A DNA stretch of 64,000 nt from Bradyrhizobium algeriense (GTDB lineage: Bacteria > Pseudomonadota > Alphaproteobacteria > Rhizobiales > Xanthobacteraceae), in contig NZ_PYCN01000011.1 of NCBI RefSeq assembly GCF_003062295.1, forward strand, positions 124,001-188,000. Reading direction: 5' to 3'. A model generated the notes under the pieces. The model was given only the letters and a program-made list of their open reading frames with translations, was not told the origin of the DNA and did not search any database. Position 1 is the first letter of the stretch. Every line of letters begins with the position of its first letter. Shown here one piece after another: positions 1 to 64,000 of this stretch. Made by a program: the position numbers and the translations under genes.

Positions 1-36
1 CGCTGATGGGTTTCGCTGCGCTCTACCCATCCTACC
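1..36. repeat. Partial copy of a palindromic intergenic repeat
   Basis: The first bases read 'gatgggtttcgctgcgctc' followed by 'acccatcctacc'. This matches the right arm of the element at 47464-47552. Only this arm is inside the window; the partner arm would lie to the left. No gene is visible in these bases. Confidence 0.6.
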
Positions 37-44
37 AAGCCTCC

Positions 45-1292
45 TCACTTTATCCCCGTACAACTCGCGTAGAACGTCGTCGTCGCCGGCCAGTCCGAGA
101 ACATGCCGCGCACGCCGACCTGCTTTGCCAGCACGTCCAGCACCGTCAGCGTATCGCCGTCGCGATCGACCACTGATTTGATCGATTTGTGGTAGAAGCC
201 GCCGCCCTTGTGCAGCGGGCCGTCGCGTTCCAGCGACCAGCCGATCAGGTCGAGGCCGGCGGCCTTCGCCGCCTTGGCGTATTCGGAGGGGACGATCTCG
301 CGCTTGTCGTTCAGCGTCAGCATGGTCCAGATCGGCGGGCCGAGGATCGCGACGCCTTGCGCCTTCAACTCCGCCATCGAGGGTTTCCAGGTGTCGGGCT
401 TATTGGGATCGAGGCCCTGCTTCTCGTAGCGGTCCTCGAGATACACCGCCTGCGCCCCGAACGCCGGCTCGGTCTTCACCCAATAGAGCACGTCGGCGAG
501 ATTAAAACTTTGCGCGAACACGTCGCCCGGGGGAATGCCGGCTTTCTTGTAGGCGTCCAGCATCTGGCTCGCGTATTTCTCCTGCGTGTAGTCGCCGTCG
601 AACGGCATCGGCACTTCCGGCGCCTTCAATTCCGGCGTGAATTTGGCGCCGAGGCTTTTGATCAGCGCGATGCTCTCGTCATGCGTCATCAGCGTGCCGG
701 AATTGGCGTAAAGATCCGTGCGCCAGCGCGGCGTGCCGTTCTGGTATTCCTCCAGCGTCTTCGCATCCGGATAGAAGCCGTCCATCTTCGCGGTGAGCCG
801 ACGGAACTCGGCGAGCGTGATGTCAGAGGTGCAGCACTTTGCCGAGGCCTTCTTGCCGGTGGCGGGATCGGCCGGGCTGAATCCTTGCGAGCATTTGGCG
901 GCAAGCTCCGGCACCGTCAAAATGTTGGTCGTGGTGTGCAGGTCGCACTGCGAATGGCGGCAGACCAGTTCGCGGTCTTTGGTAAAGGTCACGTCGCACT
1001 CGATGATGCCGGCGCCCATCCGGGCGGCCGCGACATAGGACTCTTTCGTATGCTCTGGGAATTCCAGCGCCGCGCCGCGGTGGCCGATGGAGAAGTCGGT
1101 CTTGCGAAACGGTCCGGTGCACTGGCTGAGCTGTTGCTTCAGCGGCCCGTCCTTCATCTTGTCGACCAGGTAGAACGGCCGCGGTCCGATCTGCGGCTCG
1201 CGCGGCAGCATGATCTCGTCTGCAAGGACGGAAGCGGTTGCCGCTAACAGGCAGAGGGCTGCGAGAAGGGCGGAGCGATGGCGGGCAGGCAT
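45..1292 (-). CDS. Secreted glycerophosphodiester phosphodiesterase family protein
   Basis: This 415-aa protein hydrolyses glycerophosphodiesters to an alcohol and glycerol phosphate, probably in the periplasm. The chosen ATG at 1292 has GAGGTG seven bases upstream and begins a clear signal peptide (MPARHRS, then a Leu/Ala-rich core ending VLA-DE). A longer reading frame upstream has no such features. The GDPD signature follows: [12 protein letters not shown] with the first catalytic His and Glu, then 'GIIECDV' for metal binding and 'CRHSQCDL' with the second His. The barrel runs to the C-terminus with no extra domain. The length is at the long end for bacterial secreted GDPDs. Its neighbour reads divergently, so it is probably transcribed alone. 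The family call is firm; the natural substrate is not known. Confidence 0.9.
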
Positions 1293-1414
1293 GGGTGGCA
1301 CCTCGGAAAACGCGTTGCGCGCGGCCTTGATATCACGGAGCATGTGACAGTTGCGTGTGGCCGGCAACCGGTGTCCCATGCGCCGAACAAAAACAATGCC
1401 CGGGAGGAAATCCA

Positions 1415-1729
1415 ATGCCCGCAGCCTTTTTCGTCGTCCGCGCCACCGTGACCGATCCGGCCAAGCGCCAGGCGTTCGACACCTGGTATTCGCGCGAGCA
1501 TCTGCCGGATGCGATGAAATCGTTCGGGGCCGTGAAGGCATGGCGCTACTGGAGCGTCACCGATCCATCGCTGCACCAGGCGATGTACCAATTCCCCGAC
1601 AAGACTGCGCTCGACCGCGCGATCGAGGGGCCGGAGATGAAGCGCTTGATCGCCGATTTCAACCGCGACTGGCCGGACGTGACGCGCACGCGGGATATGC
1701 TGGTGCTTGCCGAGGAGCGCGTGGCGTAA
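1415..1729 (+). CDS. Small dimeric alpha/beta-barrel-like protein (EthD/DUF4286-like)
   Basis: This encodes 104 aa. The start is fixed by GGGAGGAAA ending four bases before the ATG; in-frame codons further upstream have no ribosome binding site. The protein opens with a beta strand ([12 protein letters not shown]), then a helix containing '[11 protein letters not shown]'. That pattern of aromatic residues and HLP is typical of ferredoxin-like dimeric alpha/beta-barrel proteins such as EthD or DUF4286. There is no signal peptide or metal motif. It is divergent from the phosphodiesterase at 45-1292 and alone on its strand until 1971. A small-molecule or monooxygenase-accessory role is only an inference from the fold. 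Confidence 0.75.
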
Positions 1730-1890
1730 GACGGTAGTCGTTCCCGCGAAGCTTGTCCGGCGTAGCTCGCAGAGCGAAGCCGGATCACACGCGCGCGCGA
1801 TGCAAAAATGCTGCAGCGGCGACAAATGTTCCGCTGCGAGTAGCAGCGCCACGAAAATAATTCCGGATCGGCTTCGTTCGCGGCAATGCT

Positions 1891-1914
1891 GAACGCGCAG
1901 TTCACCGCGCGTTC
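1891..1914. promoter_or_regulatory. 8-bp inverted repeat upstream of the Tat-signal gene
   Basis: GAACGCGC and GCGCGTTC are separated by eight bases, and the right arm ends 56 bases before the ATG at 1971. There is no T-run, so a terminator is unlikely. The spacing suits an operator. No known regulator's consensus is recognised. Confidence 0.4.
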
Positions 1915-1970
1915 ATCTAGGCAGCTTGAAACTCTCTTCTTCGCACCCAGCAGACGGAGGAGGAGATGTG

Positions 1971-2312
1971 ATGGAACGCCGCCACTTTCTGAAACTCGCC
2001 TTTGGAATTGCCGCGGGCGGTGTCGCGCTTGCAGCGAGCGCGCAGGCCGCGCCGCTGATGCCGGCGCCGCTCGCTGACGACGCCAAACTGCCCGTCAATC
2101 CTGATGCCCAACCCGCCGTCACGTCGGGCGAGGAGGTCGATCGCCTCACACCCGAAGAAGTGCGCTGGGGCCGTGGCCGCGGCCGTCATCGCGGCTGGGG
2201 CCGCCGGCACTGGGGCTGGCGCCGCCGCCGCTGGCGTCGCAGGTATTGGGGCTGGCATCGCCGCCGTCGTTGGCGCCGCCGCTACTGGCGCCGTCGTCGT
2301 TACTACTGGTAA
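1971..2312 (+). CDS. Tat-exported Arg/Trp-rich small protein
   Basis: This 113-aa protein starts at an ATG preceded by GGAGGAGGAG. The N-terminus is MERRHFLKLAF, a clear twin-arginine motif (RRxFLK), followed by a Gly/Ala-rich core ending in ASAQA. The mature middle is acidic and Pro-rich (residues 28-58). The last 50 or so residues are almost only Arg, Trp, Gly, His and Tyr in patterns such as WGWRRRRW and RRRYYW. Such a tail is strongly cationic and aromatic and could bind polyanions, envelope or metal; that is inference. Export by Tat implies folding or cofactor loading before transport, which is odd for so low-complexity a tail. Similar Tat-signal proteins of unknown role are common in Bradyrhizobium. 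Confidence 0.8.
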   Translation: MERRHFLKLAFGIAAGGVALAASAQAAPLMPAPLADDAKLPVNPDAQPAVTSGEEVDRLTPEEVRWGRGRGRHRGWGRRHWGWRRRRWRRRYWGWHRRRRWRRRYWRRRRYYW

Positions 2313-2423
2313 GTCGCCGTCAGGGATTGTTCAGAGCGTTTTCCCGCGAAGCATGCCCTCGGACTTGATCCGTGGGTGGAGACCGGTTCGCGTCAAGAAA
2401 ACGCGTCAAATCAAAAATTGAAG

Positions 2424-2450
2424 GCCCGTTCCGATTCTATCGGGACGGGC
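2424..2450. other. Hairpin in the 3' region after the Tat-signal gene
   Basis: GCCCGTtCCGAT pairs with ATCGGgACGGGC around a three-base loop, with one mismatch. The strong terminator hairpin starts 12 bases further on. The two stems together separate the convergent genes at 1971-2312 and 2508-2762. Confidence 0.5.
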
Positions 2451-2461
2451 TTGCAAGGAAT

Positions 2462-2490
2462 AAAAAAAGCCCCGCGCGAGCGGGGCTTTT
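2462..2490. terminator. Bidirectional rho-independent terminator
   Basis: An A-run leads into GCCCCGC-GCGA-GCGGGGC and then TTTT. It therefore works as a terminator on either strand, and it sits between two convergent genes. It ends 18 bases from the stop of the minus-strand gene. Confidence 0.85.
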
Positions 2491-2507
2491 GTCATACTTG
2501 GGGAATG

Positions 2508-2762
2508 TCAGTAAGCGCGGCAGCGTCCATACCGCCACACGGTGCCGTAGGGGCAACCGCGGCCGGGCCGCACCACGACGACCGGAGCTGCGGGCCGCAC
2601 CACTACGACCGGGCCTGGACGAACCACAACGGCCCGCCGATTGGGTTGGCAGCCGCCATAGGGGCCACGATGCCAGCCGGGGCCGCATCCGCCTGCGGCT
2701 TCCGCCGCGCTGAAGCTGGCAACGGTGCCCAAGGCCAAAACTGCTGCGAAAAGGTACTTCAA
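2508..2762 (-). CDS. GCG_CRPN-type small secreted protein
   Basis: This 84-aa protein probably uses TTG at 2762, six bases after ACGGGAGAA. A longer frame starting at 2795 gives an N-terminus unlike a signal peptide. From TTG the sequence is a normal signal peptide (KYLFAAVLALG, ending AAEA). The mature part begins GGCGPGWHRGPYGGCQPNRR, the conserved Cys-Gly/Pro-Asn motif of the GCG_CRPN family known mainly from Bradyrhizobium. It continues with repeated VVVRPGPVVVVRP units and ends with a second Cys pair (GCPYG and GRCR). Function is unknown. The four cysteines suggest a disulfide-bonded periplasmic or surface protein. Confidence 0.8.
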   Translation of the reverse strand: MKYLFAAVLALGTVASFSAAEAAGGCGPGWHRGPYGGCQPNRRAVVVRPGPVVVVRPAAPVVVVRPGRGCPYGTVWRYGRCRAY

Positions 2763-2846
2763 TGTTTTCTCCCGTTCTTGGCCGCGAGGCGGCACGGTCG
2801 GAACCTAGTCACGAACACCTGAATGGAACATGAATGTCGTGATTTG

Positions 2847-3857
2847 TCATGGGGCGACGGCTAGAAATCCGAGCACCAGTTCGCTGTATCTGGCCGGTGC
2901 CTCCAGAAATACCAGATGGCCGGTATTCGCCACCACCTCGGCCCGGCCCTTGGCCATCCTGGCGGCGAGCGCTTTGGCGAGCTCGGCGTTCTGCCCCATT
3001 TTCGCGCGCAGCGCTTCCGGCGCATTCGCGCGTCCCGGCGCGTTGTGATCGTCGGCGCCCATCACGAACAGCGTCGGCTGCGTGATCAGCGGGATCTCGT
3101 GCACGACGGGCTCGCGGTAGATCATCTGCGCCGAGCTGACAAAGGCGCGCAGCCAGCGCGGATATTCGGCGCTGCCCTTGATGTTGAAACGCGCGTCGAT
3201 GAACGGTGTGACCTGTTCGGGCGGCAGCTTTAGCGCGTAATTGGTCTCGAGCTGCTTGCGATAGCCGTCCGCGGTGAGTTTGTCCTCGTTCTCCAGGATC
3301 TTCTCGGTCGGCGTCGGCGGCACGTAGTGCCGATAATCCTCCAGGCCGATGGGAGCGGTCAGCACCAGATGCGCGATCCGGTCGGGCCAGGCGCGCGCGA
3401 TCCGCACGCCCAGCATGCCGCCGAGCGAATGCGCCACGATATCGGCCTTGGCGATGTTGAGATGATCGAGCAGCGCGATCGTGTTGCGCGCCAGCGTATC
3501 GAAATGCAGATCGCCTTGCGGCTTGGAGGATTTGCCGAAGCCGATCTGGTCCGGCACGACCACGCGATAGCCGGCATCGCTCAGCGTCTTGATCACCGGC
3601 GCCCAATAGCTCGATGGGAAATTGCGGCCATGCAGCAGCACCACGGTGCGGCCGTTCGGCTGCCCGGGAGCTACGTCCATATAGGCCATCCGCACCTGTT
3701 CGCCGTCGTTCACCAGCGGCAGCAGGTGGACGGGGTAGGGATAGGAAAAACCTTCGAGCCCGATGCCGTAGGGCTCGCGCGTCGCGGGTTCGGCTGCCCG
3801 CGCGCAGGAGAGGCCGCCCACGATAAGAGAAAAGCAGATAATGATCGCGCGTCGCAT
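2847..3857 (-). CDS. Secreted alpha/beta hydrolase
   Basis: This 336-aa hydrolase has a signal peptide (MRRAIIICFSLIVGG, ending ARA). The ATG at 3857 is preferred because GGAG lies six bases before it; an ATG four codons earlier lacks a ribosome binding site. The alpha/beta-hydrolase signatures are all visible. They are the oxyanion segment LLHGRNF near residue 75, nucleophile elbow AHSLGG with Ser about 144, acid segment MGADDHN, and catalytic NTGHLVFLE near the C-terminus. The fold resembles epoxide hydrolases and haloperoxidases. It lies upstream of the terminator region and reads the same way as the ArsR gene at 3943, 85 bases away. The substrate is unknown. Confidence 0.88.
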   Translation of the reverse strand: MRRAIIICFSLIVGGLSCARAAEPATREPYGIGLEGFSYPYPVHLLPLVNDGEQVRMAYMDVAPGQPNGRTVVLLHGRNFPSSYWAPVIKTLSDAGYRVVVPDQIGFGKSSKPQGDLHFDTLARNTIALLDHLNIAKADIVAHSLGGMLGVRIARAWPDRIAHLVLTAPIGLEDYRHYVPPTPTEKILENEDKLTADGYRKQLETNYALKLPPEQVTPFIDARFNIKGSAEYPRWLRAFVSSAQMIYREPVVHEIPLITQPTLFVMGADDHNAPGRANAPEALRAKMGQNAELAKALAARMAKGRAEVVANTGHLVFLEAPARYSELVLGFLAVAP

Positions 3858-3942
3858 CGCAGGCTCCATCGTTTGGGATGCGGCCTTATTGATGCGATGA
3901 AAGCGCGCCGTAAAGCCGGCGCGGCTTCACGTTTTGCGGAGA

Positions 3943-4647
3943 TCAGGGCCGCTCCTGATCGTTTCCGAACAGCGCAGCAAACCGCTTTTCACCGGTGCGC
4001 GTAAAATTCACGACGCGGCTGCCTGGCGTCGGATCGCGCGCTGCCCAGTTGAGTTCGGTGAACCGGTTCATCACGGCGGCCCCCAGCGTGCCGGCGAGGT
4101 GATGGCGGCGTTCGCTCCAGTCGAGACAGGCCTTGCACACCGGCCGGCGCGGATGCACCAGCGCCTCGGCATCGATCTGCAACGCCTCGGCCATGAAGCG
4201 CTTGCCCTCGCCGGTGAGTTCGATGTCCTGTTTTGTTTGCCGGACCAGCCGCTGCTTGCGCAGGCTGTCGAGCATCTGCACGCCGAGATCGCCGGCGAGA
4301 TGATCGTAGCAGATCCGCGCCCGCCGCAGCGCCGGCTCCTTCGGCCCCGTGCGCACGCGGGTGTGACCGGCGCGCTCGGCGAGGCCCGCAAGGCCTTCGA
4401 GCACATGCGCGACGTCGGGGCCGGTGAGGCGGTAATAGCGGTGACGGCCCTGTTTTTCAGGTTCGATCAGGCCGCCGGCTTCGAGTTTCGCCAGATGCGA
4501 ACTCGCGGTCTGCGGCGTGATGCCGGCCTGGTGCGCCAGCTCGCTCGCGGTCAGCGCGCGGCCGGTCATCAGCGCGGTCAGCATGTTGGAGCGCGCGGGA
4601 TCGCCGACGAGCGAGGCGACCATGGCGATGTCGGGGCCTGCTTTCAT
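3943..4647 (-). CDS. ArsR/HTH-type transcriptional regulator
   Basis: This is a 234-aa repressor-type regulator. Residues 10-85 form the winged helix: '[12 protein letters not shown]', recognition helix '[15 protein letters not shown]' and wing 'QGRHRYYRL'. The C-terminal 140 residues are an effector or dimer domain with a Cys pair (VCKACLDW) and many Arg residues. This is the longer ArsR-like form of proteobacteria, not a minimal 100-aa metal sensor. The start lacks a good ribosome binding site. The gene lies head-to-head with the NIPSNAP gene at 4849, with a palindromic repeat between them, so it may control that gene or itself. The inducer cannot be inferred. Confidence 0.85.
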
Positions 4648-4713
4648 AGTTCGATGATAGCCGAAGCATTGACGTCGATCAAGTGGGTATTGTCACGGCT
4701 GCAACACCAGGCT

Positions 4714-4826
4714 CCGTCATTGCGAGCGAAGCGAAGCAATCCATGCCGCCACGAGTGGAGGAATGGATTGCTTCGTCGCTTCGCTCCCTTGCGCAAACGC
4801 TTCGCGTTTGTCGCAGGCAATGACGG
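4714..4826. repeat. Palindromic intergenic repeat (REP-like)
   Basis: The element begins CCGTCATTGCGAGCGAAGCG and ends with GGCAATGACGG. Its halves 'gaagcaatccat' and 'atggattgcttc' are reverse complements. A second inner stem is 'gcgcaaacgcttcgcgtttg'. It fills the gap between divergent genes and resembles dispersed palindromes that I associate with Bradyrhizobium. Confidence 0.75.
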
Positions 4827-4848
4827 TGCAGAATTATTGGAGAACCTC

Positions 4849-5157
4849 ATGACCATCACCGTTTTCATCCGCTACCAGCTCGATCCGTTCAAACGCGCCC
4901 AGTTCGAGCAATACTCAAAAAACTGGCTCACCATCATCCCGAAATGCGGCGGCGACCTGCTCGGCTACTGGATGCCGCATGAGGGCACCAACAACATCGC
5001 GTTTGCGCTGATCTCGTTCGAGAGTCTCGCCGCCTATGAAAGCTACCGCGCACGGCTGCGCGCCGACAGCGAGGGCATGGCCAATTTCAATTTCGCCGAG
5101 GAGAACAAGTTCATCCTCACTGAGGAGCGGACCTTCCTGCGCAAGGTCGTGGCGTGA
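4849..5157 (+). CDS. NIPSNAP family protein
   Basis: This encodes 102 aa. The start ATG has TTGGAG six bases upstream, and the frame further upstream is only antisense shadow of the ArsR gene. The sequence is a ferredoxin-like alpha/beta barrel monomer ([11 protein letters not shown] at the N-terminus, then '[19 protein letters not shown]'), typical of the NIPSNAP domain. There is no signal peptide. NIPSNAP proteins are small dimeric proteins of mostly unknown role, often near catabolic genes. The next gene (PEP mutase family) begins 68 bases downstream on the same strand and could be co-transcribed. Confidence 0.85.
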
Positions 5158-5225
5158 GGCGTCTGGCAGAACAGGCGTTGCGTTCCTATCTACGCGGCGC
5201 CAACAAACATTGAGGGGAGCGACCC

Positions 5226-6038
5226 ATGCTGACACCTGCTGACAAACGCGCCGCGTTCAGGACATTGCACGAGAGCGGATGCTTCATCATCCCCAATCCC
5301 TTTGACGTCGGCAGCGCGGTAGCCTTGCAGCATCTCGGCTTCAAGGCGCTGGCTACCACCAGCGCGGGCTTTGCCTGGACGATCGCCAAGGCCGACAACC
5401 GCGTCACCGTCGACGACGTCTGCAACCATCTGGCCGCGATCTCTGCGGCGGTCGATATTCCTGTTAATGCCGACTTCGAGGACGGCTTTGCCCACGAACC
5501 GGACAAGGTCGGTGTCAACGTCGCCCGCGCCGTGAAGACCGGCGTGGCCGGCCTTTCGATCGAGGATTTTACCGGAGACAACGCAAAACCGCTGTTCGAT
5601 CGCGCGCTTGCGATCGATCGCATCAGCGCGGCGCGCAAAGCGATCGATGCCGACAATAGCGGCGTCTTGCTCACCGGCCGCTGCGAGGCGTTTTTGCGCG
5701 GGCAGAAGGATCTGACGCTTGTGATCGACCGGCTCACCGCCTATGCCGAGGCGGGCGCCGATTGCCTCTATGCGCCCGGCATCACGACGGCTGAAGAGAT
5801 TTCGGCCGTGGTGAAGGCGGTCGCGCCAAAACCCGTCAATCTCCTGGTCGGCGCGGCCGGCCCGTCGCTGAAGGCGGCCTCTGATCTCGGCGTGCGCCGG
5901 ATCAGCGTCGGCGCCTCGCTGGCGCGGATGGCATGGGCCGGCTTCATGAAGGCATCAAAGGAGATGGCGGAGCAGGGGACGTTCACCGAATTCGCGAACG
6001 GCTATCCCGGCGGCGAACTCAACAAGATGTTCAGCTAG
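5226..6038 (+). CDS. Isocitrate lyase/PEP mutase family enzyme
   Basis: This 270-aa TIM-barrel enzyme would cleave or rearrange a 2-hydroxy- or 2-oxo-carboxylate using Mg2+. The start follows GAGGGGAGCG. Family marks are the N-terminal 'FIIPNPFDVGSA', the 'VNADFEDGF' Mg-binding strand, 'GLSIEDFTGD', and 'LTGRCEAFL' in the position of the catalytic-loop Lys/Arg-Cys segment of isocitrate lyases. The length equals that of PEP-mutase/oxaloacetase-type members and lacks the insertions of true isocitrate lyase. Substrate specificity cannot be fixed from sequence. A GC-rich hairpin at 6064-6087 ends the transcript. Confidence 0.88.
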   Translation: MLTPADKRAAFRTLHESGCFIIPNPFDVGSAVALQHLGFKALATTSAGFAWTIAKADNRVTVDDVCNHLAAISAAVDIPVNADFEDGFAHEPDKVGVNVARAVKTGVAGLSIEDFTGDNAKPLFDRALAIDRISAARKAIDADNSGVLLTGRCEAFLRGQKDLTLVIDRLTAYAEAGADCLYAPGITTAEEISAVVKAVAPKPVNLLVGAAGPSLKAASDLGVRRISVGASLARMAWAGFMKASKEMAEQGTFTEFANGYPGGELNKMFS

Positions 6039-6063
6039 CGCCAAAGTCAGCGAGCCACAAAAA

Positions 6064-6087
6064 GCAGCGGGCCGGTCGGCCCGCTGC
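6064..6087. terminator. GC-rich hairpin between convergent genes
   Basis: GCAGCGGGCC-GGTC-GGCCCGCTGC is a perfect 10-bp stem with a four-base loop, 25 bases after the stop at 6038. Only a weak T-rich stretch (gttgtttc) follows, and an A-run precedes it, so termination may work in both directions. The minus-strand gene ends at 6110. Confidence 0.7.
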
Positions 6088-6109
6088 GCGTTGTTTCGGA
6101 TGATGACCG

Positions 6110-6547
6110 TTACTGCTTGGCCGGCGCGTTGTCCGCAGGCGGCGTGGTCGACTTGTTCATGTCCGTGCTGGGCGGAGATGGCGGCGTCGGGCGATTCGTC
6201 GCCGCACCCGTGGTCGTACCCGGATCGGCGTTGCTGCGCGGCGTTACGTCACGCATGCCCGGAGGCGCCGCAGGGTTAGCCGGCTGCGTCTGCTGCGCGG
6301 TCCGGTTCTCCGGCGAGGTACCCGCCTGGTTCACGGTCGTATTGTTGAGACCATAGAACAGCGCGCCCAGCACCACCGCGATGGCAACGGCGAACATCGC
6401 GACCTTCGCGCCGCTGGGAGGACCCTCACCGAGGCCGGGATCGGCCTGCAACTCATTGTCGAGACTGTTGAGGCGGGCCTGATGGCGGATTTCTTCATCG
6501 CTCAGGCCGGGGCGATAGGGATCGTTCGGATTGGGTTGGTAAGCCAT
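6110..6547 (-). CDS. Single-pass membrane protein with Pro/Thr-rich tail
   Basis: This encodes 145 aa starting at an ATG with GGAGG nine bases upstream. The N-terminal cytoplasmic segment (about 47 residues) is Asn/Pro-rich and then acidic. One transmembrane helix follows (residues 48-66, AMFAVAIAVVLGALFYGL). The C-terminal 75 residues are low-complexity Thr/Pro/Ala/Asn, presumably periplasmic and disordered. There is no enzymatic domain. It matches a common type of Rhizobiales hypothetical protein. It reads away from the cytochrome gene at 6749-8008 with a 200-base gap. Function is unknown. Confidence 0.75.
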   Translation of the reverse strand: MAYQPNPNDPYRPGLSDEEIRHQARLNSLDNELQADPGLGEGPPSGAKVAMFAVAIAVVLGALFYGLNNTTVNQAGTSPENRTAQQTQPANPAAPPGMRDVTPRSNADPGTTTGAATNRPTPPSPPSTDMNKSTTPPADNAPAKQ

Positions 6548-6748
6548 GAATGGGTTCCTCCGTTAGCATCCCGAAGACAATGGCTGGCGCGCCCGGATGT
6601 TCCGCGCCTGTGTTGCAACTCCGTAATGTTGGAACCTCAGTTCCCATGTGAAGTAGCGCCGCGCTCGCGGCGTGATGCGCCGCTGATCCGGGGTCCGTGG
6701 CACGGCTTGGGTCCCGGCTCTGCGGCGCACCGCGTGCGCGGGACACGA

Positions 6749-8008
6749 TCATTTGCGCCGCGCTTTCGCGACCTGATCAGCCGTCACCAGCGGCGCCGCA
6801 TTGCCCCAGGAATTGCGGATATAGTTCGTCACGTCGGCAATCTGCTGGTCGGTCATCTTCGCGGCATAGGCCGGCATCGATCCCTTGTTCGGCGCGCGCG
6901 GCGTCGTCACGGTTTCCGCGCCGTCGAGGATGATGCGCAGCGTGCTCAAGGCGTCGGCGGACTGCATATTGGCGTTGCCGGGCAGCGGCGGGTAGATTCG
7001 CGGCGCACTTGAGCCGTCCTCTTCGTGGCAGGCGATGCAAGCGCCGTCATAGAGTTTTTTGCCTTCTGCCATTTGCGCCGGCGAGGGCGGGGTGACCTTC
7101 GGTTCCGGCGCGCCGGCCGGCAGACCTTTCAGGTAAATCGCGATGGCTCTGACATCCGCATCGCTCATCTTCGAGGTCGAATTGACCACGACCTCGGACA
7201 TCAGCTCGCCGGCATGGCTCCTGGCGTTGCGGCCGCTCTGCAGATACTCGGTGATGTCCTCCACGCTCCAGGATTTCAGGCCGCTACGTTCAGCGCCGTC
7301 CAGCCGCGGCGCGAACATGCCGTCGACGCGTCCGCCGCCATACTTCTGGCCGCGCTTGTCTGCGCCGAGCATGTTCTTCGGCGTATGGCAGACCCCGCAA
7401 TGCGCGACGCCTTCGACCAGGTAGCGCCCGCGATTCCACTCCGCGCTCTTCTGCTGGTCGGGCATCAGAATGCCGGGCTTGAAGAACAGCCAGTTCCAGC
7501 CGCGCATGACGACGCGATAGTTGAACGGAAAGCGCAGCTCCGGCGCGCGGGGCTCGTTTCGCATTGGCGCCAGCGTCGCCAGATAGGCGCGAATAGCGAA
7601 AATGTCCTGGCGCGTCAGCCTGGTGAAATTCGGATAGGGGAAGGCCGGGTAATAGCGCGAGCCGTCGCGCGCCACGCCGAAGCGCAGGGCGCGGTAGAAA
7701 TCGTCATCGCTCCAGGCGCCCAAGCCCGTCGCGCGATCCGGCGTCAGATTGGGCGTGTAGATGCCGCCGAACGGGGTATCGATCCGCTTGCCGCCGGCGA
7801 ACGGTTTTGCGGGATCGGCGGTATGGCAGCTCGCGCAGTCGCCGGCTTCCGTCAGCGCCTTGCCGCGCGCTATATCCTCAAGCGTTGGCTCAGCTTTGGA
7901 TTGGGCATGGCTTTCGCTGACCGCGAAGACCTCACCGCCCGCGAACGCAGTGCACAAAAGCATGGCAGCGAGAATCGTCCGCATCATCCGGCGTGGTCCC
8001 TGCACCAT
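6749..8008 (-). CDS. Three-haem c-type cytochrome, alcohol/aldehyde dehydrogenase subunit type
   Basis: This 419-aa periplasmic electron carrier has three CxxCH haem sites: CASCH near residue 58, CGVCH near 205 and CIACH near 335. The arrangement is that of cytochrome c subunits of membrane-bound alcohol, aldehyde or gluconate dehydrogenases. The ATG at 8008 follows GGGAGG by four bases and starts a signal peptide ending in SHAQS. Two later Met codons (7987, 7984) are alternatives. Axial Met candidates include 'MPDQQ' and 'GSMPAYAAKM'. No dehydrogenase catalytic subunit is encoded nearby, so its partner must be elsewhere or it is a stand-alone carrier. Confidence 0.9.
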   Translation of the reverse strand: MVQGPRRMMRTILAAMLLCTAFAGGEVFAVSESHAQSKAEPTLEDIARGKALTEAGDCASCHTADPAKPFAGGKRIDTPFGGIYTPNLTPDRATGLGAWSDDDFYRALRFGVARDGSRYYPAFPYPNFTRLTRQDIFAIRAYLATLAPMRNEPRAPELRFPFNYRVVMRGWNWLFFKPGILMPDQQKSAEWNRGRYLVEGVAHCGVCHTPKNMLGADKRGQKYGGGRVDGMFAPRLDGAERSGLKSWSVEDITEYLQSGRNARSHAGELMSEVVVNSTSKMSDADVRAIAIYLKGLPAGAPEPKVTPPSPAQMAEGKKLYDGACIACHEEDGSSAPRIYPPLPGNANMQSADALSTLRIILDGAETVTTPRAPNKGSMPAYAAKMTDQQIADVTNYIRNSWGNAAPLVTADQVAKARRK

Positions 8009-8213
8009 CTGGCCTCCCGGGGCGTTATAGCGCGAAAGCGGACAGGGGAGGGATGTCATGCCGTTTCGCGCCGAGGCTCCCGGACGACACAAACCGAAAA
8101 GCGGTGCCGTTATTCCCGGCACGAAGTTGCGATCTTTGAAAGCGCGGCTCCGGGGGCGAGATTTGTAGTGCGTCCGCTGAAAAATCCGACATAGACTGGT
8201 TCTAACAAGCTCA

Positions 8214-8237
8214 GATGACTAGCTAAAAACAGTCATC
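8214..8237. promoter_or_regulatory. 7-bp inverted repeat in the iorAB-type promoter region
   Basis: GATGACT and AGTCATC are perfect arms around 'agctaaaaac', ending 24 bases before the ATG at 8262. The position suits a repressor operator or a leader hairpin. The 250 bases between the divergent genes (8009-8261) hold no other recognisable gene. Confidence 0.4.
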
Positions 8238-8261
8238 CCGATCCAGGCTCAAGAGGGTGCA

Positions 8262-11200
8262 ATGGGAATCAACCAGGGTCCGATCAGTCTCGATCAGAAA
8301 TACACCCAAGGTACGGGGCACATCTTCCTGACCGGCATCCAGGCGCTGGTTCGGCTGCCGATGGCCCAGATCCGCCGCGACCGCGCCGCGGGGCTGAACA
8401 CCGCTGGCTTCATTTCCGGCTACCGCGGCTCGCCGCTCGGCGGCTACGACCAGCAGCTCTTCGCCGCGCGAAAACACCTCGAACAATACAACATCAAGTT
8501 TCAGCCCGGCGTGAACGAAGACCTCGCGGCGACCGCGATCTGGGGTTCGCAGCAGCTCAACCTTTCGCCCGGCGCCAAATATGATGGCGCGGTCGGCATC
8601 TGGTACGGCAAGGGCCCCGGCGTCGACCGCTGCGGCGACGTCTTCCGCCACGGCAATACGGCGGGCTCGGCGAAAAACGGCGGCGTGCTCTGCCTCGCCG
8701 GCGACGACCATGGCGCCAAATCCTCGACCGTTCCCCATCAGTCGGACCACGCCTTCATCTCCGCGCTGATGCCGTATCTCTATCCTTCCAGCATCCACGA
8801 AATCATCGAGATGGGCCTGTTGGGCATCGCGATGTCGCGCTACTCCGGCTGCTGGGTCGGCATGAAGGTGATCACCGAGACGGTGGAGACCACCGCCGAG
8901 ATCGACCTCTCCGACGAGATGACGCCGTTCGCGATCCCGACCGATTTCGAGATGCCGCCGGGTGGACTCAACCTGCGCTGGCCCGATGATCGCTATGCGC
9001 AGGACCTGCGCCTGCAGGATTACAAGGGCTATGCTGCGATTGCGTTTGCGCGCGCCAACAAGATCAACCGCATCACCATGGATTCGCCGAATGCCCGCTA
9101 CGGCATCATGGCATCGGGCAAGAGCTACGAGGACATCCGTCAGGCGCTGCGCGAACTCGGCATCACCGAGGAAGTCGCCGCCAAGATCGGCTTGCGGCTT
9201 TACAAGATCGGCATGCCCTGGCCGCTGGAGCCGGAAGGCGTGCGCAATTTCGCCATCGGCCTCGAGGAAATCTTCATCGTCGAGGAGCGCCGCGAGATCG
9301 TCGAGAATCAAGTCAAACAGGAGCTGTTCAATTGGCGCGACGACGTCCGTCCCCGCATCGTCGGCAAGATGGACGATCACGACAAGCGTTTTCTCACTTT
9401 CGCCGCCGAGCTTAGCGTCGCCTCGCTCGCAAGCTCACTGACCGAACGCCTGCTTCGACTTAATCTCAATCCCGAAATCGCCGCGATGCTCCGCGCCAAG
9501 GCCGACTGGTTCAACGGCCGGCAGGCGACCCAGATGCAAGCGGTCGCCCCCGTCACCCGCACACCCTATTTCTGCTCCGGCTGCCCGCACAACACTTCCA
9601 CCAAGGTGCCCGAGGGCAGCCGCGCCTTTGCCGGCATCGGCTGCCACTTCATGGCGCTGTGGATGGACCGCTCGACCGAGACCTACACCCATATGGGAGG
9701 CGAGGGCGTGCCGTGGGTAGGCGTCGCGCCCTTCACCAAGGAAGAGCACGTATTCGCCAATCTCGGCGACGGCACTTACTTCCACTCCGGCAGCCTCGCG
9801 ATCCGTCAGGCAATCGCGTCAGGCGCCAACATCACCTACAAGCTTCTCTACAACGATGCGACCGCCATGACCGGCGGCCAGCATGTCGACGGCGAATTGT
9901 CGCCGCAGCAGATCACCTTCCAGCTTCACGCCGAAGGCATCCGCAATATCTATCTCGTCTCGGAAAACCCGAGTGCCTATCCGGCGTCCGACATCGCGCC
10001 CGGGGTCAACGTCGCGCATCGCGACGAACTCGACACTGTCCAGAGGACCTGCCGCACGCTGAAGGGCACCTCGGCGATCGTCTTCGTGCAGACCTGCGCC
10101 GCCGAAAAACGCCGCCGCCGCAAGCGCGGCCTGATGGAAGATCCGGCGCGCCGCGTCATGATCAATCCGGCCGTCTGCGAAGGCTGCGGCGATTGTTCTG
10201 TGCAGTCGAACTGCATTTCGGTGGAGCCGTTGGAAACCGAGATGGGCCGCAAGCGCACCATCAACCAGTCGACCTGCAACAAGGACTATTCGTGCCTGAA
10301 GGGCTTTTGCCCGTCCTTCGTCACTGTCGATGGCGGCAAGCCGCGCCGCCGCGCGCCGGCCAACCTTGGCGACGCCGGGCTTGGTGACATCGATCTGCCC
10401 GAGCCGGCCTCGTTTCCGTCGCTGGAGCGGCCCTACAACATCGCGGTCGGCGGTGTCGGCGGCACTGGCGTCTTGACCATCGGCGCGCTGCTCGGCATGG
10501 CCGCGCATATCGAAGGCAAGGCCAGCATGATCCTCGACATGTCCGGCCTCGCGCAAAAGGGCGGCGCGGTGCTGAGCCATGTGCGTCTGTCAGAACATAC
10601 CGCCGACGTCACCTGTTCGCGCATCGTCACCGGCACCGCCGATCTGGTGATGGCGGCCGACGAGGTGGTCGCCGCGGCCAAGGACACCATCACGCTTTGC
10701 GAAGCCAGCCGCACCGTCGGCGTCATCAACACCCACGTCATTCCGACGGCCGACTTTATCCTCAACCGCGATTTCAATTTCCAGAGCCGCAAGGTCAACC
10801 ACGTGCTGGAGACCGAGCTGCGCAAGGACTCTTCCTTCTACGACTTCACCAAGCCCGCCGAAGCGCTGCTGGGCGATTCCATCGCCACCAACATCATGAT
10901 GCTGGGCTACGCCTACCAGAAGGGCCTGCTGCCGCTGTCGGCGAAGGCGATTTTGCAGGCGATCGAGGTCAACGGCGTTTCGATCAAGATGAACACGCAG
11001 GCTTTCCAGCTCGGCCGTCTCGCCGCCGCCGATCCGGCTCGGCTCGAGGCGATGATGAAGGGCCAGGACGAGGTTGTTGCGCCCAAGACGCTGGATGCGA
11101 TGTCGCTCGACGAGATCATCGCCCACCGCAGCGCGCACCTCGCCGAATATCAAAATGCTGCGCTCGCCGAGCGCTATCGCAGCCTCGTTAAGCGAGTGCG

Positions 11201-11765
11201 CGATGCCGCCACCGATGGCGGCTATGGCGAAGCGTTGCCGCGGGCGGTCGCGATCAACTACGCAAAACTGCTCGCCTACAAGGACGAGTACGAAGTCGCG
11301 CGGCTGTTCACCGACGGAAAATTCGAAAAGCAGCTCCGCGACCAGTTCGAAGGCGACTTCAAGTTCAACTTCAATCTGGCGCCACCCATCCTCGGCGGCG
11401 GCCTCGATGCACTCGGCCGGCCGAAGAAGCGGGCCTTCGGCGCGTGGATGATGCCGGCGTTCCGGACGCTGGCAAAACTGCGCTTCCTGCGCGGTACGCC
11501 GTTCGACATCTTCGGCTACAGCCCCGACCGCAAGCTCGAGCGCGACCTGATCGCAGGCTATGAAAAGGACGTCGCCACCGTGCTCGGCCTGCTGTCGCCG
11601 GTGACCCACGATACTGCCGTCGAGATCCTCTCGCTGCCCGACCGCATTCGCGGCTACGGCCCGGTGAAGGAGAAGGCGGTGCAGGACGCCAAGGCCCGCT
11701 ACGCCCAACTCGCCGCCGACCTCGTCAACCCGCCGCCGGCACCGCGGCAACTCGCAGCGGAGTGA
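8262..11765 (+). CDS. Indolepyruvate ferredoxin oxidoreductase, fused single-chain type
   Basis: This 1167-aa enzyme oxidatively decarboxylates aryl 2-oxoacids such as indolepyruvate to the acyl-CoA, passing electrons to ferredoxin. It fuses the alpha and beta parts of archaeal Ior. The N-terminal half has the pyrimidine domain ('GYRGSPLGGYDQQL') and the TPP domain ('LGDGTYFHSG', 'NDATAMTGGQHVDG'). A [4Fe-4S] segment CEGCGDCSVQSNC lies near residue 640, with more Cys in 'CNKDYSCLKGFCP'. The C-terminal gamma-type domain starts 'VGGVGGTGVLTIGALLG'. The start follows GAGGGTGCA. The gene appears monocistronic, as a palindromic repeat follows the stop. Fused forms of this length are usual in Rhizobiales and are linked to aromatic amino-acid breakdown. 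Confidence 0.95.
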   Translation: MGINQGPISLDQKYTQGTGHIFLTGIQALVRLPMAQIRRDRAAGLNTAGFISGYRGSPLGGYDQQLFAARKHLEQYNIKFQPGVNEDLAATAIWGSQQLNLSPGAKYDGAVGIWYGKGPGVDRCGDVFRHGNTAGSAKNGGVLCLAGDDHGAKSSTVPHQSDHAFISALMPYLYPSSIHEIIEMGLLGIAMSRYSGCWVGMKVITETVETTAEIDLSDEMTPFAIPTDFEMPPGGLNLRWPDDRYAQDLRLQDYKGYAAIAFARANKINRITMDSPNARYGIMASGKSYEDIRQALRELGITEEVAAKIGLRLYKIGMPWPLEPEGVRNFAIGLEEIFIVEERREIVENQVKQELFNWRDDVRPRIVGKMDDHDKRFLTFAAELSVASLASSLTERLLRLNLNPEIAAMLRAKADWFNGRQATQMQAVAPVTRTPYFCSGCPHNTSTKVPEGSRAFAGIGCHFMALWMDRSTETYTHMGGEGVPWVGVAPFTKEEHVFANLGDGTYFHSGSLAIRQAIASGANITYKLLYNDATAMTGGQHVDGELSPQQITFQLHAEGIRNIYLVSENPSAYPASDIAPGVNVAHRDELDTVQRTCRTLKGTSAIVFVQTCAAEKRRRRKRGLMEDPARRVMINPAVCEGCGDCSVQSNCISVEPLETEMGRKRTINQSTCNKDYSCLKGFCPSFVTVDGGKPRRRAPANLGDAGLGDIDLPEPASFPSLERPYNIAVGGVGGTGVLTIGALLGMAAHIEGKASMILDMSGLAQKGGAVLSHVRLSEHTADVTCSRIVTGTADLVMAADEVVAAAKDTITLCEASRTVGVINTHVIPTADFILNRDFNFQSRKVNHVLETELRKDSSFYDFTKPAEALLGDSIATNIMMLGYAYQKGLLPLSAKAILQAIEVNGVSIKMNTQAFQLGRLAAADPARLEAMMKGQDEVVAPKTLDAMSLDEIIAHRSAHLAEYQNAALAERYRSLVKRVRDAATDGGYGEALPRAVAINYAKLLAYKDEYEVARLFTDGKFEKQLRDQFEGDFKFNFNLAPPILGGGLDALGRPKKRAFGAWMMPAFRTLAKLRFLRGTPFDIFGYSPDRKLERDLIAGYEKDVATVLGLLSPVTHDTAVEILSLPDRIRGYGPVKEKAVQDAKARYAQLAADLVNPPPAPRQLAAE

Positions 11766-11769
11766 TTGC

Positions 11770-11868
11770 GTAGGGTGGGCGTGGGCAAAGGCGCACTTGC
11801 GCCGTGCCCATCATCTCTCGACGGTCGTTGTCCGGAATGGTGGGCACGCTTCGCTTTGCCCACCCTAC
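11770..11868. repeat. Palindromic intergenic repeat (GTAGGGTGGGC family, copy 1)
   Basis: The ends GTAGGGTGGGC and GCCCACCCTAC are exact reverse complements, with an inner pair 'ggcgcacttgcgcc'. It lies between convergent genes. A diverged copy is at 12603-12690. Confidence 0.8.
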
Positions 11869-11879
11869 AAAGCGCCGCC

Positions 11880-12527
11880 TCAGTACAGCCTTTCCCTGTT
11901 GGCTGTCTCGATGATGGCCTGCATTTCGTCGACGCTTTTTTGCGGCTTGGCGTGGGCGACCAGCGTTTCTGCAAAAGATGGCACGTCTGCCGGGTCCTCC
12001 CACGTATCAGGCTGCCAGAGGCCGGATCTGATCATGCACTTCGGGCAGTGTGAGAAGACCTTTTCCACCCCTACGACCAGGACGTGATTGGGCGCCTTGC
12101 CATTCACCTTCATCATATCTCGGAGGGACTCGTCTCTTACGATAATTGCCTTCCCGCTCACGCGAAGAGTGTGCGTCACGCCCGGAATGAGGAAAATTAG
12201 TCCGACGTTCGGATTGCGTAGCACGTTACGGAAGGTATCCAAGCGACGGTTGCCGAGCCGGTCGGGAATCGCAAGGGTGTGCTCGTCCAGAACTTTCACG
12301 AAGCCGGCAGAGTCGCCCTTGGGTGAGATGTCGAGCAAGCCGGCCTCGCCTGCGGAGGCAACGAAGGCGAATGGCGCGCGCTCAATGAACGTGCGTGCAA
12401 TGTGGTCGATAGCTGTGATGACCTTAGCCAACGAATGGCTGGGGGGGTCGCCGACGACGGCCCGGAGCTCCGCCTCGCTCGCGACGACTTCGCGGAAACG
12501 TTCTCGCAACTCACTAATCGCAGCCAT
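11880..12527 (-). CDS. PPOX-class flavin-reductase-fold protein (MSMEG_1061-like)
   Basis: This 215-aa protein belongs to the split-barrel pyridoxamine-5'-phosphate-oxidase-like superfamily. The ATG at 12527 follows GGGGGAG by eight bases; an ATG ten codons earlier is less well placed. Characteristic strands are 'PFAFVASAGEAGLLDISPKGD', 'RLGNRRLDTFRNVLRNPNVGLIFLIPG' and 'LRVSGKAIIVRD', which form an FMN-type cleft. A Cys pair (SHCPKCM) follows. Members usually bind FMN or F420, and some are annotated as probable pyridoxamine oxidases without proof. It stands alone between two palindromic repeats. Confidence 0.88.
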   Translation of the reverse strand: MAAISELRERFREVVASEAELRAVVGDPPSHSLAKVITAIDHIARTFIERAPFAFVASAGEAGLLDISPKGDSAGFVKVLDEHTLAIPDRLGNRRLDTFRNVLRNPNVGLIFLIPGVTHTLRVSGKAIIVRDESLRDMMKVNGKAPNHVLVVGVEKVFSHCPKCMIRSGLWQPDTWEDPADVPSFAETLVAHAKPQKSVDEMQAIIETANRERLY

Positions 12528-12602
12528 GCCGCAATCTCCCCCTACTTGAAGTGTCAAAATCTATCCTACGAAAGCGAACGTGTCGATGTTCGGCAGCACT
12601 GC

Positions 12603-12690
12603 GTAGGGTAGCAAAGGCGCTCTTCGCGTCGTGCCACCGTCCAACGCTCCGCTCGCGAATGGTGGGCACGTTTCGCTCTACCCACCCTAC
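12603..12690. repeat. Palindromic intergenic repeat (GTAGGGTGGGC family, copy 2)
   Basis: The left end is GTAGGGTAGC and the right end TCTACCCACCCTAC. The interior 'ggtgggcacgtttcgctcta' matches copy 1 closely. It separates divergent genes at 11880-12527 and 12836. Confidence 0.75.
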
Positions 12691-12835
12691 GGCGCTAGGG
12701 CGTGAACCCAAAAAGTACCAGCGAACTGCCCAGTTGAGTCAGACCTTGTCTCCAGAGCTTCGATGGGGTGTAGTCGTCATCAGCTTGTCACTGCGTTGAC
12801 GCATTGCCTGCTTCACAACAGCAACGGGTTAGCGG

Positions 12836-13819
12836 ATGGACCAAGCCCTCGCCGATATCGGCATCATCTCTGCCTATCGCTTCGCGGGCGACGGCTCCGC
12901 GACGAAGCTCGACGTCGCCAACCTCGATGCGGAACTCGCGGATCCGCACGGCTGGCTTTGGCTGCATTTCAATCTGTCCAACCGTCGCTGCCACGACTGG
13001 CTCGCCAGGAGTGCTGCGCTGTCCGATGTCGCGCGCGAGACCCTGATCGATGCCGACGAGCATATCCGCCTCGATATTTTCGACGAGGAGATCGCCGGCG
13101 TTTTGCCCGACCTGCATCAGGAGTTCATGCAGGAGGGCGACGATCTCCTGCGGGTCCACTTTGCGATCTCGTCGAAGCTGATGGTCACCGCCCGGCGCAA
13201 GCCGCTGCGCGCGATCGAGCTGACACGGCGTGCGATCGATAGCGGCCGCAAGTTTCCCACCCCGGTGTCGCTGTTCGATGCGATCGTCGACCAGTTCGCC
13301 GATGTGATCGGACGCTATTCGGCGGGCCTCGGCGACGAGCTCGACATCGTCGAGGATCATGTCCTGCACGACGAGATCGACGAAGAGCGATTGCGGCTCG
13401 GCCGCGTGCGCCTGCAAGCGATCCGCACGCGGCGGCAGCTCTCGCAGATCCGGGCGCTGTTTCACCGCATGGAGACGCGCGAGGACGTCGAATCCGAAAC
13501 CCTGCTGTCGGCAATGCGCAAGCTTGCGCAGAAGTTCGACGCGCTCGACTACGAGTTCAGCGCGGTCTATGAGCGCGCGCGGCTGCTGCAGGACGAGATC
13601 GCCGGCCGCATGACGGCGATCACCAACCGCCGCCTGTTCACGCTGTCGGTCCTGACCGCGTGCATGCTGCCCTCGACGCTGGTCACCGGCTTCTTCGGCA
13701 TGAACACCAAGGACATGCCGTTCCAGGACGGCGACGGCGGCACCTGGTACGCGCTTCTGATGGTGATCGCCGCGGGAGCACTGACCTGGTGGCTGCTCAG
13801 GCGGACCAAGGCGCTGTAG
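12836..13819 (+). CDS. CorA-family divalent metal transporter (ZntB-like)
   Basis: This 327-aa inner-membrane transporter moves Mg2+ or Zn2+. The N-terminal 230 residues form the cytoplasmic funnel with a long charged helix (about 130-250). Two C-terminal membrane helices follow, starting around 262. The first ends with the family signature GMN in 'GFFGMNTKDMPF', and the second is 'WYALLMVIAAGALTWWLL'. The tail RRTKAL is basic. The sequence favours the ZntB branch (zinc) over classical CorA because of 'DGDGG' in place of the usual post-GMN loop, but this is a weak inference. It is transcribed alone. Confidence 0.92.
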   Translation: MDQALADIGIISAYRFAGDGSATKLDVANLDAELADPHGWLWLHFNLSNRRCHDWLARSAALSDVARETLIDADEHIRLDIFDEEIAGVLPDLHQEFMQEGDDLLRVHFAISSKLMVTARRKPLRAIELTRRAIDSGRKFPTPVSLFDAIVDQFADVIGRYSAGLGDELDIVEDHVLHDEIDEERLRLGRVRLQAIRTRRQLSQIRALFHRMETREDVESETLLSAMRKLAQKFDALDYEFSAVYERARLLQDEIAGRMTAITNRRLFTLSVLTACMLPSTLVTGFFGMNTKDMPFQDGDGGTWYALLMVIAAGALTWWLLRRTKAL

Positions 13820-13954
13820 GCCCGATCATGGTGTGCCTGTCGCCTCCGTCGACACGCCCGCGAAGTAGGCATCGCCGCGGCTATGCCGAACATGGTCCGT
13901 GCTCGCGTCATGCCGCGACTTGCGTCTCAACAAAGACCAGAGCAGTTGCGTGGG

Positions 13955-13982
13955 GTGGGTTTAGCTAGCAAAGCGAACCCAC
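13955..13982. repeat. Short inverted repeat, terminator-like
   Basis: GTGGGTT and AACCCAC flank 'tagctagcaaagcg' and are followed by 'tatttttcc'. It could terminate the CorA transcript, 135 bases after its stop, or be a relic of the dispersed GTGGGTT repeat type. The bases from 13820 to 14050 hold no gene. Confidence 0.45.
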
Positions 13983-14050
13983 TATTTTTCCTATGAATCG
14001 TGGCATGATAGGGTACGCCTGCGTTCACCCATCATGACCCGATGTGATTC

Positions 14051-14560
14051 ATGCTTACAGCCCTTGATGCCGACCCTGGACGACTGGACCAACACGAGCA
14101 AAGCTTCGTTCAGCAAATTCGCGAACATGGCTGGTTCGGCGCGCATGTCGGGGCAGACGACGTAGGGCCTGGTTTCTCCTACACAACCGGCTACTGGCTG
14201 AAGTTCAGCTTTCCGGAGGTGATACTGTTCTCAATGTCGAAAGAGACTGCCCAGGATACGTTTTGGCACATCTATCGCGAACTCGAAGCGGGGCGACGCC
14301 TGCCCGTTGGCGAACCAACCGGCGAGATATTTGGGAATGCAGCAGCGGTACTTCTCCCGGTGGCGCTTGAGCAGTATGAAGCCCACCTTGGCTGGAGCAG
14401 ATGGTTTTATGGAAATGACAGTTTCGAGTGTCTCCAGCTTGTGTTTCCGGATCGAGGCGGAGAGTTTCCGTGGACGTCAGGATCGTCAGCGGATTTCCGA
14501 ACTGCTCAACCCGATCTAACCGTCGGCAATTGGTTTGGCCTGCGCGCTCGCCAAAACTGA
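14051..14560 (+). CDS. DUF4262 domain protein
   Basis: This 169-aa protein of unknown function has the DUF4262 pattern. An N-terminal helix ('DQHEQSFVQQIREHGWFG') is followed by 'GPGFSYTTGYWLKFSFPEVILFSM', then a C-terminal beta-rich part ending 'NWFGLRARQN'. There is no signal peptide or membrane segment. The start lacks a clear ribosome binding site. It sits alone, followed by about 800 bases of repeat. DUF4262 proteins are often encoded near mobile or toxin-related regions, but nothing here ties it to one. Confidence 0.8.
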   Translation: MLTALDADPGRLDQHEQSFVQQIREHGWFGAHVGADDVGPGFSYTTGYWLKFSFPEVILFSMSKETAQDTFWHIYRELEAGRRLPVGEPTGEIFGNAAAVLLPVALEQYEAHLGWSRWFYGNDSFECLQLVFPDRGGEFPWTSGSSADFRTAQPDLTVGNWFGLRARQN

Positions 14561-14565
14561 TCGCC

Positions 14566-15240
14566 CGTCAGGGCAAATCACGTCCAAAAATACGCCAAAA
14601 CCCGCTGCGCCAAAAAACGAATTTTACCCGCCATTTCAACGTGATTTGGGTCGTCCAGATTGCGCGGCAAAAATATATTGCTTCTCAATTTCCCCCAAAT
14701 CAGCTCCATCTTCGCGCCATCCCGCCTCATGAAGAGGGGCGTACGCGTCGTCACGATACGTGGAGTGCGGGTTGCGGTGGACGCGATAGCGTTGCGCGCG
14801 CGAGGCATTGCAGGGCGGTCTCAGGCTTTGTGCTTGAGACTGTGAGCGATTGATCCGCGCAGGACGAGCGGCGCAGTTCGCGTACGGCAAAAGCGTGTGG
14901 TTCTGGCACCCGTGGCTGGTGTCAAATCGGCGGAGGTTTTCGCAAGCCCAACCGGGTTCGCAAAACCGTCAATTCGCCGATGACGGAGGCAAGAGGAATT
15001 CGTCTCCGGGGAGAGCGCGCCATAAGCCATCAAACCATTGCGCAGGGAAGGCCGGATGCTCTCCGCTGGACCTGTATGCTCGTGTGCGCACTTCTTTGTG
15101 CCATTGCACACGAGACCGCGGGTGCAGCGCGCACCCGGTCTTCCCTGCGCCCTCTATCTCGAAGAGGGTCGAGCGGCCAGCTACAACTCGGGCGCGTCGC
15201 GCCGCGAGAACGCACCGGCATATCCGCCTCTCACGCCCTG
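14566..15240. repeat. Large dispersed repeat element, copy A, with nested stem core
   Basis: This gap without a convincing protein gene carries a sequence that recurs in reverse complement at about 47700-48075. The core (15040-15168) folds as nested stems. GCGCAGGGAAGGCCGG (15040-15055) pairs with CCGGTCTTCCCTGCGC (15135-15150). CTCGTGTGC (15079-15087) pairs with GCACACGAG (15106-15114). A small hairpin GGGTGC/GCACCC lies at 15120-15136, and CCCTCT/AGAGGG follows. Short open frames here run in several phases and are not conserved between copies, so I do not call genes. From 15241 to 15378 I see only the leader of the thiolase gene. I believe this element is abundant in Bradyrhizobium, but the window itself shows only two copies. 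Confidence 0.7.
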
Positions 15241-15378
15241 ATATGATGTCCGCGGATAATCATCCCGGCTTGAGTCCGGTCGCTGCCTGTCTCGCCCTGC
15301 GGAATATCTCGGCGCTTGCCAAGGCAGCCCTGACAGGCCAGAAAAAACCTGGAAGAAGAAACGCCAACGGAGAACGAT

Positions 15379-16527
15379 TTGACCATCAAGGGCAAAGCCT
15401 ACATTGCCGGGATCTACGAGCATCCCACCCGGCACGCACCCGATAAATCAACCGCGCAGTTGCACGCCGAAGTCGCCAAGGGGGCGATCGAGGATGCCGG
15501 GCTGACCAAAGCCGATATTGACGGCTATTTCTGCGCCGGCGACGCCCCTGGCGGCCTTTGGCCGATGGTCGATTACCTCGGCCTCAAGGTTCGCCATATG
15601 GATTCCACCGAGACCGGCGGCTGTTCCTATTTGATCCATCTCGGCCACGCGGCGGAAGCGATCGCGGCGGGCAAATGCTCGATCGCGCTGGTCACGCTCG
15701 CCGGCAAGCCGCGCACCGGTGTGATGCCGCCGCGCGCCGCAGGCGCGGAAGCCGATTTCGAGGCGGCCTATGGGGCCACCACCCACAATGCCTACGGCAT
15801 GTGTGCCATGCGCCATATGCACGACTACGGTACCACAAGCGAACAGCTCGCCTGGATCAAGGTCGCGGCTTCCCATCACGCCCAGTACAACCCGCACGCG
15901 ATGTTGAAAGAGGTCGTCACCGTCGAGGACGTCATCAACTCGCCGATGATCTCGGACCCGCTGCACCGCATGGATTGCTGCGTCGTCACCGATGGCGGCG
16001 GCGCGATGATCGTGACGACGCCGGAGATCGCGAGGAGCCTGAAGAAGCCGCTGGTGCGGCTGATCGGCCATGGCGAGGCGATGAAGGGCCCGCGCGGCGG
16101 CAAGGATCTCGACCTGACTTATTCCGCCGGCGTCTGGTCCGGCCCGCGCGCCTTCGAGGAAGCGGGCATCACGCCAAAGGACATCAAATACGCCTCGATC
16201 TATGACAGCTTCACCATCACGGTTTTGATGCAGCTCGAAGACCTCGGCTTCTGCAAGAAGGGCGAGGGTGGCAAGTTCGTCTCCGACGGCAATCTGATTT
16301 CGGGCGTCGGCAAGCTGCCGTTCAACACCGACGGCGGCGGCCTCTGCAGCAACCACCCGGTCAACCGCGGCGGCATGACCAAAATTCTCGAGGCGGTCCG
16401 TCAGTTGCGCGGCGAAGCCCATCCGAAGGTGCAGGTGCCGAATTGCGACCTCGCAATCGCCCATGGCACCGGCGGACTTCTCGGCGTGCGTCACGCCGCC
16501 TCAACCTGCATTCTGGAGCGCGTTTGA
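15379..16527 (+). CDS. Thiolase-like acetyl-CoA acetyltransferase family enzyme (SCP-x type)
   Basis: This 382-aa thiolase-fold enzyme probably acts on a 3-oxoacyl-CoA. The start is TTG at 15379, seven bases after GGAG. The nucleophilic-Cys region is 'TETGGCSYLIHLGHA' (Cys about 82). The C-terminal catalytic segments are 'NHPVNRGG' and 'AIAHGTGGLLG', with the His of the non-decarboxylating group. It lacks the second Cys motif of classical degradative thiolases, as in SCP-x and DUF35-paired types. The next gene (DUF35 OB-fold) overlaps it by one base (TGATG). Such pairs form a complex in which the OB-fold protein is needed for activity. Confidence 0.9.
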   Translation: MTIKGKAYIAGIYEHPTRHAPDKSTAQLHAEVAKGAIEDAGLTKADIDGYFCAGDAPGGLWPMVDYLGLKVRHMDSTETGGCSYLIHLGHAAEAIAAGKCSIALVTLAGKPRTGVMPPRAAGAEADFEAAYGATTHNAYGMCAMRHMHDYGTTSEQLAWIKVAASHHAQYNPHAMLKEVVTVEDVINSPMISDPLHRMDCCVVTDGGGAMIVTTPEIARSLKKPLVRLIGHGEAMKGPRGGKDLDLTYSAGVWSGPRAFEEAGITPKDIKYASIYDSFTITVLMQLEDLGFCKKGEGGKFVSDGNLISGVGKLPFNTDGGGLCSNHPVNRGGMTKILEAVRQLRGEAHPKVQVPNCDLAIAHGTGGLLGVRHAASTCILERV

Positions 16528-16916
16528 TGGCTGAAACGAAAAAATATCCGGCGCCGGTGACCAATCCCGAGACCGCGCAGTTCTGGGAAGCGGCCAAGGC
16601 CGGCAAGTTCATGATCAAGCGCTGCACCGCCTGCGGCGAGCCGCACTACTTCCCGCGCTCGATCTGCCCGTTCTGCTTCTCCGACAAGACGGTGTGGGAA
16701 GAAAGCTCGGGTGAAGCCACGATCTACACCTACAGCCTGATGCGCAAATCGCCGACCGGGCCGTATGCGATCGCCTATGTCACGCTGAAGGAAGGCCCGT
16801 CGTTGCAGACCAACATTGTCGATTGCGATCTTGAGAAGCTGAAGATCGGCCAGAAGGTGAAGGTGGTGTTCAAGCCGACCGACGGCGCGCCATTGCCGTT
16901 CTTCACGGCGGCCTAG
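16527..16916 (+). CDS. Zn-ribbon OB-fold acyl-CoA-binding partner (DUF35)
   Basis: This 129-aa protein is made of a rubredoxin-like zinc ribbon (CTACGEPHYFPRSICPFC, residues about 34-51) and an OB fold ('GEATIYTYSLMRKSPTGPYAIAYVTL'). Its ATG overlaps the thiolase stop, indicating translational coupling. DUF35 proteins bind thiolase-like enzymes and help hold the CoA substrate, so this is the expected partner of the enzyme at 15379-16527. There is no signal peptide. A palindromic repeat separates it from the MaoC gene. Confidence 0.92.
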   Translation: MAETKKYPAPVTNPETAQFWEAAKAGKFMIKRCTACGEPHYFPRSICPFCFSDKTVWEESSGEATIYTYSLMRKSPTGPYAIAYVTLKEGPSLQTNIVDCDLEKLKIGQKVKVVFKPTDGAPLPFFTAA

Positions 16917-16920
16917 AGTC

Positions 16921-17075
16921 CTCCCTTCTCCCCTTGTGGGAGAAGGTGCCTTCGCTGAAAGCGAAGGCGGATGAGGGTTCTCTCCGCGAGCACTGTGCTT
17001 GCGGAGAGAACCCCTCACCCAAGCGAGTTTGTGGCTAGCGCCGGTGATGCCCTCTCCCACAAGGGGAGAGGGCGC
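16921..17075. repeat. Composite palindromic repeat inside the acyl-CoA operon
   Basis: The left end 'cttctccccttgtgggagaa' and right end 'ccctctcccacaaggggaga' are near reverse complements. The interior has 'ccttcgctgaaagcgaagg' and 'ggttctctccgcgagcactg' paired with 'tgcggagagaacc'. It lies between two co-oriented genes and so would be transcribed as a long hairpin. Confidence 0.8.
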
Positions 17076-17122
17076 AGCAACAGGCGCCGGTGAAGAAAGA
17101 TTTCGGGAGAGAGAGTTCAAAC

Positions 17123-17983
17123 ATGCCGATTAATTACGAACAGCTCATGGCCCTGAAAAATCTCGGCCAGAAATACGCCTATACCGACCGCGAGGTGATG
17201 CTCTACGCCTACGGCATCGGCATGGGCGCCGATCCCATGGATGAGAAAGAATTGGCTTACGTCAACGAAGGCACGCTTACGCCGCGTCCCCTCAAGGTCG
17301 TGCCGACCTTCGCCTCGGTGGCGGCATGGGGCGCCGGTCCTGGCGAGATGAATCTCAACCGCGTGATGGTGGTCGACGGCGAGCGCGACATCACGTTCCA
17401 CAAGCCGCTGCCGGGCGCGGCCAAGATCACGGCCGACTCGACCGTGCTCGACGTGTTCGACAAGGGCAAGGACAAGGGCGCCGTCATCCGGCACCAGACC
17501 GTGCTGAAGGATGAGAACGGCGAGAAGCTCGCCACCCTGGTTGCTTCGCGTTTTGCGCGCGGCGACGGCGGTTTTGGCGGGCCGTCCGAAGGCCAGCCCG
17601 AGCCGCACAAGGTGCCGAGCAGGACTCCGGACAAGATCGTCGACATCACGACGCGACCGGATCAGGCGCTGGTCTATCGCCTCTGCGGCGACCGCAATCC
17701 GCTGCACTCGGATCCCGAGTTTGCGAAGAAGGCCGGCTTTCCGCGGCCGATCCTGCACGGCATGTGCACCTACGGCATCACCTGCCGCGGCGTGCTGCAG
17801 ACCTATGCCGACTACGATCCGTCCGCCTTCAAGCAGCACGTCGCGCGCTTTTCGTCGCCGGTGTTTCCCGGCGAGACCGTGACGATCGAGTTGTGGAAGG
17901 ACGGCAATGTCGTCTCGTTCGAAGCGAAGGTGAAGGCGAGAGGCGTCACGGTCATCAAGAGCGGCAAGACGGTGCTGGGGTGA
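17123..17983 (+). CDS. MaoC-family enoyl-CoA hydratase (hydratase 2, double hotdog)
   Basis: This 286-aa enzyme hydrates trans-2-enoyl-CoA to (R)-3-hydroxyacyl-CoA. The ATG at 17123 lies in 'GGGAGAGAGAGTTCAAAC-ATG'. The N-terminal hotdog (residues 1-150) has lost catalytic residues, as usual. The C-terminal hotdog carries the hydratase-2 motif 'YRLCGDRNPLHSDPEFAKKA', with the Asp/Asn/His triad and 'PRPILHGMCTYG'. The architecture equals the hydratase part of peroxisomal multifunctional enzyme 2. Together with the SDR gene downstream it would make the second and third steps of a beta-oxidation cycle, and the thiolase at 15379 the fourth. Confidence 0.92.
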   Translation: MPINYEQLMALKNLGQKYAYTDREVMLYAYGIGMGADPMDEKELAYVNEGTLTPRPLKVVPTFASVAAWGAGPGEMNLNRVMVVDGERDITFHKPLPGAAKITADSTVLDVFDKGKDKGAVIRHQTVLKDENGEKLATLVASRFARGDGGFGGPSEGQPEPHKVPSRTPDKIVDITTRPDQALVYRLCGDRNPLHSDPEFAKKAGFPRPILHGMCTYGITCRGVLQTYADYDPSAFKQHVARFSSPVFPGETVTIELWKDGNVVSFEAKVKARGVTVIKSGKTVLG

Positions 17984-17988
17984 TATTC

Positions 17989-18072
17989 CCGTCATTCCGG
18001 GGCGATGCGTAGCATCGAACGCGGAATCTCGAGATTCCGGGTCTGGTCCTTCGGACCATCCCGGAATGACGG
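17989..18072. repeat. Palindromic repeat (CCGTCATTCCGG family, copy 1)
   Basis: CCGTCATTCCGGG and CCCGGAATGACGG are end arms. Inside are 'gcgatgcgtagcatcg', 'ggaatctcgagattcc' and 'ggtccttcggacc', three perfect hairpins. The same family recurs at 18984-19084 and 45682-45767. Confidence 0.85.
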
Positions 18073-18093
18073 CAACTAACTGGGAGAAACACC

Positions 18094-18975
18094 ATGGGAC
18101 TACTCGACGGCAAGGTCGCCATCATCACCGGCGCAGGCGGCGGGCTCGGTGAGGCCTACGCTAAGTTGTTCGCGCGCGAGGGCGCGGCGGTCGTGGTCAA
18201 CGACCTCGGCGGTCCCCGCGACGGTTCCGGCGCCGACGTGTCGATGGCGCAGAAGGTGGTCAACGCGATCAAGGAAGAGGGCGGCCGTGCCGTCGCCAAC
18301 GGATCCGACATCTCGACCGTCGCAGGCGGACAATCCGTGTTCGAGGAGGCCATCAAGAATTTCGGCCGCGCTGACATTCTGGTGAATAACGCCGGCATCC
18401 TCCTCGACGAGACATTTGCAAAAGCCAAGGAAGCCAACTGGGACAGGGTGATCAAGGTGCACCTCAAAGGCACCTTCTGCTGCACCCAGCCGGTGTTCAA
18501 ATGGATGCGCGAGAACGGCGGCGGCGTCATCGTCAACACGTCCTCGACCTCGGGCCTGATCGGCAATTTCGGCCAGACCAATTACGGCGCCGCCAAGGGC
18601 GGTATCTGGGGACTGTCGAACGTGCTGGCCATTGAAGGCCGCAAATACAACATCCGGATCTGGACGCTGGCCCCGGGCGCACTGACCCGCATGACCGCAG
18701 ACCTGCCGCGCTATAAGGAGAACCCCGGCGCCGCGCTGGGCCCGGACGGCATCGCGCCGGCCGTGCTATACATGGTCAGCGATTTGTCGGGCGACCAGAC
18801 CGGCAAGGTGCTCGGCGTTTCCGGCCCGCGCGGTGTGCGGGAGATGCGGATGATGGAAATGGAGGGCTGGACGCCGCCGTTTACGGGGTGGAAGGCTGAG
18901 GATATCGTTACCCACGCCAAGGACATCTTCTTCTCCGAGGAGGATATCAAGAAGTCGGCGCGGCGATTCAAGTAA
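18094..18975 (+). CDS. SDR-family (R)-3-hydroxyacyl-CoA dehydrogenase-like oxidoreductase
   Basis: This 293-aa NAD(P)-dependent dehydrogenase starts after TGGGAGAAACACC. The Rossmann motif is 'ITGAGGGLGEAYAKLFAREGA'. 'VVNDLGGPRDGSG' matches the multifunctional enzyme 2 and fungal FOX2 branch. The structural 'NNAG' and the catalytic Ser ('VNTSSTSGL'), Tyr and Lys ('NYGAAKGG') are present. The C-terminus carries an extra 40-residue tail typical of this branch ('EGWTPPFTGW'). In context it oxidises the hydroxyacyl-CoA made by the MaoC enzyme just upstream. Membership of the same operon is likely despite the intervening palindrome. Confidence 0.92.
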   Translation: MGLLDGKVAIITGAGGGLGEAYAKLFAREGAAVVVNDLGGPRDGSGADVSMAQKVVNAIKEEGGRAVANGSDISTVAGGQSVFEEAIKNFGRADILVNNAGILLDETFAKAKEANWDRVIKVHLKGTFCCTQPVFKWMRENGGGVIVNTSSTSGLIGNFGQTNYGAAKGGIWGLSNVLAIEGRKYNIRIWTLAPGALTRMTADLPRYKENPGAALGPDGIAPAVLYMVSDLSGDQTGKVLGVSGPRGVREMRMMEMEGWTPPFTGWKAEDIVTHAKDIFFSEEDIKKSARRFK

Positions 18976-18983
18976 ATGTAGAT

Positions 18984-19084
18984 GTCATTCCGGGGCATGC
19001 GAAGCATGAACCCGGAATCTCGAGATTCCCCGGTGCGCAATTGCGCACCTGAGGTCTGGTGCTGGCGCACCATCCCGGAATGAC
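18984..19084. repeat. Palindromic repeat (GTCATTCCGG family, copy 2)
   Basis: The ends GTCATTCCGGGG and CCCGGAATGAC pair. Internal hairpins are 'gcatgcgaagcatg', 'gaatctcgagattc', 'ggtgcgcaattgcgcacc' and 'ggtgctggcgcacc'. It lies between the SDR and aldolase genes. Confidence 0.85.
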
Positions 19085-19104
19085 CAAAGAGGATAGACGC
19101 ACAA

Positions 19105-20061
19105 ATGACCAAACTCACCGCCCAGGCCGCCGGCACCTTCGCCATCGCGCCGACCCCGTTCCACGATGACGGCCGCATCGACGAGAAATCCATCGATCGG
19201 CTGACCGACTTCTACGCCGAAGTCGGCTGCGACGGCGTCACCGTGCTCGGCATTCTGGGCGAGGCACCGAAGCTCGACGCGGCTGAGGCCGAACAGGTCG
19301 CGGTTCGCTTCGTTAAGCGCGCCAAGAACATGCAGATCATCGTCGGCGTCTCGGCGCCGGGATTTGCCAGCATGCGCTCGCTGGCAAAGGCCTCAATGGA
19401 CGCCGGCGCCGCTGGCGTGATGATCGCGCCGCCGCCGAACTTGCGCACTGACGACCAGATCACGGGCTATTTCAAGCAGGCGCAGGAAGCGATCGGCGAC
19501 GAGATCCCCTGGGTGCTGCAGGACTATCCGCTGACGCTCAACGTCATTTTCACGCCGGCCGTGATCCGCAAGATCGTGATGGACTCGCCGTCCTGCGTGA
19601 TGCTTAAGCATGAGGACTGGCCCGGCCTGGAGAAGATCTCCACGCTGCGCGGCTATCAGAAAGACGGCTCGCTGCGGCCGTTGTCAATTCTGGTCGGCAA
19701 TGGCGGGCTGTTCCTCGATTTCGAAATGGAGCGCGGCGCCGACGGCGCCATGACCGGTTACGCTTTCCCGGAATTGCTGATCGACGCCGTAAAACTGTCG
19801 AAGGCCGGCAAGCGCGATGCCGCGCACGACCTGTTCGACGCCCATCTGCCGCTGATCCGCTACGAGCAGCAGCCGGGCGCAGGCTTGGCTGTGCGCAAAT
19901 ACGTGCTGCAGAAGCGCGGCATCATCTCGTCCAGCGCGCAGCGCAAGCCCGGCGCGACGATTACGGCAACCGCAAAGGCCGAGGTTGATTATCTGTTGTC
20001 ACGGGTGGCGCGCGTCGACCGCCGCGCCAATCTGCAACCGCAATCCAGCGCGGCAGGCTAG
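19105..20061 (+). CDS. Dihydrodipicolinate synthase-family lyase/aldolase
   Basis: This 318-aa TIM-barrel class I aldolase has the DapA-family pattern. Visible are 'FAIAPTPFHDDGRIDEKSID' at the N-terminus, 'GVTVLGILGEAPKLDAAE', 'YPLTLNVIFTPAVI' (Tyr), and the Schiff-base Lys in 'CVMLKHEDWPG'. The GxxGE signature is 'LGILGE' rather than 'GTTGE', so it is not a true lysine-pathway enzyme. It follows the SDR gene after a palindrome and is separated from the Nudix gene by only four bases. A retro-aldol step on a branched acyl intermediate would fit, but that is speculation. Confidence 0.88.
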   Translation: MTKLTAQAAGTFAIAPTPFHDDGRIDEKSIDRLTDFYAEVGCDGVTVLGILGEAPKLDAAEAEQVAVRFVKRAKNMQIIVGVSAPGFASMRSLAKASMDAGAAGVMIAPPPNLRTDDQITGYFKQAQEAIGDEIPWVLQDYPLTLNVIFTPAVIRKIVMDSPSCVMLKHEDWPGLEKISTLRGYQKDGSLRPLSILVGNGGLFLDFEMERGADGAMTGYAFPELLIDAVKLSKAGKRDAAHDLFDAHLPLIRYEQQPGAGLAVRKYVLQKRGIISSSAQRKPGATITATAKAEVDYLLSRVARVDRRANLQPQSSAAG

Positions 20062-20065
20062 TCTA

Positions 20066-20866
20066 ATGGCCGAAGCCGTCGCCCCGCGTCCCGCATCCAC
20101 CATCCTGCTGCTGCGCGACAGCGCTGCCGCCAAGGAGGTCGAGGTCTTCATGATGGTTCGCCATTATGAGATCGACTTCAATTCCGGAGCGTTGGTGTTC
20201 CCCGGCGGCAGCGTCGACAAGGGCGACAAGGAGATCATCGCGACACCGGCCCTGTATTCCGGCGGCGAGGGGCTCGACGAGGCCACGCTAAGCTTCCGCA
20301 TCGCCGCGATCCGCGAAACCTTTGAGGAGAGCGGTATCCTGTTGGCGCGGCCGAAGGGGTCTAAGGCGCTGGTCGATGCCAAGCGCGCGAGCGAAATCGA
20401 GGCGGCGCATCGCGCTGAACTCTGCGACAGCAAGATCACTTTCCTGAAGGTGCTGACCGATAACGGCATGGTGCTGGCGCTCGATGAACTCGTGCCCTAT
20501 GCGCACTGGATCACACCCCAAGGTATGCCCAAGCGGTTCGACACCTGGTTTTTCCTCGCCGCCGCACCGCCGGAACAGGTCGGCGCCCATGACGGCAAGG
20601 AATCCACCGATTCGATCTGGGTCTCACCGCGCGAGGCGCTGGAGGGCGGCGAGAGCGGTCGCTTCAAGCTGCCGTTCCCCACCACGCGCAACCTGATCAA
20701 GCTCGGCAAGCACGCGAGCGTAAAGGCGGCGCTCGACGACTCCAGAGGTAAAGCCGTCGTCACCGTGACGCCTGTCATGACCCGGAACAATGGCGGCCGC
20801 CAGCTCCGGATTCCCCTCGAAGCCGGTTACGACGGCGAGGTGTTCGAGGTCGGCTCGGTCGGCTGA
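20066..20866 (+). CDS. Nudix hydrolase of the NUDT7/19 CoA-diphosphatase-like group
   Basis: This is a 266-aa hydrolase. The ATG at 20066 lies four bases after the stop of the aldolase gene, pointing to coupling. The Nudix box is split by a long insertion. 'GALVFPGGSVDKGDKE' (about residue 40) is followed some 25 residues later by 'AAIRETFEESGIL' with the catalytic RExxEE. This insertion is characteristic of NUDT19-like proteins that cleave CoA and acyl-CoA to phosphopantetheine and ADP. The operon context (thiolase, hydratase, dehydrogenase) supports a CoA substrate. There is no signal or membrane segment. Confidence 0.85.
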   Translation: MAEAVAPRPASTILLLRDSAAAKEVEVFMMVRHYEIDFNSGALVFPGGSVDKGDKEIIATPALYSGGEGLDEATLSFRIAAIRETFEESGILLARPKGSKALVDAKRASEIEAAHRAELCDSKITFLKVLTDNGMVLALDELVPYAHWITPQGMPKRFDTWFFLAAAPPEQVGAHDGKESTDSIWVSPREALEGGESGRFKLPFPTTRNLIKLGKHASVKAALDDSRGKAVVTVTPVMTRNNGGRQLRIPLEAGYDGEVFEVGSVG

Positions 20867-20997
20867 CGCGTCCGTCGCGCGCGAAGCCCCCGCCGTGGGC
20901 GAAAGCTGCATCCACACTTCGGTGCATAACGAAGTATCAACGGGCGTCCGGCTGTAGTGTCCGTCCCGGAATTGATCGAGACCGGGAAAAGACGGAC

Positions 20998-21921
20998 ATG
21001 GACGATAGCCATCCCAAGCGCGCCAGCGCGGCGACCGAACTGGCGCTGCTGTTTGCACTCGCGACGCTGTGGGGGGCGTCCTACACCTTCATCCGGATCG
21101 GCGTTGCGACCATCCCGCCGATCACCCTGATCGCGTGCCGCACGCTGATTGCCGGATTGCTGTTGCTGGCCATCATGCGCTGGCGCGGCGTGAGAATGCC
21201 CGTCGATGCCACGACCTGGCGGCGCTTCCTGTTCCAGACCTGCCTCAACAGCGTCATCCCCTGGACGATGGTTGCCTGGGGATCGCGGACGCTGGATGCG
21301 GGGGTGGCAACCATCCTCAACTCCACGGCGCCGATATTCACGTTTTTCCTGACGCTCGCCATCACGCGCCATGAGGCGGTGACGTCACGTAAGCTGCTCG
21401 GCGTCCTCGCCGGGATGGCCGGCATCTGCCTGATCGTCGGGATGCAGGCGCTGGCCGGCTTCGGCGAGGAGCTGACGGCCCAGCTCGCGATGGTACTTGC
21501 CGCCATCGCTTACGCCGGCGCCGCCATCCTCGGCCGGGGGTTCAGGGATCTCGACCCGATTGTGCCCGCGGCGGGATCGTTGCTGTGCGGCGCGGCGATC
21601 CTGATTCCCGTGAGCCTGGTACTGGAGCGGCCGTGGACGCTGCAGCCGTCGGCCGGTTCGATGCTGGCGCTGGCAGCGCTCGCGGTGTTTTCCACCGCGC
21701 TCGCCTTCGTGATCTATTTCCGCCTGATCCGGACCCTGGGATCGGTCGGCACCACGGCGCAGGCCTATCTGCGCGTGCCGATCGGCGTCGCGGTGGGCGT
21801 GGTTTTCCTCGGCGAGCAGTTGAGTTCGACCGCCTGGATCGGGCTTGCCTGTGTCGTCGTCGGCGTCGCCGCGATGACAATTCCGGCGCGGAAGACGAGA
21901 CCGGTCGGGGAGGCTGCCTGA
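20998..21921 (+). CDS. DMT-superfamily transporter (EamA, ten-helix)
   Basis: This 307-aa inner-membrane protein has about ten hydrophobic helices in two EamA repeats ('LFALATLWGASYTFIRIGVATI' starts the first; 'LAMVLAAIAYAGAAILG' opens the second). The N-terminus is charged and the C-terminus ends RKTRPVGEAA. Members export or import amino acids, sugars or other small metabolites; the substrate cannot be told. The start follows GGGAAAAGACGG. A minus-strand gene ends eight bases after its stop. The 130 bases upstream contain no regulator site I can name. Confidence 0.9.
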   Translation: MDDSHPKRASAATELALLFALATLWGASYTFIRIGVATIPPITLIACRTLIAGLLLLAIMRWRGVRMPVDATTWRRFLFQTCLNSVIPWTMVAWGSRTLDAGVATILNSTAPIFTFFLTLAITRHEAVTSRKLLGVLAGMAGICLIVGMQALAGFGEELTAQLAMVLAAIAYAGAAILGRGFRDLDPIVPAAGSLLCGAAILIPVSLVLERPWTLQPSAGSMLALAALAVFSTALAFVIYFRLIRTLGSVGTTAQAYLRVPIGVAVGVVFLGEQLSSTAWIGLACVVVGVAAMTIPARKTRPVGEAA

Positions 21922-21928
21922 ACGGGCT

Positions 21929-22351
21929 TCACGTCAGGAAGGCGTCGACCTGCGCCTGGTCCTGGTCGTAGACCCAGCATTCGGACAGCAGTCCGTCGTG
22001 CACGGCATAGACCAGAAGGCGCTCGACGTCGGCCGTCCTGCCGTCGCGCTCGAAACGCTCGCGGACCAGCAGCGCGCCGCGGTCGGGTCCGGCCATGACG
22101 TCGATGATAGCGAGCAGCCGGCGATTGGTGCGCCTTGTGACCTCGGCGAGGATGCCGAGCGCGCCGACCTTGCCGGCGTGGTCGCCGGCCAGCGGGTTCC
22201 GACCGAAATAGTGCAGCGTGAAGTCGTCATGATAACAGGCGGCAAGCGCTGCACGGTCGCCAGCGAGCCATGCGCTCGCGTAGCGGCTGACGACCAGTCG
22301 TGTACGCTCGATCGCGGCCTGGTGCTCGATCTCACACCGGTTATTTGCCAT
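21929..22351 (-). CDS. SnoaL/NTF2-like small protein
   Basis: This encodes 140 aa. The ATG at 22351 is chosen because the first 18 codons of the longer frame overlap the promoter of the divergent AraC gene. The fold signature is an N-terminal helix ('RLVVSRYASAWLAGDRAALAACYHDDFTLHYFG') followed by a curved sheet ('GALLVRERFERDG', 'RLLVYAVHDGLLSECWVYDQD'). This matches the NTF2/SnoaL superfamily of ketosteroid isomerase-like proteins, which bind small hydrophobic ligands. The divergent AraC regulator 76 bases away may control it. Confidence 0.85.
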   Translation of the reverse strand: MANNRCEIEHQAAIERTRLVVSRYASAWLAGDRAALAACYHDDFTLHYFGRNPLAGDHAGKVGALGILAEVTRRTNRRLLAIIDVMAGPDRGALLVRERFERDGRTADVERLLVYAVHDGLLSECWVYDQDQAQVDAFLT

Positions 22352-22427
22352 CGTTGTCCATCTCAGGGGATCATTGCCATCCCTGACAGTAGGTCCGCCT
22401 GGCAATCCGGGCTTTCAAGAACTGGCT

Positions 22428-23204
22428 ATGCGCGCAATGACGGCAGCGAAACTGATCGGGTGGGGCGCACGGGTGCTGTATCTGGGTCCGGCCTTCGGGC
22501 TGGCGCCGCACCGGAATGCGACCGCCGTCCTTGCCGTCGGCCTCGATGCGCCGCTCGAAGTCGCTGACGATCCGGCGGATCGCACGGCGCATTATCGCGC
22601 AGCCCGCAGCGTGCTGATCCTGCCCAACAGCCTGCACCATTTGCGCATCGAACGGGGCCGGATGGCATTCCTCTATGTCGATCCGTTGGGGCGCGACCTC
22701 AAGGCGCTGATCGCGCGGATGACGAATGCAACGCCGCGGGCTGCCTTCGACCTCAGGGAAGAGTCCGGCGTGATCGAAATCATGACCGGTCTGGCCGAAA
22801 GCCGGATCGCGCCGCAGGATGGACGCGCATTGCTCGGCGAACTGCTGGGTGTGGGGACGCGCGGGAAAACCAGCGCGCGCATCGCCGCAGCCCTACGGCA
22901 TATGCGGGATGAACCGCAGCACGCCCACCGGCTGACGACCCTGGCGGCGCGGGCGAGCCTGTCGCCATCGCGGTTTTTGCACCTGTTCAAGGCGGAGACC
23001 GGGGTGCCGCTGCGGCGCTACCGTATCTGGAACCGGATGGGCGCGGCGCTTCGCGCCAGCGGCGAGGGCGCCTCGCTTACGGAAGCGGCCCACGCCGCCG
23101 GCTTTGCCAGCTCGGCGCATTTTTCCAGCGCATTTCGCGACATGTTCGGCATGATGCCGTCGGATCTGGCGAGGGCGCTGAGGCCGGGGGCGATCCAGGT
23201 GTGA
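22428..23204 (+). CDS. AraC-family transcriptional regulator
   Basis: This is about 258 aa from the ATG at 22428, with an alternative at 22437. The N-terminal 150 residues are a cupin-like ligand part ('RTAHYRAARSVLILPNSLHHLRI', 'MAFLYVDPLGRDL'). The C-terminal 100 residues hold two helix-turn-helices: 'RLTTLAARASLSPSRFLHLFKAETGVPLRRY' and 'SLTEAAHAAGFASSAHFSSAFRDMFGMMPSDL'. The second contains the classical AraC signature. It is divergent from the SnoaL gene, its likeliest target, and precedes the histidine kinase at 23343 on the same strand. Confidence 0.9.
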   Translation: MRAMTAAKLIGWGARVLYLGPAFGLAPHRNATAVLAVGLDAPLEVADDPADRTAHYRAARSVLILPNSLHHLRIERGRMAFLYVDPLGRDLKALIARMTNATPRAAFDLREESGVIEIMTGLAESRIAPQDGRALLGELLGVGTRGKTSARIAAALRHMRDEPQHAHRLTTLAARASLSPSRFLHLFKAETGVPLRRYRIWNRMGAALRASGEGASLTEAAHAAGFASSAHFSSAFRDMFGMMPSDLARALRPGAIQV

Positions 23205-23342
23205 GCGGGCTGTGACCGGGCTGCGGTCCGTTTGGCCCTGAGGAAGCCGGGCTGTATACCGCCATTAACCACCGGCCGGCATGTTCCCCACGGCCCGAAA
23301 TACATCGTATATTGCGCCCGACAGGAGCCCGGCCCGACCAAC

Positions 23343-26024
23343 ATGACCGCCGAAACGCCGCCGAATTCGCTGCCGCCGCGATCGTTCTCGCTTTCGATCG
23401 GCCAACTGACATTCGGCAGTTTCATGCTGGTGCTGGCGGTGATCATCATCACCTCGACCGCCAGCGTCATCGCCATCCGCCACATCGATTCGACCTTTGC
23501 CGAGCTGCAGCGGCTGCAGAGCGTCGGCGACCTTGCCGAGGACATCGACCGCCGCATGAACGAATTGCGGCTCGCCGCGCGGGATTTCGTCACCGACCCC
23601 GGCAACCAGTCGCTCCAGGTCGGCGAGGCCGCGATCTCGCTCGGCGAAGTCCTGAAGAAGACGCGGCTGGAACTCGCTCCCGAGCAGCAGGACATGATCG
23701 ACGGCGTCACTGAGCGCCTGGCGACCTACCGCATCGGGATCGAGCGGATTTCCGCGCTGATCAACCGCCGTGCCGAATTGATCGTCGCCTTGCCGCCGTT
23801 GCGCGAGAAATTCGATGCCGCGATTGCCGAGGCGCTCGATCCCGCGATCGCATCGGCATTGCTTCTGAGCCAGAGCCGGATCACCTCGGCGCTGCTGGCG
23901 AATAACCCGTCGGCGGCCGAACAAGCGGCGCAAAACATGCGCTCCATGACGATCGCGGATCCGAACCTGCGCGCGGTAGTCGACGATTATGCGCAGGCGA
24001 TCGCCAGCATATCGAAGCGCGAAGGGCAGATATCTGACATCGACAAGGAAGTGCTGGGCGAGGAGGGCCGCCTGATTCAGCGTGTGACGGAATTGCTGCG
24101 CGAGGTCAGTGACCGGCGGGGTCGCGTCCTCTCGCGTGATTTTGCCAGGACGCTGGCGGAAGCGAAGTGGCAGAGCATCGTGCTTGGCACCGCCGGCGTG
24201 CTGATCGGGATATTCGCGTCATTGCTGGTGGTTCGCCGCACCGTGCGTCCGCTAGGCGCGATCGCAACCTCGATCCGCGCGGTGGCCGGCGGCGAAAAGA
24301 ACGCCTCGATCCCGGCGACCGACGTGGACAACGAGATCGGTGACATTGCCCGCGCGGCCGAAGTATTCCGGCAAACGCTGGTCGACGCAGACGCGGCGCG
24401 CGAGGCGGCGGTGCGCGCGCTCGCCGAACAGCGGCTTGCCGAGGAAAGTTACCGCAAGCTGTTCGAGTCCTCGGTCGACGGAATTTACGTCACGACGCCC
24501 GGCGGCACTCTGCTGAACGCCAACCCGGCACTGGCGCGGATGATGGGCTATGCCACGCCGCAGGATCTGATCAACGGCATCGGCGACATCGCGGGTACGG
24601 TCTATGTCCATCCCGAGGCGCGGGCGGAATACGAGCGGCTGATGCAGCGCGACGGCATGGTCCGTGAGTATGAGTACCAGGTTCAGACGCGCAACGGCTC
24701 GGTGCTGTGGCTCTCCGACAGCGCGAGCGCCGTACACAACGAGGCCGGCGTCATCGTCCGCTACGAGGGAACGGTGCGCGACATCACCGACCAGAAGCGC
24801 GCCGAGGATGCGATCGCCGAAGGCCGCCGCTTGCTGCAGATGGTGATCGACACCGTGCCCGCGGTCATCAACGTCAAGGACAAGGAGCTCCGCTACGTCC
24901 TGATGAACCGCTATATGGCCGGCATTTTCGGGGTCGAGCCGGGGGATGCGATCGGCCGCACCACCGCTGACCTGATGTCGCGCTATGGCGCCGAAAAGAC
25001 CGACGAGCCTGACAAGCGGGTGTTGGCGGTCGGCAAGGAACTCGGCTTCTACGAGGAGGAATACAGGGATGCGTCCGGCCATATGCGGCAATGGCTGGTC
25101 AACAAGCTGCCGATCCTCGATGCGGCCGGCGAGATCGAGAACATCGTGACCGTTGCGCTCGACATCGGCGAGCGCAAGCGCGTCGAATCCGAGATGCGCA
25201 AGGCCAAGGATGCGGCGGAGGGCGCGTTGCGCAATCTGCGGGAGACGCAGAATTCGCTGATCGAAGCTGAAAAACTCGCCGCCTTGGGACGGCTGGTGGC
25301 CGGCGTTGCCCACGAGGTCAACAACCCCGTCGGCATCAGCCTGACGGTTGCGTCGGCGCTGGAGCGCAAGACGTCGAACTTTACGGCCGAGGTCGCCCGC
25401 GGCGAACTGCGGCGCTCCAGCCTGAACGATTTTCTCGAGACCAGCCGCGATGCGTCATCGCAGCTGGTCGCCAACCTCAACCGCGCCGCCGAGCTGATCC
25501 AGTCGTTCAAGCAGGTCGCCGCCGACCGCAACTATTCCGACCAGCGCTCTTTCGACCTCGGCGATCTCACCGAGCAGGTGGTGATGAGCCTGCGGCCCGG
25601 CCTGCGCAAACACAATCTGACGCTCAATGTCGAGTGCCAGCCCAACCTGATGATGAACAGCTATCCTGGGCCCTACGGACAGGTGCTCACCAACCTGTTC
25701 CTCAATTCGGTGGCGCATGCGTTCCCGGACGGAAAGCCCGGCACGGTCGATATCCAGGTGCGGGAGTCCGGCAAGGACAATGTCGAGATCATCTTTTCGG
25801 ATAACGGCATCGGCATGAGCCTCGACGTCCGCCGCCGCGCCTTCGATCCGTTTTTCACCACGCGTCGCGATCAGGGCGGCACCGGGCTCGGCCTGCACAT
25901 CGTCTACAGCATTGTGACGACGCGGCTCGGTGGCCGGCTTGATCTCGACTCGCAGCCGGGCGGCGGCACGCGCATTCAGATGATCCTGCCGCGCACCGCG
26001 CCGCTGGAACAGGCAGCGGAATAG
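23343..26024 (+). CDS. Membrane sensor histidine kinase, HBM-HAMP-PAS-PAS-HisKA-HATPase
   Basis: This 893-aa kinase would autophosphorylate on His in response to a periplasmic and a cytoplasmic signal. Domains in order are TM1 (about 20-45), a helical periplasmic sensor of HBM type (50-285, no Cys), TM2 (about 283-303), and HAMP ('RRTVRPLGAIATSIRAV'). Two PAS domains follow (about 375-500 and 510-625), then HisKA with H in 'VAGVAHEVNNPVG', and the ATPase with 'NLFLNSVAHAF', 'FSDNGIGM' and 'GGTGLGLHIVYS'. There is no receiver domain and no adjacent response regulator, so it is an orphan kinase. AGGAG lies 15 bases before this ATG, a long spacing, so the start is uncertain. Confidence 0.9.
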   Translation: MTAETPPNSLPPRSFSLSIGQLTFGSFMLVLAVIIITSTASVIAIRHIDSTFAELQRLQSVGDLAEDIDRRMNELRLAARDFVTDPGNQSLQVGEAAISLGEVLKKTRLELAPEQQDMIDGVTERLATYRIGIERISALINRRAELIVALPPLREKFDAAIAEALDPAIASALLLSQSRITSALLANNPSAAEQAAQNMRSMTIADPNLRAVVDDYAQAIASISKREGQISDIDKEVLGEEGRLIQRVTELLREVSDRRGRVLSRDFARTLAEAKWQSIVLGTAGVLIGIFASLLVVRRTVRPLGAIATSIRAVAGGEKNASIPATDVDNEIGDIARAAEVFRQTLVDADAAREAAVRALAEQRLAEESYRKLFESSVDGIYVTTPGGTLLNANPALARMMGYATPQDLINGIGDIAGTVYVHPEARAEYERLMQRDGMVREYEYQVQTRNGSVLWLSDSASAVHNEAGVIVRYEGTVRDITDQKRAEDAIAEGRRLLQMVIDTVPAVINVKDKELRYVLMNRYMAGIFGVEPGDAIGRTTADLMSRYGAEKTDEPDKRVLAVGKELGFYEEEYRDASGHMRQWLVNKLPILDAAGEIENIVTVALDIGERKRVESEMRKAKDAAEGALRNLRETQNSLIEAEKLAALGRLVAGVAHEVNNPVGISLTVASALERKTSNFTAEVARGELRRSSLNDFLETSRDASSQLVANLNRAAELIQSFKQVAADRNYSDQRSFDLGDLTEQVVMSLRPGLRKHNLTLNVECQPNLMMNSYPGPYGQVLTNLFLNSVAHAFPDGKPGTVDIQVRESGKDNVEIIFSDNGIGMSLDVRRRAFDPFFTTRRDQGGTGLGLHIVYSIVTTRLGGRLDLDSQPGGGTRIQMILPRTAPLEQAAE

Positions 26025-26031
26025 GGAACTG

Positions 26032-26382
26032 CTAGTTGATGTCAGCCAGCTTGTGCAGCGTGGCGCCGAAGATCTGGCTCGCTTTGCCGACCAGCGCGGT
26101 TCCATTCATGCTGCCGCGGGTGTCGGTGAAAGTTCCGGATACGCCGATGCCGACGGGATTAGGTCCGCCGAACAGCGGGTTGTCATTGTCGCGCGGGGTA
26201 GTGTGGCGCTGCACCAGGACCTCGCCCTTGAAGGTATCGCCCTTGACGGTGTAGCTGCCGGTATAAAACAGATAGGCGTCGCCGCCGAGGATCTGGCCGT
26301 CCCGGAACAGAATGACGCCGCTGCCCTTGCCGATGCGCCCATCCAGCAGGGTGACGTGGATCGAATAGAGCCCGTTCTTCAT
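26032..26382 (-). CDS. GrlR-type small regulatory protein
   Basis: This 116-aa beta-rich protein begins MKNGLYSIHVTLLDG, with 'GSGVILFRDGQILGGDAYLFYTGSY', closely matching GrlR, the negative regulator of type III secretion in enteropathogens. Homologues outside pathogens lack the GrlA partner, so its role here is unknown. The ATG at 26382 follows GGGA at a short spacing; ten upstream codons in frame lack a ribosome binding site. It is convergent with the kinase gene, whose stop is seven bases away. A lipocalin-like ligand role is possible. Confidence 0.85.
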   Translation of the reverse strand: MKNGLYSIHVTLLDGRIGKGSGVILFRDGQILGGDAYLFYTGSYTVKGDTFKGEVLVQRHTTPRDNDNPLFGGPNPVGIGVSGTFTDTRGSMNGTALVGKASQIFGATLHKLADIN

Positions 26383-26599
26383 GACGTCCCAGATGCCGGC
26401 CGCCGCGCCCACGGAAGCCGGTCAAGGAGTTATGCCAAAGTGCGGCATGCACCGTCAACGCGTCAGGTTGCCTGCCAATTCCCCCGTACAGGAAGCAAAC
26501 GCTAAGCGTACCACTCCAACGTGATGCGAGGGTGATGGACGATGGGCCGAATCAAGTTGGCCCGCGAAATGCATAGTTCAGTATGGCACCGGCCGGCGG

Positions 26600-27067
26600 G
26601 TGCTGGAGCAAGAAAAACAGGTGACCAACTGGATCAATTCCGGCGGCCACGTGCCGCACCCATACATCGGGAACAGCAACCGTGAAACTACGGGCCGTCA
26701 TCGCGCGGGCCGCTGGAAAAAGTGGATGATGATCGGCAGCGTGTTGATGTTGCCGCTCGCCGCCGATCGCGGCGAGGCCCGCGATCCCGACGGGCGCTAT
26801 GCCAACTCACCGCTGAAGCAATGGTTCGACAGTCTGAGAAGCGGCAAGGGGCCGTGTTGCTCCGATGCCGATGGATATGCGCTGAGCGATGTCGATTGGG
26901 AGTCCGGCAACGGGCATTACCGCGTGCGGATCGACGGCGAATGGCACGAGGTGCCTGACGACGCCGTGATCACCGAACCGAATCGCGTCGGCCGAACCAT
27001 GGTCTGGCCGATGCGTGGTTATCAAGGATTGAGCATCCGCTGCTTCATGCCGGGCAGCATGACCTGA
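26600..27067 (+). CDS. Conserved secreted or membrane-anchored hypothetical protein
   Basis: This is up to 155 aa if the GTG at 26600 is used. The recognisable part starts near residue 38 with 'RWKKWMMIGSVLMLPLAA', a signal-like helix, and continues 'RDPDGRYANSPLKQWFDSL' and 'GPCCSDADGYALSDVDWESGNGHYRVRIDGEW', ending 'SIRCFMPGSMT'. A double Cys and an SH3-like beta core are visible. A later start at 26726 would remove the charged region before the hydrophobic core, so I keep the longer frame, but the true start is uncertain. Function is unknown. The fold pattern (Cys-Cys, GxWxxVP) recurs in Rhizobiales proteins. Confidence 0.65.
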   Translation: MLEQEKQVTNWINSGGHVPHPYIGNSNRETTGRHRAGRWKKWMMIGSVLMLPLAADRGEARDPDGRYANSPLKQWFDSLRSGKGPCCSDADGYALSDVDWESGNGHYRVRIDGEWHEVPDDAVITEPNRVGRTMVWPMRGYQGLSIRCFMPGSMT

Positions 27068-27244
27068 GCAACTATCAATCCTCATCTCAGGAATAAGCGC
27101 TCTTGCGCTTATTCCTGAGGAGCCGCGCCAGCGGCGTCTGGAATGATGCAGGCCCCGCTTGTGGCCTCATGGTTCGCACGGCGATGCGCAGCGTCGTCCG
27201 GAGACGCGCGTGCCGCGCTCCTCACCATGAGGATCAAGCGACGC

Positions 27245-27628
27245 TCACGCGTATTTCTTGTCGCGCTCCAGCAGCTCGATCGAAATGCCCTGCGGCCCGC
27301 GGATGAAGCAGATGCGTACGCCGGGCCGGATGGTGGTCGGCTCCTTCGTGAACTCGACGCCCTTGGCCTTGATCTCGGCGGCGACCGCGTCGATGTCCTT
27401 TACCGTCAGGCCGAAATGGTCGAGACCCTGATAGGGCGTCATCGGCGGGGTGTTGACGCCGTCGCCGGCGGCGACGGGTGCGATGAACACATTGGCGCCG
27501 CCGAGCTTGACGTCGATCCGCCCGGGACCACGGATGATCTCGCCGCCCAGGATGTCTTCCAGCCAGGCCGCTGTGGTCTCGGGATCGGGACTGCGCAAAT
27601 GGACATGATCCCATGTGACGGTCGGCAT
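27245..27628 (-). CDS. VOC-superfamily (glyoxalase/bleomycin resistance) protein
   Basis: This is a 127-aa protein. The ATG at 27628 follows GAGGAGACCGAA; the frame upstream is open only by GC bias. Two beta-alpha-beta-beta-beta modules are visible ('TWDHVHLRSPDPETTAAWLEDILGG' and 'GLDHFGLTVKDIDAVAAEIKAKGVEF'). Metal-site candidates are His near residue 7, His in 'LDHFG' and Glu in 'ISIELLER'. Members catalyse isomerisation, epimerisation or dioxygenation; 'GISIELLERDKKY' is typical of stand-alone VOC proteins. The substrate is unknown. It is followed by the leader of a convergent gene. Confidence 0.88.
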   Translation of the reverse strand: MPTVTWDHVHLRSPDPETTAAWLEDILGGEIIRGPGRIDVKLGGANVFIAPVAAGDGVNTPPMTPYQGLDHFGLTVKDIDAVAAEIKAKGVEFTKEPTTIRPGVRICFIRGPQGISIELLERDKKYA

Positions 27629-27831
27629 TTCGGTCTCCTCATTATTGTTGTGCGGCATTGTTGTTGCGGCGCTCGAGGCCGGTTGCGGCGCGGCCAATGT
27701 AGCCGCCGCGCATCCGCAATTCCATCCCGGTTGGGCCGCCGCCGCAATATTGTCGAGGTGGCATGAAACCATTTCTGCTCTGGGTGATTGTTGACGGGCG
27801 GCGGGATCCGTACAGCGGCGGTCGTGACAGA

Positions 27832-27864
27832 AGCCGTACGGGGAAACGCCCGTAGGGCTTTTTT
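27832..27864 (+). terminator. Orphan rho-independent terminator on the plus strand
   Basis: AGCCgTACGGG pairs with CCCGTAgGGCT around 'aaacg', and TTTTTT follows. No plus-strand protein gene lies between 27068 and 27911, so the transcript it ends is either a long 3' UTR, a leader attenuator for the gene at 27912, or a small RNA. Confidence 0.7.
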
Positions 27865-27911
27865 CGTGCGCGGCACGGCAATCGCCGGCGCTGCCGGGTG
27901 AGGGCGCGGCT

Positions 27912-28493
27912 ATGAGAATCGCCGGGTGGTCGTTCGGGAAGTCCGAAGCACGGCTCGCCGTGCTACCGGCCATCGCCATCGCGGGCTGCGCCATATGGTT
28001 GATGCTCCCGCAAGCAAGCGATGCCGAGGGGCATGCCACCGCAAACCCGCCTGAAGTCACCCGCGTCACGGAAGATACATCCCGCAACGATGACACGGCC
28101 GGGACCCAGGCGACCCTGTCGAGCCCGGCGCCGACCGATGCCAACCCGGCTGCCGCGCCTCTCGACATCGCGCCGCCGGAAACGGTGGAGCCCGCCACGT
28201 CGCCGCTCGACGGCCTGAAAATTATTTCGCAGTCGTGGCGAAGGGGCGGACTGGGCTCGAAAGCGCTGGTGACCTTCACGCTCCGCAACGCCAATGACTA
28301 CGCGGTGAGGGATATCGAAATCGCCTGCAGTTTCGCCCGCCGGGACGGCAGCCACCTGACCGACCGCAGGCGTATCATTCCCGATACCGTGAACATGAAG
28401 AGCCGGAAGCGCTACGCCGGCATGCTGGTCGGGTTCGTCAACGTCAACGCAAATAAGGCGAAATGTTCAGTGGTTACAGCCAGCCGTATTTAA
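27912..28493 (+). CDS. Single-TM hypothetical protein with FxLyD-like C-terminal domain
   Basis: This 193-aa protein has a start preceded by GGGTGAGGGCG. An N-terminal hydrophobic helix (residues 14-33, 'AVLPAIAIAGCAIWLMLP') anchors it. A disordered Thr/Pro/Ala linker (40-98) follows. The C-terminal 90 residues form a small beta domain ('VTFTLRNANDYAVRDIEIACSFARRDGSHL'), like FxLyD/DUF3426 domains that bind at the cell envelope. There is one Cys in this domain and another near the end. It is preceded by the terminator hairpin at 27832. Function is unknown. Confidence 0.75.
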   Translation: MRIAGWSFGKSEARLAVLPAIAIAGCAIWLMLPQASDAEGHATANPPEVTRVTEDTSRNDDTAGTQATLSSPAPTDANPAAAPLDIAPPETVEPATSPLDGLKIISQSWRRGGLGSKALVTFTLRNANDYAVRDIEIACSFARRDGSHLTDRRRIIPDTVNMKSRKRYAGMLVGFVNVNANKAKCSVVTASRI

Positions 28494-28566
28494 CCCTGTG
28501 CGAATCAAACGCGCGCTCCCGCACCCGAAAATGTGATCGCCGCCTTTGAACCTTGTCGGTGGGGTA

Positions 28567-28591
28567 GGAACTAACTGGTGTATCGCCCGTT
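28567..28591 (+). promoter_or_regulatory. EcfG-type general stress promoter
   Basis: GGAAC at 28567-28571 and CGTT at 28588-28591 are separated by exactly 16 bases, matching the alphaproteobacterial EcfG consensus (GGAAC-N16/17-CGTT). The gene at 28636 starts 45 bases downstream. Confidence 0.65.
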
Positions 28592-28635
28592 AGGCGATTG
28601 AACCGCGCGGTGCTCGCGCGGGGGGAGCGAGATCG

Positions 28636-29097
28636 ATGCCCGTAGCGCGTTATTTCCTGTTTGTCGGCGGAGTGCTGCTCGCGCTGTTGTTGGCGATCGA
28701 TGCACTCGTCCCGCAGCAGGCCGTCGTGGCCAGCCAGACCGCTCCTTCGGTCGACAAGACCGTGGTTCGCATTCGTTCCGACCAGAAGCCGCCGGAGCGG
28801 GTGGTTTATGACACCAGCCTTCCGACCATTGTTCCACCGACTGTGACGGCCCGGGTCGTTGCGCCGTCGGTGCCTGCCTCGGCCGATGCCACCGCCCAGG
28901 CCCGCGCGCGGGAGACGTTTGCCCAGTTCGTGCCCCCGGAGGCGAAGAAGCCCGAGCCGCAGGTTCAGCGCAAGCGCAAGATCGCCAAGAGCCGTCAGGC
29001 GCCGCCGATGCAGTTCGCGCAGCCGCCGCAAATGCGGGTCGCGCAGCAGTCGCATTTCGGCTTCTTCGGCGGTTCGAACTGGAACAGCACCTGGTAG
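28636..29097 (+). CDS. Small membrane-anchored protein with basic Gln/Pro tail
   Basis: This 153-aa protein starts after GGGGGAGCGAG. One N-terminal membrane helix (residues 5-25, 'RYFLFVGGVLLALLLAIDALV') is followed by a long, probably disordered region rich in Pro, Val and Ala. A basic Gln/Pro segment follows, with 'KRKIAKSRQ', and the end is aromatic ('FGFFGGSNWNSTW'). No domain is recognised. The EcfG-like promoter upstream suggests induction under general stress. It is a typical Bradyrhizobium envelope hypothetical. Confidence 0.7.
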   Translation: MPVARYFLFVGGVLLALLLAIDALVPQQAVVASQTAPSVDKTVVRIRSDQKPPERVVYDTSLPTIVPPTVTARVVAPSVPASADATAQARARETFAQFVPPEAKKPEPQVQRKRKIAKSRQAPPMQFAQPPQMRVAQQSHFGFFGGSNWNSTW

Positions 29098-29116
29098 GGT
29101 GCCCCGCCTGATTTAG

Positions 29117-29479
29117 TTAGCGCGGCAGCTTCGGAATCTTATCCGCAAAACCGTTGTAGCAGGTCAGCCGCTCGTCTTCCTCCTTGAGGAAGCGGCAGTC
29201 ATTGACGCCCTTCGCTGCCGGCGCCTTCGGCTTGGGCTGCGGCGCATAAACGGCGTCGTAGCAATTCAGCCGTTCCTTGGTCGCATCGTCGATGTCCTGG
29301 CAGGCCTGCAACTTCTGGGCGACCGATAGGGGCTTTTCCTTCTTGCCCGCAGCAGCTTTCTGCGACCCGACCACAACCAGCGGTTTGCCGCCAATGGTCG
29401 GAGGATTGGCGGGGGCGGTCCCCTGAGCCAGCGCCGCCGCCGGATACAGGATCGCCAGCGTCAGGATGATCTTTCTCAT
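29117..29479 (-). CDS. Secreted protein with repeated C-x(9)-RLxCYD-like motif
   Basis: This encodes 120 aa with a signal peptide (MRKIILTLAILYPAAALAQG). The mature protein has two similar motifs, 'CQDIDDATKERLNCYDAVY' and 'CRFLKEEDERLTCYNGFAD', each with a Cys pair ten or eleven residues apart around Glu/Arg-Leu. Such 'RLxCYD' helices occur in secreted proteins of many Proteobacteria and likely form disulfide-linked helical hairpins. Between them is a Lys/Pro-rich linker. It lies just left of the tRNA-like sequence at 29512. Function is unknown. Confidence 0.75.
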   Translation of the reverse strand: MRKIILTLAILYPAAALAQGTAPANPPTIGGKPLVVVGSQKAAAGKKEKPLSVAQKLQACQDIDDATKERLNCYDAVYAPQPKPKAPAAKGVNDCRFLKEEDERLTCYNGFADKIPKLPR

Positions 29480-29511
29480 GTGAAATGTCCGAATAGCCGC
29501 AAGCCGAACGA

Positions 29512-29560
29512 GCGCGCCTGGAGAGACCAGAAACTCCCGAGCCCTCGGAATCGAAGTCCC
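29512..29560 (-). other. Degenerate tRNA-Arg 3'-half copy, possible attachment-site remnant
   Basis: Read on the plus strand, this stretch aligns with the 3' half of the tRNA-Arg gene at 38685-38761. Shared blocks in order are GCGCGC, GGAGAGA, AACTCCCGA, CCCTCGGAATCGAA and TCC, with small gaps. Orientation is the same as the intact gene. The 5' half is absent. The pattern is that of an att site left at the far end of an element inserted at a tRNA 3' end. The rest of 29480-29805 holds only the oxdC leader. Confidence 0.55.
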
Positions 29561-29805
29561 GCCGCGCGCCTGCGTTCTCTAGCATCATCCCCGAGCGTCT
29601 GTCTAACTTGTTGATTTAATAGCCATTCAATTGCGCCTGCGGCGGCCCGGAGGGCCGGACCTTGCTTGACGTCTCGTTGCCCCGGACCGCTCCGGCTTGT
29701 GGTCGACACACCCCATCGCCAGCTTTGTAGTCTAGTGGGCACTCCCTTGGGCGGTCGCGTGGGCGGCGCCGGAGCATTTCGCTGGCCCGCAGAGGGAGAG
29801 CATCA

Positions 29806-30978
29806 ATGTCTGATCCGCAACGTCGGGAGTTTCTGGCCGCCGCAGGCATTGCCTCGCTGGCAGCGCTGGGCGGAGCGCAGCCGGCCGCCGGCGGCGATCC
29901 GAGCTTCATGAACAATGTTCCGGACCCAACGCTCGCGGGCAAGGATCTGCCGACCTTCAAATTCGCGCTGGAGAAGTCGGACGGCAAGGTCATCGGCAAC
30001 AGTTACGGCAAGGAGGCGACGGTTGCGCAATTGCCGATCTCCAAGGGGATCGCCGGCGTCTCGATGCGGCTTGAGCCCGGCGCGATGCGCGAGCTGCATT
30101 GGCACGCCACCGCGGCGGAATGGGCGTTCGTTCTCGAGGGCCGCGTCCGCACCACCGTCGTTGACCCAGGTGGCCTCGCCGAGACCAACGATTTCGATCC
30201 CGGCGACGTCTGGTACTTCCCTCGCGGCCATGGCCACATGCTGCAATGCCTTGGCGACAAGCCCTGTCACTTTATCCTGATCTTCGACAACGGCTACTTC
30301 TCCGAATTCGGCACCTTCAGCATCACCGATTGGGTCGGACATACGCCGCCGGCGCTGCTGGCGAAGAATTTCGGCCTGCCCGAAGCAGCGTTCGCAACGT
30401 TTCCGAAGGAGGAAGTGTATTTTGCGCGCGGCAATCTGCCGCCTGCCGAGCCGTCGAAGCCGCTGCAGGGCTGGAAGCTGCCGCCGCAGACCCACAAATA
30501 CCGCCTGCTGGCGCAGCCGCCGCATGCGACCTATCGGGGCGGCCGCGAGTGGCGCGTCGATTCCTTGAGCTTCCCGATTGCGAAGACGATCACGGGCGTC
30601 GTACTCGATCTCGATCCCGGCGCGCTGCGGACGCTGCACTGGCATCCGAACGCCGACGAGTGGCAGTACGTCGTCGAGGGTGAGGTGAGTGTCACTCTGT
30701 TCGGCTCGCACGGGCGCTACCGGGTCGAGCGATTGCAGAAGGGCGACGTCGGCTACATCCCGCAAGGCTATGGTCATTCGATCGAGAATGTCGGCAGCGG
30801 ACCCGCGCGCATCCTGATCGGATTCAATGCCGGCATCTACGAGACCATCGACCTGTCGCAATGGATCGCGGCAAATCCAAAGGATGTGCTCGCCACGAAT
30901 TTCGGCCAGCCGGCGGAAGTGTTCGGAAAATTCCCGGATCGCGACGTGTTCATCGCCGGCAAGGATGGCGCCCGATAG
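29806..30978 (+). CDS. oxdC: Bicupin oxalate decarboxylase family protein, Tat-exported
   Basis: This 390-aa enzyme would convert oxalate to formate and CO2 with Mn2+. The N-terminus (QRREFLAAAGIASLAAL) is a Tat signal. Cupin 1 carries 'ELHWHATAAEWAFVLEG' (His98, His100, Glu105) and His144 in 'GHGHM'. Cupin 2 carries 'TLHWHPNADEWQYVVEG' and 'GYGHSIEN'. The active-site lid, SENST in the Bacillus enzyme, reads SEFGT here (166-170). The catalytic Glu is kept, so decarboxylase activity is likely, but lid changes are known to shift decarboxylase/oxidase balance. The start follows AGAGGGAGAGCATC. It is the first gene inside the proposed tRNA-Arg island. Confidence 0.88.
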   Translation: MSDPQRREFLAAAGIASLAALGGAQPAAGGDPSFMNNVPDPTLAGKDLPTFKFALEKSDGKVIGNSYGKEATVAQLPISKGIAGVSMRLEPGAMRELHWHATAAEWAFVLEGRVRTTVVDPGGLAETNDFDPGDVWYFPRGHGHMLQCLGDKPCHFILIFDNGYFSEFGTFSITDWVGHTPPALLAKNFGLPEAAFATFPKEEVYFARGNLPPAEPSKPLQGWKLPPQTHKYRLLAQPPHATYRGGREWRVDSLSFPIAKTITGVVLDLDPGALRTLHWHPNADEWQYVVEGEVSVTLFGSHGRYRVERLQKGDVGYIPQGYGHSIENVGSGPARILIGFNAGIYETIDLSQWIAANPKDVLATNFGQPAEVFGKFPDRDVFIAGKDGAR

Positions 30979-31072
30979 GAGAGGGCCGCCAAGCCTGGAT
31001 TAACAAGCGTGCATTAAAACGTCGACTGATCTATCTCGTGGCGCAATTGCGTCCGTGTGCTGTCGCGCCGAT

Positions 31073-31159
31073 CTAGCGCAGGCGGTAGGCGTCAAATGCG
31101 TGAGCCAGGAATATGCCGATGCTGACGAAGATAAGGAATGCCGTCACGACCTCGGTCAT
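31073..31159 (-). CDS. 28-aa single-helix membrane micro-protein
   Basis: A 28-codon frame starts with ATG after GGGAGGAAGGCT, an excellent ribosome binding site. It encodes MTEVVTAFLIF, then a hydrophobic stretch to 'GIFLAHAFDAYRLR'. The whole protein is one membrane helix with a short acidic N-terminus and basic C-terminus. The start overlaps the stop of the upstream micro-ORF (ATGA), and the binding site lies inside that ORF. Tiny helices like this often serve as subunits or regulators of membrane complexes (for example KdpF or CydX), but no homology to those is seen. Confidence 0.65.
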   Translation of the reverse strand: MTEVVTAFLIFVSIGIFLAHAFDAYRLR

Positions 31160-31242
31160 AGCCTTCCTCCCTGTATTGTCATGCCGAGAAGGGCACGCTT
31201 GAGGAACTCGCGGTAGATGAGGTTGAGGACCGATACAAACAT
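31156..31242 (-). CDS. 28-aa basic micro-protein coupled to the next micro-ORF
   Basis: A 28-codon frame (MFVSVLNLIYREFLKRALLGM, ending QGGRL) ends at TGA that shares four bases (ATGA) with the start at 31159. The peptide is an amphipathic, basic helix. Its own ribosome binding site is weak (GGGG ten bases upstream), so it could be a leader that couples translation of the second ORF. An EcfG-like promoter lies at 31268-31292. The pair is too short for usual gene callers. Confidence 0.5.
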   Translation of the reverse strand: MFVSVLNLIYREFLKRALLGMTIQGGRL

Positions 31243-31267
31243 GATCTAACCCCGTGGTTTGATGGAT

Positions 31268-31292
31268 AACACCGTAGGGGGCCTTTGTTTCC
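31268..31292 (-). promoter_or_regulatory. EcfG-like promoter for the coupled micro-ORFs
   Basis: On the minus strand GGAAA and TGTT are separated by 16 bases. This differs from the EcfG consensus GGAAC-N16-CGTT by one base in each box. The start codon at 31242 lies 25 bases downstream. Confidence 0.4.
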
Positions 31293-31459
31293 GGAGGACT
31301 TCGCGGCGGATCGAAATGGTTTCGTTGCGCCGCCCGCGGATCACGGAATCGCGACGGAACTGGAACTGCCGATGTTCATCGTCCGCCCTTTTCTCGCCAT
31401 CCTAGTTCAGGAGACCTGCGAGACGCGCTTTGCGAAAGCCGTGTTCCCAAAGGTCCGAT

Positions 31460-32476
31460 GTGAACGTCCGACATTTGCTGCAAAACGAGACTTCTGCGTC
31501 CCGCCGCGCGTTCCTGCGCGGGATTGCGTCCTCAGCCAGCGTGCTCGCGCTCGGCGGTTGCGCCAGCTTGGGCGCGACGGGCGCGCGTTACGATGCTGCG
31601 TCGCTCTCGGCGGAGCCGACATTGCTCGTCGCAACCACGCGCAAGCCGGTGAACGGCGGGCGGACGAAACCCTGGTTCGGGACGGAGCGCGCGACAAGGA
31701 TGACCGTCGGCAGGGCGAAGCTGGTGCCGCCTGACGAGAGCCGCTTCTCGCTCGCCGCAGCCGGTATTGGCGATTGGCGTCTCGATGGGGTCGAGCCGGT
31801 GTCGGGAGAGGTCAGCGATCTTCTGGCCAGCGGCGGAGGCGACGTCCTGATTTACGTGCACGGTTTCAAGCAGACATTTGAGACAGCGGCGCTCGATGCC
31901 GCACATCTCGCCGATGGCATCAAATTCCGCGGCCAGACGATGGTCTTCTCCTGGCCGTCCAAGGCGGGATTGTTCGACTACGCCTATGACCGTGAGAGCG
32001 CGATGTGGTCGCGCGATGGCTTCGAACGCGTGCTCCAATCCGCCGTCACTGCTCCCGGCGTCGGCCGCGTTCACATCGTCGCGCACAGTATGGGCACCAT
32101 GCTGACACTCGAAAGCCTGCGCCAGCTCTATGCGCGAAATGGCGACAGCGTTACGGACAAGATCGGGGCCGTGGTGTTTGCCTCACCTGACATCGATATG
32201 GACGTGTTCTCGTCGGCGGTTGTCCGCATCGGTCTGCTCGGCCGCAAGATCACCGTCGTCGCCGCGACGAACGACCGCGCTCTGGCGCTGTCGGGACGAC
32301 TGGCTGGCGGGATGACACGGGTCGGCGCCGCCGAGAAGGCCGCCATCGAGCAACTCGGGGTGCGCGTCATCGATGCCTCCGAGGCCGGCTGGGGCATCAT
32401 CAACCACGATTTGTTCCTGTCCAATGCGGAGGTGCGGCGGGTGATACGCCGCTCGATTGATACCTCAGCCGCGTAA
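31460..32476 (+). CDS. Lipoprotein alpha/beta hydrolase (DUF900 type)
   Basis: This 338-aa protein starts at GTG 31460, six bases after AAAGGTC; eleven more codons are open upstream. The N-terminus has 'SRRAFLRGIASSASVLALGGCASLG', a twin-arginine-like signal ending in a lipobox (LGGC, Cys34), so a lipoprotein is likely. The DUF900 hydrolase follows: 'LIYVHGFKQTFETAALDAAHL', 'VFSWPSKAG', the nucleophile elbow 'VAHSMGT' (Ser about 210), Asp in 'FASPDIDMDVF' and a C-terminal His in 'GIINHDLFL'. Members are esterase-like with unknown substrates. It lies inside the proposed tRNA-Arg island. Confidence 0.88.
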   Translation: MNVRHLLQNETSASRRAFLRGIASSASVLALGGCASLGATGARYDAASLSAEPTLLVATTRKPVNGGRTKPWFGTERATRMTVGRAKLVPPDESRFSLAAAGIGDWRLDGVEPVSGEVSDLLASGGGDVLIYVHGFKQTFETAALDAAHLADGIKFRGQTMVFSWPSKAGLFDYAYDRESAMWSRDGFERVLQSAVTAPGVGRVHIVAHSMGTMLTLESLRQLYARNGDSVTDKIGAVVFASPDIDMDVFSSAVVRIGLLGRKITVVAATNDRALALSGRLAGGMTRVGAAEKAAIEQLGVRVIDASEAGWGIINHDLFLSNAEVRRVIRRSIDTSAA

Positions 32477-32611
32477 AGCGGGCGCTCATACGCTGTCTTC
32501 GACGCGTTAGCGAGCGGTTAACCAGCCGCGCAGCGCGTCGGAACCGGCAGAGCATCGATTTTAAGGGTTTTGCGGCACCGTCAACGAGGTTAGGTCCTTG
32601 TTGGCTGCCTC

Positions 32612-34101
32612 ATGAACAATATTGCGAAGTTATTTCGGATCGATGTCGAAAATCACGAGTTGATGGGCGCGCAGCTCGCGGCGTTTTCGCGGCAGGTGCC
32701 GTTGCTCTATTTCATCCTGAGCGTGAATTCGATTGCATTGGCGTTTACCCATTTCGGCATCGCGCCCTCAAGCCTGACCGTTGCGTTTCCCGGCTTTCTG
32801 GTCGGGGCTTGCGCGATCCGTTGCCTGATCTGGCTGCGGCGTCGTGGCCGTCGCTCCTCGCAGAGCAGGCGAAAACGGAAAACCACAGATTCGTCGTCGG
32901 CGTGCTCGATCTCGACGGCTTCAAGGCGGTCAACGATCTCTACGGACACGGGGTCGGCGATCGGGTGTTGAAGGAAACCGGTCAGCGCCTGCTGGAGCTT
33001 TCCGATGACACGCAATTCATCGCGCGTCTCGGTGGCGACGAGTTCGGAATCATCGTCGATGCGGGCCTCGATCCCGAGGCCGTTCTTGCGGTCGGCTCAA
33101 AAGTCTGCTCCGCCTTCGACGCGCCGTTTTCCGTCGCCGGGATCGTCGCCAAGATCGGCGGCTCGGTCGGATTTGCACTTGCGCCGGATGCCGGCACGAC
33201 AGCGGAACTGCTCTACGAGCGCGCCGACTACGCGCTCTACCACGCCAAGGCGAGATACCGTGGCCAGCCGGTGATCTTCTCCAGGGAGCATGAAGTCGAA
33301 ATCCGCAAGCTCAGCACCATTGAGCACACGTTGCGGCGGATCGATCTCGACGCGGAACTGTCGTTACACTTTCAGCCGATCGTCAATGTCGGGACGGCGC
33401 GGCTGGTCGGCTTCGAAGCGCTCGCGCGATGGCATAATCCCGAGCTCGGCGATGTCGCTCCTGACGTCTTCATTTCGGTCGCGGAGCGCACTGAACTGAT
33501 CGGGACGATCACACAGGTCCTGTTGCGCAAGGCGCTGGCCGCAGCCCACTCCTGGCCGGAGGATATCTTCCTGTCCTTCAATCTGTCGATGCGCGACCTG
33601 ATCTCGCAAGTCACCATCCTGCAGACCGTGGCTCTCATCGAAGGCAGCGGCATCGATCCCCGCCGCATCATCATCGAGGTCACCGAGACGGCGTTGATGC
33701 AGGATTACGAGCGGGTGCAGGATTCGCTCAGGATTCTGCGATCGATGGGATTGAAGGTGGCGCTGGACGATTTCGGATCGGGGCAATCCAGCCTGAGCTA
33801 TGTCCATCAATTGTCGCTGGACAAGATCAAGATCGACCGGGGCTTCATTCGCAATATCGCGACGCAGGACAACGCCCGCAACATCGTCAAGACGGTGATC
33901 GACCTTTGCCGCAACCTGAAATTCGACTGCGTGGTCGAAGGTGTGGAAACGGCCGAGCAGGTCGAGATCATCGGCCGTCTCGGTTGCTCGACGATGCAAG
34001 GCTATTTCTTTGCGAAGCCGATGCCGCAGGGTGAGGTCGAGAGCTTCATCGCTAGCTACCGCATGTCGGATCATCCGCGACTCGCCGCCGCGGCCGGGTG
34101 A
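32612..34101 (+). pseudogene. GGDEF-EAL protein broken by internal deletion and frameshift
   Basis: The N-terminal frame (from 32612, 'MNNIAKLFRIDVENHELMGAQ') encodes the first membrane helices, then after about residue 72 ('CLIWLRRRG') turns to random Arg/Ser codons. The C-terminal part continues in a -1 phase: 'SLLAEQAKTENHRFVVGVLDLDGFK', GGDEF intact in 'RLGGDEFGII', and a complete EAL domain ('GFEALARWHN', 'EVTETALMQDYE', 'DDFGSGQSSLSY', 'GVETAEQVEII'). The membrane sensor remainder, the linker and the first GGDEF helix (DxLTxLPNR) are missing. A deletion near 32840-32855 that joined the parts out of frame explains all of this. The EAL domain could still work if expressed from an internal start. 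Confidence 0.75.
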
Positions 34102-34440
34102 GATTTGATCGACACCTGGTGTCGTAGCGCCGTTGCCGCACAGTGCAGCGGAATCGCACCGCAACATGATGGCGACAACCTGTCATTGATCGCGCGGGCC
34201 GTCGCAATGTCACCACGCTGTCACCCTTAATGTCGCCAAATTGACGGAACATTTATTCGTGGCCGGCACGAAGGTGCCCGGTCTCGCCTCGAACTGCTCA
34301 ACGCTTGAACTGCTCAACGTGCGCAACGCCGACCGGTTGTCGGCGCGCGACGCTTTGCGGATAGGTCGTGGAGATACAGGGCGGCGCCGGGCGCTTGCCG
34401 GCGATCCGAATTATTCAGTTGATACAGAGGAATAAGAATC
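34102..34440. other. Intergenic region with no gene seen
   Basis: No open frame here has coding character. The only structure I see is the 13-base direct repeat at 34291-34319. The gene at 34441 has a good ribosome binding site (AGAGGAATAAG) at the right end. Confidence 0.6.
34291..34319. repeat. Perfect 13-base direct repeat
   Basis: GAACTGCTCAACG occurs at 34291-34303 and again at 34307-34319, giving a period of 16 bases. It lies 122 bases upstream of the gene at 34441 and could be a tandem binding site or a recent slippage duplication. Confidence 0.7.
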
Positions 34441-34785
34441 ATGCGTCAAGCAACATCGAAGGCCACGGCAGGTTCGAGCGCGAACCGCCGACAGGTGCTG
34501 TCACTCGCGGCGGGCATAGCCTTGCTCGCGGGCGTCACCACGGCTCACGCGCAGAGCACGGGTATTGCCGCCTGTGACGACTTCCTGACCAAGTACGACG
34601 CCTGCGTCGTCTCCAAGGTTCCTGAGGCACAGCGCGCGATGTACAAGACGCAGATCGACCAGACGCGCAAGGCGTGGGTCGACATGGCGAAGAATCCGTC
34701 GGCGAAGGCGACCATGGAATCGACCTGCAAGCAGACGCTGGATGCGACGAAGGCCTCACTCACGGCGTATGGCTGCTCGTTCTGA
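34441..34785 (+). CDS. Secreted small Cys-containing hypothetical protein
   Basis: This 114-aa protein has a long n-region (MRQATSKATAGSSANRRQVL), then a hydrophobic core, with cleavage after 'TTAHAQ'. The mature part is helical: 'ACDDFLTKYDACVVSKVPEAQRAMYKTQIDQTR' and 'STCKQTLDATKASLTAYGCSF'. It has four cysteines in a C-x(8)-C / C-x(13)-C pattern that suggests two disulfides. Proteins of this plan are frequent in Bradyrhizobium; none has a known role that I can name. Confidence 0.75.
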   Translation: MRQATSKATAGSSANRRQVLSLAAGIALLAGVTTAHAQSTGIAACDDFLTKYDACVVSKVPEAQRAMYKTQIDQTRKAWVDMAKNPSAKATMESTCKQTLDATKASLTAYGCSF

Positions 34786-35113
34786 TCGGCGTGCGCCGCT
34801 GAAAAGGAATGGTGCCGAGTAGGCGCCATTCCTTGACGGCGGCGGGCGAGACGGGGGGCGACGATACCGGCGAGGCGCTCTTCCGGAACTTTGGCCGAAA
34901 CGACGTGTGCACCGCCGGCACGCGATTCACGATCAAGCGGCGCGTCGTCAAGGTGCGGTCTGCAAACTTCTCTTTATGCCATTAACCACTTGTTAACCAT
35001 AACGCCCCAGCATTGCCCCTCTAGAGAGTCGCCACGGGCTTTTGGTCCGAGGCGCGATTGATCGTTCATCTTGGGGGCGGGCTGAGGCTCGCGGGGCTCC
35101 AAGGAGTAACGTC
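34786..35113. other. Intergenic region with no gene seen
   Basis: Short frames occur on both strands but have neither ribosome binding sites nor recognisable motifs. The right half is AT-richer ('ccattaaccacttgttaacc') and probably holds the promoter of the small gene at 35114. Confidence 0.5.
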
Positions 35114-35233
35114 ATGTCGTCACCTGGCGTACGACACCAGGCAAGTCTGCTTTCCGAATTCGTCCTGGCGATTTTCGGCGCGCTTGGTTTGGGTCTCCCG
35201 ATTGCGGTTGCGATCATCTGGATTTGTTCCTGA
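35114..35233 (+). CDS. 39-aa membrane micro-protein
   Basis: The ATG follows CAAGGAGTAACGTC, a textbook ribosome binding site. The protein has a polar N-terminus (MSSPGVRHQASLLSE) and one long membrane helix (FVLAIFGALGLGLPIAVAII), then WICS. A longer frame starting at 35042 has no such signal. No family is recognised. Confidence 0.65.
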   Translation: MSSPGVRHQASLLSEFVLAIFGALGLGLPIAVAIIWICS

Positions 35234-35327
35234 TTGGCATGCCCGCTGGTTTTTTAACGGCGCTCGGCTGTGAGGGGCGCGGTGGGCTGCGGCCGATGAA
35301 AGGGCCACAGTCTCCTCGGACCGCATC

Positions 35328-35858
35328 TCAGATTGCAGATGCGATCAGTCCGACCCTCATATCCTTGGCGAGATACACGCATGCGTCGTCGGCAAACACG
35401 CTGCCGTCAGCAATGCCAATAGCCAGATTGCCACGCCTTACGAGGCGCATGTTGACTTCGTAGCGCACGCGCTTGACGTCTGGCGTTATATGCCCCCGGA
35501 ACTTGACCTCGCCGACACCGACGGCGCGGCCCTTGCCCGGCGAGCCCGACCAGCCAAGCCAATAGCCGACGATCTGCCACATGGCGTCCAGACCCAGACA
35601 TCCCGGCATCACCGGGTCGCCGGGAAAGTGGCAGTCGAAAAACCAGAGGCTAGGGGTTACATCCAGTTCGCCGATGACATGGCCCTTGCCGAATTCGCCG
35701 CCGTCCAGGCTGATCTCGGTGATACGGTCCATCATCAGCATGGGCGGCGCCGGCAGCTGGGCATTGCCCGGGCCGAAATAACCGCCTTCGCTCGATCTGA
35801 GCAGATCTTCCTTGGTGTAGGACGATTGCGGCGCGTGAAAGTCGCGAGGGTTGGACAA
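35328..35858 (-). CDS. fabA: FabA-type 3-hydroxyacyl-ACP dehydratase
   Basis: This 176-aa hotdog enzyme dehydrates (R)-3-hydroxydecanoyl-ACP and isomerises the trans-2 to the cis-3 enoyl product. The start is TTG, six bases after AAGGAG. Catalytic residues are seen in '[21 protein letters not shown]' (His77 and Asp91, equal to E. coli His70 and Asp84). The N-terminal '[22 protein letters not shown]' is the FabA signature and separates it from FabZ. In Rhizobiales the housekeeping fabA is normally followed by fabB and fabI; here it is alone, next to a TetR fragment and inside the island, so it may be an accessory copy. Confidence 0.92.
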
Positions 35859-35897
35859 GACAAACTCCTTCGGCGTTTGGCTGGCGCTAGCTCGGCG

Positions 35898-36059
35898 TCA
35901 GGCGACTTTGTCGCGTTCGTTTTTTCCGATGCCGGCGCCAGCCGTCAGGCGCAGGGCTCCGGCTATGAAGGCCCAAATTTCATCCGTGAGTTTCTCCGGA
36001 TCGGGTCGCGCTTCGCTGATCAGGGCCCCGATCAGGGCCTGGCGAATTCCGCCGATCAT
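35898..36059 (-). pseudogene. C-terminal fragment of a TetR-family regulator
   Basis: The 53 codons (MIGGIRQALIGALISEARPD, then KLTDEIWAFIAGALRL, ending NERDKVA) match the last helices of TetR-type repressors. No helix-turn-helix part exists upstream; an in-frame stop lies five codons before the Met, and the next sequence belongs to a mini-gene. The stop is 39 bases before the fabA start, so the lost regulator probably sat directly upstream of fabA and may have controlled it. Confidence 0.6.
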
Positions 36060-36074
36060 GAGCGCGCTTGAGGG

Positions 36075-36278
36075 TCACCGGGGCGGAGCCTTCGCCTTCA
36101 GCCCGATCTCGACTGCCTCTCGCGCCAGCCTTTCTGCTCTAAGGCGTTTGTGGTTTGCATGGAATTCTGGCTCGGCTTGGCTGTCCGATATCGTCTGCCT
36201 CGACGAAAGTGGGTGGAGAGCCCGTCGCTCGAGTTCGTCCGCAACCTGTTGCTCGGCAGACCGCTTCGGCTTGATCAT
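36075..36278 (-). CDS. 67-aa basic mini-protein with 'ERLAREA...GLKAK' C-terminus
   Basis: The ATG at 36278 overlaps the stop of the preceding coding tail (ATGA), and AAGGG in that tail lies 12 bases upstream. The protein is highly charged and helical ('SAEQQVADELERRALHPLSS', 'FHANHKRLRAERLAREAVEI'). Its C-terminus, GLKAKAPPR, matches tails found after neighbouring mini-genes. The RLxAERLxREA segment is shared with the protein at 36519-36722, so these two are paralogues. Function is unknown. Confidence 0.55.
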   Translation of the reverse strand: MIKPKRSAEQQVADELERRALHPLSSRQTISDSQAEPEFHANHKRLRAERLAREAVEIGLKAKAPPR

Positions 36279-36322
36279 TTGCTTTTTCCCTTCAGCCCGA
36301 GTTCGACCAGGCGGGGCATTGG

Positions 36323-36493
36323 CTAATATGTCAGGGGTAGCACTCGTTGCAAAATCGCGCCGAGGCAAATGAGCACCACGAGCAACTTGAGCAGATTTGC
36401 TAGTTTGCTGTCGGTGGCGAACTTGTCGATGGCCCAAAAGCAGATTGCGCCGACGACGACGATAATTAAAACCCCTATCAAAACTGAAATCAT
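36323..36493 (-). CDS. 56-aa two-helix membrane mini-protein (Thivi_2564-like)
   Basis: It encodes MISVLIGVLIIVVVGAICFW, then 'AIDKFATDSKLANLLK' and a second helix 'LLVVLICLGAILQRVL'. Two membrane helices with a polar connector resemble the small Thivi_2564-type membrane proteins. After its stop (TAG) the same frame stays open for 15 codons that encode 'MPRLVELGLKGKSK', ending in a TGA that overlaps the next start. The start has only a weak ribosome binding site (GGGCGAC). Confidence 0.6.
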   Translation of the reverse strand: MISVLIGVLIIVVVGAICFWAIDKFATDSKLANLLKLLVVLICLGAILQRVLPLTY

Positions 36494-36518
36494 GTCGCCC
36501 TCGTTGTGCTGCTGAACT

Positions 36519-36722
36519 TCATTTCCTCTTCGCCTTGAAGGCTTTGGTTTTTGGGGGCGGTGGCCCCGCAGCCTCCCTTACGAGCCGCTCTGCCTTCAGA
36601 CGCTCGCGGTTATTAGAGAATGCCTTCTGCACGATCTCGTGCTCAGTCATTGCGTTCTTGGCATCGACTTGGCGAAATGCCTTACGCGCATCGCGCTCGG
36701 CTTTGGTGGGCGGCTTTGTCAT
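36519..36722 (-). CDS. 67-aa basic helical mini-protein, paralogue of 36075-36278
   Basis: It encodes MTKPPTKAERDARKAFRQVD and continues with 'MTEHEIVQKAFSNNRERLKAERLVREA', ending KTKAFKAKRK. The start overlaps the stop of the 21-aa frame at 36719-36784 (ATGA). The 'RLKAERLVREA' part matches 'RLRAERLAREA' in the neighbour. The protein is very basic and almost all helix. Small proteins of this kind are common in Bradyrhizobium accessory regions; the role is unknown. Confidence 0.65.
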   Translation of the reverse strand: MTKPPTKAERDARKAFRQVDAKNAMTEHEIVQKAFSNNRERLKAERLVREAAGPPPPKTKAFKAKRK

Positions 36723-36784
36723 TTCTTCGCTTTCATCCTCAGCTCCGCTAAGGCAACGCGCGTCACTGCATCAGGCTGGCTCAT
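36719..36784 (-). CDS. 21-codon coupling micro-ORF
   Basis: It encodes MSQPDAVTRVALAELRMKAK plus a final K, then TGA overlapping the ATG at 36722. It begins within the end of the zinc-ribbon gene (36771-36962). It is so short that it may act only to couple translation. The AGGATGAAAGCGAAGAA codons at its end supply purine-rich sequence in front of the next start. Confidence 0.35.
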   Translation of the reverse strand: MSQPDAVTRVALAELRMKAKK

Positions 36785-36962
36785 CTCGACTTCGGCGGAT
36801 CAGTCGCACTAGCTCAATTCTGCCGCACTGTTCGCAGCGATATTGAACTAAGTCGCTGCCTGAGGATTCAGGGGTAGAGCTCGAAATCTTCATCGTTACC
36901 TTACATACTATGCAGGTAAGGAGATCGACCAGCGGGCTCTTATCGTCGTTCGCATTGTTCAC
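36771..36962 (-). CDS. 63-aa zinc-ribbon mini-protein
   Basis: The start is GTG at 36962, overlapping the stop of the upstream coding tail (GTGA), with AAGG nine bases before it. The sequence has two Cys pairs, 'LTCIVCKVTM' and 'YRCEQCGRIELVRL', the spacing of a small zinc ribbon as in many nucleic-acid-binding or regulatory mini-proteins. The N-terminus is acidic and the C-terminus basic (LIRRSRDEPA). Confidence 0.65.
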   Translation of the reverse strand: MNNANDDKSPLVDLLTCIVCKVTMKISSSTPESSGSDLVQYRCEQCGRIELVRLIRRSRDEPA

Positions 36963-37000
36963 TTCGCCTTCAATCCGAGCTCGACCAGCCGGCGGATGAC

Positions 37001-37150
37001 TCAGGTGGCGTCCGTGACCTTCCCCTTACCGTCGCAGGACTTGCACTTGACGGGATAGATTTTACGACCTGGCTGCACTGGTTGCATCACGACAGGGTAG
37101 CCCGTTCCAGTGCAGGCCGGGCAGGTGTGCTCTTTGATCTTTGGTGTCAT
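37001..37150 (-). CDS. 49-aa DnaJ-type zinc-finger mini-protein
   Basis: The ATG follows GAAAGGTTCGAT. The protein MTPKIKEHTCPACTGTGYPV, then VVMQPVQPGRKIYPV and KCKSCDGKGKVTDAT, carries two CxxCxGxG motifs (CPACTGTG and CKSCDGKG), the unit of the DnaJ central zinc finger. One unit of two motifs can bind a single zinc. After the TGA the same frame continues as VIRRLVELGLKAK to a second TGA, which overlaps the next gene's GTG. Too short for standard callers, but the motif makes it credible. Confidence 0.7.
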   Translation of the reverse strand: MTPKIKEHTCPACTGTGYPVVMQPVQPGRKIYPVKCKSCDGKGKVTDAT

Positions 37151-37202
37151 ATCGAACCTTTCATGGCCTGATTGGCGGCCCTGCGCGGAACAGTGAAATC
37201 GC

Positions 37203-37298
37203 CTACGGCCTCTGCAAAACGACCCAGATCAGGAAAACCAGGGCACCAATAATCCAAAGAAGGGCCTTGGGATCTTGGGTCCACTTCCAGTCCTTCAT
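37203..37298 (-). CDS. 31-aa single-helix membrane micro-protein
   Basis: It encodes MKDWKWTQDPKALLWIIGAL followed by VFLIWVVLQRP: a tryptophan-rich polar start and one membrane helix. The ATG overlaps the stop of the upstream frame (ATGA), with AAGG 14 bases ahead. No homology is recognised. Confidence 0.55.
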   Translation of the reverse strand: MKDWKWTQDPKALLWIIGALVFLIWVVLQRP

Positions 37299-37420
37299 TT
37301 CGCTTTGGCCTTCAGCCCCAGCTGTATAAGCCTACGGTGCGAAACTAGAACCCCGCCGCAACCGGGAGGAAGCTGACGTGGTGCGGACGGAGCGCGGTTT
37401 TGGGTGATGGTCAACAGCAT
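37295..37420 (-). CDS. 41-aa micro-ORF ending in the repeated GLKAK tail
   Basis: It encodes MLLTITQNRAPSAPRQLPPG, then CGGVLVSHRRLIQLGLKAKAK, and ends in a TGA that overlaps the next start. The first half is low-complexity and its start has no ribosome binding site. Only the C-terminal 'RRLIQLGLKAKAK' matches the tails at 36959-37000 and 36275-36322, so the conserved part may be just the tail. Confidence 0.35.
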   Translation of the reverse strand: MLLTITQNRAPSAPRQLPPGCGGVLVSHRRLIQLGLKAKAK

Positions 37421-37458
37421 AAAGAGGTTTCGGATTCGCGCGTTGCTCAGTATGGACC

Positions 37459-37539
37459 TCAGACCGCGTATAGCAGGACAGCAGTCACTGCAAAAAGCAT
37501 GACGGTCTTCCAGACGATAGGCCGAGGAGTGAATGCCAT
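37459..37539 (-). CDS. 26-aa single-helix micro-protein
   Basis: It encodes MAFTPRPIVWKTVMLFAVTA followed by VLLYAV. The basic start and hydrophobic end make a plausible membrane anchor or micro-protein. The ribosome binding site is weak, so confidence is modest. Confidence 0.4.
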   Translation of the reverse strand: MAFTPRPIVWKTVMLFAVTAVLLYAV

Positions 37540-37593
37540 TAGGTTCAAGTGACTGGGCAACGAATCGTTCCTGCCGGCGGCAACGAAGCGAGT

Positions 37594-37764
37594 CTAGCTC
37601 ACAGGCTTAAGTTGCTCAAAAAGGCTGAGAGATCCGACCGTAACGGTGGCGAGACCAGCAAGCGTCCAAGCCAAAGGAGAGCCTGCCGCAATCGTTCCGG
37701 CAACGACCCAGATCCCGCAAGCAGTTATTCCAACAGAGATTAGATACGCGACAGCGGTTTCCAT
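37594..37764 (-). CDS. 56-aa two-helix membrane protein
   Basis: The ATG at 37764 follows GGAGGGACCGAA, a strong ribosome binding site. Two hydrophobic helices ('AVAYLISVGITACGIWVVAG' and 'LAWTLAGLATVTVGSLSLF') are linked by 'TIAAGSP'; the tail is EQLKPVS. It belongs to the same minus-strand run as its neighbours. No known family was recognised. Confidence 0.65.
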   Translation of the reverse strand: METAVAYLISVGITACGIWVVAGTIAAGSPLAWTLAGLATVTVGSLSLFEQLKPVS

Positions 37765-37808
37765 TTCGGTCCCTCCAAGTATGGGCCGAGAACTGCTCAT
37801 TTAGGTGG

Positions 37809-37994
37809 TTAAAAATCGAGAGATACAAGCCGCTCATGAACGGAGGAATCGCTTTCGATTTGTTGCGCTCTGCGGAGCAATTCGTCCCGCCGGACTCCAG
37901 GCGGCGTGCCGCGAGCTTCCTTGCGCAGACGTTCTACGCGAGCGTATGGCGCCTGATCAAAGCTATATACTTGATTGAGAGAAGCTTGGTCCAT
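37809..37994 (-). CDS. 61-aa soluble helical mini-protein
   Basis: It encodes MDQASLNQVYSFDQAPYARV, then 'RLRKEARGTPPGVRRDELLRRAQQIESD' and a short end SLDF. The 'ARGTPPGxRRDELLRRARQIE' pattern is one I recall from many Bradyrhizobium small proteins of unknown role. Mostly helix and basic; no membrane part or Cys. It is 42 bases downstream of the membrane gene at 38037-38153. Confidence 0.65.
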   Translation of the reverse strand: MDQASLNQVYSFDQAPYARVERLRKEARGTPPGVRRDELLRRAQQIESDSSVHERLVSLDF

Positions 37995-38036
37995 GGAGCC
38001 GCACCATTGAGTTAGAGGAAGGCTCGCGCGGTCCCG

Positions 38037-38153
38037 TTACGCCGGGCTTGTGTTGTACAACATCGCCGCGACGATGAGCAGCACAAGAAAAATCGGCAGC
38101 AACACTGGTGGTACCAGCCACTCCCGAAAATTGATTGAAGAGGACTTTGACAT
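38037..38153 (-). CDS. 38-aa single-helix membrane micro-protein
   Basis: The ATG follows AAGGCGGTCAA. The protein has a polar start (MSKSSSINFREWLVPP) and one strong membrane helix (VLLPIFLVLLIVAAMLY), then NTSPA. It is likely the first gene of the minus-strand mini-gene run. Confidence 0.6.
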   Translation of the reverse strand: MSKSSSINFREWLVPPVLLPIFLVLLIVAAMLYNTSPA

Positions 38154-38270
38154 TTGACCGCCTTAGTTGAGGCGGGAGCACAAACGCTCTCAGTCACCGA
38201 TAACAGCCTAGGGGCGGGCGGCGATTAGTCTCTGTAGGCCCTTCCGGCCCAAATAGCGAGAAAACAATTC

Positions 38271-38399
38271 TCACTTCCGCTTTGGCGTTGACCTGTCTAC
38301 CCGCACATCGCGGAATTCCTCCGGTCCCTTGAGGAGCCGGCGCTTCCTCGTCGTCAAGTTGATCGTCCCGGCCGAGGTTATGGCGGCCGTTGCATACAT
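38271..38399 (-). CDS. Possible 42-aa basic protein ending KPKR-like
   Basis: It encodes MYATAAITSAGTINLTTRKR followed by RLLKGPEEFRDVRVDRSTPKRK. The C-terminal 'RKRRLLKGPEEFRDVRVDR' is a motif I recall from small Bradyrhizobium proteins. The start is doubtful because the frame is open upstream to 38549 and no ribosome binding site is seen. It could be the surviving 3' end of a longer gene. Confidence 0.35.
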   Translation of the reverse strand: MYATAAITSAGTINLTTRKRRLLKGPEEFRDVRVDRSTPKRK

Positions 38400-38684
38400 G
38401 GCCGCGGCCACGGATCCGACACGCGCATCTCTCGAACTTCTGGCGCTCGAACCACGCATGGCGAATTGAGGAGGCGAGCTCGCCGGTTCAAACCCGGCGG
38501 GCTTTCGCGTTTCCGAGAATAAAAAATGAAACAACCGTGTTGCGTCCATGGTTGCGCGGACGGTGCGGTACTAGACGGGAAAGTCTGATATTAAAGGGTT
38601 TTCAAAGGCACAAAGCGCAACACGGATTTTCATAAAAGAACAAACGCAAAGCGCAAAAATTTCTTTGATATCAAGCAGAAGCAT

Positions 38685-38761
38685 TGGCGCGCTCGGAGAG
38701 ATTCGAACTCCCGACCCTCGGAATCGAAATCCGATGCTCTATCCAGCTGAGCTACGAGCGC
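38685..38761 (-). tRNA. tRNA-Arg (anticodon UCG)
   Basis: On the minus strand the acceptor GCGCTCG pairs with CGAGCGC, followed by G and an encoded CCA. The D-arm contains AGCTCAGCTGGATAGAGC, the anticodon arm is TCGGA-TTTCGAT-TCCGA (anticodon TCG), and the T-arm GGGAGTTCGAATCTCTCC is standard. Total 77 bases with CCA. A degenerate copy of the 3' half lies at 29512-29560 in the same orientation. Confidence 0.95.
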
Positions 38762-38812
38762 CTGCGGTCTGCCGATTATCAGACTTGGCCCGGCAGGGCC
38801 AGCGGCGGAATG

Positions 38813-39070
38813 TCAGTAACAGGGATACCGCCGGCGGTCCTGGCCGATATAGGCGGCGGCGCCCTGGCGGCAGAGGACGGTAGAGGGACCGTCGTAATAG
38901 GCGAAGGTGCCGGGCTGCAGGCCGGGGCCGTAATTGTGCAAGTAGCTGATCGGGTAGGGCAGCCCCCAATTCTGCAGGTGGTGCCGATTATGGCGGGCGT
39001 CGGCCAGACCTGGGGCCAGGGTCGCGGTGGCGAGGAGGGCGGCGGCAACGAAAAACTTCGCTTTGGTCAT
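38813..39070 (-). CDS. Small secreted hypothetical protein
   Basis: This is an 85-aa protein. The start follows GGAGAATCGAA. The signal peptide is MTKAKFFVAAALLATATLAP, ending at ADA. The mature part is His/Tyr/Gly-rich with two cysteines ('VLCRQGAAAYIGQDRRRYPCY') and 'NWGLPYPISYLHNYGPGL'. It resembles other small exported Bradyrhizobium proteins and reads toward the tRNA gene. Function is unknown. Confidence 0.75.
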   Translation of the reverse strand: MTKAKFFVAAALLATATLAPGLADARHNRHHLQNWGLPYPISYLHNYGPGLQPGTFAYYDGPSTVLCRQGAAAYIGQDRRRYPCY

Positions 39071-39409
39071 TTCGATTCTCCGGAAGTTTCACCAGAAACA
39101 GGTGCGAATTCGAGCTGAGCGGATAGCCGTTGGTATGAAGAAAAGCGCGTCAAAACAATATGATAGACGCTGAACCTCTGATTCGATCGGAGCCTGTATT
39201 CCCTGACATTTTGGCTGATCTGATTTCGCATTCTAGGAGAAGCGGGTAGAAAAGCTGCGAAAAAGCCACCCTAACGCGCCCATTTTTGGCCTCAAGGGAT
39301 GCTTAACGAATTCCCAACACAGTCCGGCCAAAGTTTTGCTGTCCGGTCCTGACTCTACGGGCCGACTTATCCCGCGTCTGACAAAGGCTATCCGGTTCCC
39401 GATCGACCC
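39071..39409. other. Intergenic region with no gene seen
   Basis: These 339 bases separate two divergent secreted-protein genes. They are AT-richer than the surroundings and presumably hold both promoters. I see no convincing open frame, repeat or known operator. Confidence 0.5.
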
Positions 39410-39856
39410 ATGCGCATCACGCCCCTTGCCCTGCTGTCCCTCTCGGTTCTGGTCGCGACGCCAGCGCGCGCCGACCTGCATATTAGGCGCGATCACGGCG
39501 GATATGTCGAGGAGTACAAGGCCAAGTACAAGCGCATCCGCGACCGCAAGGAGCGCGTCATCATCGACGGCATCTGCAACTCGGCCTGCACGCTGGTGTT
39601 CGGCATCGTGCCGATGAATAAGATCTGCGTGACCCCGAAGGCGAGCCTCGGTTTCCACCAGGCCTATTACGACAAGGCGTTCACCTTCGGCATGAAGGTC
39701 ACGAGTTTGGAAGGGACGTCGGACCTGATGTCCTATTACCCGGACACCGTGAAAGACTGGATCCGCCGCAATGGCGGGCTCACCACCGAGATGAAGAAGA
39801 TCAAGAACGGCGGCGAGTTGTGGAAGATCGTCGATGCCTGCCCGGAAGAGTGGTGA
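39410..39856 (+). CDS. Secreted ClpP/crotonase-like hypothetical protein
   Basis: This 148-aa protein has a signal peptide (MRITPLALLSLSVLVATPARA). The mature N-terminus 'HGGYVEEYKAKYKRIRDRKERV' is helical and basic. It is followed by 'VIIDGICNSACTLVFGIVPMNKICV', a beta-alpha unit with Ser in the position of the ClpP-family nucleophile (NSACT), and by 'ASLGFHQAYYDK' with a possible catalytic His. This pattern is known from periplasmic ClpP-like proteins; catalysis is unproven. It is convergent with the antiporter gene. Confidence 0.7.
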   Translation: MRITPLALLSLSVLVATPARADLHIRRDHGGYVEEYKAKYKRIRDRKERVIIDGICNSACTLVFGIVPMNKICVTPKASLGFHQAYYDKAFTFGMKVTSLEGTSDLMSYYPDTVKDWIRRNGGLTTEMKKIKNGGELWKIVDACPEEW

Positions 39857-39892
39857 TCGCGGCGAGTTCCGCGCCCTGGATTAGTCTTTGGA

Positions 39893-42151
39893 TTAGTCTT
39901 TCCGGTTGGCTTCTCCGTCCGCGATCAGCAACACCGACACTTTTGATTTGCTGAGAATCGCGGCGGCTACGCCGCCAAAGTTCAGCGCATCCCCCTTCAT
40001 CCGATCGACCCCCAATACGACGAGGTCGGCGCCGCTGGTCTCGATCTCCTGCAAGATGGCCTCTTCAGGAGCCGCATTCGCACGCAGCGTCGTTCTGACA
40101 TCGACATCATAGCGGGCCGCTGCCGTGGCGGCGTCTTTCAAAATACCTTCCTCGCGCGCGAGTGACATGCTGGCGCCGCGCCGGCGCGTGCCTTTGTCCC
40201 TCGTCGTGGACACATAAACCACCCTGAGTGGACAGGGGCTCGAGCGCGCCAGCGCGCCTGCGACCTCCGCACCGCGTCGCGATACGGCACTTCCGGAAAC
40301 CGGAACCAGTATCCTGAACTCCGCACTCGCGGGTTGCTTGAGGTGGACGCCCTTTGCCGCAACGAGAGCAACAGGCCCCTTGAAGCCCGAGGCGACGTCT
40401 TCGACTTGCTTGTCGAAGCCGTCTTTGCCCAAGACATTCTCCATTCCGACAACGAGAAGATCGAATCCCTTTCGCGCCTCCTCCTCCACGGCATCGGCGG
40501 CCTTTTGAGCCCGGGCACGCGTCGTTATCTCGACGTCGCCCACGCTCTCTTGGTCGGCCTCTGCGATTTTCGTGGCGGCTTCTCTTACGACCGCTTCGTG
40601 GCTCTCTTCATCCTGGCGCGTTCCTTCCTGTTGCTTTGCACGGGCACCTACATGAAGAACCGTAATTGGCAGGCCACGCGTTCCTGCGAGCAGGCCCGCG
40701 ACACGAGAGGCAAATTTCGCATTCGCGCCTTCATCCACGGCGAGCAACAGGCGCTCGAGATTGGCGACAAAATCCTTTTGCTCGAACTCCTCGCGCTCAA
40801 GGCGCGCCTTTTCATCCTTCCCGAGCGGAAGACGGGAAAGCGCGCCGCGAAGCATCGGCGGCATCGCCATGGTGGTGAGGATCGCCATCGTCACGATCAT
40901 CGAGAACAGGTTTTGGCTAAGGACTCCCATGGAAAGACCGATGGTGGCGATGATGACTTCGGTCGAGCCGCGCGCATTCATTCCGCTTGCCAGCGCGTAG
41001 GATTCCCTTGGCGTGAGCCCACCAAGCGCTCCGCCCGCAAACGCGCCGCCGAATTTTCCGAGGCTGGCGATGAGCACCAGCGCGCCCGTCAGCATGAGCA
41101 GACCAGGATCCCGAAGCACGGTCAGGTCCGTGCTCAGGCCGGCCATACCGAAAAACACTGGCATGAACAGACCCGTGATCAAGCCGCGCAAGCGCTCGTC
41201 GATCTGCCGCGTCAGGATCGGCGATTCGCCGACCAGGATGCCGGCGACGAACGCGCCGAGCACGGTGTGAACCCCGATCAGGTGCGTCATCATCGCCATC
41301 GTGCTCATCAGGAGCAGGATGACGGTGATCACCGCGGCTGAGCTCACCAGATAATCGTTGGTCCAGCGAATCAGACGGAATACCAGCCGTCGACCGACAG
41401 TGAAGCTGATGGCCAGGAAGAGAAGGGTACCAAGCACGGCCTGACCGACGGAAGAAACATCGAGCGTGCCGTGCGATGCCAGACTGAAGATCATGGCGAT
41501 GATGATCCAGCCGATGGTGTCGTCGATGATGGCTGTGGCAACAATGATCTGGCCGACATTCCGCCGCATGAAGTTCATTTCGCGCACGACCACCGCGACG
41601 ATTTTTACCGACGAGATCGAGAGCGCGGTACCGAGAAACAGCGAGGCCACGAGGCGGGCTTCGGGATGCGGAAGCAGGCTCTGCGGCAGAACCTGGCCGA
41701 GCGAGAAGCCGCAGATGAATGGGACCACGATCCCCGCAATCGATACCGAGGCAGCCGCACGGCCTACCTTGCGCACCAACTTGAGATCCGTTTCCATCCC
41801 CGTCAGCAGCAACAGCAGCAGGATGCCGAACTGCGCTATGCCCTCGATCAGCGCTTTCTGTTCGGGCGAGGGGGGAAAGATCGCCGCGTGCGCGGCGGGC
41901 CAGACCCATCCGAACAGGGAAGGGCCAAGCAACAGGCCGCCCAACAGTTCGCCGATCACGGATGGCTGGCCGATCCGCTGCATGATTTCGCCGAGCCCGC
42001 GTCCAACCGCCACCAGGAGTGCGATCTGGGCAAGCAGCAGGAATTCGGACGGATGGGCTGATTTTTCTCCCTCGGCGCTGGCGATGGTTGTCATCAGCAG
42101 GAATGCAGCGAGCGCCCACAAGGTTCGCGACCGGCACCATCTGATTGCCAT
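39893..42151 (-). CDS. CPA2-family cation:proton antiporter fused to two UspA domains
   Basis: This 752-aa inner-membrane protein starts with a signal-like helix, then about 12 membrane helices of the NhaA/KefB fold (residues 30-440). Key parts are 'GRGLGEIMQRIGQPSVIGELLGGLLLG', the ion-site 'ATAIIDDTIGWII' with tandem Asp, and 'SGMNARGSTEVII'. The C-terminal 290 residues contain two UspA-type modules ('ITVLHVGARAKQ', 'LLVVGMENVLGKDGF' and 'ILVPVSGSAVSRRGAEVAG', 'ADLVVLGVDRMKGD'). The last 'GGVAAAILSKSKVSVLLI' is the ATP-binding end. The fusion suggests nucleotide or stress control of transport. There is no KTN/TrkA domain. Confidence 0.92.
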   Translation of the reverse strand: MAIRWCRSRTLWALAAFLLMTTIASAEGEKSAHPSEFLLLAQIALLVAVGRGLGEIMQRIGQPSVIGELLGGLLLGPSLFGWVWPAAHAAIFPPSPEQKALIEGIAQFGILLLLLLTGMETDLKLVRKVGRAAASVSIAGIVVPFICGFSLGQVLPQSLLPHPEARLVASLFLGTALSISSVKIVAVVVREMNFMRRNVGQIIVATAIIDDTIGWIIIAMIFSLASHGTLDVSSVGQAVLGTLLFLAISFTVGRRLVFRLIRWTNDYLVSSAAVITVILLLMSTMAMMTHLIGVHTVLGAFVAGILVGESPILTRQIDERLRGLITGLFMPVFFGMAGLSTDLTVLRDPGLLMLTGALVLIASLGKFGGAFAGGALGGLTPRESYALASGMNARGSTEVIIATIGLSMGVLSQNLFSMIVTMAILTTMAMPPMLRGALSRLPLGKDEKARLEREEFEQKDFVANLERLLLAVDEGANAKFASRVAGLLAGTRGLPITVLHVGARAKQQEGTRQDEESHEAVVREAATKIAEADQESVGDVEITTRARAQKAADAVEEEARKGFDLLVVGMENVLGKDGFDKQVEDVASGFKGPVALVAAKGVHLKQPASAEFRILVPVSGSAVSRRGAEVAGALARSSPCPLRVVYVSTTRDKGTRRRGASMSLAREEGILKDAATAAARYDVDVRTTLRANAAPEEAILQEIETSGADLVVLGVDRMKGDALNFGGVAAAILSKSKVSVLLIADGEANRKD

Positions 42152-42420
42152 CGCTTAATTCCCCAAAATCCGCGAACCGGAAGTTTGGATTCCGTGCCTT
42201 CCCGGGGTCAATTGCCTTCATGCCGATTGGTTTCAAGCGGCTAATGGACCTTTGGCATGAGGGGCAGTGCCGATCGCTGTATCGAACGCGAATCCGGCCG
42301 CGCGGCGTTGGCAGCTGAACGAATGTCTGGCGCCTGGATCGCGGCCGGGGTGGTTGCGCTCGGCAGCCCGGCGCGATCAGTCCTTGCCGCATGGCATATG
42401 ATCGGGCAACAGGGGCGCAA

Positions 42421-43296
42421 ATGACTGGCGACTTCGAAAAAATGGCCGCGCGCGCGGCGCCGGCGATTTTCGTCGTGCTCTGGAGCACGGGCTTCATCGG
42501 CACCAAATATGTGCTGAACAATGCCGAGCCACTGACCTATCTCGCGATCCGCATGGCCTGCGTCGTGGGGCTGATGGCGATCATCGTGGCGATCGCGCGG
42601 CCACGCTGGCCGGATCGCGTCGGCATCGCGCACAGCGCCGTCGCCGGCATTCTGGTGCATGGAATCTATCTCGGCGGCACGGCGATCGCGATCGCGCATT
42701 CGATTCCGGCGGGGCTCTCGGCATTGATCCCAGGGCTGCAGCCGATCCTTACCTCGACGCTTGCAAGCCGCTGGCTCGGCGAACGCGTCACGCCACTGCA
42801 ATGGGGCGGATTGCTGCTCGGGCTCGCCGGCGTCGTGCTGATCCTGCACGACCGGCCGATGAGCGGCGAGGCGGGTTGGGGATGGCTCGCCTCGGCCATA
42901 TCGCTGGTCAGCATCACCTTGGGCACGCTCTACCAGCGCCGCTACTGCAGCACGATCGACTGGCGTTCCGGCAATCTCGTGCAATACGTCGCGGTGACGA
43001 TTTTCTTCGGCCTCGGCGCATGGCTGTTCGAGACCAATGTGGTGCACTGGACCACCGAGTTCATCCTGGCGCTGACCTGGCTTGCCGTGGTGTTGTCGAT
43101 CGGGTCGATCGGACTCTTGTACTGGCTGATCCGCCGCTCGGCCGCAACGTCGGTGGCGAGCCTGTTCTATCTGGTCCCGGCCGTGACGTCGCTGATGGCG
43201 TATGTGCTGTTCGGCGAGAAGCTCGACGCGGTTTCGATTGTCGGCATGATCGCCTGTGCTGCCGCGGTGCTGGTGGTCAACCGCCGTTCAGTTTGA
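42421..43296 (+). CDS. DMT-superfamily transporter (EamA)
   Basis: This is a 291-aa protein with ten membrane helices. The ATG at 42421 follows AGGGGCGCAA; a start ten codons earlier is possible. The two EamA repeats begin 'AIFVVLWSTGFIGTKYVLNNAEPLTYLAIRMA' and 'WGWLASAISLVSITLGTLYQRRY'. The conserved 'AIPAGLSALIPGLQPILT' type loop is 'HSIPAGLSALIPGLQPILT'. It differs clearly from the EamA protein at 20998-21921. The substrate is unknown. It is divergent from the antiporter gene with a 269-base gap that contains no other gene I can see. Confidence 0.9.
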   Translation: MTGDFEKMAARAAPAIFVVLWSTGFIGTKYVLNNAEPLTYLAIRMACVVGLMAIIVAIARPRWPDRVGIAHSAVAGILVHGIYLGGTAIAIAHSIPAGLSALIPGLQPILTSTLASRWLGERVTPLQWGGLLLGLAGVVLILHDRPMSGEAGWGWLASAISLVSITLGTLYQRRYCSTIDWRSGNLVQYVAVTIFFGLGAWLFETNVVHWTTEFILALTWLAVVLSIGSIGLLYWLIRRSAATSVASLFYLVPAVTSLMAYVLFGEKLDAVSIVGMIACAAAVLVVNRRSV

Positions 43297-43426
43297 AGTA
43301 GAGCTCTCGACCTTCATGCACGTATAAATTTCATGAGGCTTATCAATATTTTCTCTGGGTTGTGCCTATTAAGGCGATCGTAAGCAAAACGGGTCAGATT
43401 AGGCGCGATTTTGGGGGATTTCTCGT

Positions 43427-45163
43427 ATGACCACGCAATCCATTGGAAAGTTCCTGCCGGCGCTCAAGCTGCGGCTCGGCACCAAGGCCGTTATCTCGGC
43501 CATCCTTCTGATTGCGGTCAATACCGCGCTGGTGGTGGGAGCGGCCCATTGGTCGCTTACCTCCGAGTTCGGCGATCGGGCGCTGCGGGACATCGAGGTC
43601 AACCTGCGCACGCTGGGCCTGGCGTTCGCCGAAACCTACGGCGACGCCAAGCTTACGATCAAGGACGGGGCCGTCGCCCGCGCCGAAATTTCCAAAATGC
43701 CGGAGTTCAAGGACCACGCGATCGTCGATCGCGCGGTGAGCTATACCGGCGGCAACGCGACCCTGTTCGTCTATGACGAGGCGAGCAATCAGTTCATCCG
43801 CCGCTCCACCAACCTCAAGAAGGAGAACGGCGACCGCGCAGTCGGCACCCAGCTCGCGCCCGACCACCCCGGACAGGCGGTCGTACGCCGCGGCGAGGCC
43901 TACAAGGGGCCGGCGACGCTGTTCGGCAAGAGCTTCATGACGGGCTACTACCCGATCGTGAATCCCGCCGGGAAAGTGATCGGACTTCTCTTTGTGGGAA
44001 TCCCGATGGCGCATTTCGAGAGCATGCTGTCGCACGCCATTCAGAACATGGCTATCGCAGCCGGCATCGCTGCGCTGCTCGTGATGATGCTGACCATGGT
44101 GCTGGTGCGCCGGGTGACCAAGCCGCTGATCTCGGTCACGGCCTCGCTGACGGCAATCGCCAACGGCAACACCGAGGTTGAGGTCGACTACCACGACCGA
44201 ATGGACGAGATCGGCGAGATTGCGCGTACTCTCGCGGTCTTCAAGAACAACTCGGTCGAACGCCGTCGCCTGCGCGACGAACAGATTGCGGCTGCCGCCG
44301 CCGCCGCCGAGCAGCGCAAATCCGAGCTGCGCGGCTTCGTCGATGAGTTCCAGACCAGCATCGGCAGCATCCTCGACAAGGTGCTGAACTCCTCCAGCGA
44401 ATTCGAGCGTGTCGCACGGCAGCTCACCGAGACCGCGCGGACCACCGCCGGGCTCTCCGGCAAGTCGGCGGGCGCTTCCGAGACCGCCTCCGAGCATGTC
44501 CGCACCGCGGCGACCGCCTCCGACGAACTCTCCAGCTCGATCGCCGAAATCACCCGCCGGGTCCAGGAATCGAACGGGATCGCGGCCGACGCCGTCAAGC
44601 AGGCGGCTGCCACCGACCAGCGCATCAACGAATTGTCCGAAGCGGGCGCCCGGATCGGCGACGTGGTGAAATTGATCACCTCGATTGCCGAGCAGACCAA
44701 CCTGTTGGCGCTGAACGCCACCATCGAGGCGGCGCGAGCAGGCGATGCCGGCCGCGGCTTTGCCGTGGTGGCGCAGGAGGTCAAGAGCCTCGCCGGCCAG
44801 ACCGCGAAGGCGACCGAGGAGATTTCCAGCCAGATCGGCAACATGCAGCTTGCGACCGAAGAGTCGGTCAGCGCGATCAAGGCGATCGGCCAGACCATCG
44901 AACGCATCAGCGATATCGCCACCTCGATCTCGGCGGCGGTCGAGCAGCAGCGCGGCGCTACCCAGAACATCGCCCAGAGCGTTCGCGCGGCGGCCAGCGG
45001 CACGGCAGACGTTGCGGCCAACATCCGCAACGCCGCGCAGGGCGCCGACGAGACCGGCGAGACCTCGAGCCGGATGTTCGCGTCGGCGCAGAATCTGTCG
45101 AGCGAGAGCCTGCATTTGAAAGCCGAGGTCGAAAAATTCCTCGATCGCGTCCGCGCGGCCTGA
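43427..45163 (+). CDS. Methyl-accepting chemotaxis protein with Cache sensor
   Basis: This 578-aa chemoreceptor has TM1 about residues 24-45 and a single periplasmic Cache domain of the Cache_3/2 type ('[17 protein letters not shown]', '[20 protein letters not shown]', '[28 protein letters not shown]'). TM2 is about 206-226, followed by HAMP ('[21 protein letters not shown]'). The signalling domain tip '[40 protein letters not shown]' is exact for the family. There is no CheR-binding pentapeptide. It would steer swimming through CheA/CheW. Che genes are not nearby. Confidence 0.95.
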
Positions 45164-45276
45164 ATACGGGCTTACGGCGGCGCACGGCGCCGCCGTTGAA
45201 ACCGGAAGCCTCCACGTTCGTAGTTTGCCTATACTGCGAATGATTGCCCCTCGTTTCCCGGGCTGGAGGGCTTTGC

Positions 45277-45678
45277 GTGAATCGATACGCCGCGCTCTAT
45301 CTGGTGACGCTGCTGGTCATCCTCCCCCTTGATTTTTTGTTCCTTGGCGTCGTCGCCAGGGACTTCTTCGCCTCCCAGGTCGGCAACATGCTGGGCGAGA
45401 TCAAGCTCGCACCCGCGATCCTGTTCTATCTGCTCTATGTCGCCGGCGTCGTGATCTTCGTCAGCGGCGGGCAGGGCGCTACCTGGCAATCGACGCTGCT
45501 CTATGGCGCGCTGTTCGGCTTGTTTTGCTACGCGACTTTCGACCTGACCTCGCTGGCGCTGCTCAAGCATTGGAGCTGGCCGGTCGCGATCGTCGACATC
45601 AGCTGGGGCGCGTTCGTGACGGCGGTCTCATCGACCGCCGGATTGCTCGTGGCGAATTGGGTGGTGCCTAGAAGTTGA
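45277..45678 (+). CDS. DUF2177 membrane protein
   Basis: This is a 133-aa protein. The start is GTG at 45277, six bases after GGAGGG. Four membrane helices are visible ('LYLVTLLVILPLDFLFLGVV', 'ILFYLLYVAGVVIFVS', 'LLYGALFGLFCYATFDLTSLALL', 'VDISWGAFVTAVSSTAGLL'). The 'YATFDLTS' and 'DISWG' motifs mark DUF2177. Function is unknown; such genes are common near stress or cyclopropane fatty-acid genes in other bacteria, which is not seen here. The stop lies four bases from a palindromic repeat. Confidence 0.88.
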   Translation: MNRYAALYLVTLLVILPLDFLFLGVVARDFFASQVGNMLGEIKLAPAILFYLLYVAGVVIFVSGGQGATWQSTLLYGALFGLFCYATFDLTSLALLKHWSWPVAIVDISWGAFVTAVSSTAGLLVANWVVPRS

Positions 45679-45681
45679 GGC

Positions 45682-45767
45682 GTCATTCCGGGGCGATGCG
45701 TAGCATCGAACTCTGGTGCGCAATTGCGCACCTGAGGTCTGGTGCTTACGCACCATCCCGGGATGAC
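45682..45767. repeat. Palindromic repeat (GTCATTCCGG family, copy 3)
   Basis: The ends GTCATTCCGGGG and CCCGGGATGAC pair. Inner hairpins 'gcgatgcgtagcatcg', 'ggtgcgcaattgcgcacc' and 'ggtgcttacgcacc' match the copies at 17989 and 18984. It lies between convergent genes. Confidence 0.85.
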
Positions 45768-45777
45768 CGCTACGCCG

Positions 45778-46437
45778 TCACTTCGGCTGCGGCACGATGC
45801 GGATGTAGGGCTTCGGCGCCTTCCAGCCGGCCGGATAGATCGTCTTCGCCTCGTCGTCGCTGACGGAGCCGGCGATGATGACGTCCTCGCCCTGTTGCCA
45901 GTCGGCCGGCGTCGCGACGCGGTGCTTTGCGGTCAGCTGCAGCGAGTCGATCGCGCGCAGGATCTCCTGGAAGTTGCGGCCGGTGGTCATCGGATAGACG
46001 ATCGTCAGCTTGATCTTCTTGTCGGGGCCGATCACGATCGCGTTGCGGACGGTCTGGTTGTCCGCAGGCGTGCGGGTGAGGGGATCGCCGGAGGTCGAAG
46101 CCGGCAGCATCTCGTAAAGTTTGGAGACGTTGTAATCGGTGTCGCCGATCATCGGGTAGTTCGGCGCCGCCCCCTGCGTCTCCTTGATGTCCTCGGACCA
46201 TTTCGAATGCCGGTCGACGGGATCGACGCTCAGGCCCATCAGCTTGACGCCGCGCTTGTCGAATTCCGGCTTCAACTTTGCGAGAGCGCCGAGTTCGGTG
46301 GTGCAAACCGGCGTGAAATCCTTCGGGTGCGAGAACAAAAGCGCCCAGCTATTGCCGATCCAGTCGTGGAATTTGATTTTTCCCTCGGTGGTCTGGGCTT
46401 CGAAATCGGGGGCGGTTGCGCCAATCGGGAGTGCCAT
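45778..46437 (-). CDS. 1-Cys peroxiredoxin (Prx6 class)
   Basis: This 219-aa peroxidase reduces hydrogen peroxide and alkyl hydroperoxides. The peroxidatic site is 'HPKDFTPVCTTELG' with Cys45. No second Cys exists, so it is a 1-Cys enzyme needing an external thiol. The Prx6-type C-terminal domain is present ('YPMTTGRNFQEILRAIDSLQLTAKHRVATPADW', 'PYIRIVPQPK'). The start follows GAGGTTACATC. It is cytoplasmic. A divergent gene begins 326 bases away; 46438-46762 contains no other gene I can see. Confidence 0.95.
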   Translation of the reverse strand: MALPIGATAPDFEAQTTEGKIKFHDWIGNSWALLFSHPKDFTPVCTTELGALAKLKPEFDKRGVKLMGLSVDPVDRHSKWSEDIKETQGAAPNYPMIGDTDYNVSKLYEMLPASTSGDPLTRTPADNQTVRNAIVIGPDKKIKLTIVYPMTTGRNFQEILRAIDSLQLTAKHRVATPADWQQGEDVIIAGSVSDDEAKTIYPAGWKAPKPYIRIVPQPK

Positions 46438-46762
46438 GATGTAACCTCATCTTGTTCTAGTTACAGGAGAAATCGTTGCGGAGATTATAGAGCCTGACGG
46501 GGGTTAAAGGAACTGGTTCAGGTAAAAGGTGAGATCCTTCTCCGCAAGCCCGGAACTTCTAGCACCTTCTTGCGGTCCGGGCCGCTGCGACGAAAAAACC
46601 GCAACGTCGCCACGGTCCGGCCGTCTGCCCCGATATTGCCTTTTATCAACCGCATCACCCCCGGCCGGTTTGCCATCTGAACCGTGACCGGCATCACAGC
46701 GACCAATTGGCAACCATGTAAAAATCTCGAAATGCCAGTTTCGAATCGTTAACCGCTCGTTC

Positions 46763-47404
46763 ATGCCCGGTATGGAAATGCTGGGCCTGAAAAAGAAATC
46801 GAGAAGTGCAACTATGCCTGCCCCGACTGCCAAGACCACTGAAACGTCCACTGAGACGTCCGACGACGTCCCGCAACCGTCCTGCCGCCAGACCGCGGCG
46901 CACGCGCTCACCATCGTGCGCGACGGCGTGATCACCGGCGAGGGCCCCACCACCAGGGGCCGTATCCATTTTTCCCGCGCGCTCGATGCCGATGACGCCG
47001 CCTGGTGCGCGCGCATCCTGACCGTCAGCGCGGTCGAGCATCAGCCGGTGAGCCGCGCCGAAGTCGAGGCGCTGTTTGAAATCAGCGACGCCGCCGCCGA
47101 GCGTACCGACGACGGGCGTTTCGACGATCTGCTGGCCAAGGCGGTCGCCCATCATGCAGCCTCCGAGTCCGGCCTGCCGGTGCCGCCGCGCACGGTGGCG
47201 CTGTCGCCCGATACCGACATCGAGAGCTGGGCGCCGACGCAAGCCGCCAAGATCGATACCAAGGTGCTGGAATGGCTTGCCAGCCAGATGCGCGGCAAGC
47301 GCCGCGTCAACCACCGCCTCACAGCGCTGGTCGCAACCCTGATCGGCGCCGCCGCGCTGCCGCTCGCGCAACTGCCGGGCATGCTGGATATGGGGATGCT
47401 GTAG
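46763..47404 (+). CDS. Conserved hypothetical protein with C-terminal membrane helix
   Basis: This is up to 213 aa; a second start at 46814 (MPAPTAK) is possible and has a slightly better upstream region (GAGAAG). The N-terminus is Thr/Pro-rich. The middle is helical and rich in Ala, Asp and Arg ('LTVSAVEHQPVSRAEVEALFEISDAAAE', 'LAKAVAHHAASESGLPVPP'). Near the C-terminus, after 'WLASQMRGKRRVNHRLTALVATL', a short hydrophobic segment (IGAAALPLAQLPGML) may insert in the membrane. It matches a type known in Rhizobiales without assigned function. A strong terminator follows. Confidence 0.7.
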   Translation: MPGMEMLGLKKKSRSATMPAPTAKTTETSTETSDDVPQPSCRQTAAHALTIVRDGVITGEGPTTRGRIHFSRALDADDAAWCARILTVSAVEHQPVSRAEVEALFEISDAAAERTDDGRFDDLLAKAVAHHAASESGLPVPPRTVALSPDTDIESWAPTQAAKIDTKVLEWLASQMRGKRRVNHRLTALVATLIGAAALPLAQLPGMLDMGML

Positions 47405-47431
47405 GTTCATCTGGCGATCACTGATCTGAAG

Positions 47432-47463
47432 ACGGCGGGGTCATTCCCCGCCGTTTTGTTTTT
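47432..47463 (+). terminator. Rho-independent terminator
   Basis: ACGGCGGGG pairs with CCCCGCCGT around TCATT, followed by TTTGTTTTT. It begins 28 bases after the stop at 47404 and is the strongest terminator in the window. Confidence 0.9.
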
Positions 47464-47552
47464 GTAGGATGGGTGGAGCGAAGCGATACCCATCAGCGCT
47501 GCTGATGCTGTGGGATACAATGATGGGTTTCGCTTCGCTCAACCCATCCTAC
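47464..47552. repeat. Palindromic repeat (GTAGGATGGG family)
   Basis: GTAGGATGGGT and ACCCATCCTAC are end arms. Inner arms are 'gagcgaagcgatacccatc' and 'gatgggtttcgcttcgctc'. A part of the same element is at the very start of the window (1-36). Confidence 0.85.
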
Positions 47553-47568
47553 GGTGCGAGCGCCGCTT

Positions 47569-47644
47569 GTAGCCCGGATGAGCGAAGCGATATCCGGGGC
47601 GGTGTTAGAGCGGTCCCGGATCTCGCTGCGCTCATCCGGGCTAC
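47569..47644. repeat. Palindromic repeat (GTAGCCCGGATGAGCG family)
   Basis: GTAGCCCGGATGAGCGAAGC and GCGCTCATCCGGGCTAC form long arms with the inner 'gatatccgggg' and 'cccggatctc' pair. It follows the previous repeat by 16 bases, so two different families are nested in one gap. Confidence 0.85.
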
Positions 47645-47699
47645 GAACTGAGTGTGCGGCTGCGATCTCGCGGCGCATTGCGTCCGAGGTTTGCATCTT

Positions 47700-48075
47700 C
47701 GTTTGCCCTCCTCGAAATAGAGGGCGCAGGGAAGACCGGGTGCTTGCTGCACCCGCGGTCTCGTGTGCAACGTGCACAGAAGAACACGCACACGAGCATA
47801 CAGGTACAGGCGGAGCATCCCGGCCTTCCCTGCGCAATGGCTTTACGGCTTACTTCGTGCTCTTCCCGGAGAACGGCTTTCTTGCCTCCGTCGCCCCCAA
47901 GAAGCTTGCTTCTCGAGAACTTAGCGCCAGCACCGCGGCGCCCGAACCACACGACTTCGCCGTACGCGTCCGGCGCGTACGTCTAGCGCGCCATCAGCGT
48001 CCATCGCATCTCACCGCACGTTCGTGACGATCGCGAGCGTCCCTCAATTGGGTGAGACGAGCGGAGTTATGCGAC
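47700..48075. repeat. Large dispersed repeat element, copy B (inverted relative to copy A)
   Basis: The reverse complement of this stretch matches copy A at 14566-15240. The core stem is GCGCAGGGAAGACCGG (47724-47739) pairing with CCGGCCTTCCCTGCGC (47820-47835). Inside it are 'tcgtgtgc' and 'gcacacga' and the hairpin GGGTGC-ttgct-GCACCC. Base changes between copies keep pairing in the stems. Flanking blocks such as 'gacggaggcaag' and 'tgtggttc' are also shared. No protein gene is convincing here. 48076-48353 holds the caspase promoter region. Confidence 0.7.
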
Positions 48076-48252
48076 TGATTTGCCCTGCAAGTTAAGCGGA
48101 ATATTTTTGCTTCCGGGGATTGACGCGATTTCGGAAAATCAGAAGTGATTTGCCTGTGGGAAGAACGTCGCCGCGACTTGCTCCACCGCTCGAACTGAAG
48201 CCGACATCGCGGTTGTGGCCAGGAGCTTCATTTTTGGACCAAACGACAGAGG

Positions 48253-48272
48253 AATGTGACTTAGGTCACATT
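48253..48272. promoter_or_regulatory. CRP/FNR-family operator-like palindrome
   Basis: AATGTGACTTAGGTCACATT has 8-bp perfect arms and contains TGTGA-N6-TCACA, the canonical CRP half-site arrangement. It lies 81 bases upstream of the caspase start at 48354. A regulator of the CRP/FNR superfamily is the natural reader; which one cannot be told. Confidence 0.65.
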
Positions 48273-48353
48273 AACCTCTCGGCATTCCTACGTATTGTGA
48301 CCGCTAAATTCGATGCTAGTGTCGGTTTTCATTGCCGATTTGGAAATTTTCTG

Positions 48354-50222
48354 ATGCGCGCGTTTTTGGGGGTGGTCCTCACGGCCTGGCTGACTTTGCT
48401 GGCTGGCCAGCCCGCGTTTGCCGAGAAGCGCGTGGCGCTGGTGATCGGCAATTCGGCCTACCGGAACGTGGCCAAGCTGAGTAATCCCACGAACGACGCG
48501 GCGGCTGTTGCGTCGATGTTCAAGTCCGCAGGCTTCGACACCGTCGAGTCCAAGCTGAACCTGACCGTCGGCGAGTTGCGCAAGACGCTGCGCGATTTCG
48601 GCAACAGGAGCCGCGATGCGGACGTCGCCGTTGTCTATTATGCCGGCCACGGCATCGAGCTTGATGGCACCAACTATCTGATTCCGGTCGACGCCACGCT
48701 CGAGACGGACGCGGATGTTCTGGACGAGACGCTGCCGCTCGACCGGGTGCTGTTCGCAGTCGAGCCGGCGAAGCAATTGCGGCTGGTGATCCTCGATGCG
48801 TGCCGGGACAACCCGTTCGCCAAAAACATGAAGCGAACGATTGCGTCCCGCGCGATCGGACGGGGATTGGCCAAGGTCGAGCCTTCGAGCCCCAACACCA
48901 TGATCGCCTTTGCGGCGAAGGCCGGATCGACCGCATCCGACGGCGACAGCAAGAACAGCCCGTTTGCGGCCGCGCTGGTCAATCATCTCGCCAAGCCCGG
49001 ACTTGATCTTCGCAAGGCATTTGGCTTCGTGCGCGACGATGTCTTGAAGGCAACAGGCAATGCGCAGGAGCCGTTTGTCTATGGTTCGTTGGGCGGCAAC
49101 GACGTGACGCTCGTGCCAGCCGCGCCTGCAGCCCCAGCCGCTCCAGCCGCCGCATCGACCGATCACGATGCCACCATGCAGCGGTACTACGAATTCGCAC
49201 TTCAGGTCGGCACCAAGCCGGTGTGGGATGCCTTCATCGAGAAATATCCGTCCGGCTTCTTTACGGCACTTGCCAAAGCGCAACGTGACAAGCTCGCGGC
49301 TGAAGCGGCACGGATCGAGGCCACCAACAAGGCCAAGGCTGCACAGGACGAGCAGGCACGACTCGCTATCGAAGGCGCTAAAGCCGCGGAACAGGCAAAG
49401 GCAGCCGAACAAGCCAAGGCGGCCGAAAAAGCACGCATCGCGGCCGAACAGGCGAAAAAGGCCGAAGAGGCGAAAGTAGCGGAAGCCGAGCGTGCGAAGG
49501 CCGCGGCAGAAGCAAAGCTTGCCGAAGCCGAGCGTGCGAAAGCAGCAGCAAAAGCCGCCGAGGAAGCAAAGGCTGCGGAGGCCGCGAGGTTGAAAGCCGC
49601 CGAAGTAGAAAAGGAGCCCGCTGCGAAGAGGGGAAGCGAGAGCAAAATCGCCGCGCTCACGCCGCCGGCCGACCAATCCGATCAGCCCAAGGCGATCGAC
49701 CTCCCTCGCTCCCTACAAGCCGAACTGCGGCGGGTCGGCTGCAACACCGGAGCGGTTGACGGGAACTGGAATGCGGCCTCGCAGCGGTCGCTCGATCTGT
49801 TCAACAAGCACACCGGGATGAAGCTGGAGGTCAAGGTTGCAAGTGTCGATGCACTCGATGTCGTCAGGAGCAAAACCACGCGCGTTTGCCCGCTGATTTG
49901 CGATCATGGGTTCAAGGCCGATGGCGATCGCTGCACGAAGATTACGTGTCGTGCTGGTTACGAGGTCGGCGACGACAACACGTGCGAAAAGATCGAGACG
50001 AAGAAGCCTACTGCAAAGCGCGAAGAACCGAGGGTGCAGCGCGACAAGCCAGAGCGCGGCAAGTTGGAATCGACCCCTTCGAAGCCGCAAGCCTCAGGCC
50101 AGATATTTTGTACCGGTCAGGGATGCAGGCCGGTAGGCAAAGGCTGTAGCATTCAAGTCGTGAGGCCCGGAGCGCCGGGATATGTCTCAGGCGCCAGCGG
50201 CCAGATCGAAGTCTGCAACTGA
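48354..50222 (+). CDS. Secreted caspase-fold protease (peptidase C14), first of a tandem pair
   Basis: This 622-aa protein starts at ATG 48354; the longer frame from 48120 covers the operator region. The signal peptide ends at AFA-EK. The caspase domain follows (residues 24-265) with 'RVALVIGNSAYRNVAKLSNP', His99 in 'YYAGHGIELDG' and Cys150 in 'VILDACRDNPF', a complete dyad. Next are a Pro/Ala linker, a helix 'YYEFALQVGTKPVWDAFIEKYPSGFF', and a long Lys/Ala/Glu coiled coil (about 325-440). A peptidoglycan-binding-like module ('LQAELRRVGCNTGAVDGNWN') and a Cys-rich tail (about 515-622, ten or more Cys) end the protein. Export plus Cys-rich tail suggests a periplasmic enzyme; substrates are unknown. 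Confidence 0.9.
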   Translation: MRAFLGVVLTAWLTLLAGQPAFAEKRVALVIGNSAYRNVAKLSNPTNDAAAVASMFKSAGFDTVESKLNLTVGELRKTLRDFGNRSRDADVAVVYYAGHGIELDGTNYLIPVDATLETDADVLDETLPLDRVLFAVEPAKQLRLVILDACRDNPFAKNMKRTIASRAIGRGLAKVEPSSPNTMIAFAAKAGSTASDGDSKNSPFAAALVNHLAKPGLDLRKAFGFVRDDVLKATGNAQEPFVYGSLGGNDVTLVPAAPAAPAAPAAASTDHDATMQRYYEFALQVGTKPVWDAFIEKYPSGFFTALAKAQRDKLAAEAARIEATNKAKAAQDEQARLAIEGAKAAEQAKAAEQAKAAEKARIAAEQAKKAEEAKVAEAERAKAAAEAKLAEAERAKAAAKAAEEAKAAEAARLKAAEVEKEPAAKRGSESKIAALTPPADQSDQPKAIDLPRSLQAELRRVGCNTGAVDGNWNAASQRSLDLFNKHTGMKLEVKVASVDALDVVRSKTTRVCPLICDHGFKADGDRCTKITCRAGYEVGDDNTCEKIETKKPTAKREEPRVQRDKPERGKLESTPSKPQASGQIFCTGQGCRPVGKGCSIQVVRPGAPGYVSGASGQIEVCN

Positions 50223-50285
50223 GCGGCTGACGAAGTGCGCGGTGTTTGGATCTAGGATTCGGTATGCCGATTTGAAAGTTTTTTG

Positions 50286-52130
50286 ATGCGCGCTTTGCTA
50301 AACATCTTTTTGACGGTCGGGTTCATTTTCCTGGCTAACCAGCCCGCGTTTGCCGAGAAGCGCGTGGCGCTGGTGATCGGCAATTCGGCCTACCGGAACG
50401 TCGCCAAGCTCAGCAATCCAGCGAACGACGCAGCAGCTGTTGCCGCGATGTTCAAGTCGGCAGGCTTTGACACCGTCGAGTCCAAACTGAACCTGACCGT
50501 TGGCGAGTTGCGCAAGACGCTGCGCGATTTCGGCAACAGGAGCCGCGACGCGGATGTCGCGGTTATCTATTATGCCGGGCACGGCATCGAGCTTGATGGC
50601 GCCAACTATCTCATCCCGGTCGACGCGACGCTTGAGACGGATACCGATGTGCTGGACGAGACGCTGTCGCTCGACCGTGTACTGGTTGCGGTCGAGCCGG
50701 CCAAGCAATTGCGGCTGGTGATCCTCGATGCCTGCCGGGACAATCCATTCGCAAAAAGCATGAAGCGGACGATCGCGTCGCGCGCGATCGGCCGGGGACT
50801 TGCCAAGGTCGAGCCTTCCAGCCCCAACACCATGATCGCATTTGCTGCGAAGGCCGGGTCGACCGCATCTGATGGCGATAGCAAAAATAGCCCGTTCGCG
50901 GCCGCGCTGGTCAATCATCTCGCGAAGCCCGGACTTGATCTGCGCAAGGCATTTGGCTTCGTGCGCGACGATGTCTTGAAGGCAACCGGCAATGCGCAGG
51001 AGCCGTTCGTGTACGGCTCGCTGGGTGGCAACGATGTAACGTTGGTCCCGGCCGCGCCTGCAGCGGTTGCTGCGCCGGCCGATCAGGACGCCACGATGCG
51101 GCGCGATTATGAGTTCGCGCTCCAGGTAGCAACCAAGCCCGTCTGGGATGCCTTCATCGAGAAGTATCCGTCAGGTTTTTATACAGCGCTCGCCAAAGCG
51201 CAGCGTGACAAGCTTGCTGCGGAAGCTGCGCGGATCGAAGCTACCAACAAGGCCAAGGCAGCCCAGGACGAGCAGGCGCGGCTCGCGATCGAAGGCGCCA
51301 AGGCCGCCGAACAGGCCAGGGCTGCGGAACAGGCGAAAGCCGCCGAGAAAGCCCGTGTCGCTGCCGAGCTGGCAAAAAAGGCTGAAGAGGCGAAAGTCGC
51401 GGAAGCCGAGCGCGCGAAGGCGGCTGCGCTTGCCAAGGCCGCCGAGAAGGAGGCTGAGCGCGTCAAGGCGGCCGAAGAAGCCAAGGCTGCTGCCGAGGCA
51501 AAAAAGGCTGCTGCAGACGCCAAAGGTGCTGCCGAAAAGAAGGCGAAGGAAGAAAAACTCGCCGCGTTAGCGCCGCCGGCGGACCAATCCGATCAGCCGA
51601 AGGCGATCGATCTTCCCCGCTCGCTCCAGGCCGAACTGCGGCGGGTCGGCTGCAACACCGGTGCGGTGGATGGAAACTGGAATGCGGCCTCGCAGCGCTC
51701 GCTCGATCTGTTCAACAAGCATGCGGGGATGAAGCTGGAGGTCAAGGTTGCGAGCGTCGATGCACTCGATGTCGTCAAGGGCAAGACGACGCGCGTTTGC
51801 CCACTGATTTGCGAGTTTGGTTACAAGGCTGACGGTGATCGCTGCACCAAGATTGCTTGCCGTGCTGGCTACGAGGCCGACGACGACGGAAGGTGCGAGA
51901 AAATCCGAACGAAGAAACCAACAACTAAGCGTGAAGATGCGCAGCCAAGACGCGATGTTCAGGACCGAGCGAAGACTGAAGTCGCGCCATCCAAGCCGCA
52001 GACTTCTTCAGGTCAGATGGTATGCAGTCAACAAGGTTGCAGACCGGTCGCTAAGGGATGCCGTCTAGTGTATGGTGTTGCCAGCCGTACTTACGGCAGT
52101 CCAGCAAACAACATCGAGGTTTGCAATTAA
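50286..52130 (+). CDS. Secreted caspase-fold protease, second of the tandem pair
   Basis: This 614-aa protein is a paralogue of the gene at 48354. The caspase domain is nearly identical, again with His99 and Cys150, as are the 'LQAELRRVGCNTGAVDGNWN' module and the Cys-rich end. Differences are concentrated in the signal peptide, in the linker after residue 260, in the coiled coil (repeat units lost and gained) and in the last 50 residues ('GQMVCSQQGCRPVAKGCRLVYG'). The leader bases before both ATGs are also alike ('tgccgatttg', then a T-run and TGATGCGCGC), so the tandem duplication included the leader. The gap between the genes is 63 bases, so co-transcription is likely. Confidence 0.9.
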   Translation: MRALLNIFLTVGFIFLANQPAFAEKRVALVIGNSAYRNVAKLSNPANDAAAVAAMFKSAGFDTVESKLNLTVGELRKTLRDFGNRSRDADVAVIYYAGHGIELDGANYLIPVDATLETDTDVLDETLSLDRVLVAVEPAKQLRLVILDACRDNPFAKSMKRTIASRAIGRGLAKVEPSSPNTMIAFAAKAGSTASDGDSKNSPFAAALVNHLAKPGLDLRKAFGFVRDDVLKATGNAQEPFVYGSLGGNDVTLVPAAPAAVAAPADQDATMRRDYEFALQVATKPVWDAFIEKYPSGFYTALAKAQRDKLAAEAARIEATNKAKAAQDEQARLAIEGAKAAEQARAAEQAKAAEKARVAAELAKKAEEAKVAEAERAKAAALAKAAEKEAERVKAAEEAKAAAEAKKAAADAKGAAEKKAKEEKLAALAPPADQSDQPKAIDLPRSLQAELRRVGCNTGAVDGNWNAASQRSLDLFNKHAGMKLEVKVASVDALDVVKGKTTRVCPLICEFGYKADGDRCTKIACRAGYEADDDGRCEKIRTKKPTTKREDAQPRRDVQDRAKTEVAPSKPQTSSGQMVCSQQGCRPVAKGCRLVYGVASRTYGSPANNIEVCN

Positions 52131-52229
52131 TGCTGTCGCCACCCGGACGCGGTGCAGCGGCTGCTGAGTGCCGTCGGATGTGTCTGGTTTGAAGTTTCGA
52201 TACTTAACGCTCTGATCGGGGGCTGTGTT

Positions 52230-52676
52230 GTGAAGATATTTTGTGCGGGATTTCTGGCGGCCTTCGTTCTCATGGCGCAGTCGGCGCCGGTCGCCCAAGC
52301 AGGCGTTGTTCTGATCACGCCGGAAGAAGCCCAGCTTCCCACGCCCAAAGGCGTTCATGCCGCTCGCGCCATCACCCGCGGTCCGCGTATCGACCTTGCC
52401 GGTCCTGATGCCAGCGAGGCGCGTTCCCCGCTACGTCTGCAACTCAAATTTCGGGGTTTCGGCGGTGCAACGATCAATCTCGACTCGCTTCGCGTGACTT
52501 ACCTGAAAATGCCGAACGTCGATCTGACGTCGAGAATAAGGCCTTATGCCCAGCCGACCGGCATCGAGATCCCGGACGCCGAAGCCCCGCCGGGCGAACA
52601 TCTGGTTCGCGTGGAAGTCCATGATTCCGAGGGACGACGCACGGCGACGACATTTTTGCTCAGCGTCGCACGCTAG
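52230..52676 (+). CDS. Small secreted beta-rich protein in the caspase operon
   Basis: This is a 148-aa protein. The start is GTG at 52230 after GGGGGCTGTGTT; the signal peptide (KIFCAGFLAAFVLMAQSAPVA) ends at AQA. The mature part looks like a single beta sandwich: 'SPLRLQLKFRGFGGATINLDSLRVTYL', then 'GIEIPDAEAPPGEHLVRVEVHDSEGRRTATTFLLSV', an Ig/PKD-like ending. It has no Cys in the mature region. No known family is recognised. It lies 99 bases after the second caspase and ten bases before the zinc-ribbon gene, so it is probably part of the operon, possibly a binding partner or inhibitor of the proteases. Confidence 0.7.
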   Translation: MKIFCAGFLAAFVLMAQSAPVAQAGVVLITPEEAQLPTPKGVHAARAITRGPRIDLAGPDASEARSPLRLQLKFRGFGGATINLDSLRVTYLKMPNVDLTSRIRPYAQPTGIEIPDAEAPPGEHLVRVEVHDSEGRRTATTFLLSVAR

Positions 52677-52686
52677 AAGGTCAGGG

Positions 52687-52890
52687 ATGCCGGAAACTTG
52701 CTTCTTTTGCAAAACGGAGAAGGATGACCATGCGCTCGTCTGCGCGGCCTGCGGACGGGATACGGCCGTTCCTTTGCCGCTGGCCGCCGAACATCAGGCG
52801 CTGTCGCAAAAGCGCGATCGCTTGCGGGCCGAGCTCGTTGAGGCAAAGGCCCGGCTCGAGTCGCGCCGGCGCAGGCCGATCCGCGCATGA
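52687..52890 (+). CDS. 67-aa zinc-ribbon/coiled-coil protein
   Basis: It encodes MPETCFFCKTEKDDHALVCA, then ACGRDTAVPLP and a charged helix 'ALSQKRDRLRAELVEAKARLE'. Two CxxC knuckles (CFFC and CAAC) form a zinc ribbon. 'DDHALVCAACGRD' closely matches 'DEALVCRHCSRD' in the next protein, so both share one ribbon type. There is no signal peptide, so it is cytoplasmic. The start overlaps no gene but lies ten bases after the previous stop. Confidence 0.75.
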   Translation: MPETCFFCKTEKDDHALVCAACGRDTAVPLPLAAEHQALSQKRDRLRAELVEAKARLESRRRRPIRA

Positions 52891-52960
52891 AGACTGATCC
52901 GGCAAGCCTCGCTCGAATGCTCATGGCGTTCCAATCTTCCACGGACCGACCGGCCGCCTG

Positions 52961-53728
52961 ATGGAATGTCCGTTCTGCGCCGAGACGATCAAGGACGAAG
53001 CTCTCGTCTGCAGGCATTGCAGCAGGGATCTCCGCGTCGTGCAGCCGATTGTGATCGAAAACCAGAACCTCGTGGCGGAGCTGGACCGGCTCCAGCGGGA
53101 GCTGGACCGGGTCAATACGCAACTCGCGTTCCTGGACCGTCCGGTTCACTTCGTGCTGCGGCATGCGGCGCTCTATGTCTTGATCCCATCACTTCTGTTG
53201 CTCGCCGCGCACATCGTTGTGACGATCCTGCTGGATGTTTCCGCAGTCTACCTGCGGATAGCTTCGGTGCTCATCCCGATTCCGTTCGGCGTGATGCTCT
53301 ACGCCGTCACCAAGATCGGGGTAAGGGGCGCCATCGGGTTTGGGATCGCCACGGCCTTCCTCAGCGTGACGGCCATGCTGATCACCATCGGAGTTGTCGA
53401 CAAGGTACCGATCCTGCCCGACAGCCTCCGCGAATGGCGCGAGGCCGTCGAATACGCGCTCAGTATCATGCTGGCCTATTTGACGGGAAATCTGCTGGTC
53501 ATGCTGATCCTTCGTTCGCTGCCGAATGCGATCGCGGCTTCAGGCCGCCCGAGTGCTGTAGCGGTGCGGCTCGCCCGGATGTTTGGCCAGCATGTGGGGC
53601 CGGACGTCATGCGCCGACGGGCGCGCCGGATACAGGAACTGATGAAAACCCTTGGCCCGCTCGCCGGCCTGTTGGTGACGGCCGGCGGATCGATTTACAC
53701 CGGGCTAAAAGGGGTGTTGGGGCACTGA
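52961..53728 (+). CDS. Zinc-ribbon, coiled-coil, multi-helix membrane protein
   Basis: This 255-aa protein begins MECPFCAETIKDEALVCRHC, a zinc ribbon (CPFC and CRHC). It is followed by a short coiled coil ('NLVAELDRLQRELDRVNTQLAFL'), then about four membrane helices ('YVLIPSLLLLAAHIVVTILL', 'IASVLIPIPFGVMLYAV', 'AIGFGIATAFLSVTAMLITIGVV', 'ALSIMLAYLTGNLLVMLIL'). A basic C-terminal part follows ('RRRARRIQELMKTLG') with a last amphipathic helix. It combines a cytoplasmic metal-binding sensor head with a membrane body. Shared ribbon sequence and position tie it to the caspase genes. No function is known. Confidence 0.8.
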   Translation: MECPFCAETIKDEALVCRHCSRDLRVVQPIVIENQNLVAELDRLQRELDRVNTQLAFLDRPVHFVLRHAALYVLIPSLLLLAAHIVVTILLDVSAVYLRIASVLIPIPFGVMLYAVTKIGVRGAIGFGIATAFLSVTAMLITIGVVDKVPILPDSLREWREAVEYALSIMLAYLTGNLLVMLILRSLPNAIAASGRPSAVAVRLARMFGQHVGPDVMRRRARRIQELMKTLGPLAGLLVTAGGSIYTGLKGVLGH

Positions 53729-53820
53729 TAGGGCGAGTGAGGGGGTTTAAATCTCACCCCGCCATCCCCATATAGAGTTCCATGGCACAATGGAAATCAT
53801 CGACCACGCGGCAACCACCG

Positions 53821-53928
53821 ATGACAAAGGACGAGTTGCGTCTGATGCTGGCCGAAGCTGTCCGCAACACGCAACCGAGCCCGGCCCCCAAGCCGAGAGG
53901 CTCGAAGGTCGAGGACGACCAGGCCTAG
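53821..53928 (+). CDS. Possible 35-aa basic peptide
   Basis: It encodes MTKDELRLMLAEAVRNTQPS, then a Pro/Lys-rich end PAPKPRGSKVEDDQA. The helical start looks coding. The stop lies in a palindromic repeat and there is no good ribosome binding site, so this is uncertain. Confidence 0.35.
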   Translation: MTKDELRLMLAEAVRNTQPSPAPKPRGSKVEDDQA

Positions 53929-53965
53929 AGTGGGATGACTTTTCTTCGAATCGTCATCCCACTCT
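53927..53965. repeat. 13-bp inverted repeat
   Basis: AGAGTGGGATGAC and GTCATCCCACTCT are exact reverse complements around 'ttttcttcgaatc'. The hairpin could end transcription of the upstream genes. Confidence 0.75.
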
Positions 53966-53980
53966 ATCTCTTTGATTTAC

Positions 53981-54025
53981 GCATGATCTTTTCGGAAAAC
54001 CGGTACCCACTTTTCCGGATCATGC
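53981..54025. repeat. Dispersed palindrome with GGTACC centre
   Basis: GCATGATC and GATCATGC are the ends; inside, 'ttttcggaaaaccggtaccc' is followed by 'acttttccg'. I recall this unit ('CGGAAAAGTGGGTACCGGTTT') as very common in Rhizobiales intergenic DNA. Confidence 0.8.
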
Positions 54026-54152
54026 TCTAGTTGGCGTCCGTCGATCAGCCGTATTGGATTGATTGCCTACCAGCCAGAAACGAACGTGACTTGCGGCAGC
54101 GATGTCGAGCCGATAGTGCTGTCTTGAACAAGAATTCGAAAGGGAATAGTGG

Positions 54153-54386
54153 ATGCGGATTGCTGCCAAGCCCACCGAACAAGAGATCATCGAGGGGCCG
54201 CAAGCGGTATCCTTTCAGATCGCGAACGGGAACGTGCGGCAGCGCTGCATTCTGCAAACCGAGCTGCCGACGAAGGCGCTGGCCCAAAAATATCTTCTCG
54301 CCAATTGGTCTGTTATCGAAAAGATGGCACGCGATGCGCTCGCGGCGGGAAATCTTGAAGACGGCCAGATCAAACTCGTGGCCTGA
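54153..54386 (+). CDS. 77-aa hypothetical protein
   Basis: It encodes MRIAAKPTEQEIIEGPQAVS, then 'FQIANGNVRQRCILQTELPTKALAQKYLLANWSVIEKMARDAL'. AAGGGAATAGTGG precedes the ATG. The second half is helical. No signal peptide, membrane segment or known motif is seen. The next small gene starts 59 bases downstream and could be co-transcribed. Confidence 0.65.
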   Translation: MRIAAKPTEQEIIEGPQAVSFQIANGNVRQRCILQTELPTKALAQKYLLANWSVIEKMARDALAAGNLEDGQIKLVA

Positions 54387-54445
54387 GTAGTTTCATTGGC
54401 CTGAGCGTTCATCATGAACGCCGGTTTTGGATTGCAGGAGCAGTT

Positions 54446-54625
54446 ATGCTGAAAGATCGCGAGAATATCCTGAATGCGCTCCGCGAGAAGCCGCAGAAGG
54501 CTTACCAACTCATGCGGCGCGCCAATCTCCCGAATGAGGAAGCCTGCCAATCCCTGCTTCTGAAGATGCGCGACGAAGGCCTGGTGAAATTCGACATCCA
54601 CAAGGGGCTATGGCTCATCGGATAG
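54446..54625 (+). CDS. 59-aa winged-helix-like mini-protein
   Basis: The ATG follows GCAGGAGCAGTT, a strong ribosome binding site. The protein MLKDRENILNALREKPQKAY, then 'QLMRRANLPNEEACQSLLLKMRDEGLVKFDIHKGLWLIG', has three helices and a short beta wing, the layout of a minimal winged helix-turn-helix. It is one residue below the length cut-off of many gene callers. It may regulate its small neighbour or the phosphatase gene that is convergent with it. Confidence 0.65.
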   Translation: MLKDRENILNALREKPQKAYQLMRRANLPNEEACQSLLLKMRDEGLVKFDIHKGLWLIG

Positions 54626-54644
54626 TCCGATACATGCGGCGAGG

Positions 54645-56483
54645 TTATTTCCCCGCCGTTTTCTGTTTGCCGCCTTCCGCATCCAGTCCGAGCGTGCGGC
54701 CGGGAAAGCCCGCCGCGTCGAAATAGCGTTGCGAGCCGACGCGCTGGAAGTTGAGCACGGTGCGCAGGCCGTTCGCCGCCGGTTTTGACTTCACGGTGCC
54801 GGCATAGGCGATCGGCGTTGCGCCATTGGGCATGGCTTCGGTCATGACGCGGCCGATCAGCTTGCCCTTCGCCTTTTGCGTCAGTCCCATGATCTTCGCT
54901 GCGGTGGCGCCGACGTCGGCATTGCTGACGGGGAGGGGATCGACATAGCCCGATTTGAAGTCGGGTCCGATCGCCGCCATGAAGTTCATGGTATCGCCGC
55001 GGCTGAAGCTGCCATGCATGCCCTGGCCCTGGCGCAGCACGGTGTCGGCAATCTGCACCGAGCAGTTGGTCGGCTCCTCGCATCCTGACGACCACGACCG
55101 GAAATTGACCACGATCGACGGATGCGGCACGACCGCCTTGCCCTTGAGGCCGAGCTGCGACATCGGCAGCGTGCCGGGGAAATTCCCCAGTTCGTCATCG
55201 ACAAAGAGGCCGCTGACGTAATCCTGTTCAAGCAGCGCCTTGATGGTGCGGTCGGCCAGCTTGCGTTCCTTAGCCGGAATATAGATCAGATCGGATCCCC
55301 CATTGGTGGCGACGACGACGTCGGGCTTTGCCGGATCCTTTCCGAGCAAGCCATTGCCGAACCGGGGATGAGCGTTGTCGGCAACGCGGGCGTTCTTGTC
55401 GTTTGGGTCGTACAGCGGCAGGTTCAGCGCCTTCGCCAGATCGATAGCCACGAAGCCGAGCGGCAGGAAATCCTTCGGCGTATCCTCGTAAGATATCTTT
55501 GCCGCCGGGCTGGTCTTGCTCTCCTTCGAGATCGTCGAGAAGCCGTGATCGGAGGAGACGATGATGTTGGTCGACGCGGCGAGGCCGAGTTCGTCCAGCG
55601 CTTTGCGCAACTGCGCCAGGTTATTGTCGGCGTTCCTGATGCCGGCCATCGAGGTCGGTCCGTTGATGCCCGGCGTGATGGTGTTGAGGCTGTCGCCGGT
55701 ATTGTGCTGGCTGCCGTCGGGATCGCGCGACCAGAACACCAGCACGAACGGCTTGTTGCGCGCCTTGAACATCGGCAATACGACCTTGGCCGCGACGTCG
55801 GCCATGTAGGCCTGCTGCGCGACATTCGCCGTCGTGGTGCCCGGTGTTTTGGCGTCGCCGGCCTTGCTGTTTTCCCCGCGCGGGGTCGTCACCAAGGGGA
55901 GGCCGGCCTTGGTCAGCGCGTCCTTCATTTCATCGGACAGCGGCACGCCATTCTTGCTACCAGTGGAGTCGTCGATCACGATGGAATTCTTGCCACCGTC
56001 GGTATGGTCGAAAAGATAGGTCGGACCAAGCTTGCCGATCGCGGCGGTGCTGTAGCCCTTCTCGCGCGCCATCTTCAAAAGCGTCTCTTCGTTCAAATAG
56101 TCGCCGCCGAAATGCTCGTCGACCTCGAGCAGGACGGGATTGACCTCGAGGAACGGCGTCACCGTGTTGTTGGCGTGGGCGATGGGGCGGCCGGTGTAGA
56201 TCGTGTTGCTGAAGGTGCCGGTATCGCCGAGGTAATGGCCGCTGGCCATCGCCGAGCCGTTCGCCATGGTGAAGGTCGGGAACAGCGAATGCGAGTTCTT
56301 GAAATTGACGCCCTTGTCGCGCACCTCGGCCATCGCAGGCGCGGTCTGCGGCGTCACGATGCGCCCGCGCAAACCATCAGGCACGAACAGGATCAGGTTA
56401 CGCGGGGTGGCGTTTTGCGCGGATGCCGAGCCTGCGATGAGTGCGATCAGACCGGCTGATAGCAACAGGGTTGTGTGGCGCAT
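54645..56483 (-). CDS. Secreted alkaline-phosphatase-superfamily phosphodiesterase (NPP type)
   Basis: This is a 612-aa enzyme. The ATG at 56483 follows GGGGGAACCAG; signal peptide MRHTTLLLSAGLIALIAGSA, ending SAQ. The metal and nucleophile sites of type I phosphodiesterases are seen: Asp35 in 'LFVPDGLRG', the nucleophile Thr in 'FPTFTMANGSAMASGHYLG', 'FWSRDPDGSQHN' with Asp and His, and 'SSDHGFSTI' with the second metal pair. The C-terminal 150 residues include 'HGSFSRGDTMNFMAAIGPDFKSG', typical of phosphoglycerate-mutase/NPP enzymes. It would cleave phosphodiesters in the periplasm. Confidence 0.92.
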   Translation of the reverse strand: MRHTTLLLSAGLIALIAGSASAQNATPRNLILFVPDGLRGRIVTPQTAPAMAEVRDKGVNFKNSHSLFPTFTMANGSAMASGHYLGDTGTFSNTIYTGRPIAHANNTVTPFLEVNPVLLEVDEHFGGDYLNEETLLKMAREKGYSTAAIGKLGPTYLFDHTDGGKNSIVIDDSTGSKNGVPLSDEMKDALTKAGLPLVTTPRGENSKAGDAKTPGTTTANVAQQAYMADVAAKVVLPMFKARNKPFVLVFWSRDPDGSQHNTGDSLNTITPGINGPTSMAGIRNADNNLAQLRKALDELGLAASTNIIVSSDHGFSTISKESKTSPAAKISYEDTPKDFLPLGFVAIDLAKALNLPLYDPNDKNARVADNAHPRFGNGLLGKDPAKPDVVVATNGGSDLIYIPAKERKLADRTIKALLEQDYVSGLFVDDELGNFPGTLPMSQLGLKGKAVVPHPSIVVNFRSWSSGCEEPTNCSVQIADTVLRQGQGMHGSFSRGDTMNFMAAIGPDFKSGYVDPLPVSNADVGATAAKIMGLTQKAKGKLIGRVMTEAMPNGATPIAYAGTVKSKPAANGLRTVLNFQRVGSQRYFDAAGFPGRTLGLDAEGGKQKTAGK

Positions 56484-56631
56484 CTGGTTCCCCCACAGAA
56501 AGGCAGTTGCGGCGATCCGCCGCAACTTTCCGTTTAGTTTTGCTCTGCGACAGGATTGTTACATTGTGTGGAACCGGCCTCAAGGGCGGGCAGCAAGCGT
56601 CCGCGCCCCGTCAAAGGTTGGGCCTCGCGTA

Positions 56632-56657
56632 GGAAACATCGGAGCCCTGGCGCCGTT
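56632..56657 (+). promoter_or_regulatory. EcfG-like stress promoter of the CsbD-like gene
   Basis: GGAAAC at 56632 and CGTT at 56654-56657 are 16 bases apart, one base from the EcfG consensus. The start codon is 22 bases downstream, giving a very short leader. Confidence 0.5.
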
Positions 56658-56678
56658 CTCATTGGCAGGAGGCCAGCC

Positions 56679-56966
56679 ATGAGCAAGTTCCAACAGAAAG
56701 CCGAAGCCCAGACCAAACAGATCATCGGCCAAATGCTCGGCGACGAGCTGCTGGTGAAGGAAGGCAAGGAGCAGCAACGCGAGGCGGCGGAGCCGGGACG
56801 CGGTCACGATGACGAGGGCGGCCATGACCAAGGCATCGTCCGCGACGAACGCGGACAGGAGCAGCCGCGGGACAAGGAGCGTGCCCAGCGTGTGAGCCGA
56901 GTGGACCGCGGCGGCGATCCGCCGGGGAAGAAGGGTCGGCCCAGGCGCGCCTCATCAGTTACCTGA
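56679..56966 (+). CDS. CsbD-like stress protein with charged tail
   Basis: This is a 95-aa protein. The ATG follows GGCAGGAGGCCAGCC. The N-terminus 'MSKFQQKAEAQTKQIIGQML' and 'GDELLVKEGKEQQREA' resemble CsbD-type small stress proteins (KxQQ..GxxxGDxxLxxEGK). The tail is Gly/Asp/Arg-rich and probably disordered. The upstream element looks like an EcfG promoter, in line with the general stress role of CsbD proteins. A hairpin terminator follows at 57004. Confidence 0.75.
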   Translation: MSKFQQKAEAQTKQIIGQMLGDELLVKEGKEQQREAAEPGRGHDDEGGHDQGIVRDERGQEQPRDKERAQRVSRVDRGGDPPGKKGRPRRASSVT

Positions 56967-57003
56967 CGTCGGTTGCGGATTTAACCGGCAAGTCACAAGA
57001 AAA

Positions 57004-57025
57004 GAGGCGGCCGCGGGGCCGCCTC
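57004..57025. terminator. GC-rich hairpin terminator between convergent genes
   Basis: GAGGCGGCC and GGCCGCCTC form a 9-bp stem. An A-rich stretch lies on the left and a weak T-run on the right, so it may serve both the CsbD-like gene and the minus-strand gene ending at 57048. Confidence 0.65.
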
Positions 57026-57047
57026 TCCAGTCTTTCATGCGCTCTTG

Positions 57048-57398
57048 TTACTGACAGATGTGACGGCGACCGTCGTCACCCCAGAACGTCGTTCCGGGCT
57101 GACAGACGAAACCGCTGTTGTAGCCGCCGTAGTAGCGGCGCCCGTAATAGCCGTCATTATACGCGTAGACGTCGTTTCGGAACGGCGCGGTTGCGATCGC
57201 GCCCGCGGTACCGATGGCGCCGCCGATGATGCCGGCCGCTACGTCACCCGGCCAGAATCCGCTGTGTCGATGATAGTAGCGGTCGCTGGTTTGATACTGC
57301 CGGATGGCATCCGACCTTCCGTGAGCATCCTGCGCCAGTGCCGGCGCCGCGACGGCAGTGGAAAGAACTGCGGCTGCGGTCAGGAGCTTCAAGTTCAT
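57048..57398 (-). CDS. Secreted Tyr/Gly-rich protein with glycine-zipper-like segment
   Basis: This is a 116-aa protein. The ATG follows GGAGGCAACTT; the signal peptide is MNLKLLTAAAVLSTAVAAPA, ending LAQ. The middle 'GDVAAGIIGGAIGTAGAIATAPF' is a small-residue hydrophobic stretch like a glycine zipper. It is followed by a Tyr/Gly-rich part ('DGYYGRRYYGGYN') and a Cys pair at the end ('FVCQPGTTFWGDDGRRHICQ'). An EcfG-like promoter lies at 57440-57465. An envelope stress role is plausible. Confidence 0.78.
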   Translation of the reverse strand: MNLKLLTAAAVLSTAVAAPALAQDAHGRSDAIRQYQTSDRYYHRHSGFWPGDVAAGIIGGAIGTAGAIATAPFRNDVYAYNDGYYGRRYYGGYNSGFVCQPGTTFWGDDGRRHICQ

Positions 57399-57439
57399 AA
57401 GTTGCCTCCGTTATAGTGGCCTTGCAGTGACCTAGGGCC

Positions 57440-57465
57440 AACGAGGGGGCGACAGCGACCGTTCC
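57440..57465 (-). promoter_or_regulatory. EcfG-type promoter of the secreted Tyr/Gly-rich gene
   Basis: On the minus strand GGAAC (57461-57465) and CGTT (57440-57443) are 17 bases apart, a full match to GGAAC-N16/17-CGTT. The start codon is at 57398. Further 'GTTCC/GGAAC' inverted repeats lie at 57519-57545. Confidence 0.6.
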
Positions 57466-57579
57466 GATATCGTGATCGGATCACTTCAAACGGATGTGAG
57501 GTTTCAGTTCCGCCTCGCGTTCCAAAAAACGGAACGCAGCGTTCCGGCAACGCTGTCGAAATGTGCTTTCCATCCGCGA

Positions 57580-58479
57580 CTATCCTGAAACGCGAGCGCG
57601 GTGCCAGATCGGATAAACCAGCCAGAACGCAAGCAACGCGACCAGCGCAATCGCGCCGGCGCTCAGCGCTATGACCGTATCGTCGGTGGTCTTGAAGAAC
57701 ACCACTGCGACGTCAGCGGCAATGCCGATGGCCAATGGTATCGAGGCGGCGATCACAAGACGGGAGCCGATCTCGAAGAAATCCGGATCGTCTTCGCCCT
57801 GAAAGCCCAGGCGGTGAACGGCGGCGGGTGTCATCAAGAGGATGACGGCTAGCGCCACCGCACACAGCGCGGCACAATGGATATATTTGAACAGGTCCGG
57901 CAGCTCGTTGAACGCCTTCGTGAAGGTGGCGATCAGTTGAAACCCGAGAAGCGCCTGGCCGCCCGGGATGATGACCCGGGCCTCCGTCAGCATCTGCTCG
58001 ATCTTGGATTTCAGCGAGGTCTCGTTGGACATTTCCTGCATCTGGTTCTTCCGATCCCGTCTCAGCGCAAAGCCGAGGCCGTAAAGCAGCGCCAGGCCGA
58101 CGGCGGTAAATGACGAGCCGGCGGCGATAGCGACGGTGCGGCCGAAAATATGTTCGAGGGCCACGAAGGCCGAGATGCCCAATCCGACCGTCAGCGGCAG
58201 CAGGCTGATGCCTGCCAGCCTCGTCGCCGTTGCGATGGCTCCCACCCGGCTGTCGCCGGCGAAGATGATCTGATGGAACAGCGAAGGGGCAATCAGAAGG
58301 CTGATGCTGATCAGCATCAGCACAAGCCCCGCACCATGCATATGCCGGGCGGTGTCGGAGACATCGGGAAAGCGCTCCTGAAAGACGGCCTCGAATTGGA
58401 ATCCGAACAGCACCTGGGCTCCGAGGATCAGGAGCCTTGATTCATCGAGCGCAGTCTTCAGGCGGCCTTCGACATCCAT
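57580..58479 (-). CDS. DUF6328 membrane protein with internal duplication
   Basis: This 299-aa protein has a start at 58479, where GGAG lies six bases upstream; longer frames lack this. It consists of two homologous halves. Each opens with a helix ('RLKTALDESRLLILGAQVLFGFQFEAVFQERF' and 'KIEQMLTEARVIIPGGQALLGFQLIATFTKAF') followed by three or four membrane helices. The single half equals the DUF6328 unit, so this is a tandem fusion. Function is unknown. The promoter-like GGAAC-N16-AGTT at 58498-58522 suggests stress control. Confidence 0.85.
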   Translation of the reverse strand: MDVEGRLKTALDESRLLILGAQVLFGFQFEAVFQERFPDVSDTARHMHGAGLVLMLISISLLIAPSLFHQIIFAGDSRVGAIATATRLAGISLLPLTVGLGISAFVALEHIFGRTVAIAAGSSFTAVGLALLYGLGFALRRDRKNQMQEMSNETSLKSKIEQMLTEARVIIPGGQALLGFQLIATFTKAFNELPDLFKYIHCAALCAVALAVILLMTPAAVHRLGFQGEDDPDFFEIGSRLVIAASIPLAIGIAADVAVVFFKTTDDTVIALSAGAIALVALLAFWLVYPIWHRARVSG

Positions 58480-58497
58480 CGCCATCTCCGCCAAGTG

Positions 58498-58522
58498 AAC
58501 TTCCCTCGGATAGCGGAGTTCC
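58498..58522 (-). promoter_or_regulatory. Possible EcfG-like promoter of the DUF6328 gene
   Basis: On the minus strand GGAAC (58518-58522) and AGTT (58498-58501) are 16 bases apart. The -10 box differs from CGTT in one base. It lies only 19 bases before the start at 58479. Confidence 0.35.
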
Positions 58523-58690
58523 AAACCGGCGCGCCTCCGGCAGCGCGATGGCCGCTTGATTCAGACCGCCTGGAACGATGTCTGGCGACGCCGATTGACC
58601 GGGAGTGCCGCGCGACCCGCCTCAAGGAGGCGGGCGCAACCGTCGAGCTGCAGACGTGGCGCGGCCTGAACGGCAATTGCGAGGTTATCC

Positions 58691-59143
58691 ATGAAGAGCA
58701 AGCGCATCGGCGCCGACGAGCAGGGGCAGGTTCACGTCATCATTCTTGACACGGGCGAGGAGGCGTTTGCCGTGCTCACCCGCTTCGCCAATGAAGCAGG
58801 GATTTCCGCGGCCTCCCTGACGGCCATCGGCGCCTTCGAGCGGGCCACCGTCGGCTGGTTCGACATCGCCTCGAAGAGCTACCGCAAGATCGAGGTCAAT
58901 GAGCAATGCGAGGTTCTCAGTGCGATCGGAGACATCGCCGTCGGCGATGACGGCAAGCCCAGTCTTCATGTCCACATCGTGCTGGGGCTCGCCGACGGCT
59001 CGACCCGCGGCGGCCACCTGCTGGCAGGCACGGTGAGGCCAACGCTCGAGGTGGTCCTGACCGAAGTCCCGGCAACGCTTCGACGAAAGAAGCGGCCGGA
59101 CCTCGGGATTGCGCTGATCGATCTTGCGGCTGCGCGCGGTTGA
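58691..59143 (+). CDS. PPC-domain (DUF296) protein
   Basis: This 150-aa protein is a stand-alone PPC domain. Visible features are 'HVIILDTGEEAFAVLTRFANEAGISAASLTAIGAFERATVGWFD', the metal-binding 'PSLHVHIVLGLADGSTRGGHLL', and 'PTLEVVLTEVPATLRRK'. Prokaryotic PPC proteins form trimers and may bind a metal or nucleotide; they lack the plant AT-hook. The region 58523-58690 upstream has no gene I can see, only a weak GGAAC-N16-GATT element at 58572-58596. It lies between stress genes. Confidence 0.9.
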   Translation: MKSKRIGADEQGQVHVIILDTGEEAFAVLTRFANEAGISAASLTAIGAFERATVGWFDIASKSYRKIEVNEQCEVLSAIGDIAVGDDGKPSLHVHIVLGLADGSTRGGHLLAGTVRPTLEVVLTEVPATLRRKKRPDLGIALIDLAAARG

Positions 59144-59161
59144 GGCGTCGCGCGCGGCTTA

Positions 59162-59186
59162 GGAACATTACGTTCAATCCCATGTT
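59162..59186 (+). promoter_or_regulatory. EcfG-type promoter of the DUF892 gene
   Basis: GGAAC (59162-59166) and TGTT (59183-59186) are 16 bases apart, one base from the consensus. The ATG at 59214 is 28 bases downstream with AGGGAGGACGAC in front. Confidence 0.6.
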
Positions 59187-59213
59187 GTCCGCCTGCCAAC
59201 AAGGGAGGACGAC

Positions 59214-59705
59214 ATGGCTGAGAAGGACCTCAACGAATTATTTCTCGATACGCTCAAAGACATCTACTACGCCGAAAAGCAGATCCTGAAGGCGCTGCCG
59301 AAAATGGCGAAGGCTGCGAATTCGGACAAGCTGCGGGCCGCGTTCGAAAAGCACCACGAAGAGACCGAGGGGCACGTCGAACGACTGGAAAAGATCTTCG
59401 AGCTGCTCGGCAAGGCCGCGCGCAGCAAGAAGTGCGAAGCCATCGAGGGCATCATCGACGAGGGCAAGGAGATCATGGAGGAATATGCCGGCACGCCTGC
59501 CCTCGATGCCGGCCTGCTCGCCGCTGCACAGGCCGTCGAGCATTACGAGATTTCACGCTACGGCACCCTGAAGGCCTGGGCGACCAAGCTCAACAATCCG
59601 CAAGCCGTGAAGCTACTCGACCAGACGCTCGGCGAAGAGAAGAAGACCGACGAAACCCTGACCAAGATCGCGGAGACCGCCGTCAATTACGAAGCCGCGG
59701 CTTAA
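59214..59705 (+). CDS. DUF892 ferritin-like stress protein (YciE/YciF type)
   Basis: This 163-aa four-helix-bundle protein is a YciF-type ferritin-like protein. Candidate iron ligands are Glu in 'DIYYAEKQILKAL', 'FEKHHEETEGHVERLEKIF' (Glu and His) and 'AAAQAVEHYEISRYGTL' (Glu, His). YciE/F proteins are induced by general stress in many bacteria, which agrees with the EcfG-type promoter here. There is no signal peptide. It closes the stress cluster that starts at 56679. Confidence 0.92.
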   Translation: MAEKDLNELFLDTLKDIYYAEKQILKALPKMAKAANSDKLRAAFEKHHEETEGHVERLEKIFELLGKAARSKKCEAIEGIIDEGKEIMEEYAGTPALDAGLLAAAQAVEHYEISRYGTLKAWATKLNNPQAVKLLDQTLGEEKKTDETLTKIAETAVNYEAAA

Positions 59706-60122
59706 AGGCGGTTGCCGGCCGGGCGGCGCTGATGCCCCTGTGGCCAGCGCTGTCGGCCGTGCTTGCAAGGCGACACCTCTGGCTCCAAGCAGCGCCCGTC
59801 CGTTCTTCGGAATGAAAGAGCCCCGCCAACCCCGTCCATGGAAATTTCTGCGGGGCTCGAGTTCGACGTCGCGGGGAAGGAAACGTCGATAAGGGAAAAC
59901 CCGCGCCGAGCCCGATCGTTCCTGTGGCCGCTTCGCCCCACGGCGTTTCACTGGCTGCAGCGAGGCCGATCCCGCGAGGAAATGCGGCGGCAGAACGCCC
60001 GCCGAGGTAGTAGTTTTACGAGGCCGAACAAATATTTGCGCGGACAGGCGCCAGCGTAAGCAAACGTTTAGCCGCCGTCCGTAAAATGCCGGCATCAACA
60101 TTGCATTAACCTCTGGTTAGTC
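59706..60122. other. Intergenic region with no convincing gene
   Basis: A 98-codon plus-strand frame exists at 59763-60059, but it is Arg/Pro/Ser-rich, lacks a ribosome binding site and resembles no family. The bases near 60100 are AT-rich ('ttgcattaacctctggttag') and form the leader of the gene at 60123. Confidence 0.55.
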
Positions 60123-60656
60123 ATGCGCCTTCTGCCGATGAAAGAGCCGGACAGGTCCTGGCGGTCGATCAAGGGCCAATGGAAGAAGGACGCTGAAAGC
60201 GTCGGCGAGGACTTTTCGACCTTTTCGACGGGAAGTTTCACGACCTATGACGCCCTGACCAAGGACGGCGACCACCCCAGCCTGTACTGCCTTTCCGACG
60301 GCGAGCGAATTCATGCGGCCTGCCAGGTCAGCCGCCTGATGATGAGCAAATTCCCGTCGCCGATCCTGCGGGCGCGCTTTATCCTGGTGTCGCCGGTCTA
60401 TGAACTGGGCATCGCAGACGCCGGCCAATACGCCCAGATGATGGTGGCGCTGTTCTCCGGCATCGTGTGGCTGTCGAGGGACACGATGTCGGCCAACCAC
60501 ATCCGCTTCTTCCTGAAGAGCCCCGGAGATTCACAGTACTTCGCGGCGCTGCAGGCCTCGCCGCCGGCCTCGCTGTTTTCGAAGTTCACGATCGACGGCG
60601 CGCTGATCGAGTGCAGCCTCAAGGAAGACGAACTGGCGGAAACCGAAACCGCCTGA
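60123..60656 (+). CDS. Conserved hypothetical protein
   Basis: This 177-aa soluble protein has an N-terminal charged part ('DRSWRSIKGQWKKDAESVGEDFSTF'), then an alpha/beta core ('HAACQVSRLMMSKFPSPILRARFILVSPVYEL', 'QYAQMMVALFSGIVWLSRDTM', 'IRFFLKSPGDSQYFAALQASPPASLFSKFTIDG'). I recall this architecture from Bradyrhizobium conserved hypotheticals, with no function assigned. The leader has no clear ribosome binding site. The large GGDEF-EAL gene follows 92 bases later on the same strand. Confidence 0.7.
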   Translation: MRLLPMKEPDRSWRSIKGQWKKDAESVGEDFSTFSTGSFTTYDALTKDGDHPSLYCLSDGERIHAACQVSRLMMSKFPSPILRARFILVSPVYELGIADAGQYAQMMVALFSGIVWLSRDTMSANHIRFFLKSPGDSQYFAALQASPPASLFSKFTIDGALIECSLKEDELAETETA

Positions 60657-60748
60657 TTCCGCCGCCGCGTTAACCTCGCGATAACTCATTTTGCTAACGC
60701 CCTTTTGGGTTGTGTTCCCTACAACAAGTTCCTGTGGGGGCAGCGGAA

Positions 60749-63469
60749 ATGCTGAATAATTCATCGCAAGACATCGTCGCGGAGAGCCAGCCGCTGTTTG
60801 GCGGCGGCATGCCGTGGCGGATCAGGCTGAGTGCCATCCAGTGGCTGATCCTGAGTGCTGCGGTGCTCGTGATCGCGATCATGCTCGGCACCGGCTATTT
60901 CGCCATGCAATACCGCGAGCGGGCGCTGGAAGTCGCCGAACGCGAACTCAACAACAGCGCGCTGCTGCTGTCGCGGCATTTCGACCAGCAACTGAGCGAT
61001 CTCCAACACGTACACGAGGACGTCGTCGCCGGCATGCAGGCCGATGGGGTCGATACGTCTGACGAATTCGAACAGAGAATGTCGAGCTTAAGCGCGCACG
61101 AGATGCTCCGCTCCAAGCTCTCGGCGCTGCCGCATGTCGGCGCGCTGAACCTGTGGAACGCCAAGGGATGGCTGATCAATTCCTCCGAGATGTGGCCGGT
61201 GCCGGACCTCAGCATCGCCGACCGCCAGTACTTCAAGGAGTTCACATTCGGGAGACCGACGTCCGACGTGATCGTCGAGCCGGTCGTCAGCAAGGTGACG
61301 AAGAACTGGACCACCCTGTTTGCGCGCAGGATCGTTGGCCGGAACGGCGAGATCATCGGCTTCGCCAGCCGCGGTGTCGAGCCTTCGCATTTCGACGCCT
61401 TTGTCGGATCGCTGGAGCTCAACAGCGGTACCGCGATCTCGATGATTCACCGCAACGGTACCATCATCGCCCGCTATCCCAAGAACGACAGCCTGATCGG
61501 CTTCAATGTTGCCGGCACCGAGGCGTTTCAACGCGCGCTGGCCGTGGACGGCAACATATCGGGACGCTTCACCAGCGCGAGATTGTCGGAAGACAAGGTC
61601 GGCGCGGTCAAGTCGCTGATGCACTTTCCGATCCTCATCGTCGCGACCACGAGGACCGAGACCGCACTCGCCGATTGGCGGGCGCAGACCAGGCTGCAGT
61701 TTTTTGCAGCGGCATTGGCGATCATTGTCGTGATCGGCATGGTGTTCCTGATCGTGCGTCAGCTGCGCCAGCAGCATGCCGTAGCGCAGCGCAAGCTCTC
61801 GGAGAAGAGCCAGCATCTCGACACCGCCATCAACAACATGACGCAGGGCCTGCTGCTGTTCGATGCCTCGGGGCGCCTCGTGATCTGCAACCGGCGATAT
61901 ATCGACATGTTCGGCCTCTCGGCCGACGTGGTCAAACCCGGCTGTCATCTGCGCGACCTGATCCGGCACCGTCAGGAGCGCGGCTCCTTTGTCGGCGATG
62001 TCGACGCCTATTGCGCCCGGTTTCTCGACCCTAACAGCAGCCTGGTTCAGGACACCGTGACCTCGACGCCGGACGGGCGCACGATCCGGCTGATCTTCAA
62101 GCGCTCGCCGGACGGCGGCTGGGCGACGACATTGGAAGACGTCACCGAAGGGCGGCGCGACCAGGCCAGGATCGAACATCTCGCCCATTACGACGCGCTG
62201 ACCAATCTGCCGAACCGTTCGCTGTTCCAGCGCCATGCGGAAGGATTGCTGCTGGAAACCGAGGGGCGCGAATTCGCGATCCTCTATCTCGACATCGACG
62301 AGTTCAAGCGCATCAACGACACGCTGGGACATCTGATCGGCGACGAATTCCTGAAGGGCGTGGCGGAGCGGCTGCGGCAGTCGGTTGGGCCTGAAGATTT
62401 CATCGCCCGCCTCGGCGGGGATGAATTCGCCATCCTTCAGCACGGCATCCAGAGTGCCGAGGACGTTCACGCGCTGGTCGCGCGGATCTATCAGGCGCTG
62501 CGCACCCCGTTCGACTGCCACGGCCACCAGCTTTCCAGCGATGCCAGCATCGGCATTGCGATCGCCCCGCGCGATGGCTCGGACCTGTTCTATCTCCTGA
62601 AGAACGCCGATCTCGCGATGTATGCGGCGAAGGCGGCCGGCCGCAGGACCTATCGCTTCTTCGATCCCGCGATGGAGCAGCAGGCCAATCATCGCCGCGA
62701 GCTGGAGGCCGATTTGCGCGCGGCGCTGGCGCAGGGCGGCTTCGAACTGCATTATCAACCGCAGGTCGACCTGGGCAGCGATCGTGTCACCGGCTGCGAG
62801 GCGCTATTGCGCTGGCGGCATCCGGTGCGCGGCATGGTCTCGCCGGCCGACTTCGTGCCGGTGGCCGAGGAAACCGGCCTGATCGAGGAGATCGGGCAGT
62901 GGGTGCTGCGCACGGCCTGCGCGGAAGCGGCGGCCTGGCCGGCCGATGTCCGCATCGCCGTCAACGTCTCGCCGATCCAGTTCCGATCGGAAACGCTGTC
63001 GCTGAAGGTCGCTTCTGTCCTCTCCGAGACCGGGCTCGATCCGCGCCGGCTGGAGCTGGAGATCACGGAAGCCGTCCTGATCGCGGACGACGACGCGGCG
63101 CTCGCGACGCTGAACCAGCTCCGCGCGCTCGGGGTTCACATCGCGCTCGACGATTTCGGAACCGGTTATTCCTCGCTGCAATATCTGCAGCGCTTTCCGT
63201 TCGACAAGATCAAGATCGACCGTTCCTTCGTCAAGGAAGTGACGCGCAATTCCTCGTCGGCCTCGATCATCCGCGCGGTGGTAAGCATCGCCGCCGACCG
63301 CAACATGATCACGACGGCAGAAGGCGTCGAGACGCTGCAGCAGCGCGAGACCGTGCAGAATCTCGGATGTACCCAGATGCAGGGCTTTCTGTTCAGCGCG
63401 GCGCGTCCGTCGCAGGAAATCCGCGCGCTGCTGGCGTCGGGCAGGGCGGGCGTCGAGGCCGCGGCGTGA
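60749..63469 (+). CDS. Cache-PAS-GGDEF-EAL cyclic-di-GMP signalling protein
   Basis: This 906-aa inner-membrane protein could make and/or break cyclic-di-GMP. The ATG at 60749 follows GGGGGCAGCGGAA. Order: TM1 (about 35-55), a double Cache periplasmic sensor (60-320), TM2 (about 325-345), then PAS ('AINNMTQGLLLFDASGRLVICNRRYIDMFGL'). Next come GGDEF with the full 'DALTNLPNRSLFQRH' and 'RLGGDEFAIL', and EAL with 'CEALLRWRHP', 'LEITEAVLIADDD', 'DDFGTGYSSLQYL' and 'AEGVETLQQ'. Both catalytic motifs are intact. Unlike the gene at 32612, nothing is lost. Confidence 0.93.
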   Translation: MLNNSSQDIVAESQPLFGGGMPWRIRLSAIQWLILSAAVLVIAIMLGTGYFAMQYRERALEVAERELNNSALLLSRHFDQQLSDLQHVHEDVVAGMQADGVDTSDEFEQRMSSLSAHEMLRSKLSALPHVGALNLWNAKGWLINSSEMWPVPDLSIADRQYFKEFTFGRPTSDVIVEPVVSKVTKNWTTLFARRIVGRNGEIIGFASRGVEPSHFDAFVGSLELNSGTAISMIHRNGTIIARYPKNDSLIGFNVAGTEAFQRALAVDGNISGRFTSARLSEDKVGAVKSLMHFPILIVATTRTETALADWRAQTRLQFFAAALAIIVVIGMVFLIVRQLRQQHAVAQRKLSEKSQHLDTAINNMTQGLLLFDASGRLVICNRRYIDMFGLSADVVKPGCHLRDLIRHRQERGSFVGDVDAYCARFLDPNSSLVQDTVTSTPDGRTIRLIFKRSPDGGWATTLEDVTEGRRDQARIEHLAHYDALTNLPNRSLFQRHAEGLLLETEGREFAILYLDIDEFKRINDTLGHLIGDEFLKGVAERLRQSVGPEDFIARLGGDEFAILQHGIQSAEDVHALVARIYQALRTPFDCHGHQLSSDASIGIAIAPRDGSDLFYLLKNADLAMYAAKAAGRRTYRFFDPAMEQQANHRRELEADLRAALAQGGFELHYQPQVDLGSDRVTGCEALLRWRHPVRGMVSPADFVPVAEETGLIEEIGQWVLRTACAEAAAWPADVRIAVNVSPIQFRSETLSLKVASVLSETGLDPRRLELEITEAVLIADDDAALATLNQLRALGVHIALDDFGTGYSSLQYLQRFPFDKIKIDRSFVKEVTRNSSSASIIRAVVSIAADRNMITTAEGVETLQQRETVQNLGCTQMQGFLFSAARPSQEIRALLASGRAGVEAAA

Positions 63470-63545
63470 GCCAAGGCCCGTTCCGCGGAGGCCAAAAAAC
63501 AAAATATCGAAAACAACCCCATGCAAAGTAGGATTGGCGGCGGGC

Positions 63546-63650
63546 CTATGAGGTCGCCCTTCTTAGACTGCGCGGCAGCAATTCAACCGAATAAGGCTTT
63601 TGAATCAATACGAAACCGCGATGGGCGTTCTCCGCCAACACCTGCCAGCA
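63546..63650 (-). pseudogene. Possible C-terminal fragment of a receiver domain
   Basis: A minus-strand frame ends 'ENAHRGFVLIQKPYSVELLP' followed by RSLRRATS and a stop. 'LIQKPYSVExL' is the KP-loop end of response-regulator receiver domains in hybrid kinases. Upstream codons do not look like a receiver domain, so only the tail is left. The overlap with another short frame (63583-63699) leaves doubt. Confidence 0.35.
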
Positions 63651-63779
63651 CATCATAGGCGCTGGCGGCAAACGCAATTGCGCAGCCGATCCAGATCATC
63701 GACGAATCTTTAATGACGAATGCGGGGCGCGCCAACCTGTGTCTTGCCGTCGTTGATACGATCATCGTAGAGGACGCTA

Positions 63780-63926
63780 ATGACTTGGCAGGTTGAAATC
63801 GGAAGCGGGCATCACGTGGTCAACGTTGACAATTCGAACTACGCTTCCAGGGCAGGATGGACGGCAGGACAGCTCCAGGACGAGAGTGGCGTGATTAGGC
63901 CGACGGATCAGGAGGAGTTAGCGTGA
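63780..63926 (+). CDS. 48-aa small protein coupled to the last gene
   Basis: It encodes MTWQVEIGSGHHVVNVDNSN, then YASRAGWTAGQLQDESGVIR and PTDQEELA. The ATG follows AGAGGACGCTA. The stop TGA overlaps the GTG of the next gene (GTGA), and GGAGGAG near its end gives that gene a strong ribosome binding site. The protein is acidic and soluble; the family is not recognised. Confidence 0.5.
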   Translation: MTWQVEIGSGHHVVNVDNSNYASRAGWTAGQLQDESGVIRPTDQEELA

Positions 63927-64000
63927 CAAGATTTGTCAACCGCTTGCCCTATGCTCTTGTTGTCGCGATTTGTGCAGCCACCGCGCCTCTGTTGGTTATG
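63923..64000 (+). CDS. Partial secreted protein, cut by the window end
   Basis: The start GTG follows CAGGAGGAGTTAGC and overlaps the previous stop. The 26 visible codons (VTRFVNRLPYALVVAICAAT, then APLLVM) form a signal peptide or first membrane helix. The product cannot be identified. Confidence 0.55.
   Translation, partial: MTRFVNRLPYALVVAICAATAPLLVM

Follow-up and report, generated by a model that had tools for sequence, protein, structure and literature searches.

Recurrence of likely secreted caspases with the same Ig-like and zinc-ribbon membrane proteins points to an apparently undescribed envelope system in Bradyrhizobium relatives

Many bacterial caspase homologues have no known partner or pathway; PMC3501461 describes such homologues as numerous in Alphaproteobacteria, rhizobia included, and reports multi-metacaspase operons there. 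The window analysed here, a 64,000-nucleotide stretch of Bradyrhizobium algeriense DNA, contains two tandem caspase genes (casp1 and casp2), followed by genes for a small Ig-like protein (bsand), a short zinc-ribbon protein (zr67) and a zinc-ribbon membrane protein (zrTM), which raises the question of whether these genes act together and which of them belong to one another. We conclude that they very probably form a single functional system and that, as judged from gene neighbourhoods, its constant partners are the Ig-like protein and zrTM rather than the ribbon pair or the caspase pair.

The five genes lie on the + strand, separated by 63, 99, 10 and 70 bp (Table 1), in agreement with the co-directional arrangement with gaps of 10-99 bases given in the original prediction. 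Its start at 48253 precedes the likely casp1 ATG at 48354, while the mechanical ORF begins at a TTG at 48120. Scanning for promoters and terminators gave no signal exceeding that of shuffled sequences.

Table 1. Features of the five-gene locus, in window coordinates
Feature	Position	Strand	Description
casp1	48354..50222	+	likely secreted C14 caspase, 622 aa
casp1 parts			caspase domain residues 25-244; H99/C150; Lys/Ala-rich stretch; Cys-rich tail
casp1 PG-binding-like module	49695-49994	+	sub-threshold match
casp2	50286..52130	+	casp1 paralogue, likely secreted C14 caspase, 614 aa, H99/C150
casp2 PG-binding-like module	51606-51905	+	
bsand	52230..52676	+	GTG start; likely secreted Ig-like beta-sandwich protein, 148 aa
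bsand mature part	from about 52302	+	
bsand Arg50 codon	52377..52379	+	in conserved T-R-G-P of linker; candidate cleavage site
zr67	52687..52890	+	zinc-ribbon/coiled-coil protein, 67 aa; lineage-restricted accessory
zrTM	52961..53728	+	255 aa; zinc ribbon residues 1-25, coiled coil, four predicted TM helices, conserved C-terminal tail
zrTM predicted periplasmic loop 2	53399..53458	+	residues 147-166; candidate docking site

Both window proteases match Peptidase_C14 (PF00656) at E 3.3e-36 and 2.5e-36 (125.6 and 126 bits against a cut-off of 21.4), share 85% identity and carry the catalytic histidine in YAGHG and the cysteine in LDACR, exactly at the positions that had been claimed for a paralogous pair with an intact dyad. 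Neither shows a CHAT match (PF12770) in a profile search at E 1. In casp1, casp2 and bsand alike, a hydropathy peak from residues 3-4 onward is the sole backing for signal peptides that were judged by eye; the secretion of these proteins is predicted. The nearest relatives of casp1 and casp2 elsewhere lie mostly away from a bsand-zr67-zrTM trio, and trio-free tandem caspase arrays also exist.

As for the tail modules claimed for the caspases, the Lys/Ala-rich stretches and the Cys-rich tail are present, while the peptidoglycan-binding-like module is a sub-threshold match to PG_binding_1 (PF01471; cut-off 23 bits), scoring 13.4 bits (E 0.09) in the window and 22.2 bits (E 1.6e-4) in the module of one relative. 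That module, together with the full conservation of the CxxC cysteines across the aligned rows, would suit the earlier view of a secreted protease pair that remodels the envelope or peptidoglycan while the ribbons sense metal or redox state. We consider this improbable, given that the four TPR-CHAT proteases scanned, which occupy the same slot in relatives, have no PG-binding match at E 0.1 and that zr67 is not constant.

The linkage of these genes was followed across genomes. Within the genus, zrTM has a match in 87 of 242 genomes, a count that includes the window. When a protease was searched for within 5 kb of each whole-genome locus with bsand, a separate zr67 and zrTM, a caspase-fold domain was found at 88 of 88, CHAT in 82 and C14 in six; in the named set, consisting of the best 80 of 103 loci and overlapping the whole-genome set, it was present at 79 of 80. 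At the 90 loci where bsand and zrTM are accompanied by a protease, the latter lies at a median distance of 31 bp and at most 1,519 bp away. Among the first 12 relatives, all with a caspase-fold protease at the trio, 11 have a conserved TPR-CHAT neighbour of about 1,140 aa (167.3-171.9 bits to PF12770 in the four scanned), and the remaining one has a TPR protein whose caspase domain is 49% identical. Near-full-length TPR-CHAT homologues of at least 66% identity, among 60 relatives, occur in exactly the 11 genomes with CHAT at the trio; G021 has a further paralogue (54% identity) located elsewhere, and the other matches listed at E <= 1e-60 are partial, with 45% identity or less. The His/Cys motifs are intact in 85 of 86 CHAT profile hits (ATHG and SACN; the remaining one is in a broken frame) and in 12 of 12 C14 proteins, and a hydrophobic stretch near the start is seen, by a crude measure, in only 68 of 82 CHAT frames.

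Co-occurrence in related genomes, set beforehand as the test by which the original prediction could fail, was found in a broader form. The association of the zinc-ribbon membrane protein with caspase-fold proteases stands, the partner being mostly CHAT rather than C14, and a tandem pair is not required, most loci having a single TPR-CHAT. A system made of the window C14 pair plus the ribbons was rejected because the first 12 relatives have no close casp1 or casp2 homologue at the trio. The five-gene form itself occurs in two more genomes: in G111, where the site is syntenic, and in G162, where the flanks differ.

Outside the genus, the bsand-zrTM-protease core is found in other Alphaproteobacteria and in Variovorax. 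Nine of 12 sampled genomes with bsand own any C14 or CHAT match, and in eight of these nine at least one lies within 7 kb of bsand, against 0.12 expected; the sole C14 gene of G667 and both C14 genes of G1186 are at the bsand-zrTM locus. On plasmids, bsand was detected in two of 72,556 records, adjoining a CHAT gene both times. These observations bear on the simplest alternative, in which the trio has no functional link to the proteases and settled by chance beside multicopy caspase genes or in a common insertion hotspot. In its favour, the window genome has 14 C14 and three CHAT matches exceeding the cut-off, tandem arrays of caspases occur free of the trio, and the G012 syntenic site has a caspase and not the trio. 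Nevertheless, 17 genes in 8.9 Mb give odds of about 2% for one within 5 kb, compared with the 88 of 88 seen (related loci not being independent), and the adjacency persists where a genome owns just one or two of these genes, across several orientations and both protease families, making coincidence highly improbable.

Exchange of the protease is also visible in a tree of 37 rows, which remained of 95 concatenated rows once CHAT-upstream rows at least 85% identical to a kept one had been dropped. The C14 trio loci do not form one clade (AU p = 0.004 with all 10 C14 rows, an untrimmed set; p = 0.007 with eight rows, a set trimmed of two long branches after these had been seen). Eight loci with missing or short parts were omitted (G018, G271, G184, G098, G076, G668 and the second loci of G156 and G087). 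On this phylogenetic evidence, CHAT and C14 swap at the same gene context, such that two caspase-fold families exchange within one neighbourhood.

There are exceptions. A MAG locus (L147) has a complete trio without a caspase-fold gene nearby, its bsand retaining the linker arginine discussed below, and zrTM fragments in G098 and G076 likewise have no such gene nearby; truncated or split zrTM copies are found at the second loci of G018, G156 and G228. Conversely, bsand adjoins CHAT on pS11L-1 and C14 in G087 at loci without zrTM, so that zrTM is dispensable for the pairing of protease and bsand, and distant bsand homologues adjoin trypsin-like proteases in G271, G683 and G727. A C14-like gene near the G683 bsand, suggested by a weak tblastn match (E 1e-8), was not recovered by the PF00656 search, and this locus was counted as trypsin only. 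Judged by gene content, bsand, which had a minor place in the original prediction, accompanies the proteases more consistently than any other gene.

The two ribbon proteins of the window do share the claimed ALVCxxCxRD motif (ALVCAACGRD and ALVCRHCSRD, one in each), and their zinc ribbon Pfam matches (PF13248/PF18912) fall below cut-off. The four CxxC cysteines are invariant in zrTM (12-row and 28-row alignments) and in nine zr67 rows aligned with the zrTM ribbon; the two knuckles of a zinc ribbon are thus present in both proteins, with metal binding putative. The idea of a matched pair does not extend across the family: a separate zr67 is seen in Bradyrhizobium, Afipia, Rhodopseudomonas and MAGs labelled Hyphomicrobiales, Xanthobacteraceae or Hyphomicrobiaceae, and was undetected in G605, G667, G1186 and Variovorax. 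The zr67 profile also matches zrTM's own ribbon, and G667 is therefore outside the count of 88 trios. A gap of 2 bp separates zr67 from zrTM at 58 of the 85 loci measured, and at 13 the two genes overlap by one base. Four hydropathy peaks and a moderate model (pLDDT 69.6) favour the four-helix membrane layout proposed for zrTM, while a fold search with this model returned nothing usable (best E 0.76). In the predicted periplasmic loop 147-166, seven of 20 positions are invariant over 28 rows, with a mean majority of 0.73 against 0.64 in TM1 and TM3 and 0.73-0.76 in TM4 and the cytoplasmic tail; since the loop is not more conserved than the latter, docking there is a guess.

The bsand model is an Ig-like beta-sandwich (pLDDT 87.3), in line with the small, likely secreted beta-sandwich protein originally described. 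Fold searches matched generic Ig-like folds only, with a best Foldseek E of 1.5e-3 and, in VIA, a top match to the C-terminal part of latent PorU (97 residues, rmsd 3.1, Z 8.0, a level that this tool calls common); Y_Y_Y matches appear in 11 of 36 bsand rows at E 0.1, the best at 0.0018. N-terminal to the sandwich, the linker is conserved yet modelled with lower confidence, and its arginine is kept in 101 of 109 homologues. The eight without it (G271, G683, G705, G727, G747, G819, G911 and the second copy of G1186) are at the same time the homologues that diverge most, and the pattern may therefore reflect distance alone. Orthocaspases are reported to cut after basic residues, Arg or Lys (PMC6426788).

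Our main reading, to which we give a probability of roughly 45%, is an envelope proteolysis module in which bsand is acted on by the protease and zrTM passes the outcome to the cell interior. The protease, a caspase-fold cysteine peptidase (in the window the two tandem C14 caspases, in most relatives one TPR-CHAT), would be secreted and active in the periplasm with bsand as its dedicated Ig-like partner, either a substrate or a partner dependent on its activity. The most likely event would be a cut after the conserved arginine in the flexible N-terminal linker, making Arg50 the predicted substrate site. On its periplasmic face, zrTM would then recognise processed bsand, or a protease-bsand complex, and would pass this state through its four TM helices to its own cytoplasmic zinc ribbon and coiled coil, the zr67 ribbon joining this cytoplasmic part in the Bradyrhizobium group. 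zrTM may thus be the membrane protein through which extracytoplasmic proteolysis reports to the cell.

bsand might instead be a cognate Ig-fold inhibitor or guard that silences the protease until stress, with zrTM anchoring or sensing the complex. Chagasin (I42) is an Ig-fold inhibitor of papain-type cysteine proteases with its own loop motifs; it is absent among the 50 best rows of the Foldseek or VIA results for bsand, which excludes nothing. A small Ig-like gene adjoins each protease type, CHAT or C14 also without zrTM and trypsin-like ones too, as an inhibitor might, and PMC3501461 reports, for four Rhizobium strains, a metacaspase operon that combines protease functions with protease inhibition. 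Inhibition is nonetheless doubtful, as the conserved, less confidently modelled linker resembles a site to be cut and a single inhibitory surface is less likely to serve proteases whose folds are unrelated.

Unlikely, in turn, is that zrTM is a membrane-damaging effector freed by the protease, in a module that would bring about cell death or abortive infection much as gasdermins do, yet from the periplasmic side. The patchy distribution within the genus, the conserved hydrophobic C-terminal segment of zrTM and the caspase-gasdermin pairs known in bacteria (PMC9079055) would fit it, but the ribbon is predicted to lie on the opposite side of the membrane to protease and bsand, PADLOC gave the five window genes no match below E 0.001 other than to a generic caspase model, and no bsand match was found in 50,697 phage records.

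Returning to the relay from protease to zrTM, we suggest more tentatively a new kind of bacterial system: a caspase-fold protease in the periplasm would signal, by way of its own Ig-like ligand, to a zinc-ribbon receptor spanning the membrane, and CHAT, C14 and perhaps trypsin-like proteases may be interchangeable activators on a conserved ligand-receptor core. If true, Alpha- and Betaproteobacteria would possess a caspase cascade that crosses the inner membrane in the inward direction. The cassette in any case offers a testable partner set for likely secreted caspase homologues.

A search of the open literature (PMC) found no description of this cassette. The window proteases share the C14 domain and His/Cys dyad of prokaryotic orthocaspases and metacaspases, and the operon section of PMC3501461 names no operon that combines a secreted Ig-like protein with a zinc-ribbon protein of the membrane. 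With respect to EACC1-associated caspases and other caspase conflict systems (PMC8195603), the window proteases match the NCBIfam model caspase_w_EACC1 (NF047832) at 54.6 and 54.2 bits, below the cut-off of 140; no EACC1 partner is among the matches of the five genes, and the words "zinc ribbon" and "periplasm" are absent from the main text of that paper. Trypsin-nuclease pairs, which have repeatedly been recruited into bacterial immunity (PMC12799240), resemble the cassette in that protease and partner recur in otherwise unrelated contexts, but they have another protease and a nuclease partner.

Also comparable are bacterial gasdermin operons and Craspase (TPR-CHAT with Cas7-11), where a caspase-fold protease sits beside a dedicated partner and which share the TPR-CHAT layout of most relatives. 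Searches of the five window proteins against Pfam, NCBIfam and PADLOC returned no match named as a gasdermin, and PADLOC gave no Cas7-11/gRAMP match of type III-E Craspase. The proteases of those systems act inside the cell, whereas protease and Ig-like partner are here predicted to be periplasmic. PorU/gingipain-type peptidases, finally, have an attached Ig-like domain, the PorU peptidase belonging to clan CD and its C-terminal part being the top VIA match of bsand, while in the present cassette the Ig-like unit is a separate gene.

Across the genus, a caspase-fold protease, of either the C14 or the CHAT type, accompanies a trio consisting of bsand, a small Ig-like protein, zr67, a 67-aa zinc ribbon, and zrTM, a zinc-ribbon membrane protein. 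zrTM was detected in 13 of 60 relatives and, across the genus, in 87 of 242 genomes, both counts including the window's own 8.9-Mb genome. The neighbourhoods of all 87 were examined, 86 in a 95-locus table and that of G104 (CHAT, bsand, zr67, zrTM) separately. Six more genomes are in the table, and G087, G156 and G228 each contribute a second locus to it. Complete loci, with bsand, a separate zr67 and zrTM, make up 88 of the 95, and a caspase-fold protease domain lies within 5 kb in 88/88, being CHAT at 82 and C14 at 6. Where bsand, zrTM and a protease occur together (90 loci), the distance to the protease has a median of 31 bp and a maximum of 1,519 bp. The incomplete loci comprise G605 and G667 (bsand, zrTM and C14, without zr67), the second locus of G087 (bsand with C14), G668 (at a contig end, bsand adjoining CHAT and the zrTM start present), G271 (bsand only), and G098 and G076 (zrTM fragments without a protease). 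In a named set overlapping this table (the best 80 of 103, mostly Bradyrhizobium and Afipia), the protease is present at 79 of 80 loci. The one clear exception is a Hyphomicrobiales MAG, L147, whose full trio has no caspase-fold gene; by eye, clpP-like and lon-like genes flank it. In outline, the original prediction of one unit combining the caspase pair, the beta-sandwich protein and the two zinc-ribbon proteins is right.

In the window, the five genes run on the + strand with spacers of 63, 99, 10 and 70 bp. casp1 and casp2, 85% identical to each other, both match C14 caspases (E about 1e-36) and carry H99 and C150. The third gene encodes bsand (148 aa, likely secreted), whose mature form is modeled as an Ig-like sandwich with a pLDDT of 87.3, falling to about 68 in the linker region, 21-40. 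Next come zr67, with a ribbon and a coiled coil, and zrTM, which combines these two elements with four predicted TM helices. Signal peptides were called by eye, their sole computed backing being an N-terminal hydropathy peak, present in casp1, casp2 and bsand and also in 68 of 82 long CHAT frames. The 28-base element upstream of the caspases, which translates as SPDERSDIRG, is presumably a common Bradyrhizobium repeat. The caspase duplication unit seems to take in about 20 bases 5' of the second start, judging from an alignment edge common with G111.

Features and their coordinates
Feature	Location	Description
28-base element, two inverted copies	window 47571-47598 and 47615-47642	directly upstream of caspases; one mismatch each; shuffles expect 0
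Caspase duplication unit	window 47666-50222 and 50265-52133
Trio of the Hyphomicrobiales MAG	L147:5808-12400
Trypsin-C14-DUF4384 fusion, about 1,000 aa	L223:12354-15374; also L224, L225	alphaproteobacterial family
G1186 cluster	L261:7880-16401	two bsand, one zrTM, two different C14 proteins

G111 carries all five genes at the syntenic site, G162 has them in unchanged order between flanks unmatched to window 36001-64000, and the syntenic site of G012 (L242, G012:C90) holds a single caspase with no space for the trio; the five-gene arrangement therefore occurs in at least two contexts and can be missing. The trio of G012 is located elsewhere, beside a divergent TPR-caspase.

The usual protease is a TPR-CHAT protein of roughly 1,140 aa directly upstream of the trio, identified by PF12770 in four scanned proteins (E 7e-49 to 3e-50) and by our own CHAT profile in the remainder. 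Among 60 relatives, CHAT homologues of at least 66% identity over nearly full length occur in exactly the 11 genomes with CHAT adjoining the trio; this CHAT subfamily tracks the trio. The tandem C14 pair occurs at the trio in the window, G111 and G162. Divergent C14 proteins adjoin the trios of G012 (TPR-C14), G109 and Rhodopseudomonas pseudopalustris, the last with a second C14 farther upstream, and in G228 and L132 the C14 gene lies downstream on the same strand. A 37-row tree of bsand and zrTM supports each of these three C14 groups, and a single clade of all C14 loci is rejected by an AU test, with p = 0.004 (all 10 rows) and 0.007 (minus two long branches); given the long branches, this supports rather than proves that the C14 loci are not one clade. 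Elsewhere, caspases of the window type occur in multiple copies, most of which have no linkage to the trio. Two- or three-member arrays of this type lie distant from any zrTM match in G002, G005, G007, G011, G013, G017, G021 and G027; its tandem duplication is thus frequent in the genus.

Sampling 397 genomes from the order, 385 from the class and 378 from the phylum turned up 12 genomes outside the genus that carry bsand. C14/CHAT matches are present in nine of them, and in eight of the nine at least one such match lies within 7 kb of bsand (0.12 expected); in the ninth, G747, bsand is close to a contig end. The only C14 gene of G667 and both of those of G1186 sit at the bsand locus, and the G1186 cluster is followed by genes that by eye are histidine kinase-like and response regulator-like. 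Three genomes of one family have the trypsin-C14-DUF4384 fusion about 3.4 kb from bsand, identified by Pfam in one and by 62% identity in the other two; the neighbours of these fusion genes are another conserved gene, of 518 aa, and a distantly related bsand. In G271, G683 and G727, the three genomes with no C14 or CHAT match, trypsin-like proteases lie close to bsand. L226 and L227 share the order trypsin-like protease, DUF4384 protein, lipoprotein-like gene (by eye) and distantly related bsand, and may represent a relative of the module based on trypsin. Two of 72,556 plasmid records match bsand, both with CHAT adjoining: Variovorax paradoxus CP063167.1, whose zinc-ribbon protein QRF62644.1 is matched by the zrTM profile, and pS11L-1, a conjugative plasmid of Bradyrhizobium japonicum, where the nearby annotation has no zinc-ribbon gene. 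No bsand match was found in 50,697 phage records.

Because bsand pairs with CHAT or C14 also without zrTM, we take protease and bsand as the core, with zrTM as a relay at the membrane and zr67 as a lineage-restricted addition. The prediction does not hold as to which parts are essential; at most loci, CHAT takes the place of the C14 pair. The His/Cys motifs are intact in 85 of 86 CHAT matches, the remaining one being a broken frame, and in 12/12 C14 proteins. Three basic linker residues of bsand are conserved over 36 rows (K 34, R 35, R 36), and the Arg of its T-R-G-P stretch is present in 101 of 109. The eight lacking it diverge the most: trypsin-like proteases accompany three of them and the fusion another three, that of G747 has neither, and the last is the second G1186 copy, beside C14. 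The L147 protein, without a protease nearby, retains this Arg. The predicted periplasmic loop of zrTM exceeds TM1 and TM3 in conservation but does not exceed the cytoplasmic tail. In the putative mechanism, the protease would cleave or bind bsand, zrTM would read the result, and the output would arise inside the cell.

The gene module is real and conserved, and it most likely belongs to the envelope, with a putative function. It is apparently undescribed: the operon section of a 2012 metacaspase operon survey (PMC3501461) names no such gene set, and no description of the cassette was found in the open PMC text searched. The protease of the module belongs to known families, C14 or CHAT. As far as tested, no match to a gasdermin, Craspase or EACC1 system came up for the five window genes.
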